Source of the DNA: Alteromonas stellipolaris | Lineage (GTDB): Bacteria; Pseudomonadota; Gammaproteobacteria; Enterobacterales; Alteromonadaceae | Assembly (NCBI RefSeq): GCF_001562115.1 | Contig: NZ_CP013926.1 | Coordinates: 2,480,001 to 2,544,000, forward strand | Length of the DNA stretch: 64,000 nt | Direction of reading: 5' to 3' | Shown here: piece by piece, positions 1 through 64,000 of the stretch | Numbering within the stretch: position 1 is the stretch's first letter | How the letters are laid out: each line of letters starts with the position of its first letter | Notes under the pieces: generated by a model | What the model was told of the DNA's origin: nothing | Seen by the model: the letters and a program-made list of their open reading frames with translations, nothing else | Database searches by the model: none | Translations under genes and position numbers: made by a program

Positions 1-87
1 ATGCTACGTTTCCAGCCCTCATCTTTCTATGTTATGCATTGCCTATTTTACACTCAATTAGCGCGCACTCTTAATTCATACGTCTTA

Positions 88-702
88 TCAGCACATTCTC
101 GGCGCCCCAGAACGAGTAATGTTCAAGATCAATCCGTTTTGATTAAACGCTAATGCGACTTGATCGCCAATTTCTATGCCCGTGGCGATACGCTGATGCT
201 CCCTCATACTCGCTACTAGATTATCAGAAAGGGTGATTTGCTTTGACGAGCAGTCGACTAACGTCCATTGATTATCTATGTTCGTAAGTGTTGCTACGCT
301 TGTTCTTACGGTGTTCAATGTGGCTGCCTGTTGTTCGTAAGCTCTGCTGTAAGCCTTATATTTCTTGCTGTAATCGTTAATATTAACATCAGCTATTTCA
401 TCACTAAAACCGTGTACTTCAAGTGCAACATCTATAATGTCAATATTTGCTGTATTACTTACCTGGCTTTTAAAGTCGTAAATGCCAACCAACACCACCA
501 ACACAAATGCGGCCGCGCCAAATGCAAACCAGTCTTTATGCCAACCCCGTAAGAGTTGCCAAAAGCGTACCCCTTTTGCAGTACGTGAATTTTCATGGTG
601 CTTGGCATTACTTATCACATTACGTTTAATACGGCTTGGCACCTTACGTTGACGCTTACTGTGCTGATATGCCTGACGGAACTGTTCATTTTCGTCGTTC
701 AT
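88..702 (-). CDS. Membrane anti-sigma-factor-like protein (204 aa), partner of the upstream ECF sigma factor
   Basis: No domain is recognised with certainty. The protein has a basic cytoplasmic N-terminus (about residues 1-54, rich in Arg/Lys/Gln), one hydrophobic membrane segment (about 58-74) and a periplasmic remainder with two cysteines. This single-pass layout is that of anti-sigma factors. It overlaps the stop of the ECF sigma gene by 4 bases (ATGA), so the two are translationally coupled. A GGAG lies about 8 bases before the ATG. Inference: it holds the sigma factor at the membrane until a signal reaches the periplasmic domain. It lacks the zinc-binding HxxxCxxC motif of the ZAS anti-sigma class, so the mechanism is open. 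The role is likely, but rests mainly on position and topology. Confidence 0.7.
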   Translation of the reverse strand: MNDENEQFRQAYQHSKRQRKVPSRIKRNVISNAKHHENSRTAKGVRFWQLLRGWHKDWFAFGAAAFVLVVLVGIYDFKSQVSNTANIDIIDVALEVHGFSDEIADVNINDYSKKYKAYSRAYEQQAATLNTVRTSVATLTNIDNQWTLVDCSSKQITLSDNLVASMREHQRIATGIEIGDQVALAFNQNGLILNITRSGAPRMC

Positions 703-1265
703 GATTGTGACTCCAATGCTTTTCTAAGCTTTTCCCTTGCATAACGAAGACGTGTTTTAACTGTCTCATGAGGGACACAACAAATTGTGCTTATCTCATG
801 CACGCTGAACCCTTCTTGCTGCAAGGAGAACGCTTCTTTTTGCTCGAAAGGTAACCGCTTTAATAGTTGGTGAAAGTCTGGGATATCATCTAATACGGCG
901 CTATCTGACACCAAGTTTTCAACTTGATTACAATGGCTATTTTGTTGATGTTGTTTTCTAAGTTCGTCTAACAGGGCGTTGCGTCCAAGGGTAAAAAGCC
1001 AGCCCAAGAATTTTCCTTCATGGCGATACAAGTGCTTTTTTTCTATTACCTTTAGCCAAGTTCTTTGGGTTATATCGGCTGCCATATCGGCGTTACTCAA
1101 CACCAACAGATAGTAATACAGTGCATTGCTATGTTGGTCGTATAAACGAGACAAGACTTTGGGTTCCCCGGTACGCGCATATTGTTCCATTAAGCTTTCA
1201 TCGCTTAAGGGAGCACTAAACCAATCTTTTACTGATATCAGCAGCCCTGCTCTGGCATAACTCAT
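699..1265 (-). CDS. ECF-type RNA polymerase sigma factor (188 aa)
   Basis: A small sigma-70 family protein of typical ECF length. Region 2 covers about residues 30-100 (a YDQHSNALYYYLL helix, then the ADITQRTWLKVIE and GWLFTLGRNALLDELRK segments that bind core polymerase and the -10 element). Region 4 covers about 128-185, with an HTH ending in HETVKTRLRYAREKLRKAL that would read the -35 element. The start is supported by GGGAG 8 bases before the ATG. It is followed with a 4-base overlap by a single-pass membrane protein that is probably its anti-sigma factor. The two form a short operon running toward the window start. The stimulus and regulon cannot be read from the sequence. Confidence 0.92.
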   Translation of the reverse strand: MSYARAGLLISVKDWFSAPLSDESLMEQYARTGEPKVLSRLYDQHSNALYYYLLVLSNADMAADITQRTWLKVIEKKHLYRHEGKFLGWLFTLGRNALLDELRKQHQQNSHCNQVENLVSDSAVLDDIPDFHQLLKRLPFEQKEAFSLQQEGFSVHEISTICCVPHETVKTRLRYAREKLRKALESQS

Positions 1266-1320
1266 ACGCGTACTCCCTTAATTACCTTTAAGAACAAACA
1301 AAACTAATTAAAACGTATTA

Positions 1321-1968
1321 TTACCGTGCGGATTCAAAACGAAAATCTAATACAACAAACATATCATGCTGAGCCACTGGCACACCATTTTCTATTTTTG
1401 GTTTATATTTCCATTTAGACAAGGCTCGACGGGCTGCACGGTCAAACACACGCTTTGGCTCGGAACCAATGATATGAATATCTTGTACCGTACCATTAGA
1501 CGCTACAGTAAAACCTAACTTAACCCACCCTTCTGTACCATTTCGCAACGCCTCTTGGGGAAAGGTTGGATCTACCCGAAATTGCGGAGAAGCTTGCATA
1601 TCCCTTTTCCCACTTTGAAAATTGGGATTTATATTTACCGTATTGTTTGTAAATTGAGGGGTAAACTTAAACGTTGTATCGGTATCATTGGGCGTAGGAT
1701 CCGCTTTGGGTATTTCCATAGGCGGCTGTGCTACAGGCTTCTCCATGGGTTTTATAGGCGTACGCACAATCACTTCAGGATCATCCAAGGCTAGTACTAC
1801 TGGCCCAACAGTCTGATATTCAGTAACTTTGCTGCCAACCTGATTATTCTCAATTAACTTAGCCATTACGACGAACAAACCAAAGGTGATAAGTATACTC
1901 ATCGCTATGTAAATAAGTGGCTTAACGCTAAAGGGTCGAAATACATTATGTTGTGTAAAAGCGTTCAT
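1321..1968 (-). CDS. TonB-family energy transducer (215 aa)
   Basis: TonB proteins span the inner membrane and pass proton-motive energy from ExbBD to outer-membrane receptors. Here there is a short cytoplasmic N-terminus, a membrane helix (about residues 19-39), a proline-rich periplasmic linker with Pro-Lys/Pro-Met repeats (about 65-100), and a C-terminal TonB domain (about 130-213). The domain shows the hallmarks FPQEALRNGTEGWVKLGFTV and RAARRALSKWKYKP. I chose the ATG at 1968 because AGGAG lies 7 bases upstream; an in-frame ATG at 2001 has no such site. No exbB or exbD is adjacent, so it must use ExbBD encoded elsewhere. With at least five TonB receptors in this window it may serve several; a specific pairing cannot be assigned. 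Confidence 0.9.
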   Translation of the reverse strand: MNAFTQHNVFRPFSVKPLIYIAMSILITFGLFVVMAKLIENNQVGSKVTEYQTVGPVVLALDDPEVIVRTPIKPMEKPVAQPPMEIPKADPTPNDTDTTFKFTPQFTNNTVNINPNFQSGKRDMQASPQFRVDPTFPQEALRNGTEGWVKLGFTVASNGTVQDIHIIGSEPKRVFDRAARRALSKWKYKPKIENGVPVAQHDMFVVLDFRFESAR

Positions 1969-2368
1969 ATTGCTCTCCTGTTTTCTTACATAACGTAACA
2001 AGATGACAATAGGGGTGAATTATTTTTGTGTTTAAATTGAAACCGCATGCGCGCAACCACTGGTATGACCATTCAAATTGATAAATTGACTCTTCTTCAT
2101 CTGCTAATACTATATTCAATCTCGTAAACTGGTGAAACCTAAGATCATTACGCTTATCAATGAGCTCATTATAAAGTTCGTGTTAATAAGCTTTTATCCA
2201 AGAGCGCGTATAAAGGGCTCGTGTAAAAAGCCTTTGTAAAGAGATACGAAAACGATAAAGCGGCTTACTGAGGTTTCCCAGATAAATTTTGTTGCGTTGA
2301 ATGTTCGTTTATAAGCCCTATCGTGCTTTTAAGTACATTTCGCGCACTATTATGGAATACAACTGCCT
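1969..2368. other. Intergenic region between the divergent TonB and OYE genes
   Basis: About 400 bases holding the promoters of the two divergent genes. I see no ORF with a ribosome-binding site and no strong terminator. A weak imperfect stem (about 2208-2236, AAAGGGCT against AGCCTTT) and AT-rich stretches are present. No confident -10/-35 pair can be picked by eye. Confidence 0.4.
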
Positions 2369-3472
2369 ATGACCACCAAAACTCAAGCGTTATTTACCCC
2401 TTTCAAGCACAAAGGGCTATCGGTAGACAACAGAATTGTAATGGCACCGATGACTCGTGAATTCTCTCCTGAAGGTGTACCAACCTCAGATGTTGCTGAT
2501 TACTATCGCCGCCGCGCTGAAGGGGGTACTGGTTTAATCATTACTGAAGGTACTACGGTAAACGATCCGGTAGCTAATATGAGCCATCGTATTCCGGTTT
2601 TTCACGGTGACAAAGCACTTGCCGGTTGGGAAGAAACAGTAAAGGCAGTGCATAGTGTTGGCGGAAAAATTATGCCTCAGCTTTGGCACGTAGGAATGGC
2701 TCGTGTTGCTGAAAAAGCGCCGTTCCCTGAACTTCCTAGCGCAGGCCCTTCAGGCTTGTTTAAGCCAGGTAAGCAAGGCGCAGAGCCAATGACTCAGCAA
2801 CATATTGAATCTGTAATCAACGCTTTCGCAACTGCTGCGGCAGACGCTAAACGTATTGGATTTGATGGTATTGAAATTCATGGCGCACATGGTTATTTGA
2901 TTGACCAGTTTTTCTGGAGCGGCACTAACGAGCGCACCGATGAATGGGGGGGCAGCATGGCAAACCGTGGTCGCTTTGCGGTAGAAATCATTAAAGCTAT
3001 CCGCGCAGCTACGTCACCTGACTTTCCCATTGTGCTTCGTTATTCACAATGGAAACAACAAGATTACACAGCACGTCTGGCTGAAACACCGCAATTACTT
3101 GAAGAGTTTTTAGCTCCGCTTAGCGATGCAGGTGTAGACATTTTCCATTGTTCGCAGCGCCGCTATTGGGAAAATGAATTTGAAGGCGAAGATTTAAACC
3201 TAGCTGGCTGGACTAAAAAACTTACCGGCAAGCCAACCATTACCGTAGGGTCAGTGGGTCTTAACGATGATTTTTTCGGAGCATTTACAGGTAAAGGTTC
3301 AAACACCCGCGCTATCGATGATTTGATTGAACGTTTAGAAAAAGGCGAGTTTGATTTGGTGGCTGTAGGTCGAGCCCTACTACAAGATTCAAACTGGGCT
3401 AATAAGATTAAAAACAATCAACTTGATGAACTAGAAGAGTTTTCAGGCAAGGCCCTCGCTTCGCTTACATAA
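2369..3472 (+). CDS. Old Yellow Enzyme family NADH:flavin oxidoreductase (367 aa)
   Basis: An FMN-dependent ene-reductase of the OYE family, which reduces activated C=C bonds or nitro groups with NAD(P)H in the cytoplasm. It is a full-length TIM barrel: the N-terminal NRIVMAPMTR strand (21-30), the QLWHVGM segment (104-110), and the substrate-binding pair H171/H174 with Y176 in IHGAHGYLIDQF. The RTDEWGGS motif (189-196) is typical of the family. The C-terminus carries the phosphate-binding VGRALLQD segment. It ends in a hairpin terminator and is followed after about 230 bases by a separately promoted MFS exporter. The native substrate is unknown; detoxification of electrophiles is the usual guess for this family. 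Confidence 0.92.
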   Translation: MTTKTQALFTPFKHKGLSVDNRIVMAPMTREFSPEGVPTSDVADYYRRRAEGGTGLIITEGTTVNDPVANMSHRIPVFHGDKALAGWEETVKAVHSVGGKIMPQLWHVGMARVAEKAPFPELPSAGPSGLFKPGKQGAEPMTQQHIESVINAFATAAADAKRIGFDGIEIHGAHGYLIDQFFWSGTNERTDEWGGSMANRGRFAVEIIKAIRAATSPDFPIVLRYSQWKQQDYTARLAETPQLLEEFLAPLSDAGVDIFHCSQRRYWENEFEGEDLNLAGWTKKLTGKPTITVGSVGLNDDFFGAFTGKGSNTRAIDDLIERLEKGEFDLVAVGRALLQDSNWANKIKNNQLDELEEFSGKALASLT

Positions 3473-3487
3473 GCAGTTACGTGAGTA

Positions 3488-3541
3488 GTTACATAAGCGC
3501 CGACATCAGCGCTGCCGACATCAGCGCTTATGTAACCTTTT
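3488..3541 (+). terminator. Hairpin terminator of the OYE gene, with a tandem duplication in its loop
   Basis: A perfect 13-bp stem (GTTACATAAGCGC at 3488-3500 paired with GCGCTTATGTAAC at 3524-3536) is followed by a run of T. The loop contains the second part of an exact, head-to-tail 15-base duplication, GCCGACATCAGCGCT, at 3499-3513 and 3514-3528. Confidence 0.75.
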
Positions 3542-3671
3542 GCACAAATACTCGATAGCGAGCGCGCTAATTAACGTCCATGAGATTGCTCAACTGGTGA
3601 CACAATGGCTAACGCGCGCAATGGCTAATACTTACGGTGGCTAACACCTACATAAGAATAGTACTTTCACC

Positions 3672-3685
3672 ATTGACCGTTCAAT
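3672..3685. promoter_or_regulatory. BetI/TetR-type operator-like palindrome before the MFS gene
   Basis: The 14-mer ATTGACCGTTCAAT is a near-perfect inverted repeat (ATTGA-N4-TCAAT) ending 18 bases before the MFS start codon. It differs at only one base from the palindrome upstream of betB (35091-35104). The arms resemble the operator recognised by the TetR-family repressor BetI. Binding of BetI itself is inference; another TetR-family repressor could use it. Confidence 0.55.
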
Positions 3686-3703
3686 TAATCAGTAATCTTC
3701 ACT

Positions 3704-4897
3704 ATGACACAACCAATGCCGTCTAATAAGTTAGCTAAAAATACACTGCTATTAGCCGCAGCTGCCATTGGATTTGCTCAAACCGTTCTGTTCGCTATCT
3801 TAGCGCCGCTGGGTAGAGAAATTGGCCTAATAGAAGTGCAAATTGGTGCCATTATTTCTTGTTCTTCTCTTACGTTATTTTTAATAAGCCCTTTGTGGGG
3901 GCGTGCTAGCGATCGTTGGGGTAGACGAAAAGTACTCTTGATTGGATTGTTTGGCTATTCTGCGGGTACTTTAGTCTTCGCTGGCGTATTCCAAGCTGCA
4001 CTATTAGGCTTTCTAGCCCCTTTAGCCGCGCTTACCTTACTTATCATCACTCGGGTGGGTAATGCCACGGTAATGGCTGCCGTATCGCCGTCAGCAAGCG
4101 CTTATATGGCTGACATCACCACAGTAGAAGAGCGTGTAAAAGGTATGGGCGCATTAGGTGCGGCCACCAATATTGGCTCAATTTTGGGTCCTGCCATTGG
4201 CGGGCTACTGGCCAGTATAAGTTTACTTACGCCACTTTATTTTTCTGTGGGGGTGACAGTAGCTGTTGCAGTATTAGCCATGTTTTCTTTGCCAGTATTG
4301 CCTAGACCTAATCATACTTCATTACCAAAAAAGCTGAAGTACACCGACCCGAGAATATTTCCTTTAATAGTTGCAGGTGTATTGTTGTTTATGGGTTTTG
4401 CTATCGTTCAGCAAACCATAGCCTTTCGGTTTCAAGACACCTTCGCGCTAAACAGTACCGACACCGCTAAAATTGTAGGCTTTAGTTTGATGATCTCTGC
4501 GGCATCAGCCTTGCTGGTTCAAATGCTGCTTATTCCTCGATTAAAGCTGCGGCCTTTCACGTTACTACGGCTTTCAATGCCCATAATGATGGTAGCGTTC
4601 GCTATTTTAGCCTCGGGCGACACTAAATTTCAGTTTATGTCGGCCATGTGCGTATTGGGTTTGGGATTAGGAATAGCGGGCCCAGGCTTTATGGCTGGTG
4701 TATCGGTAGCGGTATCATCAGATGAACAAGGTGCGGTAGCTGGCATCGCTGGTGCTTGCCCACCTTTGGGGTTTGCGGTAGGTCCACTTTTAGGCTCGTA
4801 CCTTTACGCTATAGATGCCTCATTGCCCTACTGGTTCTCGTTCAGCTGTTATTTGTTAGTGTTCTTCTTCACGCTAAAATTTAAAACACGCCATTAA
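3704..4897 (+). CDS. MFS drug/metabolite efflux transporter (397 aa)
   Basis: A 12-helix major facilitator of the DHA1 (TetA/Bcr-like) type, with the motif-A loop GRASDRWGRRKV between helices 2 and 3 (about residues 66-77) and a helix-5 antiporter segment rich in Gly/Pro (NIGSILGPAIGGLLA). The length is standard and the whole chain is hydrophobic. It probably exports small organic compounds by proton antiport; the substrate is not predictable. Its start is preceded at 18 bases by a palindrome almost identical to the putative BetI operator of the betBA cluster, so a TetR-family repressor probably controls it. It does not share a transcript with the OYE gene, whose terminator lies in between. 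Confidence 0.88.
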   Translation: MTQPMPSNKLAKNTLLLAAAAIGFAQTVLFAILAPLGREIGLIEVQIGAIISCSSLTLFLISPLWGRASDRWGRRKVLLIGLFGYSAGTLVFAGVFQAALLGFLAPLAALTLLIITRVGNATVMAAVSPSASAYMADITTVEERVKGMGALGAATNIGSILGPAIGGLLASISLLTPLYFSVGVTVAVAVLAMFSLPVLPRPNHTSLPKKLKYTDPRIFPLIVAGVLLFMGFAIVQQTIAFRFQDTFALNSTDTAKIVGFSLMISAASALLVQMLLIPRLKLRPFTLLRLSMPIMMVAFAILASGDTKFQFMSAMCVLGLGLGIAGPGFMAGVSVAVSSDEQGAVAGIAGACPPLGFAVGPLLGSYLYAIDASLPYWFSFSCYLLVFFFTLKFKTRH

Positions 4898-5010
4898 AAT
4901 TAGGCTTTAGAGTTAAGTGGGCTCGCTACTTTTTACTGGTGACTTTCTTCTTAAGCCATTCAACTAGGGTCTATCAAAGAGACACGTTCACCCAAATTGC
5001 TAAACATGCG

Positions 5011-5295
5011 CTATTTTGTAACTACAATGCCTTCGGCTTCTGTTACCGTTTTTGCATCGGCGCGCTCTATAACTTTAAGTAGCGTAGTTTGAATGGTTTC
5101 ATCGGTTCTTGCGTCAGTCTTGCTGGCAAATTTTTGTTCTTGTGGAGCTGCGCCTTCTTCAGCGATAAATCCCATCACCACTTCGTTTGCGCATTCTGCC
5201 GTTTCCCCATAATACGTTAAGGTAATTTGTGGGTAGCCTTGAAATCCTTTCTTTACCCTTTTGGCAATGCGTTTTGTCGACTTATCTAAATTCAT
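5011..5295 (-). CDS. Conserved-looking hypothetical protein (94 aa)
   Basis: I do not recognise a family. The protein is small, soluble and lysine-rich at the N-terminus (MNLDKSTKRIAKRVKKG), with a predicted alpha/beta middle (PQITLTYYGETAECANEVVMGFI) and an acidic C-terminal half ending in EGIVVTK. There is one cysteine, no signal peptide and no membrane segment. Coding periodicity and a clean start near an AGAACT stretch support a real gene, but no strong ribosome-binding site is visible. It stands alone between the MFS gene and another small gene. No function can be offered. Confidence 0.6.
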   Translation of the reverse strand: MNLDKSTKRIAKRVKKGFQGYPQITLTYYGETAECANEVVMGFIAEEGAAPQEQKFASKTDARTDETIQTTLLKVIERADAKTVTEAEGIVVTK

Positions 5296-5478
5296 AGTAG
5301 TTCTGGTAGGTAATTGTTCTAATGCCTAGAGCATTGCATGTAACCTGAGCAATGTCGCAGGTTATTTACTCATAAGGACGTAATTAACAGTAATTAGTAT
5401 GAACATTGGCTGTTAAAAGTGAGTTATTACAAAAAAACGCCGATATAACGACGGCAAGCCCTATTAGTAAACCAACGA

Positions 5479-5697
5479 TCAATTTTCCGATATTTTCACA
5501 TCGTTTTTTAATACCAGTACGAATAGAAATATAATTGCTACAGGCGGTACAAGTGCGGAAAAGAATGCCAAAACAGAGGTAATAATGGGCGATTGGGTTT
5601 TTCGCTTCCCTAAATAATAGCCAACAGCAGCCATCAGTACAGCAAAGACAATAATAACTTGCCCAATCAATGTTGCATTAATATTCATAACAAACAT
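5479..5697 (-). CDS. Small membrane protein with two helices (72 aa)
   Basis: Unrecognised. Two hydrophobic helices (about residues 8-27 and 38-64) are separated by a short basic loop YLGKRKTQ, giving a hairpin in the inner membrane with a charged C-terminus. An alternative ATG three codons downstream (5688) is possible, since neither start has a clear ribosome-binding site. It is isolated, between two other small minus-strand genes. It may be a small stress or transport accessory protein, but nothing in the sequence shows that. Confidence 0.5.
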   Translation of the reverse strand: MFVMNINATLIGQVIIVFAVLMAAVGYYLGKRKTQSPIITSVLAFFSALVPPVAIIFLFVLVLKNDVKISEN

Positions 5698-5824
5698 TCC
5701 ATTTTACCATCTTGGTAAAATCAACCTTAGCGGAAGCGATGGTCGCCATACAATCGCCTTTACGTAAAGTTGCGTATTTTTACACAAGGAGTTGAATCAT
5801 AAAGAAGCGAGTGAAAGCGAAAGC

Positions 5825-6151
5825 TTAGTTAACTTTAATGCTGCCTTTGTCTATCTGCTGTACCGCCGTGTACGGAATAACAATAGTGTCTGCCACAATA
5901 GAAAACGCCGCATCAATAACAAAGAAAGGAACTTTCCCAACCGTCGAACCGATATTTTCCCGTCGGCTTGGTTCACCATTTAACAAACATACATTGTATG
6001 AGAATCCACTGTATACACGAGGTATTTCTTCGCAGTAGCTTTTCTTACCTTGATGTTCAATTTGAACATGGTTGTTGTCAGGAGAAATTGTTTTCACAGT
6101 GGCACAAGAGCAACACGCTAAAGATAAGATGGCGAGAGACAAAATTTTCAT
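5825..6151 (-). CDS. YceK/YidQ-like lipoprotein (108 aa)
   Basis: The N-terminus is a lipoprotein signal (MKILSLAILSLACC) with a cysteine cluster at residues 13-16 (CCSC) for lipid attachment. The C-terminal half has a hydrophobic segment followed by ADTIVIPYTAVQQ. This resembles the FTAVMDTLLLPWDVF core of the enterobacterial YceK/YidQ family as I recall it. These are small envelope lipoproteins of unknown function. The two cysteines in the middle (in SYCEEI and NVCLL) could form a disulfide. The gene is monocistronic. The family call is moderate; the lipoprotein call is stronger. Confidence 0.7.
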   Translation of the reverse strand: MKILSLAILSLACCSCATVKTISPDNNHVQIEHQGKKSYCEEIPRVYSGFSYNVCLLNGEPSRRENIGSTVGKVPFFVIDAAFSIVADTIVIPYTAVQQIDKGSIKVN

Positions 6152-6231
6152 ATACGACTAATTCCATTTAATGCTGTTGAATTGGGGGCAACTTCGTGCA
6201 GTCGATGTTAATGCGAAATTGATAGCAGAAA

Positions 6232-6765
6232 CTATAACGCAGGGATTAGCTCCAGTAAATCGGTAGCCCCAACATCTAGACCACGCTGAGAAAGTAACGT
6301 AGTAATTTGCCCGCGGTGATGTGTTTGATGGTTAAATAAGTGCAGTATAAGTTGACCGAAGTTTTTCGTATGTGGCACACCCGCAGTATCTAGAAATGAC
6401 AAGTCAGTGGTAAGCACTTCGCTTGATAAGGCATTAGCGAAGGCCAAAATAGCCTCATCTACTTTCACTCTTTGCTCGCGTAGTAACCCTATATCCTCAA
6501 AAAGTGTTTCATCTAGCTTTTTAGGAAGCGACATTGCCATTACGATGTCTAACTCGCTGAACTTATCAGGATGCTTTGCAAATCGTTGGAGCCAGATAAT
6601 ATCGGCAACCAATATGTGGTTAAGCGTTCCTAAGATAGATCCAAAAAAAGCCCCCACATCTTCATCCAATGCGGCCGGGCTTAATTGCGATGCTGCTGAA
6701 TATACAGACTCATTCATCCACTGATTGTATTGAGCCATCAATGTGAAGCTATTTTTTAAAGACAT
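6232..6765 (-). CDS. DinB/YfiT-family protein (177 aa)
   Basis: A four-helix-bundle DinB-type protein. The metal-binding histidines are visible: one in LGTLNHILVADIIWLQRF (His about 50) and a pair in LFNHQTHHRGQITTLLSQRG (about 143-150), the signature of this family. Members are often thiol-dependent S-transferases or unassigned metalloenzymes, despite the name taken from damage-inducible genes. The start lies 8 bases after the stop of the TPR-sulfotransferase gene, and its ribosome-binding site (TAGGAA) includes that stop codon, so the two are translated from one transcript. The substrate is unknown. Confidence 0.88.
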   Translation of the reverse strand: MSLKNSFTLMAQYNQWMNESVYSAASQLSPAALDEDVGAFFGSILGTLNHILVADIIWLQRFAKHPDKFSELDIVMAMSLPKKLDETLFEDIGLLREQRVKVDEAILAFANALSSEVLTTDLSFLDTAGVPHTKNFGQLILHLFNHQTHHRGQITTLLSQRGLDVGATDLLELIPAL

Positions 6766-6773
6766 AAACGTTC

Positions 6774-8744
6774 CTAAGACATGTTGCTTCGTTTAGTTAA
6801 TGCTAGCTTAAGTTCATCTAAGTAACTTTCAAAGGGCTTCCACTGCTGCATGCCAGTTTTATATATAGGCTGGCGTACTTGTTCTGAACTGGGGGTTTTA
6901 ATTACCCGTTTGGTTTCATAGAACGATAAACACGCTGGTTCAAATGGCAGACCGCAAAAATCAAGAATGCGTTGTACTTGCCCTTCTAAATCATCAAGTA
7001 CGTCTTCGTGCTGCACGGTTAGAATATGATCCGGCAATACAGAATGCCAGTGGTTCATTAGCTTTTCATATGCGCAATAATAACGGCCAATATCATCTAA
7101 GGAATAGCTAAACTCCTGCCCTTCCCCGAATAACTGCTTAAAGCCACTAAAGCAGCAATCCATGGGGTCGCGCCTAGCATCGATGATTTTTGCGTTTGGC
7201 AAAATGCGCTTTATGAGGCCAATATGCACAAAGTTATTCGGCATTTTATCGATAAAAAATGGGGCTGACTGGCGATACGCTTGAGTTTGCGCCATGTATT
7301 TTTCGCCAAGGGCAATGCATGCTTCATCAGACAAATCAGCAAGATTAAAGGGGTACGCTTTCTTCTGATTACTTAAGCTGGATGCAATGCCTAAAATATC
7401 ATGTAGCTCCATAGTGCCATCCACCATAGAATGGGATGCCAATATTTGCTCTAGCAAGGTTGAACCTGCCCTCGGCAAGCCAACAATAAAAATGGGGTCT
7501 GGCGCATCGCAGCCGCTGAACTCACTCATTAATTCTGCGTCGCAGGCCGATGCTTGGGCTTCAAGCGCCACTTCTGTGCGAGCAATATCAAAGCGATGAG
7601 TGCGCTTTTTAAGGTCGTTGCCTTTGTTATAATATTCAAACGCTTTGTCGGGCTGTTTCGCATCTTCAAAGCCTTTCCCTAAGGCAAAGCAAAGGTGAAT
7701 TCTGTCGTCTAGCTTTGTGGTTTCAAGCGCTTCTTGCTGTTGCATTGCCGTCAAAGCGTTATCATCAAAACGATAGGTTTTCGTATTAGCCAAGCTCCAG
7801 TACGCGTCACCAAAATCAGGGGCAAACATGGCGGCTTTCTCGTAAGATGCAATTGCCTCTTTCACATCGCCTTTGGCCTTTAATGCATGGCCTAAAGCAA
7901 CCCACAGAGCGGGGCGATCTTGCTTATCGGCAAGTAAACGATGATAAATACCAATGGCCTCTTCCAACTCACCAACACCCACTAGCGCATGGGCCAAGCT
8001 TACTTTTATGGAAAAGCTTTCTGGCTGCTGTGCTAAGCGCGCTCGCGCCACTTTTGCCGCCTGCGGGAATTTGCCCAGTTTTGCCAGTAACCCTTGGTAA
8101 GCCGCTTGGGCTTTATCGTTGTCAGGATAAAGCGCAACACAACTTTCTAATAAAAACTCGGCATCATGGTATACCTTTAACTGCACGCCTAATTCTGCCA
8201 ATAGCATCATGGCTTCAGGGTGATGCTTGTTTTTGGCTAAAAACTGACGGCATACCTGTTCTGCTTTATGCAACTGGCCTTCGTGCATTAAATCGTGTGC
8301 GCCAAGTAATGGTTTGGGTAGACTTTGCAGGAAACTAATATGTTGTTGTGCGAGTGCCAAAGCTTGAGGTTGATTGTCTCGCTTGTATACCGCTTCTAAC
8401 TGCTGCCATGCGGCAACAAGTGCGGGGTTGAAACGTGTGGCCTGATAAAAGGCGTTGGCTGCCTCGCTGTGGGCGTTTTCACGTAAATAACAGTAGCCCA
8501 ACTCTTGAAAGCCTCTGCCGTAATCTGGGAATATTTCGACAAGATGTAACAGTGTACTTATTGCGCTTTTAATCTCTCCGGCAAGTCGGTACGCCACTGC
8601 CATTACATACATGGCTTCGCGGGTAGCGTCTTCGCTGGGTTTAGCATTGAGAAACTGCTTACTTTGCGCAATAACATGCTGATGATTAGACTGCATCAAA
8701 CTTTGTTTTAGTGCAGTAAGAGTTTGTTGTTCTTGTGAATTCAT
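6774..8744 (-). CDS. TPR-repeat sulfotransferase (656 aa)
   Basis: The N-terminal two thirds (about residues 1-400) are tetratricopeptide repeats, with helical pairs such as ALWVALGHALKAKGDVKEAI. The C-terminal third is a PAPS-dependent sulfotransferase of the Sulfotransfer_3 type. The 5'-phosphosulfate loop GLPRAGST lies at about 422-429, and a DARRDPMDCCFSGFKQ segment corresponds to the 3'-phosphate-binding Arg/Ser motif. It would transfer sulfate from PAPS to an unknown acceptor, with the TPRs recruiting a partner. I place the start at 8744. The in-frame ATG at 8780 lies inside the terminator hairpin of the upstream TonB receptor gene. The downstream DinB gene is coupled to it. TPR-sulfotransferases recur beside TonB receptors in marine gammaproteobacteria, but the link is not explained. 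Confidence 0.88.
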   Translation of the reverse strand: MNSQEQQTLTALKQSLMQSNHQHVIAQSKQFLNAKPSEDATREAMYVMAVAYRLAGEIKSAISTLLHLVEIFPDYGRGFQELGYCYLRENAHSEAANAFYQATRFNPALVAAWQQLEAVYKRDNQPQALALAQQHISFLQSLPKPLLGAHDLMHEGQLHKAEQVCRQFLAKNKHHPEAMMLLAELGVQLKVYHDAEFLLESCVALYPDNDKAQAAYQGLLAKLGKFPQAAKVARARLAQQPESFSIKVSLAHALVGVGELEEAIGIYHRLLADKQDRPALWVALGHALKAKGDVKEAIASYEKAAMFAPDFGDAYWSLANTKTYRFDDNALTAMQQQEALETTKLDDRIHLCFALGKGFEDAKQPDKAFEYYNKGNDLKKRTHRFDIARTEVALEAQASACDAELMSEFSGCDAPDPIFIVGLPRAGSTLLEQILASHSMVDGTMELHDILGIASSLSNQKKAYPFNLADLSDEACIALGEKYMAQTQAYRQSAPFFIDKMPNNFVHIGLIKRILPNAKIIDARRDPMDCCFSGFKQLFGEGQEFSYSLDDIGRYYCAYEKLMNHWHSVLPDHILTVQHEDVLDDLEGQVQRILDFCGLPFEPACLSFYETKRVIKTPSSEQVRQPIYKTGMQQWKPFESYLDELKLALTKRSNMS

Positions 8745-8764
8745 AAATACAGCATGCCTAAAAA

Positions 8765-8800
8765 CATAAAAAAACGGCATCCCCTAAGGCATGCCGTTTT
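8765..8800 (-). terminator. Rho-independent terminator of the 902-aa TonB receptor gene
   Basis: A perfect 10-bp stem (AAAACGGCAT / ATGCCGTTTT) with a 10-base loop is followed on the minus strand by a run of seven T. It separates the receptor from the TPR-sulfotransferase gene. It also overlaps the most upstream possible start of that gene, which argues against that start. Confidence 0.85.
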
Positions 8801-8863
8801 AGGTAGGTGTAACATATTACATGAAGTTCAAATTACACCAAAGTCAGATTACATAACTTGTGT

Positions 8864-11572
8864 TTAGTAGTAATCGTAAGAAAAGCGCACGCCGATGGTA
8901 CGTGGGCGATTCGTGACTACCTTAGGTGTAAACTGCTGAGTATCAATATTTAATATCGCGCTTTCATCAAACACGTTATCGACATAAAGCTCGGCTTTCC
9001 ATACCTCGTTAGTTACACCAACGGCTAAGTTAGCCAGCATATAAGACTCTTGTACGTAACGGCCGCCTTCAAATACGTCACCGTTAGAGTCGGTATACGT
9101 TACGCCTTCGTAAACGTCTGCATGCTTCTCAATTTTAAGGCCAGAACCTGTGCCGTAAATAAGTTGCGTTGCATCTTCCATTACGTAAGCGTCCATTACC
9201 ATGCCTGCATAACGGTCGCCGGTGTAGCTTACAGAGCCATTCACGTAACCACGCTTGTCGCCTTCTAATTCGAAGAAGTAACGTGCGTTAATGTTACCAG
9301 AGAAGCCAGCAGAGTAAGGAAGTTCAGAGCCTACACCTGCTGCAATGCCTTCTAATTCAGAGTTAACGCTAGTTAATTCAGTATTTAACAAACTGAAAGC
9401 AGCGTTAATCACTAAGTCGTCTGTAGCTAACCACGTAATGTCGGCATCTAAACCTTGAATCTCTGCATCACCAACGTTGTCGGTAAATACTAAGAAAGAG
9501 ATGTTAGTTGGGTCGAAACGTGACGTTTGTAGGTCAGAAATTTCAGAGTAATACGCCGTAGCGTTTACACGTAGTATGCCGTCTAAGAAGTCACCCTTAA
9601 CACCTAGTTCGTAGTTATCAAGGGTATCTGTGGTTGAGTACACAGGAATACGGAAGTTTTCAAATGCGCCACTTTGGTTTTTCGCCAAACCACCACCAAC
9701 ACGGTTAGTTACCGGAGGACGGAAGCCTTCAGAGTAGTTAGCAAACAATAATAAATCGTCGTTTACTTTCCAATCTAGTGAAAATTTGAAGATAGTATCG
9801 TCAACGGTAAGTACACCATCGCTACCTAACAAATCAGTTTCTAGCTGGCCACTAGCAATGGCAGCATTTACTGCATCTGGGTCTAGGCCAACGGCAGCGA
9901 GCTCATCTGGGTCAAGTGAACCAAACGCTTGAACACGGCGTGTTACGTCAACAGTAGAGGTTGAACCTGTGTACTTATCATCAATTTGATACCAACGAGC
10001 GCCTACACTAGCGGTTAGTGAATCGGTAATGTCGTATTCAAACTGACCAAATACCGCAATTTGCTCAACGGTATGGGTAATGTCGTTAATAAAGCTTATT
10101 TCTGATGGGAATGGACCACCGTCGCTATTAATACCGTCGGTACCTACTAACGTTCTTTGTAGGTTGTTAAAGCCGTATTGGGTTAGCTCGCCGTCAGTAT
10201 TAGCAATTTTGAACTGCCCTACTGTTGCCACTTCTTGGTCATCATAGAACAAACCCGCAGTTACGCGCCAAGGCGTATCCATGGTCGTCACAAAACGAAG
10301 CTCGTGAGTAGAACGAGTTGTAGTTGTGTCTTCTCTAAAGTACTTGGTAGGATCTAGGCAGCGCTGATCTTCAGCTTCAACACCAGCCTCATAATGGTTA
10401 CACACGTAATACGCTGCGAAAGCACCGCCATTAGTGTAGCCCGTGTAATCGGCTAAGGTATCGATTTCACGATCTAAATAACCACCTGTGTACACAAGGT
10501 CTAGTTTTTCCAAACGACCTTCTAATGTCCAGGTTGTTAAGCCAAACTCATCTTTGTTTTCTTCTTGAGCAAAACGAAGCGCAGAACTTTCGCCCTCAAG
10601 CGTAGGGTCGTAAGCAAATACACCTTCAGTATCTAGTGATTGTTGAGTATGTTGAACCAACAAATCCCAGTCATCATTAAATTCATAAAGTAAACCGAAA
10701 CGTGCACCCGTGTAGATTGCATCGTTGAAGTCTTCCTCAACAAGCGCATCATTTTGTGGAGATACAACAGATGCTTCTTCGTTCGAGTTAACGCCTGGGC
10801 TAGTTACGCGGTTTGCATCCATGGCAACAGGATCAGCAAGTGGGCCGCCAGAGATTCGGTCAATAACTACCGCACTTCCAATGTAACCGCCTTCACCTGG
10901 AACGTTCATCACGTTATCAATCCAGCCGCCTTGCTTATCGTTGTAAGCGGCAACACGGAAACCTAGCTTGTCGGTAAGTGGCAAATTAAAGTAAGCCGTT
11001 ACCGAGTTACTCATTTCACCACCTTTGGTGAAACCAATGTTGGTATCAAAACCAGCACCAAAACTGTTTAGGTCGGGTTTATTCGTGATCAAACGAATTG
11101 TACCTGCCTGAGAGCTTGCACCGAACAAAGTACCTTGTGGCCCAGGTAATACTTCAACGCGGGCAACGTCAGTAGCGTACACGTCTAGGTTACGACCGGC
11201 CATTGATACAGGCTGTTCATCTACATAGAAAGCAACAGAGGGTTGTAATGCTTGAACTGAAGACAACATGATGTTTGATTGGGTAGTTGCCGCACCACGA
11301 ATATAAATTTCGTTTTGGCCCGGGCCAGTACCCTGAAACACTACGTTTGGAAGAAATTCAACGTAGTCTTGAAAATTATCAATACCTAAATTTTCGAGTG
11401 CTTTACCATTAAGTGCAGTAACGGCGACAGGTACATCTTGGATAGATTCGGCGCGTTTAGTGGCTGTAACTTCTATAGTTTCAAGTTTCGCTGGCGCTTC
11501 AGATTCTTGAGCGAGCAACGGTGAAGATGCCAATGCAGCAACGATTGCACAGCTAAGCTGAGTTTTACGCAT
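8864..11572 (-). CDS. TonB-dependent outer-membrane receptor (902 aa)
   Basis: A large outer-membrane beta-barrel importer driven by TonB. A signal peptide (residues 1-21, cut after LLAQ-type Ala) precedes the TonB-box-like IEVTATKR (about 33-40), a plug domain (about 45-165, with IYIRGAATTQSN and VEVLPGPQGTLFGASSQAGTI) and a barrel ending in VRFSYDYY with terminal aromatics. The plug signature AESIQDVPVAVTAL belongs to the broad 'IQDVP' receptor group used for diverse organic substrates rather than classic siderophores. It is transcribed away from a BetT-type transporter across a 296-base shared upstream region and ends in a strong terminator. No Fur box is visible. The ligand is unknown; a choline-related compound is a possibility suggested only by the neighbour. 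Confidence 0.92.
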   Translation of the reverse strand: MRKTQLSCAIVAALASSPLLAQESEAPAKLETIEVTATKRAESIQDVPVAVTALNGKALENLGIDNFQDYVEFLPNVVFQGTGPGQNEIYIRGAATTQSNIMLSSVQALQPSVAFYVDEQPVSMAGRNLDVYATDVARVEVLPGPQGTLFGASSQAGTIRLITNKPDLNSFGAGFDTNIGFTKGGEMSNSVTAYFNLPLTDKLGFRVAAYNDKQGGWIDNVMNVPGEGGYIGSAVVIDRISGGPLADPVAMDANRVTSPGVNSNEEASVVSPQNDALVEEDFNDAIYTGARFGLLYEFNDDWDLLVQHTQQSLDTEGVFAYDPTLEGESSALRFAQEENKDEFGLTTWTLEGRLEKLDLVYTGGYLDREIDTLADYTGYTNGGAFAAYYVCNHYEAGVEAEDQRCLDPTKYFREDTTTTRSTHELRFVTTMDTPWRVTAGLFYDDQEVATVGQFKIANTDGELTQYGFNNLQRTLVGTDGINSDGGPFPSEISFINDITHTVEQIAVFGQFEYDITDSLTASVGARWYQIDDKYTGSTSTVDVTRRVQAFGSLDPDELAAVGLDPDAVNAAIASGQLETDLLGSDGVLTVDDTIFKFSLDWKVNDDLLLFANYSEGFRPPVTNRVGGGLAKNQSGAFENFRIPVYSTTDTLDNYELGVKGDFLDGILRVNATAYYSEISDLQTSRFDPTNISFLVFTDNVGDAEIQGLDADITWLATDDLVINAAFSLLNTELTSVNSELEGIAAGVGSELPYSAGFSGNINARYFFELEGDKRGYVNGSVSYTGDRYAGMVMDAYVMEDATQLIYGTGSGLKIEKHADVYEGVTYTDSNGDVFEGGRYVQESYMLANLAVGVTNEVWKAELYVDNVFDESAILNIDTQQFTPKVVTNRPRTIGVRFSYDYY

Positions 11573-11868
11573 AATGTGTGTTTTCCCTATTAGGTGATTT
11601 TTTATTCTTTGAACTGTGTTTACTTAAAACACTTATCAAAAATATCATTTCTATTAACCCATAAACTAAGATTAATTTCTACTCTAACTATTATTTAATA
11701 CCTAGAACTTTCGTTTAACGCCGTCATATCGCAATTTTAAAAATCAGCCGCTCCCATTAAGGAATCAGTTCTAATAATTACAATCAAAGTTTATAAAAGT
11801 TGTTCCATGCGGTATATTTCAACGTAACAACTCTAATTCGACAGAAAAGAGAAAGGACGAGTACTAGC
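11573..11868. promoter_or_regulatory. Shared upstream region of the divergent TonB receptor and betT
   Basis: About 296 very AT-rich bases between divergent genes, so both promoters lie here. No copy of the ATTGA-N4-TCAAT palindrome seen at 3672 and 35091 is present, and no Fur box. Specific operators cannot be assigned by eye. Confidence 0.4.
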
Positions 11869-13839
11869 GTGAGCGAAACTGAGACCACATCACCCTTAAA
11901 CAAACCCGTGTTTTACACATCTTCTATAATTATAGCCTGCCTGCTCATTTTTGCAGCAGCCTTGCCTGAAACTGCGGATTCACTTTTCAAGACTATTCAA
12001 GACGTCATTGTGACAAATGGCAGTTGGTTCTATGTACTTACGGTAGCAATTGTACTGTTATTTGTGGTTTATCTGGGCATGTCTCGCTATGGCGAGATTA
12101 AGCTAGGCCCCGACCACGCCGTACCAGAATTTAAGTTCACTACTTGGTTATCTATGCTGTTTGCTGCCGGAATGGGTATTGGGCTTATGTTTTTTGGCGT
12201 TGCCGAGCCCCTAATGCACTTTTTAGCACCACCGACTGCACAGGCTGAAAGTATTGATGCTGTGCGCGAAGCAATGAAAACCACCTTTTTCCATTGGGGT
12301 GTTCATGCTTGGGCAATTTATGCTGTGGTGGCTTTAATATTGGCCTATTTTGCGTATCGCCAGAACCTACCACTAACGCTGCGCTCTGCGCTTTATCCGC
12401 TAATTGGCGACAGAATTTACGGCTGGCCTGGTCATGTTGTCGATATTTTTGCGGTTACTTCTACCGTATTTGGTGTTTCAACATCACTAGGCTTAGGTGC
12501 ATCACAAGTTAATGCCGGCTTCAATTACTTATTCGGCTTGCCTTCAAATACCACCGTTCAAATTATGATTATGGCGGGGGTTATTGGTTTAGCCGTCATC
12601 TCTGTGGCAACTGGGTTAGATAAAGGCATTCGTATTTTGTCTGAAACCAACATGGTTTTAGCCATTTTACTGCTTCTTATTGTTCTAATATTAGGGCCAA
12701 CAGTATTCTTGCTTCAAGCCTACATGCAAAATACGGGGGCTTACCTATCTGATTTAGTTAGAAATACCTTCAACTTATTCGCCTATGACAAAACCGATTG
12801 GATTGGTGGCTGGACCATCTTTTATTGGGGCTGGTGGTTAGCATGGGCACCATTCGTAGGTCTGTTCATTGCACGTATCTCATACGGCCGTAGCATTCGT
12901 GAATTCATCATGGGCGTATTACTTATCCCTTCTGCCTTCACGCTTTTCTGGATGACCGTTTTTGGTAATGGCGCCATCGACCAAGTGTTAGTACATGGTA
13001 AGGATATATTAGCCACCATGGTCAACGAGGATAGTGCAGTCGCCCTATTCGTGTTCTTAGAGCAGTTCCCATTCTCGTCGATATTAAGCTTTATTGCCGT
13101 CATAATGGTGATAGTGTTCTTTGTAACATCGTGCGATTCTGGCGCAATGGTAGTAGACATGCTTTGTTCACATGGTAGAAACGACACGCCATTGTGGCAG
13201 CGAATTTACTGGGCCGTTGGTGTTGGTGTGGTAAGTGCCGTTTTACTTTATGCTGGTGGTTTGGGGGCACTTCAAACCATGACAATTGCCTCGGCGCTGC
13301 CCTTCGCAATCGTGTTGCTTATAGCGATTGCAGGACTATTGAAAGCACTACGAGTAGAAGCGTATAAACGTGAAAGCTTACAAGTGCTAGCCGGTACGCC
13401 GCAGCATAACGATGGCGATAAGAACTGGAAAGACCGATTAGAAAACATTGTGACTATCCCAGATGAAAATGCCGTTAGACGCTATATGCAAAAAATTGTT
13501 AAGCCTGCCATGTCTGAAGTAGGTAAAGAGTTTGAAACTCAGCAATTTGAAATTTTGATTGATGAAACCGATGAATCGCTAATGCTAACGGTAACCATGG
13601 GTAGCGACCCTGATTTTGTATACGCAGTATACCCATCTGCCACTCATCAGCCAGAATTTGGTCCAAGTGAGCTACAAGAGGTAGACGAAGGCGAAAAGCC
13701 AACGTACTATCGCGCAGAAGTTCATTTAAGTGAAGGTGGTCAGAACTACGATATTATGGGATGGTCGAAAATCTCAGTGATTAATGACGTAATTGATCAG
13801 TTTCAGAAGCATCAACACTTTATCCATTTGCTTAAGTAG
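11869..13839 (+). CDS. betT: BCCT-family choline/betaine transporter, BetT type (656 aa)
   Basis: A secondary transporter of quaternary amines in the inner membrane, normally proton- or sodium-coupled. Twelve helices are followed by a long hydrophilic C-terminal domain (about the last 140 residues) as in Escherichia coli BetT (677 aa). Family signatures are GMGIGLMFFGVAEP (helix 3), the aromatic box segment WTIFYWGWWLAWAPFVG, and VTSCDSGAMVVD. I prefer the GTG at 11869 (AAAGGA upstream, product beginning VSETETTS). The ATG at 11800 would add 23 residues and has no ribosome-binding site. Some BCCT members carry betaine, carnitine or DMSP, so choline specificity is inferred from length and the C-terminal domain. 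A MarR gene follows after 34 bases. Confidence 0.88.
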   Translation: MSETETTSPLNKPVFYTSSIIIACLLIFAAALPETADSLFKTIQDVIVTNGSWFYVLTVAIVLLFVVYLGMSRYGEIKLGPDHAVPEFKFTTWLSMLFAAGMGIGLMFFGVAEPLMHFLAPPTAQAESIDAVREAMKTTFFHWGVHAWAIYAVVALILAYFAYRQNLPLTLRSALYPLIGDRIYGWPGHVVDIFAVTSTVFGVSTSLGLGASQVNAGFNYLFGLPSNTTVQIMIMAGVIGLAVISVATGLDKGIRILSETNMVLAILLLLIVLILGPTVFLLQAYMQNTGAYLSDLVRNTFNLFAYDKTDWIGGWTIFYWGWWLAWAPFVGLFIARISYGRSIREFIMGVLLIPSAFTLFWMTVFGNGAIDQVLVHGKDILATMVNEDSAVALFVFLEQFPFSSILSFIAVIMVIVFFVTSCDSGAMVVDMLCSHGRNDTPLWQRIYWAVGVGVVSAVLLYAGGLGALQTMTIASALPFAIVLLIAIAGLLKALRVEAYKRESLQVLAGTPQHNDGDKNWKDRLENIVTIPDENAVRRYMQKIVKPAMSEVGKEFETQQFEILIDETDESLMLTVTMGSDPDFVYAVYPSATHQPEFGPSELQEVDEGEKPTYYRAEVHLSEGGQNYDIMGWSKISVINDVIDQFQKHQHFIHLLK

Positions 13840-13873
13840 CTTGGGTTAGGGTTGCAGATTTATTAGGAATAAA

Positions 13874-14353
13874 ATGCGAAAAGAAGAAGAATTGTTGGTT
13901 GCACTACGGCGCGTGATCCGCGCCGTAGATTTACGCAGCAAGCAATTGAGCAAGCATGTTGGGCTAACAGGCCCACAACTGTTAGTAATGCAAAATATTC
14001 AGGAGAAGCCTGGAATTATGGTGCGAGAAATCGCTGAAAACATAAATCTAAGCCCTGCCACCATTACTAATATTCTTGATCGCCTTGAGGGCAGAGATTT
14101 AGCAACCCGCATTCGAAGTACGCAAGATAAGCGTAAAGTAGGCGTTTTCCTTACTGAGAAAGGAAAAGTGGCAGTTGTTAATGCTCCTCGCCCACTGCAA
14201 GAACACTTCGTGGAACGCTTCTCGCAGTTAAAAGAATGGGAGCAAAGCCAGATGGTGGCTACCGTTCAGCGAATTGCAAGTATGATGGATGCAGAAGATA
14301 TTGACGCATCACCGTTCCTTGAACTTGGCAGTATTTCGGAAAAACCTAACTAA
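13874..14353 (+). CDS. MarR-family transcriptional regulator (159 aa)
   Basis: A winged-helix dimeric regulator. The dimer helices lie at both ends (residues 1-28 and about 115-145). The HTH is IMVREIAENINLSPATITNILDRLEGRDL (about 50-78), followed by the wing with the conserved STQDKRKVGVFLTEKG. MarR proteins usually repress a nearby gene until a small ligand binds. The gene follows the BetT-type transporter by 34 bases, so it is probably cotranscribed and likely controls that transporter. This is unusual, since choline genes in other bacteria use the TetR protein BetI. It ends in a strong terminator. Confidence 0.9.
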   Translation: MRKEEELLVALRRVIRAVDLRSKQLSKHVGLTGPQLLVMQNIQEKPGIMVREIAENINLSPATITNILDRLEGRDLATRIRSTQDKRKVGVFLTEKGKVAVVNAPRPLQEHFVERFSQLKEWEQSQMVATVQRIASMMDAEDIDASPFLELGSISEKPN

Positions 14354-14411
14354 GTGTAGTGAAGACTGTTTGGGTTAATTGGCTCACGCAGAACTTACGA
14401 TAAAACGAAAC

Positions 14412-14442
14412 AAAACAGCCAGCTTATGCTGGCTGTTTTTTT
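14412..14442 (+). terminator. Rho-independent terminator of the betT-marR operon
   Basis: Stem AACAGCCAGC / GCTGGCTGTT (10 bp, loop TTAT) followed by seven T. It is downstream of the MarR gene and also faces the 3' end of rnfH. Confidence 0.92.
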
Positions 14443-14493
14443 GCATCCATAAAAATTTTGTAGCAAGAGCACGAAAAGTCTATTTTTTGGGCT

Positions 14494-14889
14494 TTAATCT
14501 AGTTTTAAATTAGAGCTTGAGTCAGATTGCTTATCTGTTTGTTTATCTGCAGCTTTCAAAGGGTTTACCCGGCCACCAGTAACTTTATCGGCGCGGCCCT
14601 CTTCTTTGGCTTTCTCGGCACGGCGTTTTCTTATTTCTTTCGGGTCGGCAATAAGCGGGCGGTATATCTCAATTCGGTCGCCATCTTTTACCGTATCACG
14701 TAACTTAACTACCCTGCTCCATATGCCCACCTTGGTGCTAGATAAATCGATGTCTGGGTATTCGTTGAGCAGATTCGATGCTTGAATTACTTCTTCTACG
14801 GTTGCGCCTTCTTTTATCGCAACATCAACCAAAGATTGCTTAGTAGGAAGTGCATAAGCCACTTCGATTTGCATTAAGCCTTCACTCAC
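14494..14889 (-). CDS. rnfH: RnfH-family ubiquitin-like protein (131 aa)
   Basis: A small beta-grasp protein of the RnfH (UPF0125) family. The fold spans residues 5-85 and ends in the characteristic [26 protein letters not shown]. The C-terminal tail (about 95-131) is a polar, probably disordered extension rich in Lys/Asp/Ser. Its start overlaps the ratA stop by 4 bases, the usual ratA-rnfH pair of gammaproteobacteria, located opposite smpB. The biochemical function is not established; despite the name it is not part of the Rnf complex here. Confidence 0.93.
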
Positions 14890-15317
14890 GCGTAAACACT
14901 CCTAGCACGTTCAGTAAACGCAACAACCATATTGGCCGCCAAATTGTTGAAGATTTTGCCAAATGCCATTTCTACTAATTTATTGGTAAATTCAAACTCA
15001 AGGTTTAGCTCAATTTTACAAGCTTCGTCTGATAACGCAGAAAATGTCCATCCGCCGGTTAAATAGCGAAACGGCCCATCGACAAGCTGCATATCAATAC
15101 GCTTTCCAGGTTCAAGTTCGTTATGGGTAGTGAACCATTGTTTAATGCCTGCCTTTGCTACTAGCAATGAGGCTTTCATATTTTCGCCAGATGCTTCTAG
15201 AACCTTGCTGTCTCGACAACCTGGTAGAAACTGCGGATAGGCCGCAACATCGTTCACCAAGTCGAACATAGCCTGGGCGCTGTGTGCTACCAATGCACTG
15301 CGTTGTATACTCGCCAT
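14886..15317 (-). CDS. ratA: RatA-like START/polyketide-cyclase family protein (143 aa)
   Basis: A START-domain (SRPBCC) protein matching the RatA/CoQ10-binding family: [39 protein letters not shown] at the N-terminus and [30 protein letters not shown] at the C-terminus. In Escherichia coli RatA was described as a ribosome-association inhibitor, while homologues bind ubiquinone precursors; the two views are not reconciled. I use the ATG at 15317; a GTG three codons upstream (15326) is possible. It is the first gene of ratA-rnfH and is divergent from smpB, a conserved arrangement. Confidence 0.92.
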
Positions 15318-15551
15318 GTACTTCACTATATAAATATCGAAAGGCGCATTATATCATAGAAAAAATACCACAGAAAAAACCCTTCACTCATCTTCGCTTT
15401 TTCCGTTTCGCCCCCACATCGCTCTGTAAGGTTACAATACCCTCGCGTTATTAAGTGAGCGCTTGAGTGAACACTAAATATTAGTAAATGAACTAATAAA
15501 TATTGTGATGGGTATACAGACATTCATACAGCAATCAGTATAATAGCGAGC

Positions 15552-16031
15552 ATGAAAAAGAATAAAGCCAACAAAAACACCACAGGTACTATCGCGTTAA
15601 ACAAGAAAGCGCGTCACGACTATTTCCTAGAGGACAAATTTGAAGCCGGTATTCAGCTTCAAGGCTGGGAAATTAAAAGTATTCGCTCAGGTAAAGTTAA
15701 CATTTCCGATTGCTATGTGATTATTCAAAATGCCGAAGCATATTTGGTAGGTTGTCGCATAAGCCCGTTAAACCAAGCATCTACTCACGTTGTGTGTGAA
15801 CCCGAGCGTGCGCGTAAATTGTTATTGAAAAAGCGCGAACTAGACCGACTTATGGGCGCAAGAGACCGACAAGGTTACTCTATTGTGGCCACTGCCATGT
15901 ATTGGAAAAAATGCTGGGTTAAGTTAGAAATCAATCTTGCCAAAGGTAAGCATGAACGAGACAAACGAGACTCATTAAAAGATCAAGACTGGCAACGTCA
16001 GAAAGAAAGAATGATGAAACACAGCGTTTAA
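15552..16031 (+). CDS. smpB: SsrA-binding protein SmpB (159 aa)
   Basis: SmpB binds the tRNA-like part of tmRNA and brings it to stalled ribosomes for trans-translation. The family is plain: [40 protein letters not shown] at the N-terminus (OB fold), [11 protein letters not shown] in the middle, and the basic C-terminal tail [25 protein letters not shown] that enters the decoding centre. The length is normal. Its RNA partner ssrA lies 1.5 kb downstream with one OYE-family gene between them. The hairpin terminator overlaps its stop codon. Confidence 0.97.
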
Positions 16032-16045
16032 CGCTGTGTTTTACT
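16017..16045 (+). terminator. Terminator hairpin overlapping the smpB stop codon
   Basis: Stem AAACACAGCGT / ACGCTGTGTTT with a 3-4 base loop, followed by TTACTTTT. The stop codon TAA lies in the loop. It may also end the convergent OYE-family transcript. Confidence 0.7.
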
Positions 16046-16057
16046 TTTAGCTGCACG

Positions 16058-17374
16058 TTATTTGTTCAGCTGGCCTGCACTAACATGACTGGTGCTAACG
16101 GTTTTATCACTGTTACTTGACTGATTAGTAAGCTGTACACTACCGTTTTTAGCATTAACATCACGCTTGGTCATCGACTTGCGATGCATCATATCAAGTA
16201 CCAAACTCCACAATGGCGAAGGCGAACGTAAGGTAGTTAAGTTATTACCTAAGCGCCTAAGCTGACGACGAACCATGGCCATATTTGCTAAGCTGGCTAA
16301 CGATTTATCTTTCCACGTACAATGCGGAATAACACCCGAATAACGCCATTCCTGCTGCCACTTCTTCGCTAAATCGGGCGTAATGGCCAAAGCACTAGCT
16401 AACCCCACTAATGAACAACCTTGTTGAATGACTTTTTCGGCAACTTCAGCCCGCTTAATACCCCCCGTTGTCATTAAAGGAATATCGGTTTTAGTTTCAA
16501 GGCTGTGGGCAAACTCTAAGAAGTAAGCTTCACGTGCAAGGGTAGTATCGTCTCGGGTTTGCCCTTGCATAGCAGGCGCTTCGTAACTGCCACCTGACAA
16601 TTCCACCACATCAACACCTAACGCTTCTAAACGGCGTACTACTTCACAGGCATCATCAAAACTAAACCCGTTGCGCTGAAAATCAGCAGAATTAAGTTTA
16701 ACCATAACAATAAAGCCACTTGGGCATACCGCACGAATTTGACTAACAATATTAATTAGCAAACGGGCACGGTTAATAATGGAACCGCCCCACTCGTCTT
16801 GCCGCTGATTAGTAAGCGGCGATAAAAACTGTGTAAGTAGATACCCGTGCGCCGCATGAATTTCCACGCCATCAAACCCAGCTTTTTGAGCTTGCACTGC
16901 GGTTTCAACAAAGCGTTTGCACACATCATGAATATCTTGGCAGGTCATTTCTTTTGGCACGGCGAACAATTTTGAGTGCTTACCCATATCAAGCGGCACC
17001 GCCGAAGGTGCAATTGCTTTGCCTTGCATAGCTTTAAATACCTGACGACCAGGGTGATTAATTTGCATCACCGCCAGCGCACCATTTGATTTGATAATTT
17101 TAGCCCAGCGCTCGAAAGGTTCTAAGGGGGAGTTTTTATCTAACACAACGCCACCCGGACCCGTCATCGATTCACGATCGACCATAACGTTCCCCGTAAT
17201 GATCATGCCCAAATTACCATGCGCCCAATATCGATAAAGGGTGTACAGTGCACTGCCAGGTAGACTGCCAGCGCTCGACATGTTCTCTTCCATCGCTGCT
17301 TTTACAAGGCGATTACGTACCACTACCCCGCAAGGTAAGGTATAAGGCGTATAAATTATTGAGTCAGATGACAT
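16058..17374 (-). CDS. Old Yellow Enzyme family NADH:flavin oxidoreductase (438 aa)
   Basis: A second OYE-family flavoenzyme, of the longer NADH-oxidase-like class. The barrel covers about residues 8-370: NRLVKAAMEENMS near the N-terminus, MQINHPGRQ, the active-site IHAAHGYLLTQFLSP with H-A-A-H, QRQDEWGGS, and the C-terminal phosphate loop LVGLASALA. The last 65 residues are a polar Ser/Thr/Asn-rich tail outside the fold. I use the ATG at 17374, after a GAAGTG site. An in-frame ATG at 17500 would add 42 residues that overlap the ssrA promoter and resemble no OYE sequence. The gene is divergent from ssrA and convergent with smpB. The substrate is unknown. Confidence 0.9.
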   Translation of the reverse strand: MSSDSIIYTPYTLPCGVVVRNRLVKAAMEENMSSAGSLPGSALYTLYRYWAHGNLGMIITGNVMVDRESMTGPGGVVLDKNSPLEPFERWAKIIKSNGALAVMQINHPGRQVFKAMQGKAIAPSAVPLDMGKHSKLFAVPKEMTCQDIHDVCKRFVETAVQAQKAGFDGVEIHAAHGYLLTQFLSPLTNQRQDEWGGSIINRARLLINIVSQIRAVCPSGFIVMVKLNSADFQRNGFSFDDACEVVRRLEALGVDVVELSGGSYEAPAMQGQTRDDTTLAREAYFLEFAHSLETKTDIPLMTTGGIKRAEVAEKVIQQGCSLVGLASALAITPDLAKKWQQEWRYSGVIPHCTWKDKSLASLANMAMVRRQLRRLGNNLTTLRSPSPLWSLVLDMMHRKSMTKRDVNAKNGSVQLTNQSSNSDKTVSTSHVSAGQLNK

Positions 17375-17462
17375 TAGCACTTCAAATGTAATTTTAAGCC
17401 GGTACACTTTAATGCTTATTGACGATAAATGCATCTTTTGAAAGCAAAATATAAAGAAATCA

Positions 17463-17490
17463 TTTAACCGCAAGCTAGTTATGTTATACT
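17463..17490 (+). promoter_or_regulatory. Probable sigma-70 promoter of ssrA
   Basis: A TATACT -10 box (17485-17490) with a weak TTTAAC -35 at 17463-17468, spaced 16 bases. It lies 14 bases before the mature tmRNA 5' end, which allows a short leader to be removed by RNase P. Confidence 0.6.
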
Positions 17491-17504
17491 GCGCTTTCAC
17501 ACTC

Positions 17505-17862
17505 GGGGCTGATTAGGATTCGACAGGATCTTGGAAGCCGGAGGTGCATGCAGAGGTGCGGCTGGCCTCTTAAAAAAGCCGCATACAAATAGTCGCAAAC
17601 GACGAAAACTACGCACTAGCCGCTTAATAACCGGTATAGGCCCTTCCACCACAGCTTTGTTTGCTAGCGTGGATTCGGAAGGTCATCCAAGCAAACTAGC
17701 GAGGGAAACTCTCCTGAGGTTGAACCGCGAAATAGTATCGGGACAGCTACCAAGAACCCTGTTTGTCGGGGTCTAAAGTAGTTAAAGAAAAGACAAACTA
17801 AGCATGTAGTACCAAAGGTAGACATTTTCTGGACGCGGGTTCAAATCCCGCCAGCTCCACCA
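17505..17862 (+). ncRNA. ssrA: Transfer-messenger RNA (tmRNA, SsrA)
   Basis: One-piece tmRNA of about 358 bases. The 5' end GGGGCTGATTAGGATTCGAC pairs with the 3' end, which carries the T-arm GGTTCAAATCC and the encoded CCA tail. The tag reading frame is at 17595-17627: resume codon GCA, then ANDENYALAA and TAA TAA. That tag is identical to the one in Escherichia coli. tmRNA rescues ribosomes stalled on broken mRNAs and tags the product for ClpXP/ClpAP. SmpB is encoded 1.5 kb upstream. An Asn-Asp-Glu-rich tag ending LAA is fully intact. Confidence 0.98.
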
Positions 17863-17868
17863 ATTCGC

Positions 17869-17895
17869 AAAAAGCCCCTTTTTAGGGGCTTTTTG
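17869..17895 (+). terminator. Rho-independent terminator of ssrA
   Basis: Stem AAAAAGCCCCT / AGGGGCTTTTT with a T-only loop, six bases after the CCA end. Confidence 0.93.
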
Positions 17896-18098
17896 CTATC
17901 TAGCCCACTATGTTCAAATTAGCCTCTACGGCGTTGAGCTAAGCTTTATCAAACCATTACCTTAGGCTCTAGACAAGGATCGGACATTTAACGCTCCCTT
18001 TAGCCGCAGATGGTATCTGGCAGCTTTTTATTATTGTTTGAGTGATAGCGAGTAACGCAAGAATCTTGCTATACCTGCTTTCATGGTGGAAGTGCTTG

Positions 18099-18683
18099 TT
18101 ATATTTTTACAGGGATTTCCCAAGTTCTTTTTATATTTTGCATTGATTCAACAAACTCGAAACTAGCCTCCCAAAAATATTTATTTTCTGAGAAGAACCC
18201 TTTGTTTGTCGGCTTCTTGTCGTGCGGGATAGTGAAACTAAACTCCAAGATGGTTGTGTCGTCTACATGATTAATCTTTGTTATTGTATTTGACTCCCAA
18301 ACTTTGTCTTTTCGGCTCCCATCGCCAACCGTTTTTCTGCGCCGCCATAGAGTGATTGTTATTTCTTTAACACTATTAAAGTTTGGCTTACCAATTTCAA
18401 TAGAACCTTTAAACTCCTCACCAATTGCGCAGAATGATGGCGTTAACGTTAATGGAGTTTTGCCCAACTTATAAAATTTTCGCTTTTGATAAGTTCCTAT
18501 CGTCAATAAGAGAATAGAGAACGAGATAAAAAAGCCAGAAAATAAGTATGTAGCAGGTGGGTTTGTGTCAGTTGATATACAAAGAAGGGTAATTGCAGGC
18601 AGCAATAGAACGATACCGAAAATTTGAATAAAAATGCCATCCGTGCTCTCTTGACTGCGTATAACTCTATTAATTGCATCCAC
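18099..18683 (-). CDS. Unrecognised two-helix membrane protein (194 aa) next to ssrA
   Basis: I do not recognise a family. Two membrane helices near the N-terminus (about residues 18-36 and 44-65) are followed by a soluble domain of about 125 residues with alternating beta-like strands (TLTPSFCAIGEEFKGSIEIG, ITITLWRRRKTVG, ILEFSFTIP). This layout recalls DUF3592-type membrane proteins. I set the start at the GTG at 18683, because AAGGAGT lies 8 bases upstream; longer in-frame starts (ATG 18710, TTG 18716) have no such site. Codon use looks more AT-rich than the neighbours, and the gene lies in the 3' flank of ssrA, a common integration site, so it may be acquired. The function is unknown. Confidence 0.65.
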   Translation of the reverse strand: MDAINRVIRSQESTDGIFIQIFGIVLLLPAITLLCISTDTNPPATYLFSGFFISFSILLLTIGTYQKRKFYKLGKTPLTLTPSFCAIGEEFKGSIEIGKPNFNSVKEITITLWRRRKTVGDGSRKDKVWESNTITKINHVDDTTILEFSFTIPHDKKPTNKGFFSENKYFWEASFEFVESMQNIKRTWEIPVKI

Positions 18684-19263
18684 AAATATTACTCCTTCAT
18701 AAATAGCCATCGCCAAAATCGATGATAATGCTTCGCTGCGAAGCGAAACCGAGCCAGGCGCTGCGCCTCATTATTTAAACAACTAATAACAACTCAATTA
18801 ACATTTCCCATCGTACGACGAACAACCATATTATCAAGATGAAATGCCGAACTAATTTTTAACAGGTTAAATATCGCACTAACAGACTAGTACTTGGCTT
18901 ATTCGATTAAGAAGCTAAATTTCTGAAGCTTTACATCCAAAGATTTGTCGCACAAAAATCATTCAAACGAATCAAAATTTGACCAACCGCTTATTTAACA
19001 CCCAATGAATTTTCAATTTTCTACCAAAAATGTCGCACATAAGAAAAACCTACTATTTAAATAAAAATCAACAATAAGTTAATAGTTCCAAAAGGGTTAT
19101 TCATTTCATCGTAAAAAATTGATCTCGCCTACTCATGCTCATTAGAATGCGCGCCCTCTTAGACAAAAGTATTAATTTGCACATAAATTAACCTTTTAAG
19201 GCTTGCCTAAAATTTGGCCTTATTTGATAACAAGTACGAAAATTTAATTTACCAGGAACACAC
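18684..19263. other. Long AT-rich intergenic region with two tandem hairpins
   Basis: About 580 bases between divergent genes. At 18727-18768 two GC-rich hairpins stand side by side: GCTTCGCTGCGAAGC (near-perfect) and AGGCGCTGCGCCT (perfect with 1-base loop). They would lie in the leader of the 194-aa gene. The rest is AT-rich and holds the promoter of the TonB receptor. No convincing ORF is present. Confidence 0.55.
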
Positions 19264-22104
19264 ATGAAAAATATTGCAACTGCTGTTCGGTTAGCACTGG
19301 CTGGAAGCGTCGCGTTGACCTCCGGCAACGTATTGGCGCAAGACTCTGCGACCAGTGGCGCCGATGTCGAAAAAATTCAAGTTACAGGTTCACGTATTTC
19401 TCGTCAGGGCGCAATTGCACCTTCGCCGGTTACCGCTATTTCTGGCGAATCACTGCTTAACTCAGGTGCGATGAACATTGGTGAGGTGCTTAATGAACTG
19501 CCCTCTCTAGCTAACACGTATTCGCTTGGTAACTCAGGGCAATTTATTGGTACTGCGGGCCTAAACATTTTAGATCTCCGCGGTATGGGTACAGACCGCA
19601 CACTGGTATTGGTTGACGGTAAACGCCACGTATCCTCATCAGCAGGCACAGCCGCAGTTGATACGAACACGATCCCAACTTCATGGATTGAGCGTGTTGA
19701 AATTGTAACGGGTGGTGCATCTGCTGTTTACGGTGCCGACGCGGTTACCGGTGTAGTTAACTTCATTCTTAAAAAGAATATTGAAGGGTTCGACATTAGC
19801 GCAACCCAAGGTTTTGCGCAGGAAAACGGCTATAAAAACGATAAATATCAGGCGTCTTACGGTTTCAACTTCGACAACGACCGCGGTAACATCGCTTTTG
19901 CAGCTGAATATAGCTCGCAAGAATCGTTAGATGCTCTAGATAACCCGTGGACTGCCACGTCTTATCGTAACATGAGTTTTGAAAGCATCATGGGTTACGA
20001 GCGCAGTGAAGACCAGCTAGATTCAACCGCATACCCTGATGATATCTACACGGCTAACGCCGGTTACTACGTATTAAATAACGCAGGTGTGTTCGGTGGT
20101 GGAACTCAAACTTTTAACGCTGACGGCTCACTTAAAGACATTTATACTGGCAATCAAGTAGACGGCGTTTTCTGCGCTAACTGCGACTTTTTCAACCTTC
20201 GCCAGTTCACGCAACTACAGCCTGAGTTTGACCGTACTAACCTAAATGTTAAAGGTAACTACAAACTAAACGACGACACCACCGTTTACGCGCAAGCTAA
20301 ATACGCCCGTACTCGCGCCATTTCTATGGGCCAGCCTGCTTTCTTCTTCTATAGCGATGAAACGACTATCTCTCGAAACAACGCATTTCTAGACGACAGC
20401 GTTGCTGAGTACATGGACGCAAACGGCCTTGATACTATTCAGCTTAACCGCATGATGACCGATTTAGGCCGTCGTACTGAAGCAGACGAGCGTGAAACTT
20501 ATCGCTACGTGCTTGGTGTGGAAGGCTACATCAACGATGAATGGAACTACGAAGCGTTTGTAAACTACGGCAAAACAGAACTAGAGCGTGAAAATCGCAA
20601 TAACCTTATTTTGCAAAACTTCTATAATGCGATAGACGCAATTGAAGATGACAATGGCAATATTGTTTGTGCATCAGGCAGTGCTGATGGCTGTGTTCCG
20701 CTTAACATTATGGGTTACGGCCAGCCTTCACAAGAAGCGATTAATTATGTGAATACCACATCGGTGGGTAACAGCACAATTGAACAGTACAACGCTGGCG
20801 CGACGATTGCTAACTCTGGTATTTATGAGTTACCAGCGGGCTACGTAGGGTTTGCCGCAGGTGTAGAATATCGCAAAGAGAAAAGCGAAATTAAAGAGCC
20901 TAATAATGCGGTTGGCACCTTCTTCAACGTTCTTGGCGAAGATAAAGGTGAGTATGACGTATCTGAAGTATTTACAGAACTTACTATACCGCTACTTGAA
21001 GGTCTTCCAGGCGTAGATATGCTGACGTTCGACACGGCCGCGCGTATTGCTAACTATTCGTCTATTGGTAATGCAAAGAGCTGGAAGCTTGGTCTAGATT
21101 GGCAGGTATTCGAAGATTTACGTGTAAGAGCAACTAAATCATCAGCCCTTCGCGCACCAAATATTAGCGAACTATACGGCGAAGCTAGCCAAACGTTCTT
21201 CAACGTTGACGACCCATGCCGTACAGACAACCTAGATAACCTTGCTAACGCCGACCAGCGTATCGCAAACTGCAATGCATTAGGCGTTCCAGCAGATTTC
21301 AACTCTGAGTATGATTCAGCCACGTTGGAAGGTGTAAATGGTGGTAACATTGACCTTCAAGCAGAGCAATCTATCTCTAAAACACTAGGTTTGGTTTACA
21401 CACCTGGTTGGTTCAAAGGCTTTACTGCTACTGTCGACTATTGGGAAATTGAACTTACCGACGCGATTACCAGCATAGATGGTCAAACGATTCTTGATCG
21501 TTGCGTAGACTCTGAAACAGGTATCGATAACCCTTATTGCGGCCTTATCGACCGTGATTCAGTAACAGGTGAAATCACACAAATTCGCAGTTATGCGTTG
21601 AACATTGCAGGCCAAGAAGCAAAGGGTGTAGATTTCGAACTAGGCTACGACTTTGATGCGCTAGAAGGTGCCTTTCGTACTAGCCTGATCGCAACCTACC
21701 TTAAAGATCGCAAAGAGTTCCCATTCCAAGATAACCCAGACCTATTTTACCAATACGCGGGCACTGCCGGTGAGTCTGATTGGCAAGGTGTATTTACGCT
21801 TAATTACAGCCGCGGTGACTGGGAAGCAAGTTGGAAAACTCGCTACATTGAACGTGCGAGCCTTTACGACAATCAAGAGTTAGCGCTCAACCCTAACCCG
21901 AGTAATCGTATGGAACTGCCATCATATGCAGTTACTGACGTGACCGCAGGTTACAACTTCGCAAACGGCGTGAGCCTAACCGTGGGTATTGATAACCTAT
22001 TTAACCGTGCACTGCCTACAGGTACCACTGGTACTGGTTTAAACGATGCTACATACGACAACATCGGCCGCTTTGGTTATGTAACCGTAGCTTATAAAAT
22101 GTAA
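19264..22104 (+). CDS. TonB-dependent outer-membrane receptor (946 aa)
   Basis: A TonB-driven outer-membrane importer. A signal peptide (residues 1-25, ending SGNVLA) is followed by the TonB box IQVTGSRI (about 38-45). The plug covers about 50-170, with VLNELPSLANTYSLGNS, LDLRGMGTDRTLVLVDGKRHV and VEIVTGGASAVYGADAVTGVVNF. The barrel runs to a C-terminal FGYVTVAYKM. The 'RGMGTDRTLVLVDGKR' plug is typical of the large receptor subgroup often found with polysaccharide and oligopeptide use. Several cysteine pairs (for example CANCDF) suggest surface-loop disulfides. It has its own terminator. Within 2 kb downstream lie an MFS transporter and a secreted agarase, so an oligosaccharide ligand is an attractive but unproven idea. 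Confidence 0.93.
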   Translation: MKNIATAVRLALAGSVALTSGNVLAQDSATSGADVEKIQVTGSRISRQGAIAPSPVTAISGESLLNSGAMNIGEVLNELPSLANTYSLGNSGQFIGTAGLNILDLRGMGTDRTLVLVDGKRHVSSSAGTAAVDTNTIPTSWIERVEIVTGGASAVYGADAVTGVVNFILKKNIEGFDISATQGFAQENGYKNDKYQASYGFNFDNDRGNIAFAAEYSSQESLDALDNPWTATSYRNMSFESIMGYERSEDQLDSTAYPDDIYTANAGYYVLNNAGVFGGGTQTFNADGSLKDIYTGNQVDGVFCANCDFFNLRQFTQLQPEFDRTNLNVKGNYKLNDDTTVYAQAKYARTRAISMGQPAFFFYSDETTISRNNAFLDDSVAEYMDANGLDTIQLNRMMTDLGRRTEADERETYRYVLGVEGYINDEWNYEAFVNYGKTELERENRNNLILQNFYNAIDAIEDDNGNIVCASGSADGCVPLNIMGYGQPSQEAINYVNTTSVGNSTIEQYNAGATIANSGIYELPAGYVGFAAGVEYRKEKSEIKEPNNAVGTFFNVLGEDKGEYDVSEVFTELTIPLLEGLPGVDMLTFDTAARIANYSSIGNAKSWKLGLDWQVFEDLRVRATKSSALRAPNISELYGEASQTFFNVDDPCRTDNLDNLANADQRIANCNALGVPADFNSEYDSATLEGVNGGNIDLQAEQSISKTLGLVYTPGWFKGFTATVDYWEIELTDAITSIDGQTILDRCVDSETGIDNPYCGLIDRDSVTGEITQIRSYALNIAGQEAKGVDFELGYDFDALEGAFRTSLIATYLKDRKEFPFQDNPDLFYQYAGTAGESDWQGVFTLNYSRGDWEASWKTRYIERASLYDNQELALNPNPSNRMELPSYAVTDVTAGYNFANGVSLTVGIDNLFNRALPTGTTGTGLNDATYDNIGRFGYVTVAYKM

Positions 22105-22480
22105 TTTTCTTTTTATAAGATAAAGACAAAAACCGGCGTTTCTTCGCCGGTTTTTTTATAGGTAACTCACGCAGCTTAGAATTTGGCCGATAAAACTAGG
22201 CAATCTGTGGCGCTAGCAATAGAAATGTAATGCTTTAGTAGCGTATAATCGCCGCATAATAAAAAGCCGTTATTCAATTTTGCTGCCTGTTTTCGTTTTG
22301 TTTACTAGGCCGCTTTGATTCAAAACATCCCTACTACACCAAATTTTTATCAAGTTGCCATATTGAAGGTTAGCGTAGATTCGCTACCTATTTATATTGC
22401 ACAATTTCTCAAAACGTATTTGTTATTGATGGGCCTGCATACTTCACATAATTGGTCGCCATCAAATCTATAAGGTATTT
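22105..22480. other. Intergenic region after the 946-aa TonB receptor
   Basis: It holds the receptor terminator at its left end and, by position, the promoter of the MFS gene. I see no small ORF with a ribosome-binding site and no repeat. Confidence 0.4.
22130..22157 (+). terminator. Rho-independent terminator of the 946-aa TonB receptor gene
   Basis: Stem AAACCGGCG / CGCCGGTTT with loop TTTCTT and a run of seven T. Confidence 0.93.
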
Positions 22481-23674
22481 ATGTCTGTATCACCTTCAAA
22501 CCGAAGCACTGTAATTTGGCCTATGTTAGTGATGGCCCTTGGCACATTTGTTTTAGGGCTAACAGAGTTTTCATCTATGTCGATGTTGCCTCTTATCGCT
22601 GAGACTTATGCTGTCACTCCATCAATGGCCGGCAATGTAATAAGCGGCTATGCCATTGGTGTGGTCATTGGGGCACCTTCGTTTATGTTACTCACCAATA
22701 AAACTAACCGTCGCACTGCATTAATTATCTTTGCAGCAATGATGTGTATAGCTAATGGCTTAAGTGCTATCGCTTCAAGCTTGCCAGAGTTAGTGTTTTA
22801 TCGCGTATTGTCTGGGTTACCCCACGGCGCTTATTTCGGCACCGCGTTGTTAATTGCCGCTAGTATGGCGCCTACTGGAAAACGCGCCAGCTATATGTCG
22901 ATGGTATTTGCTGGCTTAACTATTGCCACAATCGTTGGTGTGCCCATGGCTACCTTGATTGGGCAGAATATGAGTTGGCGCGTGTGTATGGCTATAGTGG
23001 CGGTGCTTGCGCTCATCACCATTGCGCTTATTTATCTGTTCGTACCTAGTAGCCCGGTGACCACTCCAACGAACTTACGAGAGGAGTTTGGCGTACTTAA
23101 GAACAAACTTGTATGGTCAATTTCAGGCATCATATTCGTGGGTTTTGGTGGCGTTTTTTGTATTTATACTTACCTTGCCGATACCATATTAAACGTGACT
23201 CACTCACCAGAAGTAACTATTTCGGTAGCCATGATGATGTTCGGTATTGGTACCACTATCGGAAACTGGTTTATTAGTAAACTTGCTGATAAATCCCCTC
23301 TTCGCACCACAGGTATAGCATTACTATGTAGTGTTGGCGTAGCTGTTATGTATGTATTTGCGGCGAGCAATATTTGGTGGCTATACCTTACCGTATTCCT
23401 ACTAGGCGCAAGCGTTGGCTTAGCCGCTGTTATTCAGTCGATGTTGTTAGATGTTTCACCCACGGGACATGCAATGATAGGCGCTCTCGTGCAATGCGCG
23501 TTTAATACGGCGAATGCCATTGGCCCAATGTTAGGTGGTGCTTTGTTGGCATCTGGCGCTAGTTTCAACGAAACCGGCTACGCATCGGCAATGCTGTTCT
23601 TTGGTGGTTTTATCATGTGGGCGCTTAGTTATTTACAACTGCGTAATCGCAATCCTGCCCTTGCTACTAGTTAA
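22481..23674 (+). CDS. MFS transporter, AraJ/NepI-like DHA1 group (397 aa)
   Basis: A 12-helix major facilitator. The N-terminus (MALGTFVLGLTEFSSMSMLPLIAETYAV) and the segment RVLSGLPHGAYFGTALLIAASMAP match the DHA1 branch that includes AraJ, NepI and the PbuE purine exporters. The motif-A region is degenerate (LTNKTNRRTAL). These proteins usually export sugars, nucleosides or drugs. It lies between a TonB receptor and a secreted agarase, all on the same strand, but each gene has its own terminator or hairpin, so a functional link is only positional. The substrate is unknown. Confidence 0.87.
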   Translation: MSVSPSNRSTVIWPMLVMALGTFVLGLTEFSSMSMLPLIAETYAVTPSMAGNVISGYAIGVVIGAPSFMLLTNKTNRRTALIIFAAMMCIANGLSAIASSLPELVFYRVLSGLPHGAYFGTALLIAASMAPTGKRASYMSMVFAGLTIATIVGVPMATLIGQNMSWRVCMAIVAVLALITIALIYLFVPSSPVTTPTNLREEFGVLKNKLVWSISGIIFVGFGGVFCIYTYLADTILNVTHSPEVTISVAMMMFGIGTTIGNWFISKLADKSPLRTTGIALLCSVGVAVMYVFAASNIWWLYLTVFLLGASVGLAAVIQSMLLDVSPTGHAMIGALVQCAFNTANAIGPMLGGALLASGASFNETGYASAMLFFGGFIMWALSYLQLRNRNPALATS

Positions 23675-23685
23675 AAGACAAAGGG

Positions 23686-23720
23686 AGCAGAGTACATTTG
23701 TTTTATTAATGTACTCTGCT
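23686..23720 (+). terminator. Hairpin after the AraJ/NepI-like MFS gene
   Basis: A perfect 13-bp stem, AGCAGAGTACATT / AATGTACTCTGCT, with a 9-base loop. It begins 11 bases after the stop codon. No continuous T-run follows, so termination strength is uncertain; it may instead stabilise the mRNA 3' end. Confidence 0.6.
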
Positions 23721-24007
23721 ACTACTTCTACTATCTTCTATTAACTTTGTAGTACACAAAGCCATAATCTACACAACAACACATTCCCACCTCAAAGTTT
23801 GTTATTTTCTGCTTAATTCACTTCTAAAAACCTTAAATTGGGTTGAACTAATAATTATTCTTCAAAATACAGCAAACGCTTAAAAAATGAAAAATTTGCA
23901 AACTGCAAAAATGCTAACACCGGCAACATTGTTAACAGTTGTATGTACAATGTTTATATTGTAACGTCACAAATTAAACATATTATTAACAATGAGCAGA
24001 GGTAATT
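23721..24007. promoter_or_regulatory. AT-rich upstream region of the agarase gene with an inverted repeat
   Basis: It contains an inverted repeat with 8-bp arms, AACATTGT (23925-23932) and ACAATGTT (23947-23954), separated by 14 bases, about 54 bases before the start codon. Such spacing suits two half-sites of a dimeric regulator. AGAGGT precedes the ATG as ribosome-binding site. Operator function is inferred. Confidence 0.45.
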
Positions 24008-25333
24008 ATGAAATATCTATCAATATTACTCGCAGGTATAATCACAAGCACGGTAGCACATTGCGAAGATTGGGATAATATTCCACTTCCAACTTCTCCT
24101 GGTGGTGGCAAAGTTTGGCAACTTCAAACCCAATATTCCGACTCTTTTAATTACATTGGAAAACCAAGCGATTTTACCGATAAATGGAACGACAGCTATT
24201 TTAATAACTGGACAGGACCAGGTTTAACCTACTGGTCAAGTAATGAATCTTGGGTTGCTAATGGCAACCTAATTATCAGTGCCTCACGCAGACAAGGCAC
24301 AAACCAGGTCAACGCTGGTGTTATTACTTCTAAAACCAAAGTTAAATTTCCAATTTATTTAGAGGCAAGAATAAAAGTTAGCAATTTGGAACTCTCCTCA
24401 AATTTTTGGTTATTAAGTCAAAACGATGAACGAGAAATAGACATTCTAGAGGTATACGGCGGTGCTGCAGACACCTGGTTTGCCAAAAACATGTCAACCA
24501 ACTTTCATGTTTTCTTGCGGGACGAACAAACCAACCAAATTATTAGCGACTTTAATGACCAAACCCATAACATACCCTCAACTGGCACCTATTGGCGCGA
24601 TCAATTTCATCGCTTTGGGGCGTATTGGAAAAGCCCCACCGAAGTAACTTTCTATATCGACGGCCAGCAAACGCCAGATGGTTCGTGGGCACAGGTTGTT
24701 ATGAAAGATAAAGATTACACTGGCGCAACTTTGGATAAATCGCAATACAACATGGATCAAGAAGCCTTCATTATTATCGATACCGAGGATCATGATTGGC
24801 GCTCTAACCAAGGCATAGTTGCTTCTGATGCTGAACTTGCAGATGGTTCCAAAAACAAAATGTATGTGGACTGGATCCGCGTTTATAAACCGGTTGACGG
24901 AGTGGTGACTGGCAACACAAACTTGCAAGCTAAACATTCTGGTCGCTGTATCGACGTTGCCCAAGGCGCTATGATTAATGGCAGTCAGTATCAGCAATGG
25001 ACCTGTGATACCACAAACACAAACCAGAGCTTCAAATTTATTTCCGCTGGCAACAATGAGTATTTAATTCAATCAACGCAAAGTAATTTGTGTGTTGAAC
25101 TGAAAGATAACAACTCGGCAAATGGCGCAAATATTCATCAATGGGTATGTAACAGTGCAAATGACAATCAAAAGTGGACGCTACACGATAAAGGAGATCA
25201 ACACTTCGAGATCCGAAGTAAAGTCACAGGTAAGTGCATTGACGTGGCCGGAAAAGCAACTACTAACGGTGCAAACATAGTTCAGTGGAGCTGCTATAAC
25301 GGCCAAAATCAGAGATTTAAATTTTTACAATAA
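24008..25333 (+). CDS. Secreted GH16 beta-agarase with C-terminal ricin-type lectin domain (441 aa)
   Basis: A signal peptide (residues 1-19) precedes a glycoside hydrolase family 16 domain (about 20-297). It closely follows beta-agarases such as AgaA/DagA: WNDSYFNNWTGPGLTYW, IYLEARIKVSNLELSSNFWLL, the catalytic EIDILE (nucleophile E143, D145, acid/base E148) and VDWIRVYKP closing the fold. It would cut beta-1,4 bonds of agarose outside the cell. The remaining 140 residues form a ricin/CBM13 beta-trefoil with three QW-type repeats (QQW at about 331, HQW at 379, VQW at 427) and cysteine pairs. This domain should bind polysaccharide. A terminator follows. Porphyranase or another GH16 specificity is possible, but the start of the mature protein (DWDNIPLP) is agarase-like. 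Confidence 0.92.
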   Translation: MKYLSILLAGIITSTVAHCEDWDNIPLPTSPGGGKVWQLQTQYSDSFNYIGKPSDFTDKWNDSYFNNWTGPGLTYWSSNESWVANGNLIISASRRQGTNQVNAGVITSKTKVKFPIYLEARIKVSNLELSSNFWLLSQNDEREIDILEVYGGAADTWFAKNMSTNFHVFLRDEQTNQIISDFNDQTHNIPSTGTYWRDQFHRFGAYWKSPTEVTFYIDGQQTPDGSWAQVVMKDKDYTGATLDKSQYNMDQEAFIIIDTEDHDWRSNQGIVASDAELADGSKNKMYVDWIRVYKPVDGVVTGNTNLQAKHSGRCIDVAQGAMINGSQYQQWTCDTTNTNQSFKFISAGNNEYLIQSTQSNLCVELKDNNSANGANIHQWVCNSANDNQKWTLHDKGDQHFEIRSKVTGKCIDVAGKATTNGANIVQWSCYNGQNQRFKFLQ

Positions 25334-25369
25334 TAATGAGGTAAAGTTTAACAGCTGCCAATGAGTTAG

Positions 25370-25403
25370 AATAAAGGGGGTCAGAGTCTGCCCCCTTTAT
25401 TTT
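25370..25403. terminator. Bidirectional terminator between the convergent agarase and metallohydrolase genes
   Basis: An 11-bp stem, AATAAAGGGGG / CCCCCTTTATT, with loop TCAGAGTCTG and T-rich flanks on both strands. The GGGGGTCAGAGT wording resembles REP-like palindromes associated with RAYT transposases, as I recall them; no transposase is nearby. Confidence 0.82.
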
Positions 25404-25405
25404 AA

Positions 25406-27727
25406 CTAAAACTGGCTCTCATCAACCAACTTAAGCCAAATGGGGTTGGTGTAGGCTTTGCGGCCTTCGTTATCTTCTACGATTAGCGCTACCCAGCCAG
25501 AAGCTTGTGGTACTTTAAAGCTAACGTAATCGTGATCTCCAGTTAGTTTTTTATCTTCAAGCACTACGCTGTTCACGGCACTTTGCTTATTGGTAGCGGT
25601 AGTTGTGGCTGTGCTATCACTACCAATCAACTGCACAGACTTAAGCCCATTTACCGCCACCAAATCGAAACTGATCGTCTGTGCTTGTGCCTTTGCAAGC
25701 TTCAATGTATTGCCAAACATGACGTTTTTTGGGTAAATCACAGGGCCAAAAGATACATAAGAATGACCATCTTTCGCGGCTTGCGCGAAGGCATTCGCAT
25801 CAGGCTTACTGCCGGTATATACAAATAGCCTGTTTAATCCACTGGTTTGATTTAATACATCATGAGTATCTGAACCTGCAGTAAAGTAGTACGGTAATCC
25901 TTCATTCCAAAACTGATGCGCTTTGTTAACGGTTGGCTCATTATTTACTACCGCATTTAGTTCGAATAAATCAATGCTAGGGTTAAATCCCCCTGGCGCT
26001 GAGCCTTTATCCAAACTGCTTAAATAGCCATAAGGTATGTAGGGGTGATTTGAAGCAATTACAGTAGCCCCCATACGGCGAACATCTTCAATAATACTGT
26101 GTATATCATCTACGCCTGGATCAACCGTTAATTGCGCCCCACTATCTATGGGAAAAGCGTTAAAGTGGCCCCAAGAAGGCGACACTTCAATAGACGGTAT
26201 AAAGGGTACATTGCGCGTATCGGCCAGTGTTTGAATGGTGTCGTTGTTTTTAGTGGAATCATGATCGCTAACAAACAGCACGTTTAAACCAGCCGCTAAT
26301 TGAGAACGTACCAAATTTTTCGGGTTAGTTGACCCTTCTAACACATCGGCATGATGATGCAGGTCGCCTGCGTACCAACCGTGCTTCGTTGGATAGGTTT
26401 TAACATCAATAGCACTTGCTACGGTTGTTGTTTTATTTGCATCAACACTTGCCGCTATTATCGTACTTTTGGCATTAAAGCCCGCTCCATGTGAAACGCC
26501 TAATTCGTATTCCCCCGGCGCCAAACCAAATACGGCATTGCCGATATTATCAAGGTCAGTGAAAAAGGTTCGCGCCCCTAAATATTCGATGAGTGGTTGG
26601 TTGCCCTGCTCTATCGTAATTTTTGCATCTATGGGCTGCTGACTTTTCTCATCGGTAATATCAAGGCTTATTTTGCCGGGCGCGCGAAGCGCATCGAATG
26701 AAAGTGTTTGGGTCACGTTTTCTTCAACTGTAATCAGGCGCGTTTTACTGTCTGAATGTTGTTTGCCTGTAGCGTAAACTTCGTAATCTCCTACCGGCAG
26801 CGTGAATGCCACATTCTTGCCATCACCCATCGCCCACATATAAGGCACGCCATTTTGCGACACGACAATAGCGGCTTGTTCTACGGCTTGCCCTTCCTGA
26901 GTACTTATGTGTGCTTGAATTGTTCCGCTTTTTAACCCTTTACGTTTTATTTCGGCGCTAACAACGGCCGCTAAGTTACCGCGAGGCAATACCTGGTAAT
27001 CACCCGAGAACGTCATACTTTGTGACGGGCTCAGTATATGTGCCGCGTATAAATCACGTGACTGGTTTTTAGTTTCACGCATATAAGGTGCGTGCAATGC
27101 AATCGCCCATTCTTCGTCGTAACCTACGAAACGGTCTGATAACCACCTATTTTCCAATGGTTTATCGATGGTGTGATTACGAGGAACAGCGAATTTATAT
27201 CCGGAATCTGGCCATAAGGTATAGCCTGAAAGCAATGCTAAATCGCTATCGCCCTTATTGGTCATGGTGGTTTCAACACGAATAAGGTCTGAGCCCTCAA
27301 AAAGGCGGTAGGTAGTACTTATTTCAGTTTCGCCAAAGTCTCTTTTAATGTTAACCGCAGCTTCTTCAGCCGTGTCTTTGAGAATATCAATTTTGGTGTA
27401 AGTATTGGGCCAGCTAGACCAGTTATTTGGAATGAAATCGGCAAAAGCAACGCGGTCGTTACTTAAAGTGCCATCAGCTTTCACATTAGCAATATCAACT
27501 ATACACCCTCTTGCTACGCCCCAAGGCGGCGCTGAATCTACTGCAATAGCAAATGCCAATTTATCGTTTTGAATGGTTAAATCTTGATTAGAAGTAGCAT
27601 TTCCATGCGGAATTGCCGTTTTGCCTTTTGTGATACTAACCGAGGCATGACCTGCATGAGATAAAAGACTCCCCGATACCAGTAATGTGATGCCCAATAA
27701 TGCAGGGTTAAGCGTCGAAAACTTCAT
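25406..27727 (-). CDS. Periplasmic CehA/McbA-family PHP metallohydrolase (773 aa)
   Basis: A signal peptide (about residues 1-29) sends it to the periplasm. Residues about 30-440 are beta-rich, including two carboxypeptidase-regulatory-like modules (about 267-345 and 350-440). The C-terminal catalytic PHP domain (about 448-773) shows the metal ligands in order: DLHHHAD (455-461), SDHD (487-490), E514, H521, NHP (560-562) and GSDTH (618-622). This matches CehA/McbA-type hydrolases, known for ester and carbamate cleavage, while other PHP proteins are phosphoesterases. It lies just behind a TonB receptor of the bet cluster, so release of choline from an ester or phosphodiester is a reasonable idea. 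A terminator separates it from the receptor, so it probably has its own promoter. Confidence 0.87.
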   Translation of the reverse strand: MKFSTLNPALLGITLLVSGSLLSHAGHASVSITKGKTAIPHGNATSNQDLTIQNDKLAFAIAVDSAPPWGVARGCIVDIANVKADGTLSNDRVAFADFIPNNWSSWPNTYTKIDILKDTAEEAAVNIKRDFGETEISTTYRLFEGSDLIRVETTMTNKGDSDLALLSGYTLWPDSGYKFAVPRNHTIDKPLENRWLSDRFVGYDEEWAIALHAPYMRETKNQSRDLYAAHILSPSQSMTFSGDYQVLPRGNLAAVVSAEIKRKGLKSGTIQAHISTQEGQAVEQAAIVVSQNGVPYMWAMGDGKNVAFTLPVGDYEVYATGKQHSDSKTRLITVEENVTQTLSFDALRAPGKISLDITDEKSQQPIDAKITIEQGNQPLIEYLGARTFFTDLDNIGNAVFGLAPGEYELGVSHGAGFNAKSTIIAASVDANKTTTVASAIDVKTYPTKHGWYAGDLHHHADVLEGSTNPKNLVRSQLAAGLNVLFVSDHDSTKNNDTIQTLADTRNVPFIPSIEVSPSWGHFNAFPIDSGAQLTVDPGVDDIHSIIEDVRRMGATVIASNHPYIPYGYLSSLDKGSAPGGFNPSIDLFELNAVVNNEPTVNKAHQFWNEGLPYYFTAGSDTHDVLNQTSGLNRLFVYTGSKPDANAFAQAAKDGHSYVSFGPVIYPKNVMFGNTLKLAKAQAQTISFDLVAVNGLKSVQLIGSDSTATTTATNKQSAVNSVVLEDKKLTGDHDYVSFKVPQASGWVALIVEDNEGRKAYTNPIWLKLVDESQF

Positions 27728-27822
27728 AGAAACACCTTATATGGTAATAACAAGTCGCTTTTGTAAATTGAGTAAGTAGAAAAATAATAGATCTGAAGAG
27801 CGAAAACATGTGGTAGCAATTG

Positions 27823-27860
27823 AAAAAAAGCCGCAACCAGAATGTCTGATTGCGGCTTTG
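27823..27860 (-). terminator. Strong terminator after the 785-aa TonB receptor gene
   Basis: On the minus strand a stem of about 16 bp, beginning AAAGCCGCAATCAGA and closing TCTGGTTGCGGCTTT with one G-T pair, has a 3-base loop and seven T. It lies between the receptor stop and the metallohydrolase start. Confidence 0.93.
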
Positions 27861-27897
27861 TCTATTGTATTACATAGCTCTAATTACGCAGTGCTAA

Positions 27898-30255
27898 TTA
27901 CATAGCAACACGAACATTGAAAGAAGCGATGCGAGGGGCACCAATCCATCCAGCGTTTGCGGCAATAGAACCAAGATAGTCTTCGTCAAACACATTGTTT
28001 ACCGTAAAGCTTAGCTCTACGCTATCAATGCCGCCGCCAATATCGTAAGCCGTTTTACCTAGATACAGGTCACTAACAATGTAAGAGTCAGTTTCTTGTG
28101 TATTAGCTTGGTCTAAGAAACGCTCGCCTACATATTTTGTGCTAAAGCCAGCGTAGAAATCACCTTTAGTATAGTCAAAACTAACCACAGCCATGTCTTC
28201 TGGCGAGCCTATTACGGTGTTACCGCTAACGCCTTCGTCGGTGTAAGTAGAGTCGTTTTTAGTATAAGAAACATATATACTTAATGAATCGGTAATGCTG
28301 TAATCAATTGAGGCTTCAATACCGTCAGATTCAATACCACCGTCATTGATATAGCCGCCTGCAGCAGATTCTAAGAAGTCGATGCCATTTACATCTTCGT
28401 TGCTAACAAAGGTGATGCGGTTTTCAAATTCAATCGTGTAATACGTTAAGCTTGCATTAAAACCAGGTGTTGAGTAGCGTAAACCGAAATCGATATTGTC
28501 TGCAGTTTCGGGCTCTACAGTACTGATATCAGTATCGTCACGCTCTAATACAGCATCTTTAACCGCTGCAAAGTTCTCTGCATAACCACCGAAAAGCTCT
28601 AAACCGTTAACCGGTAGTGGTGCAACGAAACCAGCTGAAATAAGTACATCAGAATCAGACGATATGTCTAAGTTGTTTTCAGGTGTGAATTGGTCTTCTT
28701 TAGACACATCAACATTGAACTGTTTTGCACCTAAACGAATTTTAGCGAATCCTGCATCAAGTTCGTTTTCAACATAGTACATCAATGTTTCAACCGGAAA
28801 CTCTCGGTCGTACTGAACCCAATAAGGGGTGTTCTCATAACGAGCGCTCGTTGAAGCATCGATAGTCTTGTGCCAATCGCGGTATTCGTCACGCTGATAA
28901 TCTTCATACCAAAAACCACCTCGCACTACGTTGTCCATGTCGGCAATAGTTGTGTTCCATACGAAGTCACCGTTAATACCAATGCGCTTCTTATTATAAT
29001 GTGTATGGCGATTAGAGCTTACTGCAATAGCGCCTTGCTCATAACAATTTGGATCAACTTCAGCGCCGCCGCCACCATAAGGTGAACTGATTGAACTAAC
29101 ACAGCCATCAATTGGCGATAACGCTTCACCAGCGCTGTTCACAAAGTAGATTAAACCTTGTGACGCACCGCCAAAAGCAGTAGTAGACGAATCTAATTCA
29201 GAGTTTGCATTACCTGCGCCGTCATCGGTTACATCAGCAATGTAGTATGGGTTCCACTTACCCGTACCTTCGTTTTCGTGATAATAAACGTTAGTACTAA
29301 AATCGACACTTCCCACTGAGAAATCGGCTTTTAGATAGGTGAAGAAGTTCTCGCGCTCGGTAACCCATCCTCCACGATAAACCTGATCTTGATATGGAAT
29401 GCCAGACCAACTTTCGGTTAATCCATCCCAATCAGGGTTTTGAGCATACTGTGCCAATCCATAAACACGCTGATAAGTGAATTCTTGTGCATCGTCATAA
29501 CTCACGTAGCCGGTAAGGTCTACTTCACCTACTGTGCTAATGATTTTACCTTCTAAATGATCACGGGTATTAGTCACTGACCCATCCATATAATCATCAT
29601 TTTGCTGAGTAGATAATGAAAGCCATGCAAACGTATCTGGTGCAATCTCACCCGTGTCATAACGAACGTAAATTTTACTGGCGTTGTATTCTGCAAACGT
29701 TGTACTTACTGTTAATTGCTCGTCCAGCGCAGGTCTAATGGTAGTGAAATCCATTGTTCCGCCAAGGGCTTCATTTGAGCGCGAACTAATATCAGCGGTA
29801 CCTTGAGAAACGACAGTGCCACGTAAGTTTTCGGTATCAATATAGCGGCTGGCTTTAGTACCACCACCATAATTCGAGTTACCGTTGGCAATGCCATCTA
29901 CGGTCATCCCGATTTGCTGAGAGTCTAGGTTAACCTGAAAACCACGAATTGAAATCGTAGTAGACCATTCATCAGAACCAAATGGGTCGCCTTCAGTGAC
30001 CAATACACCTGGCAAATTGTCGATAAGCGCCAATGCGCTAGTCATCGGGGTCTGTTGCTTTTTCATTTCTGTTGACGTTGCACTATTAGCGTATGAAACA
30101 TTACGCCCAGTCACTAATATTGATTCAACATCTTTGTCTTCTTCAGCGGCTTTAGCTTCAGCTTCTTGAGCAAGCGCATGCATTGATGTTAGTGACATCG
30201 CAGCAAGTACAGACAAAGTTATAAAACTTCGTTTTTTTGGCACATAAGTGTTCAT
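27898..30255 (-). CDS. TonB-dependent outer-membrane receptor of the bet cluster (785 aa)
   Basis: A signal peptide (about residues 1-29, ending MHALA) precedes a short charged spacer, the TonB box SILVTGRNV (about 45-53), a plug (about 60-190, with ALALIDNLPGVLVTEGD, ISIRGFQVNLDSQQIGMTVDGI and a Gly-rich GNSNYGGGTKASRYI loop) and a barrel ending in ASFNVRVAM. GGGAG stands before the ATG. The gene follows the short BCCT transporter by 70 bases, with betA and betB further upstream, all in the same direction and without a visible terminator between them. This suggests that the receptor imports a choline- or betaine-related compound. No Fur box is seen, which argues against a siderophore. Ligand identity is inference. 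Confidence 0.9.
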   Translation of the reverse strand: MNTYVPKKRSFITLSVLAAMSLTSMHALAQEAEAKAAEEDKDVESILVTGRNVSYANSATSTEMKKQQTPMTSALALIDNLPGVLVTEGDPFGSDEWSTTISIRGFQVNLDSQQIGMTVDGIANGNSNYGGGTKASRYIDTENLRGTVVSQGTADISSRSNEALGGTMDFTTIRPALDEQLTVSTTFAEYNASKIYVRYDTGEIAPDTFAWLSLSTQQNDDYMDGSVTNTRDHLEGKIISTVGEVDLTGYVSYDDAQEFTYQRVYGLAQYAQNPDWDGLTESWSGIPYQDQVYRGGWVTERENFFTYLKADFSVGSVDFSTNVYYHENEGTGKWNPYYIADVTDDGAGNANSELDSSTTAFGGASQGLIYFVNSAGEALSPIDGCVSSISSPYGGGGAEVDPNCYEQGAIAVSSNRHTHYNKKRIGINGDFVWNTTIADMDNVVRGGFWYEDYQRDEYRDWHKTIDASTSARYENTPYWVQYDREFPVETLMYYVENELDAGFAKIRLGAKQFNVDVSKEDQFTPENNLDISSDSDVLISAGFVAPLPVNGLELFGGYAENFAAVKDAVLERDDTDISTVEPETADNIDFGLRYSTPGFNASLTYYTIEFENRITFVSNEDVNGIDFLESAAGGYINDGGIESDGIEASIDYSITDSLSIYVSYTKNDSTYTDEGVSGNTVIGSPEDMAVVSFDYTKGDFYAGFSTKYVGERFLDQANTQETDSYIVSDLYLGKTAYDIGGGIDSVELSFTVNNVFDEDYLGSIAANAGWIGAPRIASFNVRVAM

Positions 30256-30325
30256 AAAACTCCCGTTGAGTATTGTGTTTTATTTTCTGTTATTAGATAG
30301 ATAGTGATGTTTTTATTTGAGGCTC

Positions 30326-31543
30326 TTACGGCCCTGAATCTATTTTTGTAAAATCGATTTCGTTGTCTTTAGGAGAACTATCGATATTTCTTACCGTTTT
30401 CGGCTTACGGTACAGCATGAAAAACGCGCAGCTGAAAAACAGGCCGATGACTAATGCACCTACCCACTGAATTTGTAAAAACTCTAACTTGAAAAGCAAT
30501 GTAAGCAAGGAAAGCATGGCGACATTCATGGCAATATATTTCAATTTACCAAAGCGCTTTACCGTTAAATTGAGGTTGTCTGTATACAGGCGAATAAGCG
30601 AATCTAGGGAGTTAATAACAAATACAATTCCTACGAAGGCCATCGCAAAATTTTTCAAACCTGTAGTGGGTATACCTGCCTCGTGATATTGATAAATAAC
30701 ACTGAACCACACAGCAATAGGTATTGATGGAAATATCAGCATGGCGCCTAGCACTTGATAGGTGCGTAAGCCACCCACAAAACGCGAGGTAAACTGCCCA
30801 ATCATGATGCTCCATGCGAACCACCAAAATAAATAAAACTCGTGGTAGTCGTTTAGCGGCAATACAAAGTGTTCTATATTTCCAAAGTAACTGCCTATCA
30901 GCTCTAAATTATGCGTAAAAGCAGCAATTTGACTGTCGCTCCCCAAGAACGCTCCAGCCCACATAAAGCCAATCAACGCGATAAACAACCATGTGGTAGA
31001 GATGCTCAATAACCGCACATATTTAATGTCGGTACTGGAATAAACCGCAAAGCAGATAGCCGCAAACACGATAAAATAAAAAGTAGGTATGATGGACTCG
31101 CCATCGCCGATAGCCGGTAAGTACCATGGCAAATTCGATAACAGTAAAAACGCCGTAAATGCACAAGTGCCTATAATCACTACGTTATTAATGAATTTAA
31201 CCAAAGGTATTTCAAAAAACTTAACCTTGGGCTCTACCACGCAAAAATAAAAACAGGTAAGAAAGTAAAAGCCCCATATTAGAAAGCCCCAGTAACCAAA
31301 CTCAATGGCAATTGGGTTAGTAAAAGCGTATTCAGGGTTCGCTGTTATGTTCTCATAACCACCGAACTCGGTAAGCGGAAACATGATTAGGCCAACGTCT
31401 AGGCCTGAGGTAAATAGGATAGCAATGAAGGTGAAAAGTCTTACCGGTGTTACACCAATACACTTCACATTTCCCCATTTCGCGAGAATAACCACAATGG
31501 CCAATAGGGTGAAAATGATCCCAGCATTAAGCCATAAGGTCAT
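30326..31543 (-). CDS. Short, divergent BCCT-type transporter (405 aa)
   Basis: A membrane protein with about 11-12 helices. Two regions align by eye with BCCT signatures of the BetT protein in this window. TSGLDVGLIMFPLTEFGG (45-62) stands for the Gly-rich helix-3 motif. FYLFWWFAWSIMIGQFTSRFVGG (236-258) stands for the tryptophan-box segment, though the canonical WT-x-FYWGWW is altered. NSLDSLIRL (311-319) matches the CDSG region. It is about 100-250 residues shorter than known BCCT carriers and lacks their long C-terminal domain. The start has a strong GGGGAGG site. Located between betA and a TonB receptor, it probably takes up choline or a related amine. Confidence 0.75.
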   Translation of the reverse strand: MTLWLNAGIIFTLLAIVVILAKWGNVKCIGVTPVRLFTFIAILFTSGLDVGLIMFPLTEFGGYENITANPEYAFTNPIAIEFGYWGFLIWGFYFLTCFYFCVVEPKVKFFEIPLVKFINNVVIIGTCAFTAFLLLSNLPWYLPAIGDGESIIPTFYFIVFAAICFAVYSSTDIKYVRLLSISTTWLFIALIGFMWAGAFLGSDSQIAAFTHNLELIGSYFGNIEHFVLPLNDYHEFYLFWWFAWSIMIGQFTSRFVGGLRTYQVLGAMLIFPSIPIAVWFSVIYQYHEAGIPTTGLKNFAMAFVGIVFVINSLDSLIRLYTDNLNLTVKRFGKLKYIAMNVAMLSLLTLLFKLEFLQIQWVGALVIGLFFSCAFFMLYRKPKTVRNIDSSPKDNEIDFTKIDSGP

Positions 31544-31646
31544 TACTACCTCCCCAAAACAAACGATAATGCTTCATCTTTCTTCCTGTTGTTATATTTT
31601 TCATACGTACCAAAAATGCCTTTTGGGTACGTGTAAGCCGTTCAGG

Positions 31647-33317
31647 TTAAATGGTTGAATTGCGCTGAACCGTTTCCCAATTAGCAGATGTAGTAACGCT
31701 AACCGGTGAATGGGCTAACGCTGGCTTGCCAAGAATTAAATCTGCCGCTTTTTCGGCCACCATAATGGTAGGCGCGTTTAAGTTGCCGTTAGGTACTGTG
31801 GGAAAAATTGAAGAATCCACCACACGTAAGCGCTCAACACCATGAACTTGCGTCTTGGAATTCACTACCGCCATGGCATCTTCACCCATTTTGCACGAGC
31901 AAGACGGGTGATAAGCGCTTTCTACCGCTTGGCGCACAAAAGCGTCGATTTCTTCATCGGTTTGAACATGCTTACCAGGTTGAATTTCATCTTCTCGGTA
32001 ATCGTCAAACGCACTTTGTTCAATAATTTCACGGGTTAAGCGCACGCAGGCACGAAAGCCTTCAATGTCGTCTTGATGCTGCAAGTAATTAAACTGAATT
32101 TTGGGTGCGTCGGTTGGGTTAGCCGTTTTAATGGTAACGGCACCGCGGCTTTTAGGCTTGTTGTGACCAACATGCACCTGAAAACCATGGCCATCAAAGG
32201 CACTGCGCCCGTCGTAACGCATAGCCGCTGGTAAGAAGTGATATTGAATATCAGGCCATTCAACACCCGGCTTCGAGCGAATAAACGCACAAGACTCAAA
32301 GTGATTGGTAGCCCCTAACCCTTTGCGGGTAAACATCCAACGTGCACCAATAAGACCTTTTGAAATGAGCCCTAATTTACCATTAAGCGTAATGGGCTGT
32401 TTGCACTTGTATTGGAAGTAGAACTCTAAGTGATCTTGTAGGTTCTGCCCTACCCCTGGCAAATGGTGCTTAACGTCAACGCCTGCTGCTTTTAGAGTGT
32501 CGCTGTCGCCAATACCAGAAAGCTGTAATAGATGCGGCGAGCCAATAGAGCCAGCGCTTAGCACCACTTCTTTATTGGCTGTTACTGTAACGCTCTTACC
32601 ATTTACGCTGTACTGCACACCTACTGCTTTTTTGCCCTCAAGCAATACTTTTTCAGCCAGAGCACCAGTAACAAGCGTAAGATTTTTACGGGATTTAACT
32701 GGATCTAAATATTCGCGACTTGCCGAGCTACGCACGCCGTCTTTCACGGTCATGTGCATGGGGCCGAAGCCTTCTTGCTGAGCGGCGTTATAGTCAGCCG
32801 TTGCGGCATAACCCGCTTCTTGACCCGCTTCTATAAAGGCGGTGTATAAAGGGTTGGCCATTTCGTTGCCATTGTTAACCCCTAATGGGCCCATTCCACC
32901 ACGATAATCATCTTTACCTAAATAAAAAGACTCGGCTTTTTGAAAATAAGGTAAACAAGCTTGGTAATTCCAGCCTTGTGCACCGTGTTCTTCCCATTCA
33001 TCGAAATCTTTTGCATGGCCGCGAACGTACACCATACCGTTAATAGATGAAGACCCACCTAATACCTTACCTCGAGGGCAATGCATTTTACGGTTATCTA
33101 GAAACGGCTCTTCTTCAGTGTGAAACTGCCATGCATATTTGTCGCTATTCATGGGTATAGACAATGCCGTGGGCATTTTAATGAAAATGCTTTTATCACT
33201 GCCGCCGGTTTCTAGCAAAAGTACGCTATTGTTTGCGTCTTCTGATAGTCGGTTAGCTAACACACACCCCGCAGAGCCAGCACCTACTATGATGAAATCA
33301 TATGACTGTATACTCAT
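31647..33317 (-). CDS. betA: Choline dehydrogenase BetA (556 aa)
   Basis: An FAD enzyme of the GMC family, membrane-associated, oxidising choline to betaine aldehyde (and partly further). Visible features: the FAD-binding [20 protein letters not shown] (about 6-25), GMC signature 1 [18 protein letters not shown] (about 83-100), signature 2 [15 protein letters not shown], and the catalytic-histidine segment [12 protein letters not shown] near residue 470. The length equals that of Escherichia coli BetA. Its ATG overlaps the betB stop by one base (TAATG), so the two are translationally coupled. It is followed by a BCCT-type transporter and a TonB receptor on the same strand. Other alcohol substrates are possible within GMC enzymes, but the pairing with betB makes choline very likely. 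Confidence 0.95.
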
Positions 33318-34780
33318 TAAAACGGGCTCTCTATGTCAGTTATGCCCACGTATACTGATTTGGTCTGTGTGTAGTGATCTAGCGTTTCAATACCATTTTC
33401 ACGGCCAATGCCCGATTGCTTATAGCCGCCCACAGGCATTTCAGCCGGCGAATTACCATAGCTGTTTATCCAGCAAATACCCGCTTGAAGCTTATGGATA
33501 ACACGGTGTGCTCGTTTAATATCTTTGGTAAACACACCCGCAGCCAAGCCTAAATGAGTATTGTTAGCACGCTGAATAACATCGGCTTCATCTTCAAACA
33601 CCAATACACTCATGACTGGGCCAAAGATTTCTTCTTTAACAATAGTCATATCGTCTGTGCAATCGGTGAATACAGTAGGCGCTACAAAGTAGCCGTTTGG
33701 CGCAGATTCTGGGCTTAGTGTTGTGCCGCCTGTTAGCACAGTAGCGCCTTCTTCTACACCTTTGTTGATGTAGCTCATCACTAGGTCTTGATGAGTTTTA
33801 GAAATAAGCGCGCCTAAATTTACGTTAGGATCGAGCGGGTCGCCTGCAATTATGTTTTCTTCAGTACGGGTTTTAAGTTCGTCTATAAACGCTTGGTATA
33901 CCGATTTATGTACGTACACTCGTGTGCAGTTTGTGCAAACTTCACCTTGGGTATAGAAGTTACCCAACATGGCTGCGCTAACCGCTTGCGATACGTCGGC
34001 GTCTTCAAACACCAACAATGGCGATTTACCGCCAAGTTCCATGGTTACGTCTTTTAACGAGCCTGCTGCGCTAGCCACTACCTTTTTGCCTGTACCGACT
34101 TCACCAGTAAAAGACACTTTTTCAATATCAGGGCTTTGAGTTAACCATTGGCCTACCTCTGCTGCACCTTGTACAACATTAAACACGCCCGCTGGTACGC
34201 CCGCTTCAAAGAAAATTTCAGCCAGTTTAATGGCTCCTAATGGTGTTTCTTCTGAAGGTTTAAATATTAATGCGTTGCCTGCCGCTAATGCAGGGCCAGA
34301 TTTCCAGCACGCAATTTGTAATGGATAGTTCCACGCGCCAATACCTGCACAAATGCCAAGAGGCTCTTTGCGTGTGTAGTAGAAATCTTCGCCTACCATC
34401 TGCTGTTGCCCTACTTGTGTAGGAGCCAGGCCAGCAAAGTACTCAATGACATCAGCACCGGTAACAACATCAACACATTCGGCTTCTTGCCAAGGCTTAC
34501 CGGTATCTAGCACTTCAATTTTAGCCAACTCATCATTACGTTCGCGAAGTAACGCTACTGCTTTTAATAGAATACGGCTGCGCTCTACCGGTGTCATAGC
34601 AGACCAAGTAGCAAAGCCTTCTTTTGCGCTTGCTATTGCCGCCTGTTGAACAGCATCATCTGCCACTTCAACGTGATAAATAACTTCGTCGGTAGCGGGG
34701 TTTTTAACCGCAAATGTTTCGCCGCTTTTATTGGCAATGAATTGGCCATGAATAAAATTTTGATAAACCGGGGTCGTCAC
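33317..34780 (-). CDS. betB: Betaine aldehyde dehydrogenase BetB (487 aa)
   Basis: An NAD(P)-dependent aldehyde dehydrogenase making glycine betaine, the second step of the choline pathway, in the cytoplasm. Motifs: [21 protein letters not shown] (cofactor fold), [12 protein letters not shown], the general-base MELGGKSPL, the nucleophile in [13 protein letters not shown], and the C-terminal [16 protein letters not shown] choose the GTG at 34780 (AGG about 8 bases before). It gives 487 residues beginning MTTPVYQNF, the length of known BetB proteins. The ATG at 34891 would add 37 residues without family resemblance. It is the first gene of the bet operon, about 310 bases downstream of a BetI-like operator. 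No betI gene is adjacent. Confidence 0.95.
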
Positions 34781-35595
34781 ATTAAAACCTATTTTGATAA
34801 CTGTCAGCAGATTAGAACTCGCTAACATTGTCCAATTTACTTCGTCAGGCGTGCTTACTGCCTTACGCAGACCTGAGCGCTCGAATAACACACATACCGT
34901 TTGATTAACGTCTTGAATCCGTTATTTATGCTTAAAACGTTCACAGATAGCGTTTTCACCGAAGTCTACAAATACGTTGAACCCCTTATATAACTGCCAA
35001 TCGAAACTTCAATTCAAGAAGCGGTTCTATTCAGTATTGAAGACTAAAGAAGATATTCAACTCTATCTGAGTAATGTGTATTTTTTATTAATTGATCGTT
35101 CAATAAAAATAAATACTAAGGTAATAACACTAATAATTCAACGTTGACAAAGGCTGAATTTGCATAAAAATGATTTGAACTAAATCTAAGGAGCTTTGTT
35201 TGCGCCCAAAAGGAATGGTTAAAATAAATACAATTAGCTGTTTTATTGACTAATTTCTTTCAGTTTAGTTTTATTTGTGTACGATTTTGAAGGGTGGTTG
35301 TACTAGCCAATAAGAACACTCACTTTTTAGAATTACCGATTAGATAGAACACGAACAATTTTTTACACTAAGCACTAATTTATGGTCAGATTATAAAACA
35401 ACCAAATAAATTTGTGGAAATCAGCGTTAATTGCTTAATTAGATAGACAGAATTATTTCCTTCGAATGGTTTCAAAGTATAATAGCGCCCTATGAGGGCG
35501 ATATAATCCGTAGTATTGCTCGTGACAAAACCAAACTAGTGCATACTTTCGTAAGAAGCGGTAACACTGTGATGAATAAGGCGAAAATTACCTAA
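34781..35595. other. Long intergenic region upstream of betB
   Basis: About 815 AT-rich bases between divergent genes. The only clear element is the BetI-like palindrome and its overlapping promoter at 35070-35104, which implies a betB leader of roughly 280 bases. I recognise no riboswitch fold and no ORF with a ribosome-binding site in it. Confidence 0.5.
35070..35104 (-). promoter_or_regulatory. BetI-like operator overlapping a probable betBA promoter
   Basis: The palindrome ATTGATCGTTCAAT lies at 35091-35104. On the minus strand it supplies a TTGAAC -35 box, followed after exactly 17 bases by TACACA as a weak -10 (about 35075-35080). A repressor on this site would block the promoter. The same 14-mer, with one difference, occurs at 3672-3685. 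The sequence fits the BetI operator type as I recall it. The regulator itself is not encoded in this window. Confidence 0.65.
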
Positions 35596-36969
35596 GTGCA
35601 CAAGATTAAACTCACGCAAGATGAAAACCTGTCTTTAAGAGTCGATTATCAGCTATTGCCGAGCGATCATCAGCGTCTTGACTTGTATTTCTCACTGCCT
35701 GATGAAATGGGTATAAGCTCGAAAACCCTTACCGAAGAACAGTATTTTCATCACAGTATTCAAAACCACAGTGCCTATTATTCAGATCAGTTACATGTCC
35801 CTTTGGTTCGTAGTCGCTTCATTAGTCAGAAAAAAGGCGAGCAAAGTGACTACCGGTTAAATCTAAATTTGTATTCGTATCAAATTCGTACCGCACTCGA
35901 CACAGACGTTAAGCAAACGCTAAAGATTAAAGACAGCAAAGAATTTTACCCACAAGCCATCGTGCTGGCTGAGCAAACCTCAGATCTGCTAAAAAAGCTT
36001 AGGCGCTACACCCCTTCTGATGAAAAATTACGAGCGTATTTTGAAAATGCGGATAATTATTTAAGTTGGCAGGTTGAACAGTCGTTTTTAAAGCTGCTGT
36101 CCTCTGCCCCGAAAAGTAGCGATTATTCCAGTGAACGGAAATTTCTTTTCGATTTTTGTAGACGAGAAAATCAGTACCGTGCAGATAATCAATATAACTC
36201 GCAGATTACGTTAGACGATCCAAATCGTATTACTAACAAAATGCGACTACTACAGCGTTTAATTGAATACGGCGTGGTATTTCAAAAGAAAACGAAAAGC
36301 CTGAATACCTATTTGAACCGGTTAGTTAAGGGTACAGTAACCGCAGTAATTATGGCGGCAGTGATGGTGTTGGTACTAAACGCTCGCACCAACTTTACCG
36401 AAGTGACTGTGGCCTTCGTGGGAATTCTTGGTGTTATTTACGGGCTTAGGGAAATCTTTAAAGAAGACATTACTCGGGTAATTTGGCGGCGTATTCAAAA
36501 AGGTCTACCGAAGTGGAAGATTATTTATAGCCACAGTGTAAATAAAAGCAGAATTGCCACCCAAACTATTTGGCTTGAATACATTCGCAATAGAGATTTA
36601 CCCAAGCAGGTAGATAAGTTGTATCAAACCCGTAGGCAGCAAAACAAACAGGCAGCCCAGTTGCTTCATTTTCGTAGCGACACTCGCGTGAATGCGAAAA
36701 GCTTTTTGCCAGGTTACGACGATATACAACAGCGTATTTACTTTAATCTTACCCCTTTTATTCGCTTCTTAAAAAAAGGCGAAGGTAAGCTGTATTCGCT
36801 AGAAAATAACAAAATCACCAAACAAGCTGTTGAGCGTCGCTATCAAATAAACGTGGTATTAATGCATACCAACAAACAAAAGCAGCAGCAAGTTCAGCGA
36901 TTTAAAATAACGTTAAACCGCTCTACTATTATTAATATTGAAGCACTAGAAGTAAGAGAAGCAGATTAA
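35596..36969 (+). CDS. Unrecognised membrane protein with large cytoplasmic domains (457 aa)
   Basis: I do not recognise this family. The N-terminal 240 residues are soluble, with beta-like strands at the start (LSLRVDYQLLPSDHQRLDLYFSLP) and then helices. Two membrane segments sit close together (about 255-272 and 276-290, TAVIMAAVMVLVL and VAFVGILGVIYGL). The last 165 residues are basic and end with a beta-like stretch. The start is a GTG at 35596. It overlaps the end of the convergent sigma-factor gene by 4 bases. The layout suggests a membrane-anchored sensor or stress protein, but nothing identifies its action. There is no enzyme motif I can point to. Confidence 0.7.
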   Translation: MHKIKLTQDENLSLRVDYQLLPSDHQRLDLYFSLPDEMGISSKTLTEEQYFHHSIQNHSAYYSDQLHVPLVRSRFISQKKGEQSDYRLNLNLYSYQIRTALDTDVKQTLKIKDSKEFYPQAIVLAEQTSDLLKKLRRYTPSDEKLRAYFENADNYLSWQVEQSFLKLLSSAPKSSDYSSERKFLFDFCRRENQYRADNQYNSQITLDDPNRITNKMRLLQRLIEYGVVFQKKTKSLNTYLNRLVKGTVTAVIMAAVMVLVLNARTNFTEVTVAFVGILGVIYGLREIFKEDITRVIWRRIQKGLPKWKIIYSHSVNKSRIATQTIWLEYIRNRDLPKQVDKLYQTRRQQNKQAAQLLHFRSDTRVNAKSFLPGYDDIQQRIYFNLTPFIRFLKKGEGKLYSLENNKITKQAVERRYQINVVLMHTNKQKQQQVQRFKITLNRSTIINIEALEVREAD

Positions 36970-38168
36970 CCTATAACCAATCGACCACTATTGATTAGCC
37001 CTGCGATCAACCCTACAAAACCAAGAATTAGGCCACCGTACAGCCCTAGCACGTTAGCAACTTTAACGGGTTGTTTAACCTGAACATCTGTACTTTTTTC
37101 CTCGCCGAGCTGAGCATGCTGCTCGTGCTGTTCATATAGACTGAATTCTGTATCAGAAGGTGGCGAATTTAGTTTCTGCGATGGCGAGTAAATAATCTGA
37201 TGAGCACGCTTTGTTAAAATAGCGATACCTGCACCAAACCCGCAGTAGGTTAATAATGGTGCTATAAACCCAGTAGAAAACTCGTAAGAGGCGGCAAATA
37301 AAACACCCCAAACGAAAATCCACACTAAAGTGTAGTTGCGCACTTGTTTAAGCTTTTTCTTGTCAGATTCATGCTGCATATAGCGTTCAGCCAATTTATG
37401 TGAAGCAATTACCGCCATCATGGCAACAAGCGCACCAAACATAGCGCCACTTAACACCCATATTACTTTGCTCCAGATACTGGTAAGTACGCCGCTTTTT
37501 GATGCGCTTCCCGTAGCCCCAGCGGTTACCGCCGCTGCGGCGGGTTTAGTGCTAGCTAGCAATGATAGTGTCATTGACGTAAATGTAACTGCCGGCGTTG
37601 TGGCAATAATAACGCGGCTGAATTTATCCAATGTTAGGGTTTTAAGCATGGCTCGTGCCCGTGAAAGCTTTTGTCTTACCGCAGCATCTGAAATATTAAG
37701 TAACTGCGCAACATGCTTTGTAGAGCATTGCTCTCGATAATATAACAGCACCACTTCTCTGCTATCTGATGGCAATTCATCAATAAGTGCTGCTACTATT
37801 TTCTTGGTTTGCTCGTCTGACACCCTAGTTTCTAGCGTATCGTCACTTTTGCAGAAACTTGCCAGAATACTTTCGCCCTCATCACCTTTTATCGATTGTG
37901 AAACTTTGTTGTCTCGCAGGTAATTAATGGCCATGTAACGGGCCACTTGGCGTACCCAAGGCATAAAACTTTTAGGATTAGTTAAACTCGCTAGGTTCTG
38001 CCAACAATTAATAAATACTTTTTGCGCTACGTCTTCGCTAGCATCTATATCTCTTACAATGCCAAGGGCAATTGCAGTTACGGTATTTTTACTCGCATTT
38101 ATTAAGCGTTCGAAGGCTTTAAGATCTCCGCTTTGTGCGGCAATGACATCTGAAGAATACACGTCCAT
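36966..38168 (-). CDS. ECF-like sigma factor with C-terminal membrane domain (400 aa)
   Basis: The first 175 residues are an ECF sigma factor. Region 2 is at about 8-85 (IVRDIDASEDVAQKVFINCWQNLASL, FMPWVRQVARYMAINYLRD). Region 4 is at about 118-172 (IDELPSDSREVVLLYYREQCSTKHVAQLLNISDAAVRQKLSRARAML). The remaining 225 residues are unusual for a sigma factor: a hydrophobic stretch (about 183-200), then about four membrane helices with a charged cytoplasmic part between them. This looks like a fused membrane-bound regulator, perhaps doing the job of an anti-sigma protein. The start codon lies 4 bases after the stop of the hydrolase gene, whose last codons contain the AAGGAG ribosome-binding site. 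Confidence 0.88.
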   Translation of the reverse strand: MDVYSSDVIAAQSGDLKAFERLINASKNTVTAIALGIVRDIDASEDVAQKVFINCWQNLASLTNPKSFMPWVRQVARYMAINYLRDNKVSQSIKGDEGESILASFCKSDDTLETRVSDEQTKKIVAALIDELPSDSREVVLLYYREQCSTKHVAQLLNISDAAVRQKLSRARAMLKTLTLDKFSRVIIATTPAVTFTSMTLSLLASTKPAAAAVTAGATGSASKSGVLTSIWSKVIWVLSGAMFGALVAMMAVIASHKLAERYMQHESDKKKLKQVRNYTLVWIFVWGVLFAASYEFSTGFIAPLLTYCGFGAGIAILTKRAHQIIYSPSQKLNSPPSDTEFSLYEQHEQHAQLGEEKSTDVQVKQPVKVANVLGLYGGLILGFVGLIAGLINSGRLVIG

Positions 38169-38172
38169 GCGT

Positions 38173-39138
38173 TTACTCCTTTCCGATAAACTGTGTTGTC
38201 TGTTGCAGTAACCAGGGCAAATCGTCGAACATAATAAAATGCCGAGATTGGGTATTCATTATTACATTTGCTTGGCGTGCTTCAGCAAATTGTTCTTTGT
38301 ATAAGCGCGCAACCATCTCTTTGTTATCGTCGCTATTAAACCCGCCACTGGCGCCGAGAAATAATATAGGAGTGTTACTAGTAGCGATAGCCGAACGCAA
38401 ATCCGATGTCATCAAGTCAGCCATTAGTTGCCCTACTGTTTCGGGGTGCGAACCTGATGCCATAGACAGTACTTTCGTTTGATGTAGTTCGCTGGCGGCC
38501 TGAATGCTTACGCCTTTTCGCGTGTAGGCAGTTAATTGGGCACTATCCATATTGGCGTACTGCGATTTCAATTTATTCGCATAAGGATTTGCCTGCGCTG
38601 CAGTTACCTGATTGCTTCGAGTAAAGATAGGCGTAATAAATGGTAAGCCATCAACTGACACCACTTTACTTACTCTATCTGGCAGCGCAAGCGCCAATTG
38701 ATAAGCTAAATGACCGCCCATACTATGCCCAATAGCTATCACATTATTCAGGTTGTTATCTTCAATATAAGATACTAGCCCAGCGGTAATTTTGGATAAT
38801 CGACTATTAGGATAAACTTTGTTATTTGCAAACCCTGCTACTTGAGCAAAGTGGCTTCGATATTCATGTTCATAATGATTACTAAGCCCCTGAGATAAAT
38901 CTGACCAAACTGAAGCGTTAGACATTAAACCTGGTATAAATAACACATTTAGTTCTTTAGCTTTGTTCGAGTGTTCGGCATTGAGAATGTTATTAGTGGT
39001 AGCAGATGTTAAAGGCGTAGTTTGTTCGTAGACCATAACAGGTTGAGTGGCTACCGCTTGCTCATCTGCATATATTTTAAGCGAATTAACTGCCAACAAG
39101 GCAGCACAAAATAGCGTGGTTACATTTAAAATTTTCAT
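38173..39138 (-). CDS. Exported alpha/beta hydrolase (321 aa)
   Basis: A signal peptide (about residues 1-24, ending in IYADEQ) is followed by an alpha/beta-hydrolase fold. The oxyanion segment NVLFIPGLMSNASVWSDL leads in, the nucleophile elbow is IGHSMGGHLAYQLAL (Ser about 141), the acid is probably the Asp of the FLGASGGFNSDD region, and the catalytic His is in SRHFIMFD near the C-terminus. It is likely an esterase, lipase or peptidase-like enzyme in the periplasm. It is the first gene of a two-gene operon with the membrane-fused sigma factor, 4 bases apart. GAGGAG precedes the ATG. The substrate is unknown. Confidence 0.88.
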   Translation of the reverse strand: MKILNVTTLFCAALLAVNSLKIYADEQAVATQPVMVYEQTTPLTSATTNNILNAEHSNKAKELNVLFIPGLMSNASVWSDLSQGLSNHYEHEYRSHFAQVAGFANNKVYPNSRLSKITAGLVSYIEDNNLNNVIAIGHSMGGHLAYQLALALPDRVSKVVSVDGLPFITPIFTRSNQVTAAQANPYANKLKSQYANMDSAQLTAYTRKGVSIQAASELHQTKVLSMASGSHPETVGQLMADLMTSDLRSAIATSNTPILFLGASGGFNSDDNKEMVARLYKEQFAEARQANVIMNTQSRHFIMFDDLPWLLQQTTQFIGKE

Positions 39139-39252
39139 GGTTTAACTCCTCTTTTATGTATAGTCACGCCGAGTGGAAAAAGTGTGACAACATTTTTAGA
39201 GAAGAAACTTTAGCTGGCTATTTTTAGTCACTGATGCGAAGAGTTACTGCTA

Positions 39253-39525
39253 TTAATTACCCTTATTAATAACGAGTGCCACTAATAAAATAGCGCAGCC
39301 TACTAAGGTAAACCACCAAACCAGTGATATCGATAAAGGAAGTGGCGCATAAACTGCCGCTAACAACGAACCGCCCAATAATAGCCATCCACTAACCCGT
39401 GTTGTAGTTTGAACTACTGCCCTTCGCTTGCGATTGAATTTGCTTGCTACTCGCTTAACGTGTTTATCGCTTGCTATCGCAAGTAATGCAATGCCCAATA
39501 TTACTAATATAGATACTGACACCAT
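39253..39525 (-). CDS. DUF3325-type small membrane protein (90 aa)
   Basis: Three hydrophobic helices (about residues 3-17, 43-60 and 67-86) with a basic loop after the first (DKHVKRVASKFNRKRR). Size, helix pattern and position as the last gene after a PepSY protein and a DUF3649 protein fit the DUF3325 family of siderophore-utilisation operons. It overlaps the PepSY gene by one base. The function is unknown; it may assist PepSY-type ferric-siderophore reduction at the inner membrane. The family call rests on context as much as on sequence. Confidence 0.75.
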   Translation of the reverse strand: MVSVSILVILGIALLAIASDKHVKRVASKFNRKRRAVVQTTTRVSGWLLLGGSLLAAVYAPLPLSISLVWWFTLVGCAILLVALVINKGN

Positions 39526-41159
39526 TACCGTTTTCTCGCTTTTATGTTCGGTACGTCTACAGACTTTGCATTTAGATCATATCTATCTGAAGTTTGTACC
39601 AGGCGAACCTTTAACCAGCGAGCCAGAGTAATAAAGCCCACGCCACACAGTGCAAATACAACCGTAAAGCTTAGGTAAGTTATATCTAAAGTAGCAAGGG
39701 CATCAAGGGTACGTTCAAAAGGTATACTAAACGAGACGACTGCCAACGCTAGATAACACAAGGCGGCAATACATGTTTGTTCATACCAAGCATTTTTACT
39801 TGGCCGAATAATGGCATGCCCTATACTACATAGCCATACAACGAAAAAAGCATTCACTTCCATATCTGCACGGTTAGCCATATCAGCAGGTAATAGCCGA
39901 TTCACCAACAAGAAAACGGATGTGGCAATCGCGAGCCCCATTATTGTGGCGATATTGCCCTTTTCCATAATACGTAAGGATAAAGGCAAGCCCAATTGAT
40001 GAGAGTTAGCATTCAGATAGGCAGTTCTTCGCTGGTTAACCCAAATTATTAGCCCTGTTGCAATTAACGCGCTACCCAATGCACCTAAAACAAACAGTAA
40101 CCAACGTAAACCGATAGTGGCAAAGTTAGCTTGATGTAACCCATACATTATTCGCCTAAAAGTGGCGGGTGCACTTTCATCGGCATAGCCCTCAAGTGGA
40201 GTGCCGGTATAACTTGAATAGACCACACGCTCTGCGCGATTCGAAACAGTTAGGCTTTTGGTTCGCTCTATAATGAATCGGCTATTTTCCATAAATGGAG
40301 ATTCTATGGTTATGCGCTTAATCGCGTTGGGTTCTTGCCACTTGATTTTTAAGTCGGCCAAAATGGTAGAATAAAGAATGTCTTTTTTCATCCCACGTTT
40401 ATCTATTGCCTGTGTACTTTCACCAAGTGCTGGCAACGATGGAATAATGGCTTTATTAACACCCCGCTCACCGTTTTCAAAATGCATGTTTGCTGAAAAG
40501 GGCATATACATAATGGCGTAAATCATAATAGCGCTGATACAAATCATTAGGCAGAAAGGCAGCGTTACAATGCCAATCAACGCGTGAAAATCAGTAGTCC
40601 ACTTTGTTACCTTACCCTTTCTTAAAGTGAAGAAGTCTTTGAAAAAACGTCTGTGGGTATATATTCCGGTGAAAAGCGCAAGCAGCATGGCCATAGCAGC
40701 AACCCCAGCAATATAGCGCCCACCGTACCCTCTTAGTTGTAAGGTGTAATGGAAATTTCTGAAAAATAGACCGCCTTTGGTGTCTGTGTTTGTCTCTATG
40801 GGTATGGCATCTTTATTAAAACTTACTAAATGGCGCGTTTTGCCTTCACTCCACTGAACATACCAATGATGATCTCGCTGTGTGGGTAAATAAACACGCC
40901 ATGAAGTGGCATTTGTTGCGTGCGTTTCTAGGTAGTCTATAGACTTCTCAACTTGGTAGCGCTGGCCTTGTGCGTACGTTTGGTTTTGTTGCTGTTCATC
41001 TATCACGATAACCTGTCGCTCTGGCATCATCCAGTAGGTTATTTCTGGCGTGAAATAGCTAAGGGTTCCCGTCACAAAAATAGCAAACAACAACCACCCG
41101 GTTATTAAGCCTAAGTATGTGTGAAGCCATATCATAGATTTTCTGAATGTTGTTTTCAC
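39525..41159 (-). CDS. PepSY-associated membrane protein, probable ferric-siderophore reductase (544 aa)
   Basis: A PepSY_TM-family inner-membrane protein. The first helix is in KSMIWLHTYLGLITGWLLFAIFVTGTLSYF (8-37), followed by a periplasmic PepSY region, more helices (about 152-170, 190-215), a second PepSY region (about 270-340) and three to five helices to the C-terminus (VLGALGSALIATGLIIW onward). Conserved His residues (HTYLG, HALIG, HQANF) could carry heme, as in the FoxB/FpvG-type reductases that release iron from siderophores. It sits in a TonB receptor-DUF3649-PepSY-DUF3325 operon and overlaps the DUF3649 gene by 4 bases. Confidence 0.88.
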   Translation of the reverse strand: MKTTFRKSMIWLHTYLGLITGWLLFAIFVTGTLSYFTPEITYWMMPERQVIVIDEQQQNQTYAQGQRYQVEKSIDYLETHATNATSWRVYLPTQRDHHWYVQWSEGKTRHLVSFNKDAIPIETNTDTKGGLFFRNFHYTLQLRGYGGRYIAGVAAMAMLLALFTGIYTHRRFFKDFFTLRKGKVTKWTTDFHALIGIVTLPFCLMICISAIMIYAIMYMPFSANMHFENGERGVNKAIIPSLPALGESTQAIDKRGMKKDILYSTILADLKIKWQEPNAIKRITIESPFMENSRFIIERTKSLTVSNRAERVVYSSYTGTPLEGYADESAPATFRRIMYGLHQANFATIGLRWLLFVLGALGSALIATGLIIWVNQRRTAYLNANSHQLGLPLSLRIMEKGNIATIMGLAIATSVFLLVNRLLPADMANRADMEVNAFFVVWLCSIGHAIIRPSKNAWYEQTCIAALCYLALAVVSFSIPFERTLDALATLDITYLSFTVVFALCGVGFITLARWLKVRLVQTSDRYDLNAKSVDVPNIKARKR

Positions 41160-41437
41160 AGTACGTCAACCAAGGGTAAAAATAACACTGCCACTGCAAT
41201 CAATAAGATTAAGAAAATTAACCATTTTGCAATATTGGAAACCGCGAAGCTGGCAATGAAAAAAGCAAAAAATACGATATAGCTCAGCATGCTAGCGGAT
41301 AGCACGGCCACGCCTTCATTTATATATAGTAAGTTTACTAACCCGTAGGTTAAGTAAATTGATGAGAGTGCGGATAGCACATAGCCGCCAATAACGGCGG
41401 CTATGCTACGCAGTATGATGTCTACGTTTTTATTCAA
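41156..41437 (-). CDS. DUF3649-type small membrane protein (93 aa)
   Basis: Three membrane helices (about residues 8-32, 38-60 and 68-90). The N-terminal pattern DIILRSIAAVIGGYVLSALSS is close to that of DUF3649 proteins, which regularly sit between a siderophore receptor and a PepSY protein. It begins 35 bases after the receptor stop and overlaps the PepSY gene by 4 bases. The function is not known; an accessory role in siderophore-iron handling follows from the operon. Confidence 0.78.
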   Translation of the reverse strand: MNKNVDIILRSIAAVIGGYVLSALSSIYLTYGLVNLLYINEGVAVLSASMLSYIVFFAFFIASFAVSNIAKWLIFLILLIAVAVLFLPLVDVL

Positions 41438-41472
41438 ACTTTTTAAAACCTGTATAACTGCAATGCGTAAAA

Positions 41473-43932
41473 TTAAAAGCGGTAAGCCACAGATAATTTG
41501 GCGTTTCTTTCCTCACCAGGAAGACCACCAAGGTACATGGCATTGCTGTAATAGTCGGTATTATCAAGGTTTTTGATGTTTAACTGGATGTCCCAATCAT
41601 TTGATACGTAGCTAATGGCTGCATCCCACACTGTGTATGAATCCACGAAGGCATAGTCGATACCGAATGCCGATGCAGAAATAGTACGCTCATCTTCATA
41701 AGACACACCTACACTGAATTTCACTGGCGCAGGCAAGGCACTAAATACATGACTATAGGTTAACCATGCACTCGCCGTTTTTTCAGCAATACCCTTGGTT
41801 TGCTCTTCATCGGTACTGCTTGCAAAATCACCAGGTTCGGTAACAGGATCTTGGTATGTAGCATTGGTATTTAATGCCCATTGCTCATTTATATCGAAGT
41901 TAATATCAACTTCAACACCCGTTGTACGTTCTTGTTCATCGTAATAAAACTCTGGTACATCAATGTTGTAAGCGGGATCGTCAATGTTATCTTCGTATAA
42001 TGGGTTGGTGTACTGCAGGTTAGTTCTCGCGGTATCAAAAACAACAATTGAACCAAGCAACTGTTCAGACAAAGCGGTAAAACGTAGCCCTAAATCCCAT
42101 GAGATTGATTCTGAATCTGGGCGGTTATTTTCCTCACTTAGTGAACCTAAGACACTGTATGCGGTTCTGCCTTTAGAGTGGTTAATAAACGTAGAAATAT
42201 TAGGTGTCACTTTATAAGTAAGGCCTAAGTTATAGGTAAAACCATCATCGTCGGCATCATACTCTGGGTTACCATCGCTGAATTGGTTCAAGTAAGTTTG
42301 TTTAACGGCACCATAAGCACCACCGAAACGTCCAGTGAAGTACTCATTGAAATAAAGCACTTCTTGGAAACTTACGCCCCAGCTAGATACATCCTTTTCA
42401 TATTTACTTCGTAATGAAGGGTTGTAATCGTCAAACGTACCCGTAGGCCAGTTTGGATTGCGAATATCCAAGATGTAAGGCACGGCGTCACTTCGAGTAT
42501 CATCAGCGTCCCATATAGACCACTGTGCGTACGACATTTCGTGATCTTCATAGTTCGCACTAAATAAGTGCTCACCTTCAACACCGCCAGCCGACCACGT
42601 ATTCGTCACATCAATGAAGTACTGCCACACTTTCTCATCGGCGACAATGTTACGATATTCCTGTCTACGGGCTGCAAAGGGGTACAACACATCATCAATC
42701 ACCAATGGCGCTCGAGGCGCTAAATTAATGATGTCGGTACGTTCTGTATACACATAGTTATATGCACTGGTTTGACGAATATAATCCGTTTCATACGTAC
42801 GATATTGAAGTTGCTGAGTCAGTGTCCAATTTTCTGCTAAGTTCACATCTTGGCGTAGTTTTACGCGAAACTCTTTACCTTGATTTGGCTCAGAAATAGG
42901 TGAAATAAGGCTAGTATCGCCTAAGTCATAAGGCTGAACACCATCGGTAGACGTTAACGAAGCCGCAAGTTCGGCGATTTGTTCATCGGTTAGTTGCAAG
43001 CCTCCACTATCTGCGTCGCCATTTACTAGATCTGCTGCAGTCACGCTGCCAGCATCGGCTTCTAGTAATGTTAAATCGAGCAAGCGAACAGGATGGCCAA
43101 TAGAATCAATCTGAATAGCATCGTCAATATAGGCTGCGGAGATTAAGAACTTGTTGTCTGGAGAGTAGTCATAGCGTAACGAAGTATATAACTCACTACG
43201 TTCATCGCTAAGACCACGATAACCGTCAGATTGTTCGTGATTAGCTACCACTCGGTAGGCCAAAGAGTCATTAATAGCATTTGTTGCATCAAACATTAAT
43301 GAGTAACTATCCCAGCTGCCTACCGATGCCTGTATTTCGTATCGTTCTTCAAATTGGGGCTTTTTCTCAATAAGATTGATAATACCGCCAGCTTCACCCA
43401 TACCGTAAAGACCTGTTGCAGGGCCCTTCAATACTTCAATGCTTTCAACATTAGTCATTGAACGTGTTGGGTTGTAGCTATTACCTAAATCAGCACCGGC
43501 ATAAATGCCATCGTAGGTGTAATTAACGCCTAGTCCACGAATAGCAAGGTTATCACCTACCCCGTAGTTATTACCGTCTTGCGTTAATCCGCTAATATTA
43601 CGAATACTTTCCTGTAGTGTGTCAACGCCCTGCTCTTTCAACAAGGTTCCATCTACCAGAACGACAGCAGCAGGGGTTTCCATAAGACTCATGTTCGACT
43701 TGGTCGCTGTGCCCGATTCTAGTATTAATCGGTTATGACGACCGTAAACGGTAATAATATCAAGGTTCTCATCAGTCGCTTTTTGCTCTTGAACTACAGT
43801 GTCTTCGCCGTTTTCTAACGAGTCATTTTTCGCTGGCTCCGCAGTCTGCGCCGATATAGCAGTAGTATAGAAGAGAGAGAAAAGTGCAGTAGCAGCGCTA
43901 ATTTTCGATGTGTGTGTGAGGTTTATGTGCAT
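41473..43932 (-). CDS. TonB-dependent siderophore receptor (819 aa)
   Basis: An outer-membrane ferric-siderophore importer. A signal peptide (about residues 1-28, ending TAISA) precedes a spacer and the TonB box DIITVYGRH (about 58-66). The plug covers about 75-215, with TPAAVVLVDGTLLKEQGVDTLQESIRNISGLTQDGNNYGVGDNLAIRGLG split by the usual loops and VEVLKGPATGLYGMGEAGGIINL-type closure. The barrel ends in AKLSVAYRF with the terminal Phe used by the BAM complex. The plug is of the classic siderophore-receptor type. A Fur box lies just upstream and DUF3649, PepSY and DUF3325 genes follow, so iron-regulated siderophore uptake is well supported. Which siderophore cannot be told. Confidence 0.93.
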   Translation of the reverse strand: MHINLTHTSKISAATALFSLFYTTAISAQTAEPAKNDSLENGEDTVVQEQKATDENLDIITVYGRHNRLILESGTATKSNMSLMETPAAVVLVDGTLLKEQGVDTLQESIRNISGLTQDGNNYGVGDNLAIRGLGVNYTYDGIYAGADLGNSYNPTRSMTNVESIEVLKGPATGLYGMGEAGGIINLIEKKPQFEERYEIQASVGSWDSYSLMFDATNAINDSLAYRVVANHEQSDGYRGLSDERSELYTSLRYDYSPDNKFLISAAYIDDAIQIDSIGHPVRLLDLTLLEADAGSVTAADLVNGDADSGGLQLTDEQIAELAASLTSTDGVQPYDLGDTSLISPISEPNQGKEFRVKLRQDVNLAENWTLTQQLQYRTYETDYIRQTSAYNYVYTERTDIINLAPRAPLVIDDVLYPFAARRQEYRNIVADEKVWQYFIDVTNTWSAGGVEGEHLFSANYEDHEMSYAQWSIWDADDTRSDAVPYILDIRNPNWPTGTFDDYNPSLRSKYEKDVSSWGVSFQEVLYFNEYFTGRFGGAYGAVKQTYLNQFSDGNPEYDADDDGFTYNLGLTYKVTPNISTFINHSKGRTAYSVLGSLSEENNRPDSESISWDLGLRFTALSEQLLGSIVVFDTARTNLQYTNPLYEDNIDDPAYNIDVPEFYYDEQERTTGVEVDINFDINEQWALNTNATYQDPVTEPGDFASSTDEEQTKGIAEKTASAWLTYSHVFSALPAPVKFSVGVSYEDERTISASAFGIDYAFVDSYTVWDAAISYVSNDWDIQLNIKNLDNTDYYSNAMYLGGLPGEERNAKLSVAYRF

Positions 43933-43955
43933 TATGTATCCATGTTATTAAGTGC

Positions 43956-43980
43956 AAATGATAATCACTTTCATTATCAT
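43956..43980 (-). promoter_or_regulatory. Fur box upstream of the siderophore receptor operon
   Basis: The stretch at 43957-43979 reads AATGATAATC-ACT-TTCATTATCA, an inverted repeat close to the Fur consensus GATAATGATAATCATTATC. It begins about 25 bases before the receptor start codon, so it would block the promoter when iron is plentiful. Confidence 0.85.
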
Positions 43981-44034
43981 GCGCGCATGGTAATTAAACA
44001 CAGTATTTAGTTCAACTTAATTTACATAAAATCC

Positions 44035-45000
44035 TTATTTGATGATTTGTTCATCAATAGGCCACTCTTCTTCACTTATCATGTTGTTATCAAGAAGCGC
44101 ATTTCTTAGTTGATTAATTTTCACTTTTAATTCATCGCGAATGTGCCGTACAGCTGGGGTAATAAGCTGCCTGCTAGGCAATACCAGCCACATTTCAGTT
44201 AGGGGTATGTGATAAGCCGGCATGATCCGCTGAAGTCGCCCAGCAAGTAAATCTTCTGCAATATCGATAACAGACTTTTTCGCTACTCCCACGCCGTCCA
44301 CACACCATCGGCGCACAATATCGCCGTCATTCACTGCGCGGTTACTTTTAACTTTCACTTTGAATTTCTCTTTTTCTTTAAAGAGATCCCAACCGTCGTG
44401 TGTTAGCTCGTATAATTTGTAAAGCAATGCATTGTGATTGGCTAATTCTTCGGGAGTAGTAGGTTCTCCATGCTTTTCTATGTAGGTAGGCGATGCACAG
44501 ATAAAGTGTGGAATATTACAAATTTTGAACCCATACATATTAAGTTCTTGAACTGCGCTTTTCGTCATGGCTCTTAAAGCAATATCTACCCCGTCGCGAT
44601 AGAAGTCGACTCGGCTGTCACTTACCTGCAACCTCAGCGACAAGTCTTCATGCCCATTCATAATATCGTTTAGCAATACCCGCATAAGGTTGCGGCCCAT
44701 CTCGGAAGACATGGCCATTTTCACTTCGCCATTAATGTCTTGCTGCTTTTCGCTGATACGCATAACACCTTGCTGCAACAAATCTACCGCTTGCTGACAT
44801 AAGGGCAGAAAACGCTCCCCTTCTGGGGATAACCGAATTTTGCGGGTGGTTCGCACAAATAGCTGAGTGCCAAGCTGTTGCTCTATGCGCTTTAGTGCAA
44901 CGCTTGCGGCAGAAGAACTGATGTCTAGTTGATTGGCCGCAGCAGTAATTGAATGCAGTTCTGCTACCTTGAGCAAGACTTGCAGGTCTTCTATCTTCAT
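44035..45000 (-). CDS. LysR-family transcriptional regulator (321 aa)
   Basis: The N-terminal HTH (residues 1-60: LQVLLKVAELHSITAAANQLDISSSAASVALKRIEQQLGTQLFVRTTRKIRLSPEG) is standard LysR. The C-terminal effector-binding domain (about 90-300) has the usual two-lobed periplasmic-binding-protein-like pattern. The gene is divergent from the DUF4437 cupin gene across 233 bases, the classic arrangement for a LysR regulator and its target. The effector is unknown. Confidence 0.93.
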   Translation of the reverse strand: MKIEDLQVLLKVAELHSITAAANQLDISSSAASVALKRIEQQLGTQLFVRTTRKIRLSPEGERFLPLCQQAVDLLQQGVMRISEKQQDINGEVKMAMSSEMGRNLMRVLLNDIMNGHEDLSLRLQVSDSRVDFYRDGVDIALRAMTKSAVQELNMYGFKICNIPHFICASPTYIEKHGEPTTPEELANHNALLYKLYELTHDGWDLFKEKEKFKVKVKSNRAVNDGDIVRRWCVDGVGVAKKSVIDIAEDLLAGRLQRIMPAYHIPLTEMWLVLPSRQLITPAVRHIRDELKVKINQLRNALLDNNMISEEEWPIDEQIIK

Positions 45001-45233
45001 AACATCTTCTTTTTCATTTGCTAGCGCTTAGTTTAATGTGACTATCGCTGTGTCAGTTCGAGGACATAAACTTTAATCAGGTTCACTTAATTACAGCTAA
45101 AATAGAGACAATAAATTTAATTAACCTATTTATTATCCACGTTTTAGCGAAAGTGTATTCGCCATTTGCCCATTTATCCACTGTCTGTAAGCTCATAAAA
45201 TACACCCAAGCAATCAAGTTAAAGGGTTAAAAA

Positions 45234-46082
45234 ATGAAATTCATGGTTAAAGCAACAACACTCGCACTTGCTTTTTCAAGCGCCATGGTACTTTCTACAT
45301 CGTTTGTGGGCACAGCAGCGTTTGCAGCCCAGACAGCATCTAAAGTCGTTGCAACAGACGATATTGAATGGGGTTACCTAAACCCACTTCGCGGCAATAA
45401 AAGCCCAGGTGCAGCAGATCTTTGGGGCGATCGTACTAAAAATACGGCAACCGGTATGCTAGTACGTTTTAATAAAGGCTTTGAGTCTCCACCGCATATT
45501 CACAATATTACCTATCGCGGTATTGTGATTGAAGGTGCTATGCACAATGATGACCCAAGCGCTGAAAAAATGTGGATGCCAGCTGTTTCTTTTTGGACTC
45601 AACCTGCTGGCGAAAATCACACCACCGCAGCTAACGGCAGCACAAACTTAATTTATTTAGAAATAGATTCGGGCCCTTACCTAGTACAACCTTCGAGTAA
45701 ACATTTCGATAATGGTGAACGTCCGCTAAATCTGCACAAAAACAACATGGTATGGCTTAACGATGGCGAGCTGCACGACATAAATGCAACAGGCGTTTCG
45801 TCAACGTACTTGTGGGGCAACACCGCCGATATGAACGGCTCAATGGTAAAGTTACCTGCTGGCTTTAAAGGCACTATTGGCACGCAAGCCAGCGAATTTC
45901 GCGCTGTGGTTATAGCTGGGGAAGTAGATTATCAATCTGTGGAGGTAACATCACCGGTATCGTTAAATGCGGGAAGCTATGTAGAATCTACTGGTATTTT
46001 TAACCATCAGCTCGTGAATAAAAGTCAGCAAGAGACGATTATTTATATTCGTACCAATAGTGCATATCGGGTTTTCGAGTAA
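45234..46082 (+). CDS. Exported DUF4437 double-cupin protein (282 aa)
   Basis: A signal peptide (about residues 1-32, ending AAFAAQ) followed by two cupin-like halves. In the first, [31 protein letters not shown] holds the HxH and downstream Glu/His that normally bind a metal, with [11 protein letters not shown] completing it. The second half (about 180-280) lacks a clear metal-ligand set. DUF4437 proteins are known only as a sequence family. A periplasmic metal enzyme or binding protein is the most that can be said. It is divergent from a LysR gene that probably controls it. AAAGGGTTAAAA precedes the ATG. Confidence 0.83.
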
Positions 46083-46410
46083 CCGCTATGAGTGGGTTAG
46101 ACCTTTGGCTTTAAGGGAGTAATTCACTCGCTCAATTTTTTGGTTGCTCAATTATGGTTAATAAGTGTTGTAAAGTGCAGCAACTTGTTTACTGCTGGTT
46201 TGTTTATGTACAAAAAAAACTCATCATCAAGTTGAAACAGGATTGTTAAATGAAAACATTTTCATTGGTTTTTTTTCAATATATTCCTTATTAGTCAACA
46301 AGTTGAATATCTTCATTAGTGGTTGACGAGTACATTGTAAATTTGTAATAGTATAACAATACTTTATACTTTATTTTTACTTTCCTCTTGGCCAATCTCG
46401 GAGCACACTA
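46083..46410. promoter_or_regulatory. Intergenic region upstream of the outer-membrane/c-di-GMP operon
   Basis: About 330 AT-rich bases. Near its right end a possible promoter is TTGACG (46323-46328), 17 bases, TAATAG (46346-46351), with TATAAC just after. The words CAAGTTGAA occur twice (about 46220 and 46301). No ORF is apparent. Confidence 0.4.
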
Positions 46411-47469
46411 ATGAGAAAGTTTCTGAGAATAGCCAGCGTTAGCTTAGTTTCTTTTACACCCGCAGCCCTAGCCCAAAGTACGCCTTCAGAGTTTGCCGAG
46501 TTAAGTTTCCAAGCCTTGCTTGATATTGATATAAACGAAAGTGACAGTGAACAATCTTCGCCTAATAAGTGGAGTTTCGCTGTACAACTAAAAGCCGCAG
46601 AGTTTGATGGTTATAAAGTCAATGATAGCGACGTGAGCCTTGATGATGTGTTGTTCTCTTTTGGACAAGAAGCGCGCACTTCAAGTAACTTCCCTGTTGT
46701 GCCGACGGTTATCAAGCAACACGCTAAAATTGTGCAACTAGGTTACCAAGTAAATGAACGCCTAAAGCTCGGTATTCAAGCTCCTTTTATTCACCAACAA
46801 ACTGATCATATTAGTGTGGTACCAGGTTACGAGCATTTTGTTATTTCGTCTTCAGGTTTGGGCGATATCGCGCTTTCAGCAAGTTATGCACTTGAAGACA
46901 ATAGTGAGTTCAGTTGGTGGGTTACTGCAGGGCTTAGCCTGCCAACCGGCTCAATTGATGAGCAAGGCGATACGCCTAGAGATGCGGGTGATCAACAACT
47001 CCCCTACACCATGCAATTAGGCTCAGGAACCTACGATTTTCCTATTGAAGTAAGTTATCAAAATAAAGGGGAACACGCGTTTACCGTTACCCTATCAGCC
47101 ATGCTTCGTACAGGTACTAACGATAGAAACTATCGCTTAGGAAACAACTATAAACTCAGTGGTAAATACAACTTCCCACTTTCTCAAAGTACGGCATTGT
47201 TCACTGGTGCAGCATTTGGCTATTCAGAATCTATTCACGGACAGGACGATGAAATTACCATAGGTGGCAATTACTCGTATCCTGCCAGCATTACTAACCC
47301 TAATTTATACGGCGGAAAAAGAGTCAATATAATCGGGGGAATTTCGTTTATTCCCATTCACTGGTTAAAAGTGGTCGCTGATATCAGTAAGCCTGTATAT
47401 CAAAACCTAAATGGCCCTCAACCCCAAGAATTGTGGCGCGCAGGCCTTCAGTTCTCCATGTTGTATTAA
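46411..47469 (+). CDS. Outer-membrane beta-barrel protein of unknown family (352 aa)
   Basis: A signal peptide (about residues 1-21, ending AALAQ) followed by a short TonB-plug-like motif, EFAELSFQALLDIDI (about 27-41). That motif resembles the LSLEELLNIEV segment often found at the start of receptor-like proteins next to c-di-GMP genes. The rest is a series of amphipathic strands with aromatic girdles (WWVTAGLSLPTGS, YKLSGKYNFPL, LFTGAAFGYSES) ending in LWRAGLQFSMLY with an aromatic last residue, as expected for a barrel. Family and substrate are unrecognised. It is followed directly by a YfiR-like gene and a GGDEF-EAL gene and probably forms one signalling operon with them. Confidence 0.78.
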   Translation: MRKFLRIASVSLVSFTPAALAQSTPSEFAELSFQALLDIDINESDSEQSSPNKWSFAVQLKAAEFDGYKVNDSDVSLDDVLFSFGQEARTSSNFPVVPTVIKQHAKIVQLGYQVNERLKLGIQAPFIHQQTDHISVVPGYEHFVISSSGLGDIALSASYALEDNSEFSWWVTAGLSLPTGSIDEQGDTPRDAGDQQLPYTMQLGSGTYDFPIEVSYQNKGEHAFTVTLSAMLRTGTNDRNYRLGNNYKLSGKYNFPLSQSTALFTGAAFGYSESIHGQDDEITIGGNYSYPASITNPNLYGGKRVNIIGGISFIPIHWLKVVADISKPVYQNLNGPQPQELWRAGLQFSMLY

Positions 47470-47478
47470 ACGTTGTAC

Positions 47479-47964
47479 ATGCGTTCATTATTCATTGCTG
47501 TCGCTCTGACTTTAGCCGTCAGTCACTCGGCTTATGCCGACTTAAAAAAACTCGACAAAGTTAAAGCGGCTTACATGTTTAACTTCACAAAGTTTATGAC
47601 ATGGAGCAGTATTAATTCTGACCCGGTCAATTTTTGTGTGCAGAATGATGAAGCATTTCAGCAGTTTTTAACCCAGCTAGTTGAAAGCCGACCCACAAGC
47701 AGCGGTGCATCCATTCGCATCGTTATGTTAGACGGAAAACAAAGCTGCACCTTTGCCTATCTCATCGAAAATGATGACAGCCTGGTAAACCTTGCCACTT
47801 CAACCATCATTATTAGTGATTTACCCAATCTTATTGATCGCCCAGCGGTATTTACGTTTTATGAAGAAAACAACCGGCTAAGGTTTGAAATTGATTTAGC
47901 AGAGGCTGAACGTCTTGAGTTAACGATTAGCTCGGAATTGTTGAAGGTAGCGAAAATAAAATGA
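47479..47964 (+). CDS. YfiR-family periplasmic regulator (DUF4154, 161 aa)
   Basis: A signal peptide (about residues 1-20, ending SAYAD) followed by the YfiR/HmsC-like domain: KVKAAYMFNFTKFMTWSS at the start, a middle with two cysteines, and the C-terminal VFTFYEENNRLRFEIDLAEAERLELTISSELLKVAKI, all typical. In Pseudomonas, YfiR sits in the periplasm and represses the diguanylate cyclase YfiN. Here the next gene overlaps by 4 bases and encodes a membrane GGDEF-EAL protein, the likely target. I use the ATG at 47479; a TTG two codons earlier is possible. There is no own ribosome-binding site, so it depends on coupling to the gene before. Confidence 0.9.
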   Translation: MRSLFIAVALTLAVSHSAYADLKKLDKVKAAYMFNFTKFMTWSSINSDPVNFCVQNDEAFQQFLTQLVESRPTSSGASIRIVMLDGKQSCTFAYLIENDDSLVNLATSTIIISDLPNLIDRPAVFTFYEENNRLRFEIDLAEAERLELTISSELLKVAKIK

Positions 47965-50021
47965 TATTTCGTTCTACGTCGTTTTTTACCAAACAATTGT
48001 TTGCCGTCCTCTCGGTTAACTTCTTATCTCTGTGTCTGGTTGCGGGTTTGCTTTATTCAAATTTCGTTGATGATCACAAAACTAACTTGGTGAATGTGCT
48101 TAGCAGCCAGTCTACATTATTGGCGTCGGCCAGCCGCTCTTCGGTACTTTTCAATGATGCTCAGTCTACCCAAGATTTACTGTTTGCAGCATCGCAGTTA
48201 CAAGCGACATTGACCGCAAAGATATACGATGCCGAGTTTAATTTATTTGCCGAGTATGCCAGAGACGGTGTCTTAGACCTCACCTCCCCTAGGCAGCTTC
48301 CTCTAGGGGAAACATTTAAGGACGATGCGCTTTATTTTCTAGAGCCTATCGTTTTTGATAAAGAAATTATTGGCTACCTTTTGCTATCTGCCAGTACGTA
48401 CTCGCTAGATACACAACAGCATCAGGCAATGATGGCGGTAATAGGTGTATTGTTGTTAAGTATGCTGCTTTCATACTTACTTAATTTTCGTTTACAGAAA
48501 CTATTTACCAGCCCCATCGATAAACTGATTTCACTGATTAGAAAAGTAGCAACATCCCGTGAATATCATACTCGCCTGCCAGAAGTACGTAACGACGAAT
48601 TAGGCGAGTTATTTTCCGGCGTCAACGATATTCTGGCAACCGTTGAAAATCACCAAGAGCAGCTAAAGGCACATAATACTGAGCTTGAGAGCTTGGTAGA
48701 ACTTCGGACTCGCCAGCTCTACCAACGCGCTAATTATGATGCGTTAACACACTTACCCAATCGCCACCTTTTTTTAGATCAGTTGGAGCTTGCGGTAAGC
48801 AAAGCCAATAAGTATGGCAGCCCACTGGCCGTCATGTTCCTAGATTTAGACCGCTTTAAACTTATTAACGACAGTTTGGGTCATGATATTGGCGATAAAG
48901 TGCTTATTGAAGTTTCAAAAAAACTAACCGAAATCGTGACGCAACAAGACAGTGTGTCTAGATGGGGTGGCGATGAATTTGTGGTTATGGTTGAAGAAAC
49001 TCATTCTAAAGATGATTTAGCGTACCTTGCTAATGAAATCATCACCAGCTTGAGTGAACCCATGCAATTAGAGGGGCATCAACTTCACATTTCTACCAGC
49101 ATTGGTATTGCGATATATGAAACCAAGAGTGAAAACGGCATATCGCTGTTAAAGCATGCCGATACCAGCATGTACCACGCTAAAGAAAATGGGCCTGGTC
49201 AGTTCTGCTTTTTTAACAACGGCATGTTAGAAAATTCACTGAACCGACTGTCCGTGGAAGGGCAATTACGACAAGCGTTAAAACTTGAAGATGCTTTTCA
49301 TATGGTTTATCAGCCTCAAATTTGTGCCTACACAGGCCGCGTTCAAGGTATGGAAGCGTTAATACGTTGGCAAAATAGCGATGGTAACTATATTCCTCCT
49401 TCAGACTTTATTCCTATTGCTGAGGAAGCTGGCATTATCAATTCTCTCAGTACATGGATATTAAACCGAGTAAGCACTCAGATGAATCAATGGCGCGCAC
49501 AAGGTGTTCCTTTAGTGCCCGTTGCGGTCAACTTACCGGCTTGTTTTATTACTCAATTAGATTGCGCCGAGCAAATTGCGGATATTATGGCGTTTAATCA
49601 AATCCCCCCTGAGCTTATTGAAGTTGAGCTCACTGAAAATACGTTTATAAGTTCTACGGAATTTGCCTTAACGTCACTTAAAAAGTTAAAAAAATTAGGC
49701 TTTAAAGTCTCTATTGATGACTTTGGTACAGGCTATTCTTGCCTAAGTTACATTTCCACCTTACCTATTGATAAGTTGAAAATTGATGGCAGTTTTGTGC
49801 AAAAACTCGGGAAGTCTAAATCTAACGATGGCATTGTGAGCGCAATTGTCATGTTGGCCAAAGGGCTTAACCTAGCCACGGTGGGCGAGTGTGTGGAAAC
49901 AGAAGACCAACTTGTGCGACTGCGTGAAATGGGCTGCGACGTGATACAAGGCTATTATTGCCACCCTCCTCTACAGGTTGATGCGGCAGCCACATTGATG
50001 TTGGAAACTATCGAAAGCTAA
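47961..50021 (+). CDS. Membrane GGDEF-EAL c-di-GMP protein, YfiN-like sensor part (686 aa)
   Basis: Two membrane helices (about residues 12-33 and 158-176) flank a periplasmic CHASE8-like sensor region (about 36-155). A HAMP domain (about 178-232) and a coiled linker lead to GGDEF (about 253-418, signature GGDEF at 336-340 intact). No RxxD inhibitory site precedes it (TQQD at 327-330). The EAL domain (about 430-684) keeps E465-A-L, N524, E556, DD586-587, K607, E643 and QGYY, so both activities look possible. YfiN itself lacks EAL, which makes this a fused variant. The gene overlaps the YfiR-like gene by 4 bases. It probably sets c-di-GMP in reply to envelope conditions. Confidence 0.92.
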   Translation: MIFRSTSFFTKQLFAVLSVNFLSLCLVAGLLYSNFVDDHKTNLVNVLSSQSTLLASASRSSVLFNDAQSTQDLLFAASQLQATLTAKIYDAEFNLFAEYARDGVLDLTSPRQLPLGETFKDDALYFLEPIVFDKEIIGYLLLSASTYSLDTQQHQAMMAVIGVLLLSMLLSYLLNFRLQKLFTSPIDKLISLIRKVATSREYHTRLPEVRNDELGELFSGVNDILATVENHQEQLKAHNTELESLVELRTRQLYQRANYDALTHLPNRHLFLDQLELAVSKANKYGSPLAVMFLDLDRFKLINDSLGHDIGDKVLIEVSKKLTEIVTQQDSVSRWGGDEFVVMVEETHSKDDLAYLANEIITSLSEPMQLEGHQLHISTSIGIAIYETKSENGISLLKHADTSMYHAKENGPGQFCFFNNGMLENSLNRLSVEGQLRQALKLEDAFHMVYQPQICAYTGRVQGMEALIRWQNSDGNYIPPSDFIPIAEEAGIINSLSTWILNRVSTQMNQWRAQGVPLVPVAVNLPACFITQLDCAEQIADIMAFNQIPPELIEVELTENTFISSTEFALTSLKKLKKLGFKVSIDDFGTGYSCLSYISTLPIDKLKIDGSFVQKLGKSKSNDGIVSAIVMLAKGLNLATVGECVETEDQLVRLREMGCDVIQGYYCHPPLQVDAAATLMLETIES

Positions 50022-50836
50022 AGTTTTCCAATAAACCATCTAACGGTAAGCCCTACCGCTAGCGTAATTACCACACTCGTTAATGTACCCAGCAATACAT
50101 ATTCCGTTAGCTTTTTGTCTTCGCTTTTCGTCAAATCACCAAACCGAAAAATTGATTTAGCGGCAAGGAGAAAGCCTATTGCTGCAAATTGATTTATCAG
50201 TACAAAAGTAAGAATAAGCAAACGCTCTAAATAACCAATTCGCTGTCCGGCCATAGCAAGCGTATTTTGTATGGGAAGCTGTACTAATGTGCTGGTTGTT
50301 TTTGGTTTAGCATGCTCATCAAGCTCTTTACTCCATGGCGACAGGAGTTGTTTTATAAAAATAGACGTGGGTTTTAAAATAATTAAGTACGCCAAGAGTA
50401 TGGCCAGATGCTGATGACTAATCAGTAATATTTGCTTAAATAATATTTCTACCTGAGCAGTAAGTATTGCCCATAAAATAACGATAACGCCAATGTGTGC
50501 GGCTTGATCGATTGCAAACGCTAAGGTTGTGGTTCCCGCGTAAGACTTTACTGCATCTATAACAAAATGGCTTATTAATACCCCGCCAGCCACCATCAAA
50601 AGTGCGGTAAAGTTGATATCTACCATACCCGACTCTTTTGTTGTAAGTACCGTTATGGCCGACATCGCGAGCAAGGCGACAAGAGCCAAGACCCCATGCA
50701 ATAAAGCGTGAAGGTATAATGCAGTGGATTGAAGATGTTTAGTGTTTCGGCTTTCCACCCAGTGAGTTGGCTGAAAATAGAAGTCTCCGAGTAAATGGGC
50801 AACCAATAGCCCTATTACTATGCTAAGTTGCTCCAT
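50018..50836 (-). CDS. DUF3307-type membrane protein (272 aa)
   Basis: A polytopic inner-membrane protein of about seven helices. The start LVAHLLGDFYFQPTHWVESR and the nearby HALLHGVLALVALLA are characteristic of DUF3307, which has conserved histidines and HLLGDF. The function is not known. It is the second gene of an operon with SatD (2 bases between stop and start), the usual pairing of these families. Its 3' end overlaps the GGDEF-EAL gene by 4 bases in convergent orientation. Confidence 0.85.
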   Translation of the reverse strand: MEQLSIVIGLLVAHLLGDFYFQPTHWVESRNTKHLQSTALYLHALLHGVLALVALLAMSAITVLTTKESGMVDINFTALLMVAGGVLISHFVIDAVKSYAGTTTLAFAIDQAAHIGVIVILWAILTAQVEILFKQILLISHQHLAILLAYLIILKPTSIFIKQLLSPWSKELDEHAKPKTTSTLVQLPIQNTLAMAGQRIGYLERLLILTFVLINQFAAIGFLLAAKSIFRFGDLTKSEDKKLTEYVLLGTLTSVVITLAVGLTVRWFIGKL

Positions 50837-50838
50837 GC

Positions 50839-51477
50839 TTACTGCTCCGTTTCCACTTCTGTTGCCATGTAATCTAAATAATTATTAACGAGGTGATATT
50901 GACTGGCATTTAAAATACGAGTGATGTTACTGCGGTTTTTCCCCAGCGTATTCGCTATATTCTCATGGCCTTTATCTTCTGCTTTAATATAGGCTAGTAA
51001 CGTTTCTGACTGTGTTTGCGTTAAGGAAGTAATATGGCTATCAACAAACGCCGTCAACAAGCTTGCGTGTTTATTGAAAGCTTCGTTGTCGCTAGAAAAG
51101 GCAAGGTATTGTGACTTCAAACTATCAAGCGTCCTACCCGAACGAACGAAGGCATCACCATTTCCGGTTTTCACTTTCCCATCAGTAAAACTCACTTTAC
51201 CAACACCTACGCTAATACGTACATCGGTGGCGGGCGTACAGGCTTTTAATGCTAATCGGATGCAAATGGCCACCAGCATGGCACTTTCAGACTCTGGAAT
51301 AACAACCTGGAAAGCATCTCCACGAAAGACGTCGTATTGCCCGTTGTAAATTGCCGATTGTTCTTTGAGTTCATTGGTTAGCACCTCTAACACATGAGCT
51401 AAATCGGTATTACTTAACTGCTGGGAGTTTGCGATATCACCAGTTATTACCGCTTGCCGCTTGTTTTTATTATCCAT
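50839..51477 (-). CDS. SatD-family protein (212 aa)
   Basis: Residues 1-130 follow the SatD pattern: VITGDIANSQQLS at the start, GQYDVFRGDAFQVVIP and VRISVGVGKVSF. These resemble a degenerate nucleotide-cyclase fold. The C-terminal third (about 150-205) contains an HTH-like segment, AEDKGHENIANTLGKNRSNITRIL, so it may bind DNA. The biochemical role is unknown. It is the first gene of the SatD-DUF3307 operon. A block of 28-base direct repeats lies about 150 bases upstream and could be its own operator. Confidence 0.8.
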   Translation of the reverse strand: MDNKNKRQAVITGDIANSQQLSNTDLAHVLEVLTNELKEQSAIYNGQYDVFRGDAFQVVIPESESAMLVAICIRLALKACTPATDVRISVGVGKVSFTDGKVKTGNGDAFVRSGRTLDSLKSQYLAFSSDNEAFNKHASLLTAFVDSHITSLTQTQSETLLAYIKAEDKGHENIANTLGKNRSNITRILNASQYHLVNNYLDYMATEVETEQ

Positions 51478-51855
51478 ACTTACCCTTCGAATAACAGCGG
51501 CCTGGTTGAATAATCGACCAACTCGCCCCGTTTTTACCTAACTCGCATTATAGTTACACTTTAGATTGCCTGTATTTTTATACAGATGCAACATTACCCC
51601 TACAGTAGTTTCATTCGCCATCCAGTTACCATAAACAATCACATCACCCAAAGTTACCATAATTAATCACATCACTCAAAGTTACTATAAACGGTAACAA
51701 ACTGGCGAAAGGGTATAGGCTGCAGAGGCCCGAAGCACTATTCAAGCGTACACAGTGTCATTAGTTGTACAAACTTCGTAACTAAAAGATTAAGAATTAC
51801 TGGGCTCTATTGTGATTTTTGAAGCAGGCGATGCTGCTAAACTGGTGCTTGCGTT
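51478..51855. other. Intergenic region upstream of the SatD-DUF3307 operon
   Basis: About 378 bases between the 3' end of the GGDEF gene and the SatD start. Besides the 28-base direct repeats at 51624-51698 I see no ORF and no clear terminator. Confidence 0.5.
51624..51698. repeat. Tandem 28-base direct repeats (two full units and a partial third)
   Basis: Units start at 51624, 51652 and 51680, each opening AGTTACCATAA or AGTTACTATAA. Units 1 and 2 differ at about four positions. The third is cut after about 19 bases and ends in GGTAAC, so its two ends form an inverted GTTAC...GTAAC pair. The spacing of 28 bases is near three helical turns minus a few bases. It may be an iterated regulator-binding site for the SatD operon. 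Confidence 0.75.
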
Positions 51856-53346
51856 TTAGCGCAGCGTTGTTTCCTGGGCGTCCCAAACTTCGACGCGATT
51901 ACGTCCTAACGATTTGGCCAAATAAAGAGCAGCATCGGCTCGTTGTATCAATTCGGTAGGGCTTATGGGGTGATTAAATGACATTGTAGAAACCCCTAAG
52001 CTTATTGTGAGTTTACTATTGTACATTGATTGCTTAAACACAATAGCCGCGTGTTCGATATTATTGCGAATACGCTCGGCCACTTTTAACGCTGAACTCA
52101 TGTCAGTAAAAGGCATAATGACAGCAAATTCTTCCCCACCATACCTTGCCACCACATCATCGCTGCCAATGCAGGTTTTCTTTAATATTTCTGCAACTTG
52201 TATGAGAACGTTATCGCCTGCTACATGCCCATAGCAGTCGTTGTAAATTTTGAAGTGATCGACATCAATCAACAACAAGCTTAGCGGCGTTTTACGCCGA
52301 ATGTTTCTTTGTATATCGCTTTGTAAGGTATCGTCAAACAGTCTTCTGTTCGCTATACCGGTTAAACCATCTATATTAACGAGTTTTGCTAACTTAAGGT
52401 TGGCCTCAATAAGCTGTTGCTTTGCTTCTTGCAGTGCCCGTTCGTTATGCGCGTTTTGTAATGTGTTAGCCAACATCTGGGCAATACGCTGCAAATACTT
52501 AACATCATAATCACGCCACGTGTATGGGCTGCCAGTGATATCACAACCAATAAAGCCAAAAATCCCATCATCTAATTCAATCTTGGCACAAAGAATTGAG
52601 CAAATGCGCTCTCGTTCAAACTCCTCTTTTTCTCCTGCAGCGTCATCTGGTAAATAGGCCACATTATTTACTTTGAAAAGACCTTCTTGCTTAATCTTTC
52701 TATTAAAATAAGGCATGGATTCCATGGGTAAGGCTTGCAGATCGTTTTTATAGGGTGTTACTCCAGCGGCTACCCATTCGTGGGTATTACAGGCAAATTT
52801 TGTGTCATCATAAAATTCAAATAAATAGCAACGGTCAAGGTCGCAGAATTCACCGAATGCACCCAAAATATTCTCGATAAGACTATCGATTTTGTCACTG
52901 GTAGTGTTAATCAGTTGCGAAGAAAGAGTTGAAAGTAGCCCATTAAACGTGATGTGTTTACCCACAGGTGAAGACTCTTCTGGCGCGATGAATAAATTGT
53001 TTTGAACCGCCTTCGCGTTAATAACCACTAAGCTAACGTTATCAACACTAATAACGGCACTTTCTATAAAAAATTGGATCCCTCTTTCATAAGACTGTAT
53101 GCGAACCCACTGACAAAGGTGCAGTGTTTCCTCTGCCATGGCAAAGGGGTGATAACTGCCTGACAGCTCATCTTTAGTAATAGGATCGAAAAAACGTAAG
53201 CTGTCTAAGAACGCATCAGATACACATGACTCACCGAACTGACGCGCAAATGCAATGCTTACGTCAAACTCTGTTTCTCCAAGGCGTTTGAACAGTAAAC
53301 ATGTAGGGAGTTGACGTAATAAGGCTATGCCCTCAACTGGCTTCAC
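51856..53346 (-). CDS. GAF-GGDEF diguanylate cyclase (496 aa)
   Basis: A soluble c-di-GMP synthase. The N-terminal region (about residues 1-125) looks like a PAS-type sensor fold. A GAF-like domain (about 138-300) contains CDLDRCYLFEFYDD and WRDYDVKYLQRIAQMLANTL. A short coiled helix (300-320) leads to GGDEF (about 322-490) with the active form GGEEF at 403-407 and the metal-binding DVDHFKIYND. The inhibitory RxxD is absent (GSDD at 394-397). There is no signal peptide or membrane helix. The gene is monocistronic. The input signal is unknown. Confidence 0.92.
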   Translation of the reverse strand: MKPVEGIALLRQLPTCLLFKRLGETEFDVSIAFARQFGESCVSDAFLDSLRFFDPITKDELSGSYHPFAMAEETLHLCQWVRIQSYERGIQFFIESAVISVDNVSLVVINAKAVQNNLFIAPEESSPVGKHITFNGLLSTLSSQLINTTSDKIDSLIENILGAFGEFCDLDRCYLFEFYDDTKFACNTHEWVAAGVTPYKNDLQALPMESMPYFNRKIKQEGLFKVNNVAYLPDDAAGEKEEFERERICSILCAKIELDDGIFGFIGCDITGSPYTWRDYDVKYLQRIAQMLANTLQNAHNERALQEAKQQLIEANLKLAKLVNIDGLTGIANRRLFDDTLQSDIQRNIRRKTPLSLLLIDVDHFKIYNDCYGHVAGDNVLIQVAEILKKTCIGSDDVVARYGGEEFAVIMPFTDMSSALKVAERIRNNIEHAAIVFKQSMYNSKLTISLGVSTMSFNHPISPTELIQRADAALYLAKSLGRNRVEVWDAQETTLR

Positions 53347-53543
53347 GTATAACCCTTATGGAAAGTTTAGTAATTAGCTATTACTTTAGTACAAATTGGC
53401 AAAACACGCTTTTAGTGAATGCGCGTGCGTATAAGAATTTTTGCAGTAAACCAATACAAATAACACTCGTAGTAAATGACAGCAGCTATGTTCCACGATA
53501 GTTGCTTTCCTTTGGATGTTAGGTAACTTATGGACGGGTCAAT

Positions 53544-54122
53544 ATGAATGAATCAATAAGTGGGCTGTTAGATCAATTAGTTGATGGAGATGGTGGCGAA
53601 AAACAAAGCGCAGGAGATATTATTGCTCGCTTTGAGGATAGAGGGTTTGGCCCACTATTGCTCATACCGTCGTTAATTGCACTGCTGCCAACCGGCGCTA
53701 TCCCTGGCGTACCTTCTTTATGCGGTATCACCCTTTTTTTAATCTGTATACAAGTTGCATTAGGGAGAAGTACCCCGTGGTTACCAAACAAAATTACCCA
53801 GCAAGAAATAAAACAAGACAAGCTTGAAAATGCTGTAGATAGAGCCAATCCTTACGTTAAAAAAACCGAAAAGCTGTTAAAACCACGCTTAACACTACTA
53901 TCAGAATCGCCATGGAAAAATATGGTTGCGGGTTATTGTGCTGTAGCATCACTGTGTATGATACCCCTTGAAGTTGTCCCTTTCGCCGTTGCACTACCAG
54001 CTTTCGCGCTAACATTGACCGCTATCGGCATGACCAACCGAGACGGGGTATTTATTGGCTTAGGGATGATAATTCAGTTGGGCACCGTTTATGTAACCCT
54101 CAAGATTTCTGGCTTATTGTAA
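53544..54122 (+). CDS. ExoD-family membrane protein (192 aa)
   Basis: It matches ExoD, first seen in rhizobial exopolysaccharide work: GDIIARFEDRGFGPLLLIPSLIALLPTGAIPGVPSLCGITLFLICIQVALGR in the N-terminal half (a hydrophobic hairpin), the WLPNKI element after it, and two or three helices in the C-terminal half (GYCAVASLCMIPLEVVPFAVALPAFALTLTAIGM). It is an inner-membrane protein of unknown biochemical role. It stands alone and is convergent with the hydroxylase gene at the end of the large minus-strand operon, 18 bases away. Confidence 0.88.
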   Translation: MNESISGLLDQLVDGDGGEKQSAGDIIARFEDRGFGPLLLIPSLIALLPTGAIPGVPSLCGITLFLICIQVALGRSTPWLPNKITQQEIKQDKLENAVDRANPYVKKTEKLLKPRLTLLSESPWKNMVAGYCAVASLCMIPLEVVPFAVALPAFALTLTAIGMTNRDGVFIGLGMIIQLGTVYVTLKISGLL

Positions 54123-54140
54123 AGGTAGCAACGTCAAATT

Positions 54141-54929
54141 TTAACGATTAAACGGCATTTTTAGTAATGCTATTATGCCTGCATTATCGTTTGTTGCAGG
54201 GTAGTCTTTTTGGCCTATGGCAATATCTTCATCAGGCTTGGTTGCACGGCTTTTAAAACTGCCAAATAGTTTGTCCCACCACGATACGCTGAAGCCAAAA
54301 TTGGAATTAGACTCTGCTTTTAGCTGGCTATGGTGAATGCGATGCAGCCGCTGGGTAATGAAAACCTTGCCTATTCTGTCATCCCACTTCTGAGTCAGTC
54401 GAATATTTGCATGGTTAAATAAGGCAAACCCGTTCAAACCCACTTCGAAAATAACAATTGCAATAGCAGGTATTCCAAAGGTGGTAACCACCGCCGCTTT
54501 AATGAATAAGCTCAACACGATTTCGATAGGATGGAAGCGAAGCCCTGTGGTGGTATCGACGTGACTGTCCGCGTGGTGCATTTTATGAATACGCCATAAC
54601 AGTGGAATTTTATGAAACAGCCTATGCTGCCAATAAATCACCATGTCTAATAGTAATACACAAAGGGCGATAGCAACCCAATGGTTCATATTCACGTTGT
54701 TGAACACACCTATGCCCGCGTTATCTCCCCATAGTGCTACCCCCACTAAACTGGCAGGCAGTACCACTTTTGAACACAGCGCACCTAATACCACCATACT
54801 CAAGTTACCTTTCCACCGGCTGGCGCGCCCCAATACCGATTGCCTCGCTGGCAACCATGCTTCTAGCACCGCCATTATCGCGAATATGCCTAAAAATAGA
54901 CTAACTCGAACAAATACAGTGTTATCCAC
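54141..54929 (-). CDS. Fatty-acid-hydroxylase/sterol-desaturase family protein (262 aa)
   Basis: A di-iron membrane enzyme family. The three histidine clusters are present: HRLFH (about 106-110), HKMHH (about 119-123) and HRIHH near residue 195, together with the WRIHKMHHADSHVDTTTGLRFHP segment. There are four or more membrane helices. Members hydroxylate or desaturate lipids. It is the last gene of the operon starting with a TonB receptor beyond 64 kb, and overlaps the CDP-alcohol phosphatidyltransferase gene by one base, which suggests that both act on the same lipid. Confidence 0.9.
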   Translation of the reverse strand: MDNTVFVRVSLFLGIFAIMAVLEAWLPARQSVLGRASRWKGNLSMVVLGALCSKVVLPASLVGVALWGDNAGIGVFNNVNMNHWVAIALCVLLLDMVIYWQHRLFHKIPLLWRIHKMHHADSHVDTTTGLRFHPIEIVLSLFIKAAVVTTFGIPAIAIVIFEVGLNGFALFNHANIRLTQKWDDRIGKVFITQRLHRIHHSQLKAESNSNFGFSVSWWDKLFGSFKSRATKPDEDIAIGQKDYPATNDNAGIIALLKMPFNR

Positions 54930-55588
54930 TATGACTTCTCTTTATCTTTGTTACTACAGTAGTCATCAATACCTTCTACGGCTTTAAGCGTAGTGAAACC
55001 ACTGTAAACTCGGGTGATGATGGTAATGCCACACGCGGACGCGAAAACATAAGCCAACACCGGAAAATACGCCGGCCATATACAAAATGCTAAAAACAAG
55101 AGTATGGTTTCGGTGCCTTCGGTAAGCCCCTGCATGTAATAGAAGCTCTTATTCTTAAACTGCGGTTTTTCAATATTAAATTTTTCAGCTGCTACGGCGA
55201 AAGCCAAAAAACTACTGCCGGTTCCTACAAACGCGGCCATTAGCACTAACGCAGGTACGCCCCATTCAATAGGATTTGCAACACCAAAAGCTAACGGCAC
55301 TGCTGCGTAAAATAAAAAGTCTAAACAAATATCTAAAAAGCCACCTGCACTACTGCTACTTTGCTGAAAGCGAGCAAGTTCGCCATCTATACCGTCGAAT
55401 ACCCTATTTGCAACAATGCATATAAAAGCCAATACCCACCACCCATTGATAATGGCAGGAACCGCCAACATACCAATAACAAAACCCGCCAAGGTAACTT
55501 GATTCGGAGTAACGCAGGCTTTGCTAAGCGCCACTATCATAGGCCTTAACAGCGGCTTTATATAAGGCGTAACTTTAGCATCTAACAT
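54929..55588 (-). CDS. CDP-alcohol phosphatidyltransferase family protein, YnjF-like (219 aa)
   Basis: A membrane enzyme that swaps CMP on a CDP-linked lipid for an alcohol. The family motif D-x2-DG-x2-AR-x8-G-x3-D-x3-D is visible as DGIDGELARF, then GGFLDICLD (about residues 63-90). About six helices follow. The genetic order after a YnjBCD-type ABC transporter matches the Escherichia coli ynj locus, where YnjF is a member of this family. It overlaps the ATPase gene by 7 bases. The acceptor alcohol is unknown. Confidence 0.92.
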   Translation of the reverse strand: MLDAKVTPYIKPLLRPMIVALSKACVTPNQVTLAGFVIGMLAVPAIINGWWVLAFICIVANRVFDGIDGELARFQQSSSSAGGFLDICLDFLFYAAVPLAFGVANPIEWGVPALVLMAAFVGTGSSFLAFAVAAEKFNIEKPQFKNKSFYYMQGLTEGTETILLFLAFCIWPAYFPVLAYVFASACGITIITRVYSGFTTLKAVEGIDDYCSNKDKEKS

Positions 55589-56217
55589 GTTTCTATCTCT
55601 ATTAAGTGCCCTTGGGCAGCTTCTACGTCTTCACTGTCGTGAGTAACTAATAAGGTTGGTAGGCCACGCACTTTGAGTTGCCCGAATACCCAGGTTCGCA
55701 TTTGAGTTTTGGTGGCAGCATCTAACTTACTAAATGGCTCATCGAGCAACACCACACTCGGTGCCGCAGCCAAAGTTCGTAACAAAGCGATACGCGCTTG
55801 TTGCCCGCCTGATAAGGTCTGTACGGGTCTGTGTTGTAAATCGTTAAGCCCTACTTCGGCTAACATTTCACTAACCCGTTGCTCGCGCTGCGCTCTATTA
55901 AGCGCACTAGAAGGCAATGCAAACGCAATATTTTGCCCAACAGTCATGTGTTCAAAAAGCAAAGGATCTTGGTATAGCACACCCACCCCACGTTTGTGAG
56001 CTGGCATGTCATCAATGCACCTATCATTAATGTATATACTTCCTGTCATGGAAAAAGGCGCAGTTAACTGCCCGGCAATCGCGTTTAATAAGGTCGATTT
56101 GCCAGAGCCGCTTGGCCCCATGATAGACAGCACTTCGCCAGGGTTGATTACTTCATCGAGTGAAAGCAAGGTATCTGTGTATCGAAACAAACTCACCTTA
56201 TCTAACTTCAAGGTCAT
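55582..56217 (-). CDS. ynjD: ABC transporter ATP-binding protein, YnjD-like (211 aa)
   Basis: A compact ABC ATPase: Walker A GPSGSGKST (34-42), Q-loop region GVLYQDPLLFEHM, signature LSGGQQARIALLRTL (about 129), Walker B VVLLDEPFSKLD (about 151) and the switch His in LLVTHDSEDVEAAQG. It powers the two-half permease encoded just upstream (4-base overlap). The size and sequence match YnjD/ThiQ-type ATPases. The substrate of the YnjBCD system is not established; thiamine has been suggested by similarity to ThiQ only. Confidence 0.92.
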   Translation of the reverse strand: MTLKLDKVSLFRYTDTLLSLDEVINPGEVLSIMGPSGSGKSTLLNAIAGQLTAPFSMTGSIYINDRCIDDMPAHKRGVGVLYQDPLLFEHMTVGQNIAFALPSSALNRAQREQRVSEMLAEVGLNDLQHRPVQTLSGGQQARIALLRTLAAAPSVVLLDEPFSKLDAATKTQMRTWVFGQLKVRGLPTLLVTHDSEDVEAAQGHLIEIETC

Positions 56218-58067
56218 AATTTCGATTTCCTTGTTTGCAGAAGCGTGTAGCGCCCCATGGGGTTAAAACAAATTGTGGGCAGCCACCACGCCAATACAAA
56301 GCCTAATAGGGGCATTAGCATTTGTACTATCACATACACCGCAGTTAACCGAGCACTACTGCCCGATGCTGCTGCCACCGCTTCTGTGGTAACGGTAGCA
56401 ATACGTCCACCGGTACTCAGTAAGGTGGGCAAATACTGGCTAAAACTAATGGCAAGCCCTAATGCAAAAGCCACCAGCATAGGGGCAAACAATAAGGGTA
56501 ATTTTATTTTCAAAAATACCTGCCATGGTGATTTACCCATACCGTAGGCAACTTGAATATATCTAGGGTCGAACTTACGATAGGCCACAGCCAAAGAAAT
56601 AAATACATAAGGCAGCACATATACAAGATGGCTAATGAATAAATGAAACCACACTGCCTCGTTAAAATAAGCTAATTGAAACCACACTAAGCCATATAGG
56701 AACGCCACGCCTGGCACTAGCAGTGGTAAAAACAAAGTAAGTGACAGCAACGCTCCTGCCCCCCCATTAAAGAAAGGCGAGGGTTTGCTTTTAGGCCCGT
56801 TATTCCCACTAAAGGTTTCTGCCTCTAACGCTAAGGTTGCGACTATTACCGAAAAGCCGCTCACTAACACAGCAAGTAATACGGTATTGTTAAAAGGTTC
56901 GGCCAGCGCAGCTAGCGTGGTTTGCCAATGCAGCAAGGTTAGCCCTTTTGGTAAAACCGCAGGAAATTGCCAAAAGGTGGCAAAAGACCAGAGTAATGTG
57001 CTGATGATTATCGATACTATCAGTAGGGTATATAAAGACACTACGCCGTAGGCGACTATATCGCTAAGAGTTTTCCCTGTATGACGACGCCCATTTGAAT
57101 AGAAGCGAATCTGTGCATGCTTTGCTACTTTTTCACCCATAATCCATACACTGATAGCGGCTAGGGTTACAGCTACTTGTAGCAGTGCAGCAGCCGACGC
57201 CTGAAAGCGCATCGACAAATCGACATGATTGAACCATTGCACTACCGCCACGGCTAGCGTGGGTGGGTTATTGGGCCCTAACAACAAGGGTATTTCTACA
57301 TTTGCCGTGGCGTATGCTAGTACCGCCAATATAGGTAAACGAACTTGGGGATACACAATGGGGAAAATAACCTTAAAGAACAGGGTTACCGGCGAGTAGC
57401 CTAGCGCCGTCGCGCTATTAAAATAACCATCGAACTTACGTTTAACGTGTGGCTGCGACATCACACTTACTGCCATTAAAAACACAAACGGTAGTTCTTT
57501 AAGTGCCAACGCAATAATAATAGATATACCGTAACTGTCGTACGGAAATGCCCACGTCGGCGGCAATAGTACACTGGCGCCACCTACACTTGTTGCTTCA
57601 CTTAACCCTATACTACTAAGTATGTTACTCACATTTGTAACAATGCTCGAAAAGAAGCCTGAAGGTGAAAGCACAAACAACAGCGCAATGGCCGCAGCCG
57701 CATGGGGCAAGACTAATAGCGGACTTAGCCAAGTTTGTAGCTTATTTAAATAGGATGACCGGTAAAACACCGCTAATAGCAAAAAGGCACTCGCAACGGA
57801 AATTATAGTGGCTAATAAGCCGGTGAAAAACGATAACAATGCCATTTTACCCATACCATCTATGGCAAATAACTGAGCAAACACACTTAAGGTAAAATGA
57901 TGAGCATCCAGTGCCGGAAAGTAACCAAAGGCAGGTAACACCACACCAACTAGCCCCGCCAGTACCGGTAGGCTTAACAGCAAAGTAAGTAACGCACGCA
58001 CGCTGAGCGTTAGACGTTGGAAAAGCGTCATGTTGCGAAGCCAATGAGTTCGTGAAAGCATCGACAT
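56214..58067 (-). CDS. ynjC: ABC transporter permease, double-module YnjC-like (617 aa)
   Basis: About 12 helices in two tandem permease modules (about residues 15-320 and 340-610), as in ThiP and iron-type permeases. Each has an EAA-like loop for contact with the ATPase: FNSATALGYSPVTLFFKVIFPIVYPQ in the first, YIQVAYGMGKSPWQVFLKIKLPLLFAP in the second. It lies between the substrate-binding protein gene (1-base overlap) and the ATPase gene (4-base overlap). It is longer than E. coli YnjC (about 510 aa), mostly from extra loop sequence. Confidence 0.9.
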   Translation of the reverse strand: MSMLSRTHWLRNMTLFQRLTLSVRALLTLLLSLPVLAGLVGVVLPAFGYFPALDAHHFTLSVFAQLFAIDGMGKMALLSFFTGLLATIISVASAFLLLAVFYRSSYLNKLQTWLSPLLVLPHAAAAIALLFVLSPSGFFSSIVTNVSNILSSIGLSEATSVGGASVLLPPTWAFPYDSYGISIIIALALKELPFVFLMAVSVMSQPHVKRKFDGYFNSATALGYSPVTLFFKVIFPIVYPQVRLPILAVLAYATANVEIPLLLGPNNPPTLAVAVVQWFNHVDLSMRFQASAAALLQVAVTLAAISVWIMGEKVAKHAQIRFYSNGRRHTGKTLSDIVAYGVVSLYTLLIVSIIISTLLWSFATFWQFPAVLPKGLTLLHWQTTLAALAEPFNNTVLLAVLVSGFSVIVATLALEAETFSGNNGPKSKPSPFFNGGAGALLSLTLFLPLLVPGVAFLYGLVWFQLAYFNEAVWFHLFISHLVYVLPYVFISLAVAYRKFDPRYIQVAYGMGKSPWQVFLKIKLPLLFAPMLVAFALGLAISFSQYLPTLLSTGGRIATVTTEAVAAASGSSARLTAVYVIVQMLMPLLGFVLAWWLPTICFNPMGRYTLLQTRKSKL

Positions 58068-59491
58068 TAGAACCGCTCACCATAACGTGCAAACCACGCT
58101 CGACGTATTGCATCTGTCCAACTGCTATGGGGTTCAGCAAAAAGTGGCACTGTATTTTCTTTATTTAGCGCAGAAGCATGGTGCGATGTAGATTTAAACA
58201 ACGCTTTATCGTTGGCAGAAAGCAGTGAGAAGTCGAGTACTGAATCATCACCCCACACTGTTAATTGCTGCTTTTTCGCTTGAGCCTGAGGAGATAATAA
58301 AAAATTCACCACTTGCTTAGCGGCAGCGACATTTTCGGTGTTATAGGTAATGCCGATAAAATGCACGTTCGCTAAGCTGCCGTCTTGCATCGCGTAGGTG
58401 CGGATGTTTTTAGGTAAATCAAACCGGTTGACCGCACTCGGTATTTCGGCGGCGGTAAACGAAAATGCCAACAGTAATTCGCTAGCTCCCATTAAACGTT
58501 GAAGTTGCGAAGCTTGTCGCACCATATAGTCCCCTTGTTTATACATAAGAGGGTGCAATGTATCTAAGTATTTAAAAAGCGCCGGGGTGACTTTCGCCAG
58601 TGCAGTGTCGGTTACCGGCTGATACAGCAAATATTGATGTTCTTCATTTAACGCTATAGCCGCATATTTTAAAAAGCTTATGCCTAAATAATCGTTCGGT
58701 AATGGGTAGGTAAATCGACCTGGATATTGTTTGGCGAAGGTAAGTAATTCGTGAACGTTCAGCGGGGGCTTTTCTACAAAATGATTATTATAATAAAACA
58801 CCATAGATGCCTTTCCCCACGGTGCCTCTTGCCCCTCGGTAGCTATGCCAAAATCGGTGATCATGGCAGGGTTTCGAGACGGATTCGTGAGTGCAAAATT
58901 AGGAATGCTGTCTGCCCAGTCTTTTAATAATAAATCGTGGCGTTTCATGGCAGCAAAATTTTCGCCATTAATCCAAATTAAGTTCACGCTGCCTTGGTTG
59001 TTGTTACCCGCCGCTTTTTCAGCAAGTACCCGAGATACCGCATCGCTGGTATCGGCTAGTTTCACATGGTTCAAGGTAATATTGTATTGGTTACTTACTT
59101 GCTGGCCAACCCACTGAATATACCCATTCACTTGGGCACTGCCGCCCCACGCATGAAACTGCACTGTAGGCGAATCGCCTAGCTTTTGATTAGAAGCTGG
59201 TGATTGATTTTGAGGCTGGTCTTTTAGTCGAGTGCTTGTTTGAACCTCAGGGTTTATTTGACCTAGCGATTGTGCAGCCTCCGATCCATAAGCTAACGCC
59301 GTTGCAAGCATGGCGACGGCTATTGCGGTAAATACGGTTTTTAAGAGGCCTGTCACTTGAACTGCTACATGAATAACTGATTGTACATTTACAGTCGATC
59401 TTGGTTTTACAGTTAAGGTAGTAAATAGGCACAGTGGCGTTAGACGAAACAAACTGCCTAACGCCGCTAAGATTAAATTACTCTTGGTCAT
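58067..59491 (-). CDS. ynjB: ABC transporter substrate-binding protein, YnjB-like (up to 474 aa)
   Basis: A periplasmic binding protein. After an export signal the mature part starts near VQFHAWGGSAQVNGYIQWVGQQVSNQYNITL, a feature of YnjB and related spermidine/thiamine-type binding proteins. PWGKASMVFYYN and a C-terminal PLFAEPHSSWTDAIRRAWFARYGERF follow. As written the protein has an odd extension: the hydrophobic signal (about residues 48-72) is not at the N-terminus. A GTG at 59356 would give a signal peptide of normal form. Neither start has a good ribosome-binding site, so the true start is unsettled. The upstream DUF547 gene overlaps the longer version by 14 bases. Confidence 0.88.
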   Translation of the reverse strand: MTKSNLILAALGSLFRLTPLCLFTTLTVKPRSTVNVQSVIHVAVQVTGLLKTVFTAIAVAMLATALAYGSEAAQSLGQINPEVQTSTRLKDQPQNQSPASNQKLGDSPTVQFHAWGGSAQVNGYIQWVGQQVSNQYNITLNHVKLADTSDAVSRVLAEKAAGNNNQGSVNLIWINGENFAAMKRHDLLLKDWADSIPNFALTNPSRNPAMITDFGIATEGQEAPWGKASMVFYYNNHFVEKPPLNVHELLTFAKQYPGRFTYPLPNDYLGISFLKYAAIALNEEHQYLLYQPVTDTALAKVTPALFKYLDTLHPLMYKQGDYMVRQASQLQRLMGASELLLAFSFTAAEIPSAVNRFDLPKNIRTYAMQDGSLANVHFIGITYNTENVAAAKQVVNFLLSPQAQAKKQQLTVWGDDSVLDFSLLSANDKALFKSTSHHASALNKENTVPLFAEPHSSWTDAIRRAWFARYGERF

Positions 59492-60425
59492 TCAATGCCC
59501 AGTTGTAATCCAAAAACTCAATTTCGCTATTACCAGACATAATCGCTTTTATGTCATCGTTATCAAGTGACTTACCATCGTTGAATGATAATGCACTGCC
59601 ATAATGAGCAAGAAACCCATTGAGGCTTGATGAATCACGCCATTTCATTTCGAAGTCTTCTTTATACCAACTGAAAATTTTCGAAATGTGTAGCGTATTC
59701 CCATCGTAATAGTTGCGGCTATTGTCAGATAAAAAACGAACAGTTTGCTGTTCTAATTGTTCATCTAACTTAGCGCCCACATAGGCTTCTTCACGCAATG
59801 CAGGGCAACCAATACTGGCGCAGTTTACCGCAAAGTGAATTCGAGGTTCTTTATACACACCCTTTTCACGAATAAGCCCGTGTTCTATATCATCAAGGCT
59901 ACGTTTTTTACCCAGTAACACAGCAAACTCTTGTTTCCACGGTGACGAAAAGAAACCGCCGATATCACGAATAGAGGTTAAGTCTGGGTAACGGGTTAAT
60001 ATTAAATCGATGGTATACGCATTGTACGCATTAATTAAAAACGCTAACTGCGTGTTTTTATCCCACCGATCAAACGTATCTTGTGACACGGTTGATAAGC
60101 TTTTCAAATAAGCAGCAAGTTCAGTTTGCGACGATTTAAAGCCCGCATAATTAACCTGTGTGCTGGTGCCTTTTGAGCTTATACCTTGCGAGGCCGCGTC
60201 TCCATCAGCACTGGTAACAGGGTTAATAGGCACAACGTATTTAGCTAACATTGCTGAAAAGGGTTGGTGTAGAGAAGCTTCAGCGTGAGCTACCACTGGC
60301 ATAACCAGTAGTAACGCACCCATTACAGATGAAATTAACCTTGACGCTAAAGTTGACTCTAGCGCTGGTTTTTTTAGCTTTATCGCATTCAAAGAAAACA
60401 TAATATTTACTCGCCCATTAACCAC
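59478..60425 (-). CDS. Exported DUF547 protein (up to 315 aa)
   Basis: A signal peptide (about residues 25-48, ending VVAHAEA) precedes the DUF547 domain (about 85-300). Family marks: LAFLINAYNAYTIDLIL, FFSSPWKQEFAVLLGKKRSLDDIEHGLIR, RIHFAVNCASIGCPALREEAYVG with paired cysteines, and ISKIFSWYKEDFE. DUF547 has a fold related to cysteine proteases/transglutaminases, but its activity is unknown. An internal ATG at 60401 could be the real start and would shorten the overlap. The gene overlaps the upstream reductase by 8 bases and the ynjB-like gene by 14. Confidence 0.9.
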   Translation of the reverse strand: MVNGRVNIMFSLNAIKLKKPALESTLASRLISSVMGALLLVMPVVAHAEASLHQPFSAMLAKYVVPINPVTSADGDAASQGISSKGTSTQVNYAGFKSSQTELAAYLKSLSTVSQDTFDRWDKNTQLAFLINAYNAYTIDLILTRYPDLTSIRDIGGFFSSPWKQEFAVLLGKKRSLDDIEHGLIREKGVYKEPRIHFAVNCASIGCPALREEAYVGAKLDEQLEQQTVRFLSDNSRNYYDGNTLHISKIFSWYKEDFEMKWRDSSSLNGFLAHYGSALSFNDGKSLDNDDIKAIMSGNSEIEFLDYNWALNDQE

Positions 60426-62571
60426 GACGCCAAGTGTGGAATTTTTCCACGTAGCTTAGTAATTTTTCTGGCTTATTAGCACGTTTCCAAGTACCTGCGG
60501 TGTTTTTAGCGCCTTCGGCCCACGTTGGGTACGCGTGAATAGTGCCGAGTAACTTGTTTAAGCCCAAATCGTGTTTCATGGCTAATACAAATTCCGCAAG
60601 CAAATCACCAGCGTGTTCAGAAACAATGGTTACCCCTAAAATTTTGTCTTTGCCCGGCGGAGTAAGTACTTTAATGAAACCTTTAATTGCGCTCTCAGCG
60701 ATGGCTCTATCAAGTTCTTCAAACTCGTAGCGAGTTACTTCAACTTCAATACCCTGCTCTGCTGCATCGTTTTCATTAAGACCCACTCGTGCCACTTCAG
60801 GGTCGATGAATGTTGTCCACGGAATAACACGGTAATCAACTTTGAATTTTTTGAAGGTTCCAAATAAAGCGTTCACCGCGGCATACCACGCATGATGTGC
60901 AGCAACATGGGTAAACTGATACGGCCCTACTACATCGCCCGCCGCAAAAATATTTGGCATCAAGGTTTGTAAGTATTCATCGGTCTCGATTGTGCGATCA
61001 AACTGAATGCCTAACTCCTCTAAACCGAAGCCGTTAAGACGTGCTTTACGCCCTACCGCGACGATGACTTCATCGTATTCAATAGCGCTTTCCTTGCCGT
61101 CTTTGGCGACCACAAGAGTTTTACCGCCGTCTTTATTTTCAAAACGAAGGGCGTCGTGGCTGGTTAATACGTTCACGCCACTATCACGAAGTACGGCTTC
61201 TGAAAATTCAGCCACTTCCTTGTCTTCTCGGCCCATAAGGTGCGGTGCACGTTCAACTTGAGTGACTTCACTGCCCAAGCGCGCAAAGGCTTGTGCTAGT
61301 TCGCAGCCAATTGGACCACCACCTAATACAATCATTCGTTTTGGCGTTTCTTCTAGCTCAGCAAAATGGCTCCATAAAGTATCAGATGTAACATAACCGC
61401 TCTCTTCAATACCTGGCAATGGTGGTACAAACGGGCTCGCGCCTGTTGCCACAACAATGCTTTTGGTAGTTAGGGTTTGCATGCCGCCGTCGTTTTGCTT
61501 AATTTCTACCGTCCAAGGGTCGATAATTTTTGCGTAGCCTTTTACCACATCTACCCCTAAACCCGTATAGCGTTCTACGCTGTCTACTGGTGCAATAGTG
61601 GCAATAACGTTATGAACGCGTTGCATCACCGTTTTAAAAGACATGGTAGGTTCAACACCGTGCAAACCGTAATTTTCAGCATTACGCATCTGGTTGGCTA
61701 CTTTGGCAGTTTTGATGAGGGCTTTACTTGGTACGCAACCATAGTTCAAACAGTCACCGCCCATTTCACCAGCTTCCACTAGCGTTACTTTTGCTTTTAC
61801 CGCTGCAGCAATATAACTGGTGACTAAGCCACCCGCGCCAGCACCAATAACAATAAGGTTTCTGTCAAATTTAGCGGGTTTTTTATAGCCTTTGTAAACG
61901 CGGCGACGTTCAACAAATGCCACAATGGCCTTAGCAATCCACGGGAATATACCGAGTAATACAAACGATAAAATAAGCCCTGGCGATACAATACCCGACA
62001 AGCTGTCTATCTGCGCAAGCTGTGTACCAGCATTCACATAAACCACAGTGCCAGCCAACATACCGACTTGGCTTACCCAGTAGAATGTCCATGTTTTAAT
62101 GGATGTTAAACCCATTAATAGATTAATCAGGAAGAACGGGAAGACGGGCACTAAGCGTAATGTGAACAAGTAGAACGCGCCTTGTTTTTCAACGCCTTCA
62201 TCAATCTTTTTAAGCTTTTCGCCAAAACGCTTTCTTACCGTGTCGCGCAGAATAAAGCGTGCCACTAAAAAGGCTACGGTAGCCCCTACGCTTGAAGCAA
62301 AAGACACAATAATAAAGCCTTGCACCAGCCCAAATAAAGCACCTGCTGCTAAGGTAAGAATGGCCGCGCCAGGCAACGACAAAGCCGTTACTGCCACGTA
62401 AATAGCGAAGAAAACACCAATACTCACAAGTGGGTTTTCTTCAATTTGTTGTGTGAAGGTATCTAATGAGCCTTTCAAACCTTCAAGGGTAAGATAGGTA
62501 TTTAAATCAAAGTAAAAAAAGCCAATGACGGCAGCCACCAATACGGCGACAAGAGCAATTTTCTTGAACAT
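60418..62571 (-). CDS. TVP38/TMEM64-flavin disulfide reductase fusion (717 aa)
   Basis: Two joined parts. Residues about 1-225 are a TVP38/TMEM64 (DedA-like) membrane domain with FASSVGATVAFLVAR and FPFFLINLLMGLT. Residues about 236-717 are a pyridine nucleotide-disulfide oxidoreductase: FAD-binding VIGAGAGGLV (241-250), redox-active GGDCLNYGCVPSKA (C274, C279), NAD-binding VLGGGPIGCELAQAFARLG, ANIFAAGDV-type motif and dimer-interface HAYPTWAEG with the active-site His. It resembles MerA/lipoamide reductases, but the N-terminus differs. Such fusions are known; their substrate is unknown. It begins 20 bases after the TonB receptor gene. Confidence 0.93.
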   Translation of the reverse strand: MFKKIALVAVLVAAVIGFFYFDLNTYLTLEGLKGSLDTFTQQIEENPLVSIGVFFAIYVAVTALSLPGAAILTLAAGALFGLVQGFIIVSFASSVGATVAFLVARFILRDTVRKRFGEKLKKIDEGVEKQGAFYLFTLRLVPVFPFFLINLLMGLTSIKTWTFYWVSQVGMLAGTVVYVNAGTQLAQIDSLSGIVSPGLILSFVLLGIFPWIAKAIVAFVERRRVYKGYKKPAKFDRNLIVIGAGAGGLVTSYIAAAVKAKVTLVEAGEMGGDCLNYGCVPSKALIKTAKVANQMRNAENYGLHGVEPTMSFKTVMQRVHNVIATIAPVDSVERYTGLGVDVVKGYAKIIDPWTVEIKQNDGGMQTLTTKSIVVATGASPFVPPLPGIEESGYVTSDTLWSHFAELEETPKRMIVLGGGPIGCELAQAFARLGSEVTQVERAPHLMGREDKEVAEFSEAVLRDSGVNVLTSHDALRFENKDGGKTLVVAKDGKESAIEYDEVIVAVGRKARLNGFGLEELGIQFDRTIETDEYLQTLMPNIFAAGDVVGPYQFTHVAAHHAWYAAVNALFGTFKKFKVDYRVIPWTTFIDPEVARVGLNENDAAEQGIEVEVTRYEFEELDRAIAESAIKGFIKVLTPPGKDKILGVTIVSEHAGDLLAEFVLAMKHDLGLNKLLGTIHAYPTWAEGAKNTAGTWKRANKPEKLLSYVEKFHTWRRG

Positions 62572-62591
62572 AGTTTATCCCTTAATTGCGC

Positions 62592-64000
62592 TTAAAACGC
62601 GTATTGCATAGTGAATTGAACGTGACGCGGCGTGTTCGGCATCGCTAAGGTAGCGCCAAAGTAGCCCCCCTCAAACACAGGTTGCCAGTTCTCTTCATCG
62701 GTAATATTAATTACATCGACACGAAGGCGCATATCATCAGTAATTTGATAATCCGCGTTCACGTCAATATTGATTTGATCTCGTATAAATACGGTTTGTA
62801 GAAAGTCGAGTGGAAACGACTTTGTATACAATGCCGAGGCACCAACTTGTAAATCATCGGTAAGTTGCCAGCCCGCATTTAAAGAAACTATCTGTGACGG
62901 TATACCTTGCACTAATGAGTCAGATTGAGCAAAAGCCGCAAAAGAAGGCGAACCGACACCATTTCCGTCAATGATATCAGGTCGGCTATCGTCAAAAGCA
63001 TCGGCGACTTGCGCGGTATCTTGGAAAGATGCTGAATCATCGAAGCGTGCATCTAAGTAACTGTATGCCGCATTTACCCAAATATCTTGCCCTTGGTAGA
63101 ATACTTGTAGCTCTGCGCCTTTGGTTTTCACGCCACTGTTACTGCCATCACGGTTACGTAAGCTACGAGTCTGATCAAACACCGACACCTCACCATACCA
63201 ATGACTATCAGGAGAATACTTTAGCCCTACTTCATAAAGGGTATTTTCAGTGGCAAAGTTTAGCGGGTTGATTTCGTTGGCACTGGTAAGTGTGGTGCCA
63301 CCTGCCATGCTATTGGATGTGGCATCATTTTCTGACCACGCCACATAAGCATTGAGTGATTTCGTTAGCTTATACACCGCACTTAGTTGAACGCTTTCAA
63401 GTATATCGTTATAAGTGTCAGAAGCCGCAACGACACCTTCAGGAGCAAGGGGGTCTCGTGCTTCTACATCGTAATAGTCGAGCCTAACGCCGGCTATGGT
63501 TGAAAACGATTCTGTCCATTGAGAGCGCTGCTGAACCGCTAAGCCAGTTTGTAGAGTGGTTGAATCGGTGGTATCAGATAAATTGTAATCCCCTGCACCA
63601 TCGCCATCTACATCGTACTGTCCACCAGGTGAAACAAATACACCGGGCCGAAGCTCAACCAAGCGGGCTTTTTGTGTATCGGTTAACGGAATTACTCGAT
63701 TGCTTAATGGGCCAGTTAAATCTACTGGGCTGTCAGCTTCAGTGGTAAACTGGCTGTAACCTAAAACATCGTTGTAACGTACTGCTAAACCGAATGTGGT
63801 AGTTTGCTTATCGTTCCAAACCACATCTAATTCAGTGCGATTCTCGAATGCATCAGCACCATCAATAATCTCTACAAAACTATTTTGTGCAATTTCTTCA
63901 CGGGTAAGGTGCTGATAGTACGTCATGTTTCGTAGTACAAGACTGTCTGAAAACTGATGAGTTAAGTTGCTTCGTAGAACGGTAGACTCAGCGCCGTTAA
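62592..64000 (-). CDS. TonB-dependent receptor, C-terminal barrel part (runs off the window; 5' end missing)
   Basis: The reading frame stays open from its stop at 62592 to the window edge, and the residues before the ATG at 63926 (NLTHQFSDSLVLRN) already look like barrel strands. That ATG is therefore internal and the gene starts beyond 64000. What is visible is the C-terminal barrel of a TonB receptor ending HVQFTMQYAF, with many strand pairs typical of the siderophore-receptor class (YNDVLGYSQFT, LYEVGLKYSPDSHWYGEVSVF). It heads an operon with the TVP38 reductase, DUF547, YnjBCD, YnjF-like and hydroxylase genes. The ligand is unknown. Upstream regulation (Fur or other) lies outside the window. 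Confidence 0.9.
   Translation of the reverse strand, partial: NGAESTVLRSNLTHQFSDSLVLRNMTYYQHLTREEIAQNSFVEIIDGADAFENRTELDVVWNDKQTTTFGLAVRYNDVLGYSQFTTEADSPVDLTGPLSNRVIPLTDTQKARLVELRPGVFVSPGGQYDVDGDGAGDYNLSDTTDSTTLQTGLAVQQRSQWTESFSTIAGVRLDYYDVEARDPLAPEGVVAASDTYNDILESVQLSAVYKLTKSLNAYVAWSENDATSNSMAGGTTLTSANEINPLNFATENTLYEVGLKYSPDSHWYGEVSVFDQTRSLRNRDGSNSGVKTKGAELQVFYQGQDIWVNAAYSYLDARFDDSASFQDTAQVADAFDDSRPDIIDGNGVGSPSFAAFAQSDSLVQGIPSQIVSLNAGWQLTDDLQVGASALYTKSFPLDFLQTVFIRDQINIDVNADYQITDDMRLRVDVINITDEENWQPVFEGGYFGATLAMPNTPRHVQFTMQYAF

Follow-up and report, generated by a model that had tools for sequence, protein, structure and literature searches.

A TonB-dependent receptor probably tied to choline scavenging in a betB–betA–short BCCT cluster of Alteromonas stellipolaris, with a choline phosphoester as its possible ligand

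Why should genes for the conversion of choline to glycine betaine lie together with genes for an outer-membrane receptor and a secreted hydrolase? The question is raised by a locus of Alteromonas stellipolaris (contig NZ_CP013926.1), which we analyzed within a window of 64,000 nucleotides. Between positions 25406 and 34780, five genes follow one another on the minus strand in the order hydrolase, receptor, short BCCT, betA and betB, exactly as placed in the initial annotation of this DNA (Table 1). That annotation had taken the five genes for a full choline-scavenging unit handling a larger choline conjugate (an ester, a phosphodiester or a sulfate). The idea is partly supported and can be sharpened: its receptor half is well supported, as judged from linkage to the bet genes in several arrangements, BetI-type boxes and phosphatase or phosphodiesterase partners, and its hydrolase half is weaker.

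Table 1. Features of the choline cluster and its surroundings (positions in the window)
Feature	Position	Strand	Model match or remark
Secreted CehA/McbA-type PHP metallohydrolase, 773 aa	25406..27727	-	NF038032, 251 > 80
Intrinsic terminator, receptor/hydrolase gap	27827..27859	-	15-pair stem, then T run
TonB-dependent receptor, 785 aa	27898..30255	-	PF00593 (barrel domain), 82 > 27
Short BCCT transporter, probable choline carrier, 405 aa	30326..31543	-	PF02028, 28.8 > 27
betA, choline dehydrogenase	31647..33317	-	TIGR01810, 796 > 732; NF002550, 920 > 605
betB, betaine aldehyde dehydrogenase, GTG start	33317..34780	-	NF009725, 839 > 593
Predicted BetI-type operator ATTGAACGATCAAT	35091..35104	-	about 310 bp upstream of betB
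Full-length BetT (context, outside the cluster)	11800..13839	+	NF007399, 718 > 695

The oxidation genes betA and betB are adjacent, co-directional and overlapping by one base (position 33317), and both reach the level of curated models; for betB, TIGR01804 fell 0.6 bit short of its cut-off (668 vs 668.6), with NF009725 passing. The betB open reading frame in the program-made list begins at 34891, upstream of the start of the BetB model, and the GTG at 34780 was taken as the start. Together with the short BCCT gene, betB and betA form a standing block: at all 80 loci retained, which were the 80 best among 585 relatives, the BCCT gene follows betA. A TorF-type porin gene comes next, 3' of the BCCT gene, in 69 of these best 80 loci; in the window its slot is occupied by the receptor, the new element relative to this block.

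The short BCCT passed its family cut-off marginally, its hydropathy profile shows 10 peaks (BCCT transporters have 12 transmembrane helices) and its AF2 model was unusable (pLDDT 47). Upon alignment to BetT (probability 57%), W85, W90 and Y93 and W240, W241 and W244 fall on the aromatic TM4 and TM8 motifs (numbering as in PMC7876524), and these six substrate-pocket residues are invariant across 38 sequences. The protein is probably a choline carrier. The reading as a new type of transporter was rejected: 3328 relatives were found among the 7999 candidates scored, several of which bear the name of a choline or BCCT transporter in their source records. Nor does the short BCCT replace BetT-type uptake, as had been proposed: a full-length BetT is encoded within the window, on the opposite strand and away from the bet genes (about 11.6 kb separate its end from the nearer edge of the cluster), and betBA has the short BCCT as its usual partner.

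We surveyed linkage in 196 genomes, calling genes near when they lay within 12 kb on one contig, a definition under which contig ends hide some links. The copies, selected by E-value cut-offs, comprised 78 receptors, 57 short BCCTs, 10 hydrolases, 76 PhoD-like enzymes (two second fragments of already-counted genes were left out) and 53 BetI proteins (two of them, one a fragment, under the model cut-off). Among 13 receptor copies of at least 75% identity, 12 had a short BCCT within 12 kb, the order of the genes taking several forms. At 51–65% identity a bet link was present in 5 of 34 relatives, and in the whole family only 19 of the 78 copies were near a short BCCT, 25 being near BetI and 51 near a PhoD-like gene; among 36 genomes encoding a wider-family receptor as well as a short BCCT, 17 did not have the two within 12 kb. 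Put to the refuting condition named in the initial annotation (separation from betBA in related genomes), the receptor withstands it at close identity. Each of the 53 BetI copies, 51 of which exceed the model cut-off, lay near a receptor (25) or a short BCCT (46).

Several arrangements recur. The bet genes are followed by the receptor and then by the hydrolase in the window and in L005–L010; the order is receptor–PhoD–betI–betB–betA–BCCT in L098 and L118–L122, with the hydrolase placed in front in L014 and L035; one relative (L123) has receptor–PDE–PhoD–betI–betB–betA–BCCT as consecutive genes, PDE being a type I phosphodiesterase; and in L114 and L126–L130, BCCT–betI is divergent from receptor–(PDE)–PhoD. 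Of the 54 best-scoring PhoD-like enzymes, 51 are near a receptor, as opposed to none of the 22 weaker ones. These partner enzymes match PF09423 over its cut-off and are 344–366 aa long. A sequence search of the PDE against the PDB gave a best E of 0.36. Searches of the window's genome with the partner PhoD (1e-40) and with the PDE (1e-20) gave no relatives, so that the enzyme step would fall here to the PHP protein alone.

How might the receptor gene be controlled? No betI gene was found in the cluster or between 34780 and 35596; in the whole genome TIGR03384 has a single match at E <= 1e-40 (G000:C1:2262357-2262890), which adjoins a second copy of the receptor gene. A predicted BetI-type box (G000:C1:2265460-2265473) precedes this receptor paralog. 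The unit, with its regulator gene elsewhere in the genome, is not a full one. The predicted operator upstream of betB is identical to ATTGAACGTTCAAT at 13 of 14 positions and is kept in L005–L007, also in the absence of betI. A BetI-type box precedes 76 of 79 leading betI genes. Upstream regions of receptor genes were taken from the window and loci L098–L177 (coverage of at least 0.75, identity of at least 37%, near-copies dropped), which left 63 receptors; those failing the filters are uncounted, and some of the 78 surveyed copies are not included. A BetI-type box was present in 23 of the 63, as compared to 6 of 480 background genes: it was found in 18 of the 19 receptors with a neighbouring betI (the exception being L136) and in five more without an adjacent betI. 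Two of the 40 box-less receptors (window, L136) belong to a bet operon and would not be expected to have a box of their own; 16 of the 40 have a Pho-box-like site, as compared to 15 of 480 background genes, when searched with a consensus that we take to be of the E. coli type. Spacings other than 4 gave 1, 3, 2 and 5 of 40, and scrambled consensuses gave a mean of 5% and a maximum of 27.5% of the 40 (40% observed). Once upstream regions at least 50% identical (ungapped) were dropped, the site was still present in 15 of 36; among the BetI-boxed receptors, 3 of 23 also have one. Coincidental grouping would fit the many relatives without receptor and bet genes within 12 kb, yet it is very improbable in view of the linkage of close copies, the recurrence of the arrangements and the enrichment in BetI-type boxes. 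A quick receptor tree, with long branches flagged, was also built; its label "choline" includes gene linkage and is not independent of the linkage counts.

Since receptors of this family would be subject to either choline or phosphate control, we infer that the ligand is a choline phosphoester, which is the favoured one among the conjugates proposed initially. Could the receptor instead import a phosphate-free choline compound, i.e. trace free choline, choline-O-sulfate or a betaine? Choline alone would suffice to account for BetI-type control and bet linkage, and the receptor does sit where a TorF-type porin usually follows the BCCT, but we consider such a ligand unlikely, given that PhoD and PDE recur as partners (at least one of them stands beside 50 of 63 receptors) and that relatives, for example L151 and L158, have Pho-box-like sites. 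Choline-O-sulfate was rejected as a first-choice ligand: at E <= 1e-20 the window's genome contained nothing matching the choline sulfatase model TIGR03417, and none of 16 genomes had a match over the cut-off of this model.

The plug domain PF07715 was over its cut-off in seven of nine family members scanned, including the 85% relative in L008, and was not found in the window receptor or in L014. Its best matches among curated models and solved structures, all of them partial, are siderophore and FecA receptors, and PhoD enzymes need iron (PMC4223295); the receptor might then be a siderophore or metal importer supplying iron, for instance to an iron-dependent PhoD, with only an indirect link to choline. 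This is improbable: the corresponding models remain far under their cut-offs (116 vs 223.5; 55 vs 1100), BetI-type boxes and bet linkage point to choline, and the window's genome yielded no PhoD partner.

The hydrolase is the least secure part of the choline reading. The protein comprises an N-terminal mutarotase-like beta domain, a CarboxypepD_reg-like domain and a C-terminal PHP domain with a phosphoesterase-like fold; its His/Asp/Glu metal-site set is invariant in 55 sequences, the role of each residue being deduced from the PHP fold. The 50 Foldseek matches listed are mostly to the beta domain, with low TM-scores. The terminator claimed at 27823–27860 was confirmed, and a strong hairpin occupies the same gap in 8 of 8 receptor-then-hydrolase loci examined (window, L005–L010, L099), with an imperfect T run at L005 and L006. 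Only 6 of 10 hydrolase copies are beside a receptor and 5 of 10 near a short BCCT, and none of 17 leading copies has a BetI box (best single site, 11 of 14, in L008); upstream of the window hydrolase, no Pho box was seen (best, 9 of 14). Choline genes were found in none of four receptor-distant neighbourhoods (L103, L137, L178, L179), and another copy (L101) lies between M6 metalloprotease and catalase-peroxidase genes. It is therefore a serious possibility, if somewhat short of an even chance, that the receptor serves choline scavenging and that the PHP hydrolase is a passenger acting on another substrate. Three observations argue against it. The hydrolase gene adjoins the receptor gene in two orders, after it (window, L005–L010, L099) or before it (L014, L035), and does so even in G031, where the pair lies about 615 kb from the bet genes and has a 12-of-14 BetI-type box. 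Within the group of at least 75% receptor identity, six copies have the hydrolase, six have PhoD, none has both and one has neither, although the loci L014 and L035 do have both. Finally, a lone 45% homolog (G465, L178) adjoins glpT, for a glycerol-3-phosphate transporter (TIGR00712, 739 > 633), with a glycerol-3-phosphate dehydrogenase fragment beyond.

On balance, we lean towards a choline-to-glycine-betaine operon that has gained its own outer-membrane importer for a choline phosphoester. The TonB-dependent receptor would carry the phosphoester or phosphodiester into the periplasm, where a hydrolase (the PHP enzyme here; the type I phosphodiesterase and/or the PhoD-like enzyme in relatives) would free choline; the short BCCT, alongside BetT, would move choline into the cell, and BetA and BetB would oxidize it to glycine betaine. 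As long as choline is absent, the cluster would be repressed by BetI acting at the box in front of betB; the BetI gene itself lies next to the receptor paralog, in another part of the genome. Possible ligands include glycerophosphocholine, because one hydrolase homolog adjoins glpT, a phosphocholine-bearing glycan, because the N-terminal domain of the hydrolase is mutarotase-like, and lysophosphatidylcholine.

How does this compare with known systems, as described in the available text of the sources? With the Escherichia coli-type betIBA-betT operon (PMC7876524) the cluster shares betB and betA (curated-level matches here), a BetI-type box and a BCCT carrier; here, by contrast, betI lies apart in the genome, the carrier in the cluster is of the short BCCT type, and there are a receptor and a hydrolase in addition. 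Ruegeria, with two BetIs, has BetI-controlled choline-O-sulfate systems, the palindrome ATTGACG-CGTCAAT being the BetI1 site (PMC12442346); control of a conjugate-cleaving gene set by BetI would be shared, but the gene is betC there and a PHP hydrolase here (PhoD or PDE in relatives), and neither "TonB" nor "outer membrane" appears in the available text. In Phaeobacter, phosphocholine from phospholipid head groups is hydrolysed extracellularly and choline is processed through BetT, BetA and BetB (PMC10132767), as would be the case here; PhoX contributes to cleavage, and the available text does not contain "TonB". The PhoD family, matched by the receptor's partner enzyme in relatives, includes a phospholipase D from Streptomyces chromofuscus (PMC4223295), but the partner forms are short and none stands beside the window receptor. 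The window hydrolase shares family NF038032 with the CehA/McbA carbamate hydrolases, and a TonB receptor gene lies upstream of cehA in one carbofuran degrader; the substrates named in the available text are carbamates, with nothing found there tying them to choline (PMC8292978). Among the titles and abstract openings listed by searches of open-licence PubMed Central papers, none links a TonB receptor with bet genes or with choline phosphoesters.

More tentatively, and with some doubt, a receptor family for intact choline phosphoesters may have moved repeatedly between the BetI (choline) and PhoB (phosphate starvation) regulons, with interchangeable PDE, PhoD and PHP hydrolases; some species would then use the same molecule for osmoprotection and others for its phosphorus. 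Plankton commonly contains phosphocholine lipids and products of their breakdown, and choline joined to phosphate might supply osmoprotectant and phosphorus alike. Under the present reading, a receptor family now reached by curated models only through partial, siderophore-like matches would have a class of substrates assigned to it, and osmoprotectant supply would be coupled to marine phosphorus recycling by a dedicated, energised route of uptake.

The five-gene layout proposed in the initial annotation was borne out as regards gene positions, and every component family of the cluster is already known. In profile searches, BetA and BetB matched curated models (BetB passed the NF009725 cut-off and missed TIGR01804 by 0.6 bit), the receptor contained a TonB-receptor barrel domain, and the hydrolase was recognized as a PHP protein of the CehA/McbA family, its His/Asp/Glu site being conserved. 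The plug model reached seven of the nine receptor family members scanned, the exceptions being the window copy and that of locus L014. The window spans G000:C1:2480001-2544000 in a genome of 4.9 Mb, and Alteromonas strains supplied the three best loci in the search for relatives. The window also encodes a secreted protein that has a ricin-B-type lectin domain at its C-terminus and an N-terminal part resembling, by eye only, a polysaccharide hydrolase; its CDtoxinA match overlaps this lectin fold and was not read as a sign of a toxin.

The short BCCT (405 residues, barely exceeding the Pfam cut-off) had been thought to replace BetT; it is no substitute, because a full-length BetT is present in the window. 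Residues 21-346 align to this BetT (probability 57%, E 1e-4), with W85, W90, Y93 and W240, W241, W244 mapping onto its corresponding motifs, and all six aromatic residues are invariant across 38 relatives. Aromatic residues of TM4 and TM8 are described as forming the glycine-betaine pocket of Vibrio BCCTs (PMC7876524).

The short BCCT is the usual partner of betB-betA: among the best 80 of 585 relatives, these genes lay directly upstream of it in all 80 loci, and betI preceded betB in 74. The gene after it encoded a TorF-family putative porin in 69 of these loci, which suggests that a gene for an outer-membrane protein is part of many bet operons, the receptor in 8 and neither in 3; the receptor therefore fills the slot of another outer-membrane protein.

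We surveyed linkage within 12 kb in 196 genomes of the family, 67 of which held 78 receptor copies: 51 lay near a PhoD-like gene (PF09423 in representatives; those of the type I phosphodiesterase, PDE, matched PF01663), 25 near BetI, 19 near the short BCCT and 6 near the hydrolase. All 53 BetI rows were near a receptor or short BCCT. Of the copies at least 75% identical to the window's receptor, 12 of 13 neighbored a short BCCT, on varying sides of two distinct bet blocks (BCCT about 91% versus about 60% identical to the window's). Counting against linkage, receptor and short BCCT were not within 12 kb of each other in 17 of the 36 genomes having both. In Paraglaciecola sp. MB-3u-78, a transposase-like gene (by eye) interrupts the receptor, the PhoD-like gene is a short one, and there is a second betI after it.

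Location of features (window positions unless a locus or contig is named)
Feature	Location	Remark
MFS transporter gene	3704-4897	closest curated models are for tetracycline efflux, each match falling far short of its cut-off
BetI-type box ATTGAACGGTCAAT	3672-3685, minus strand	ends 18 bases ahead of MFS transporter gene
BetT, full-length	11800-13839	
Secreted lectin-domain protein	24008-25333	
TorF-family putative porin	L012:11251-11958	TIGR02001, tested on L012; 68 further such loci in L005-L084
Receptor paralog, then BetI	G000:C1:2262357-2265365 (L106)	box upstream; only BetI match of the genome
receptor-PDE-PhoD-betI-betB-betA-BCCT	L123	single run
receptor-PhoD-betI-betB-betA-BCCT	L098, L118-L122	order of L123 without PDE
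BCCT-betI divergent from receptor-(PDE)-PhoD	L114, L126-L130	
Interrupted receptor, short PhoD-like gene, second betI	L022:11751-16694	Paraglaciecola sp. MB-3u-78
Lone hydrolase homolog, glpT and dehydrogenase piece	L178:5490-9812	

A palindrome of type ATTGAACGTTCAAT, similar to a footprinted site reported for BetI1 of Ruegeria (PMC12442346), lies upstream of 76 of 79 leading betI genes. Such a box (at least 12 of 14) precedes 23 of 63 receptor genes, whereas among 480 unrelated genes 6 have one (p 1.5e-18). Where betI is the neighbor of the receptor (19 cases), the box is present in 18; scrambled palindromes occurred upstream of at most one receptor. A Pho-box-like repeat (E. coli-type consensus) was found before 16 of the 40 receptors without a box versus 15 of 480 genes (p 9e-12); scrambled versions of the consensus gave 5% of the 40 on average and 27.5% at most. 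The strongest such sites (12 or 13 of 14) belong to L151, L158, L116 and L171, receptor relatives lacking the BetI box. The box before the window's MFS gene is either a further BetI target or a chance occurrence.

On the tree, the window's receptor sits in a 20-member group with box or bet linkage in 19, and this state requires at least six changes over 68 receptors. In the window and its three nearest relatives (L005-L007), betI is absent from the cluster and the operator-like box is retained. The sole TIGR03384 match in the genome (E <= 1e-40) adjoins a receptor paralog, 63% identical to the window's receptor and likewise preceded by a box; this pairing of receptor and betI, again with a box, recurs in two congeners, G031 and G458.

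The extended layout initially proposed stands for the receptor, being real, recurrent and functionally coherent, and the hydrolase is a plausible candidate partner. A lone hydrolase homolog adjoins glpT (TIGR00712, above cut-off) and a short piece of glycerol-3-phosphate dehydrogenase. Among the titles and abstract openings listed from open-licence PubMed Central papers, we found no TonB receptor under a BetI-type box combined with phosphoesterases. Given the BetI-type boxes and Pho-box-like sites before receptors, the ligand would be of use in situations that involve choline and, for other species, in phosphate shortage; a phosphoester of choline would be compatible with both kinds of control.
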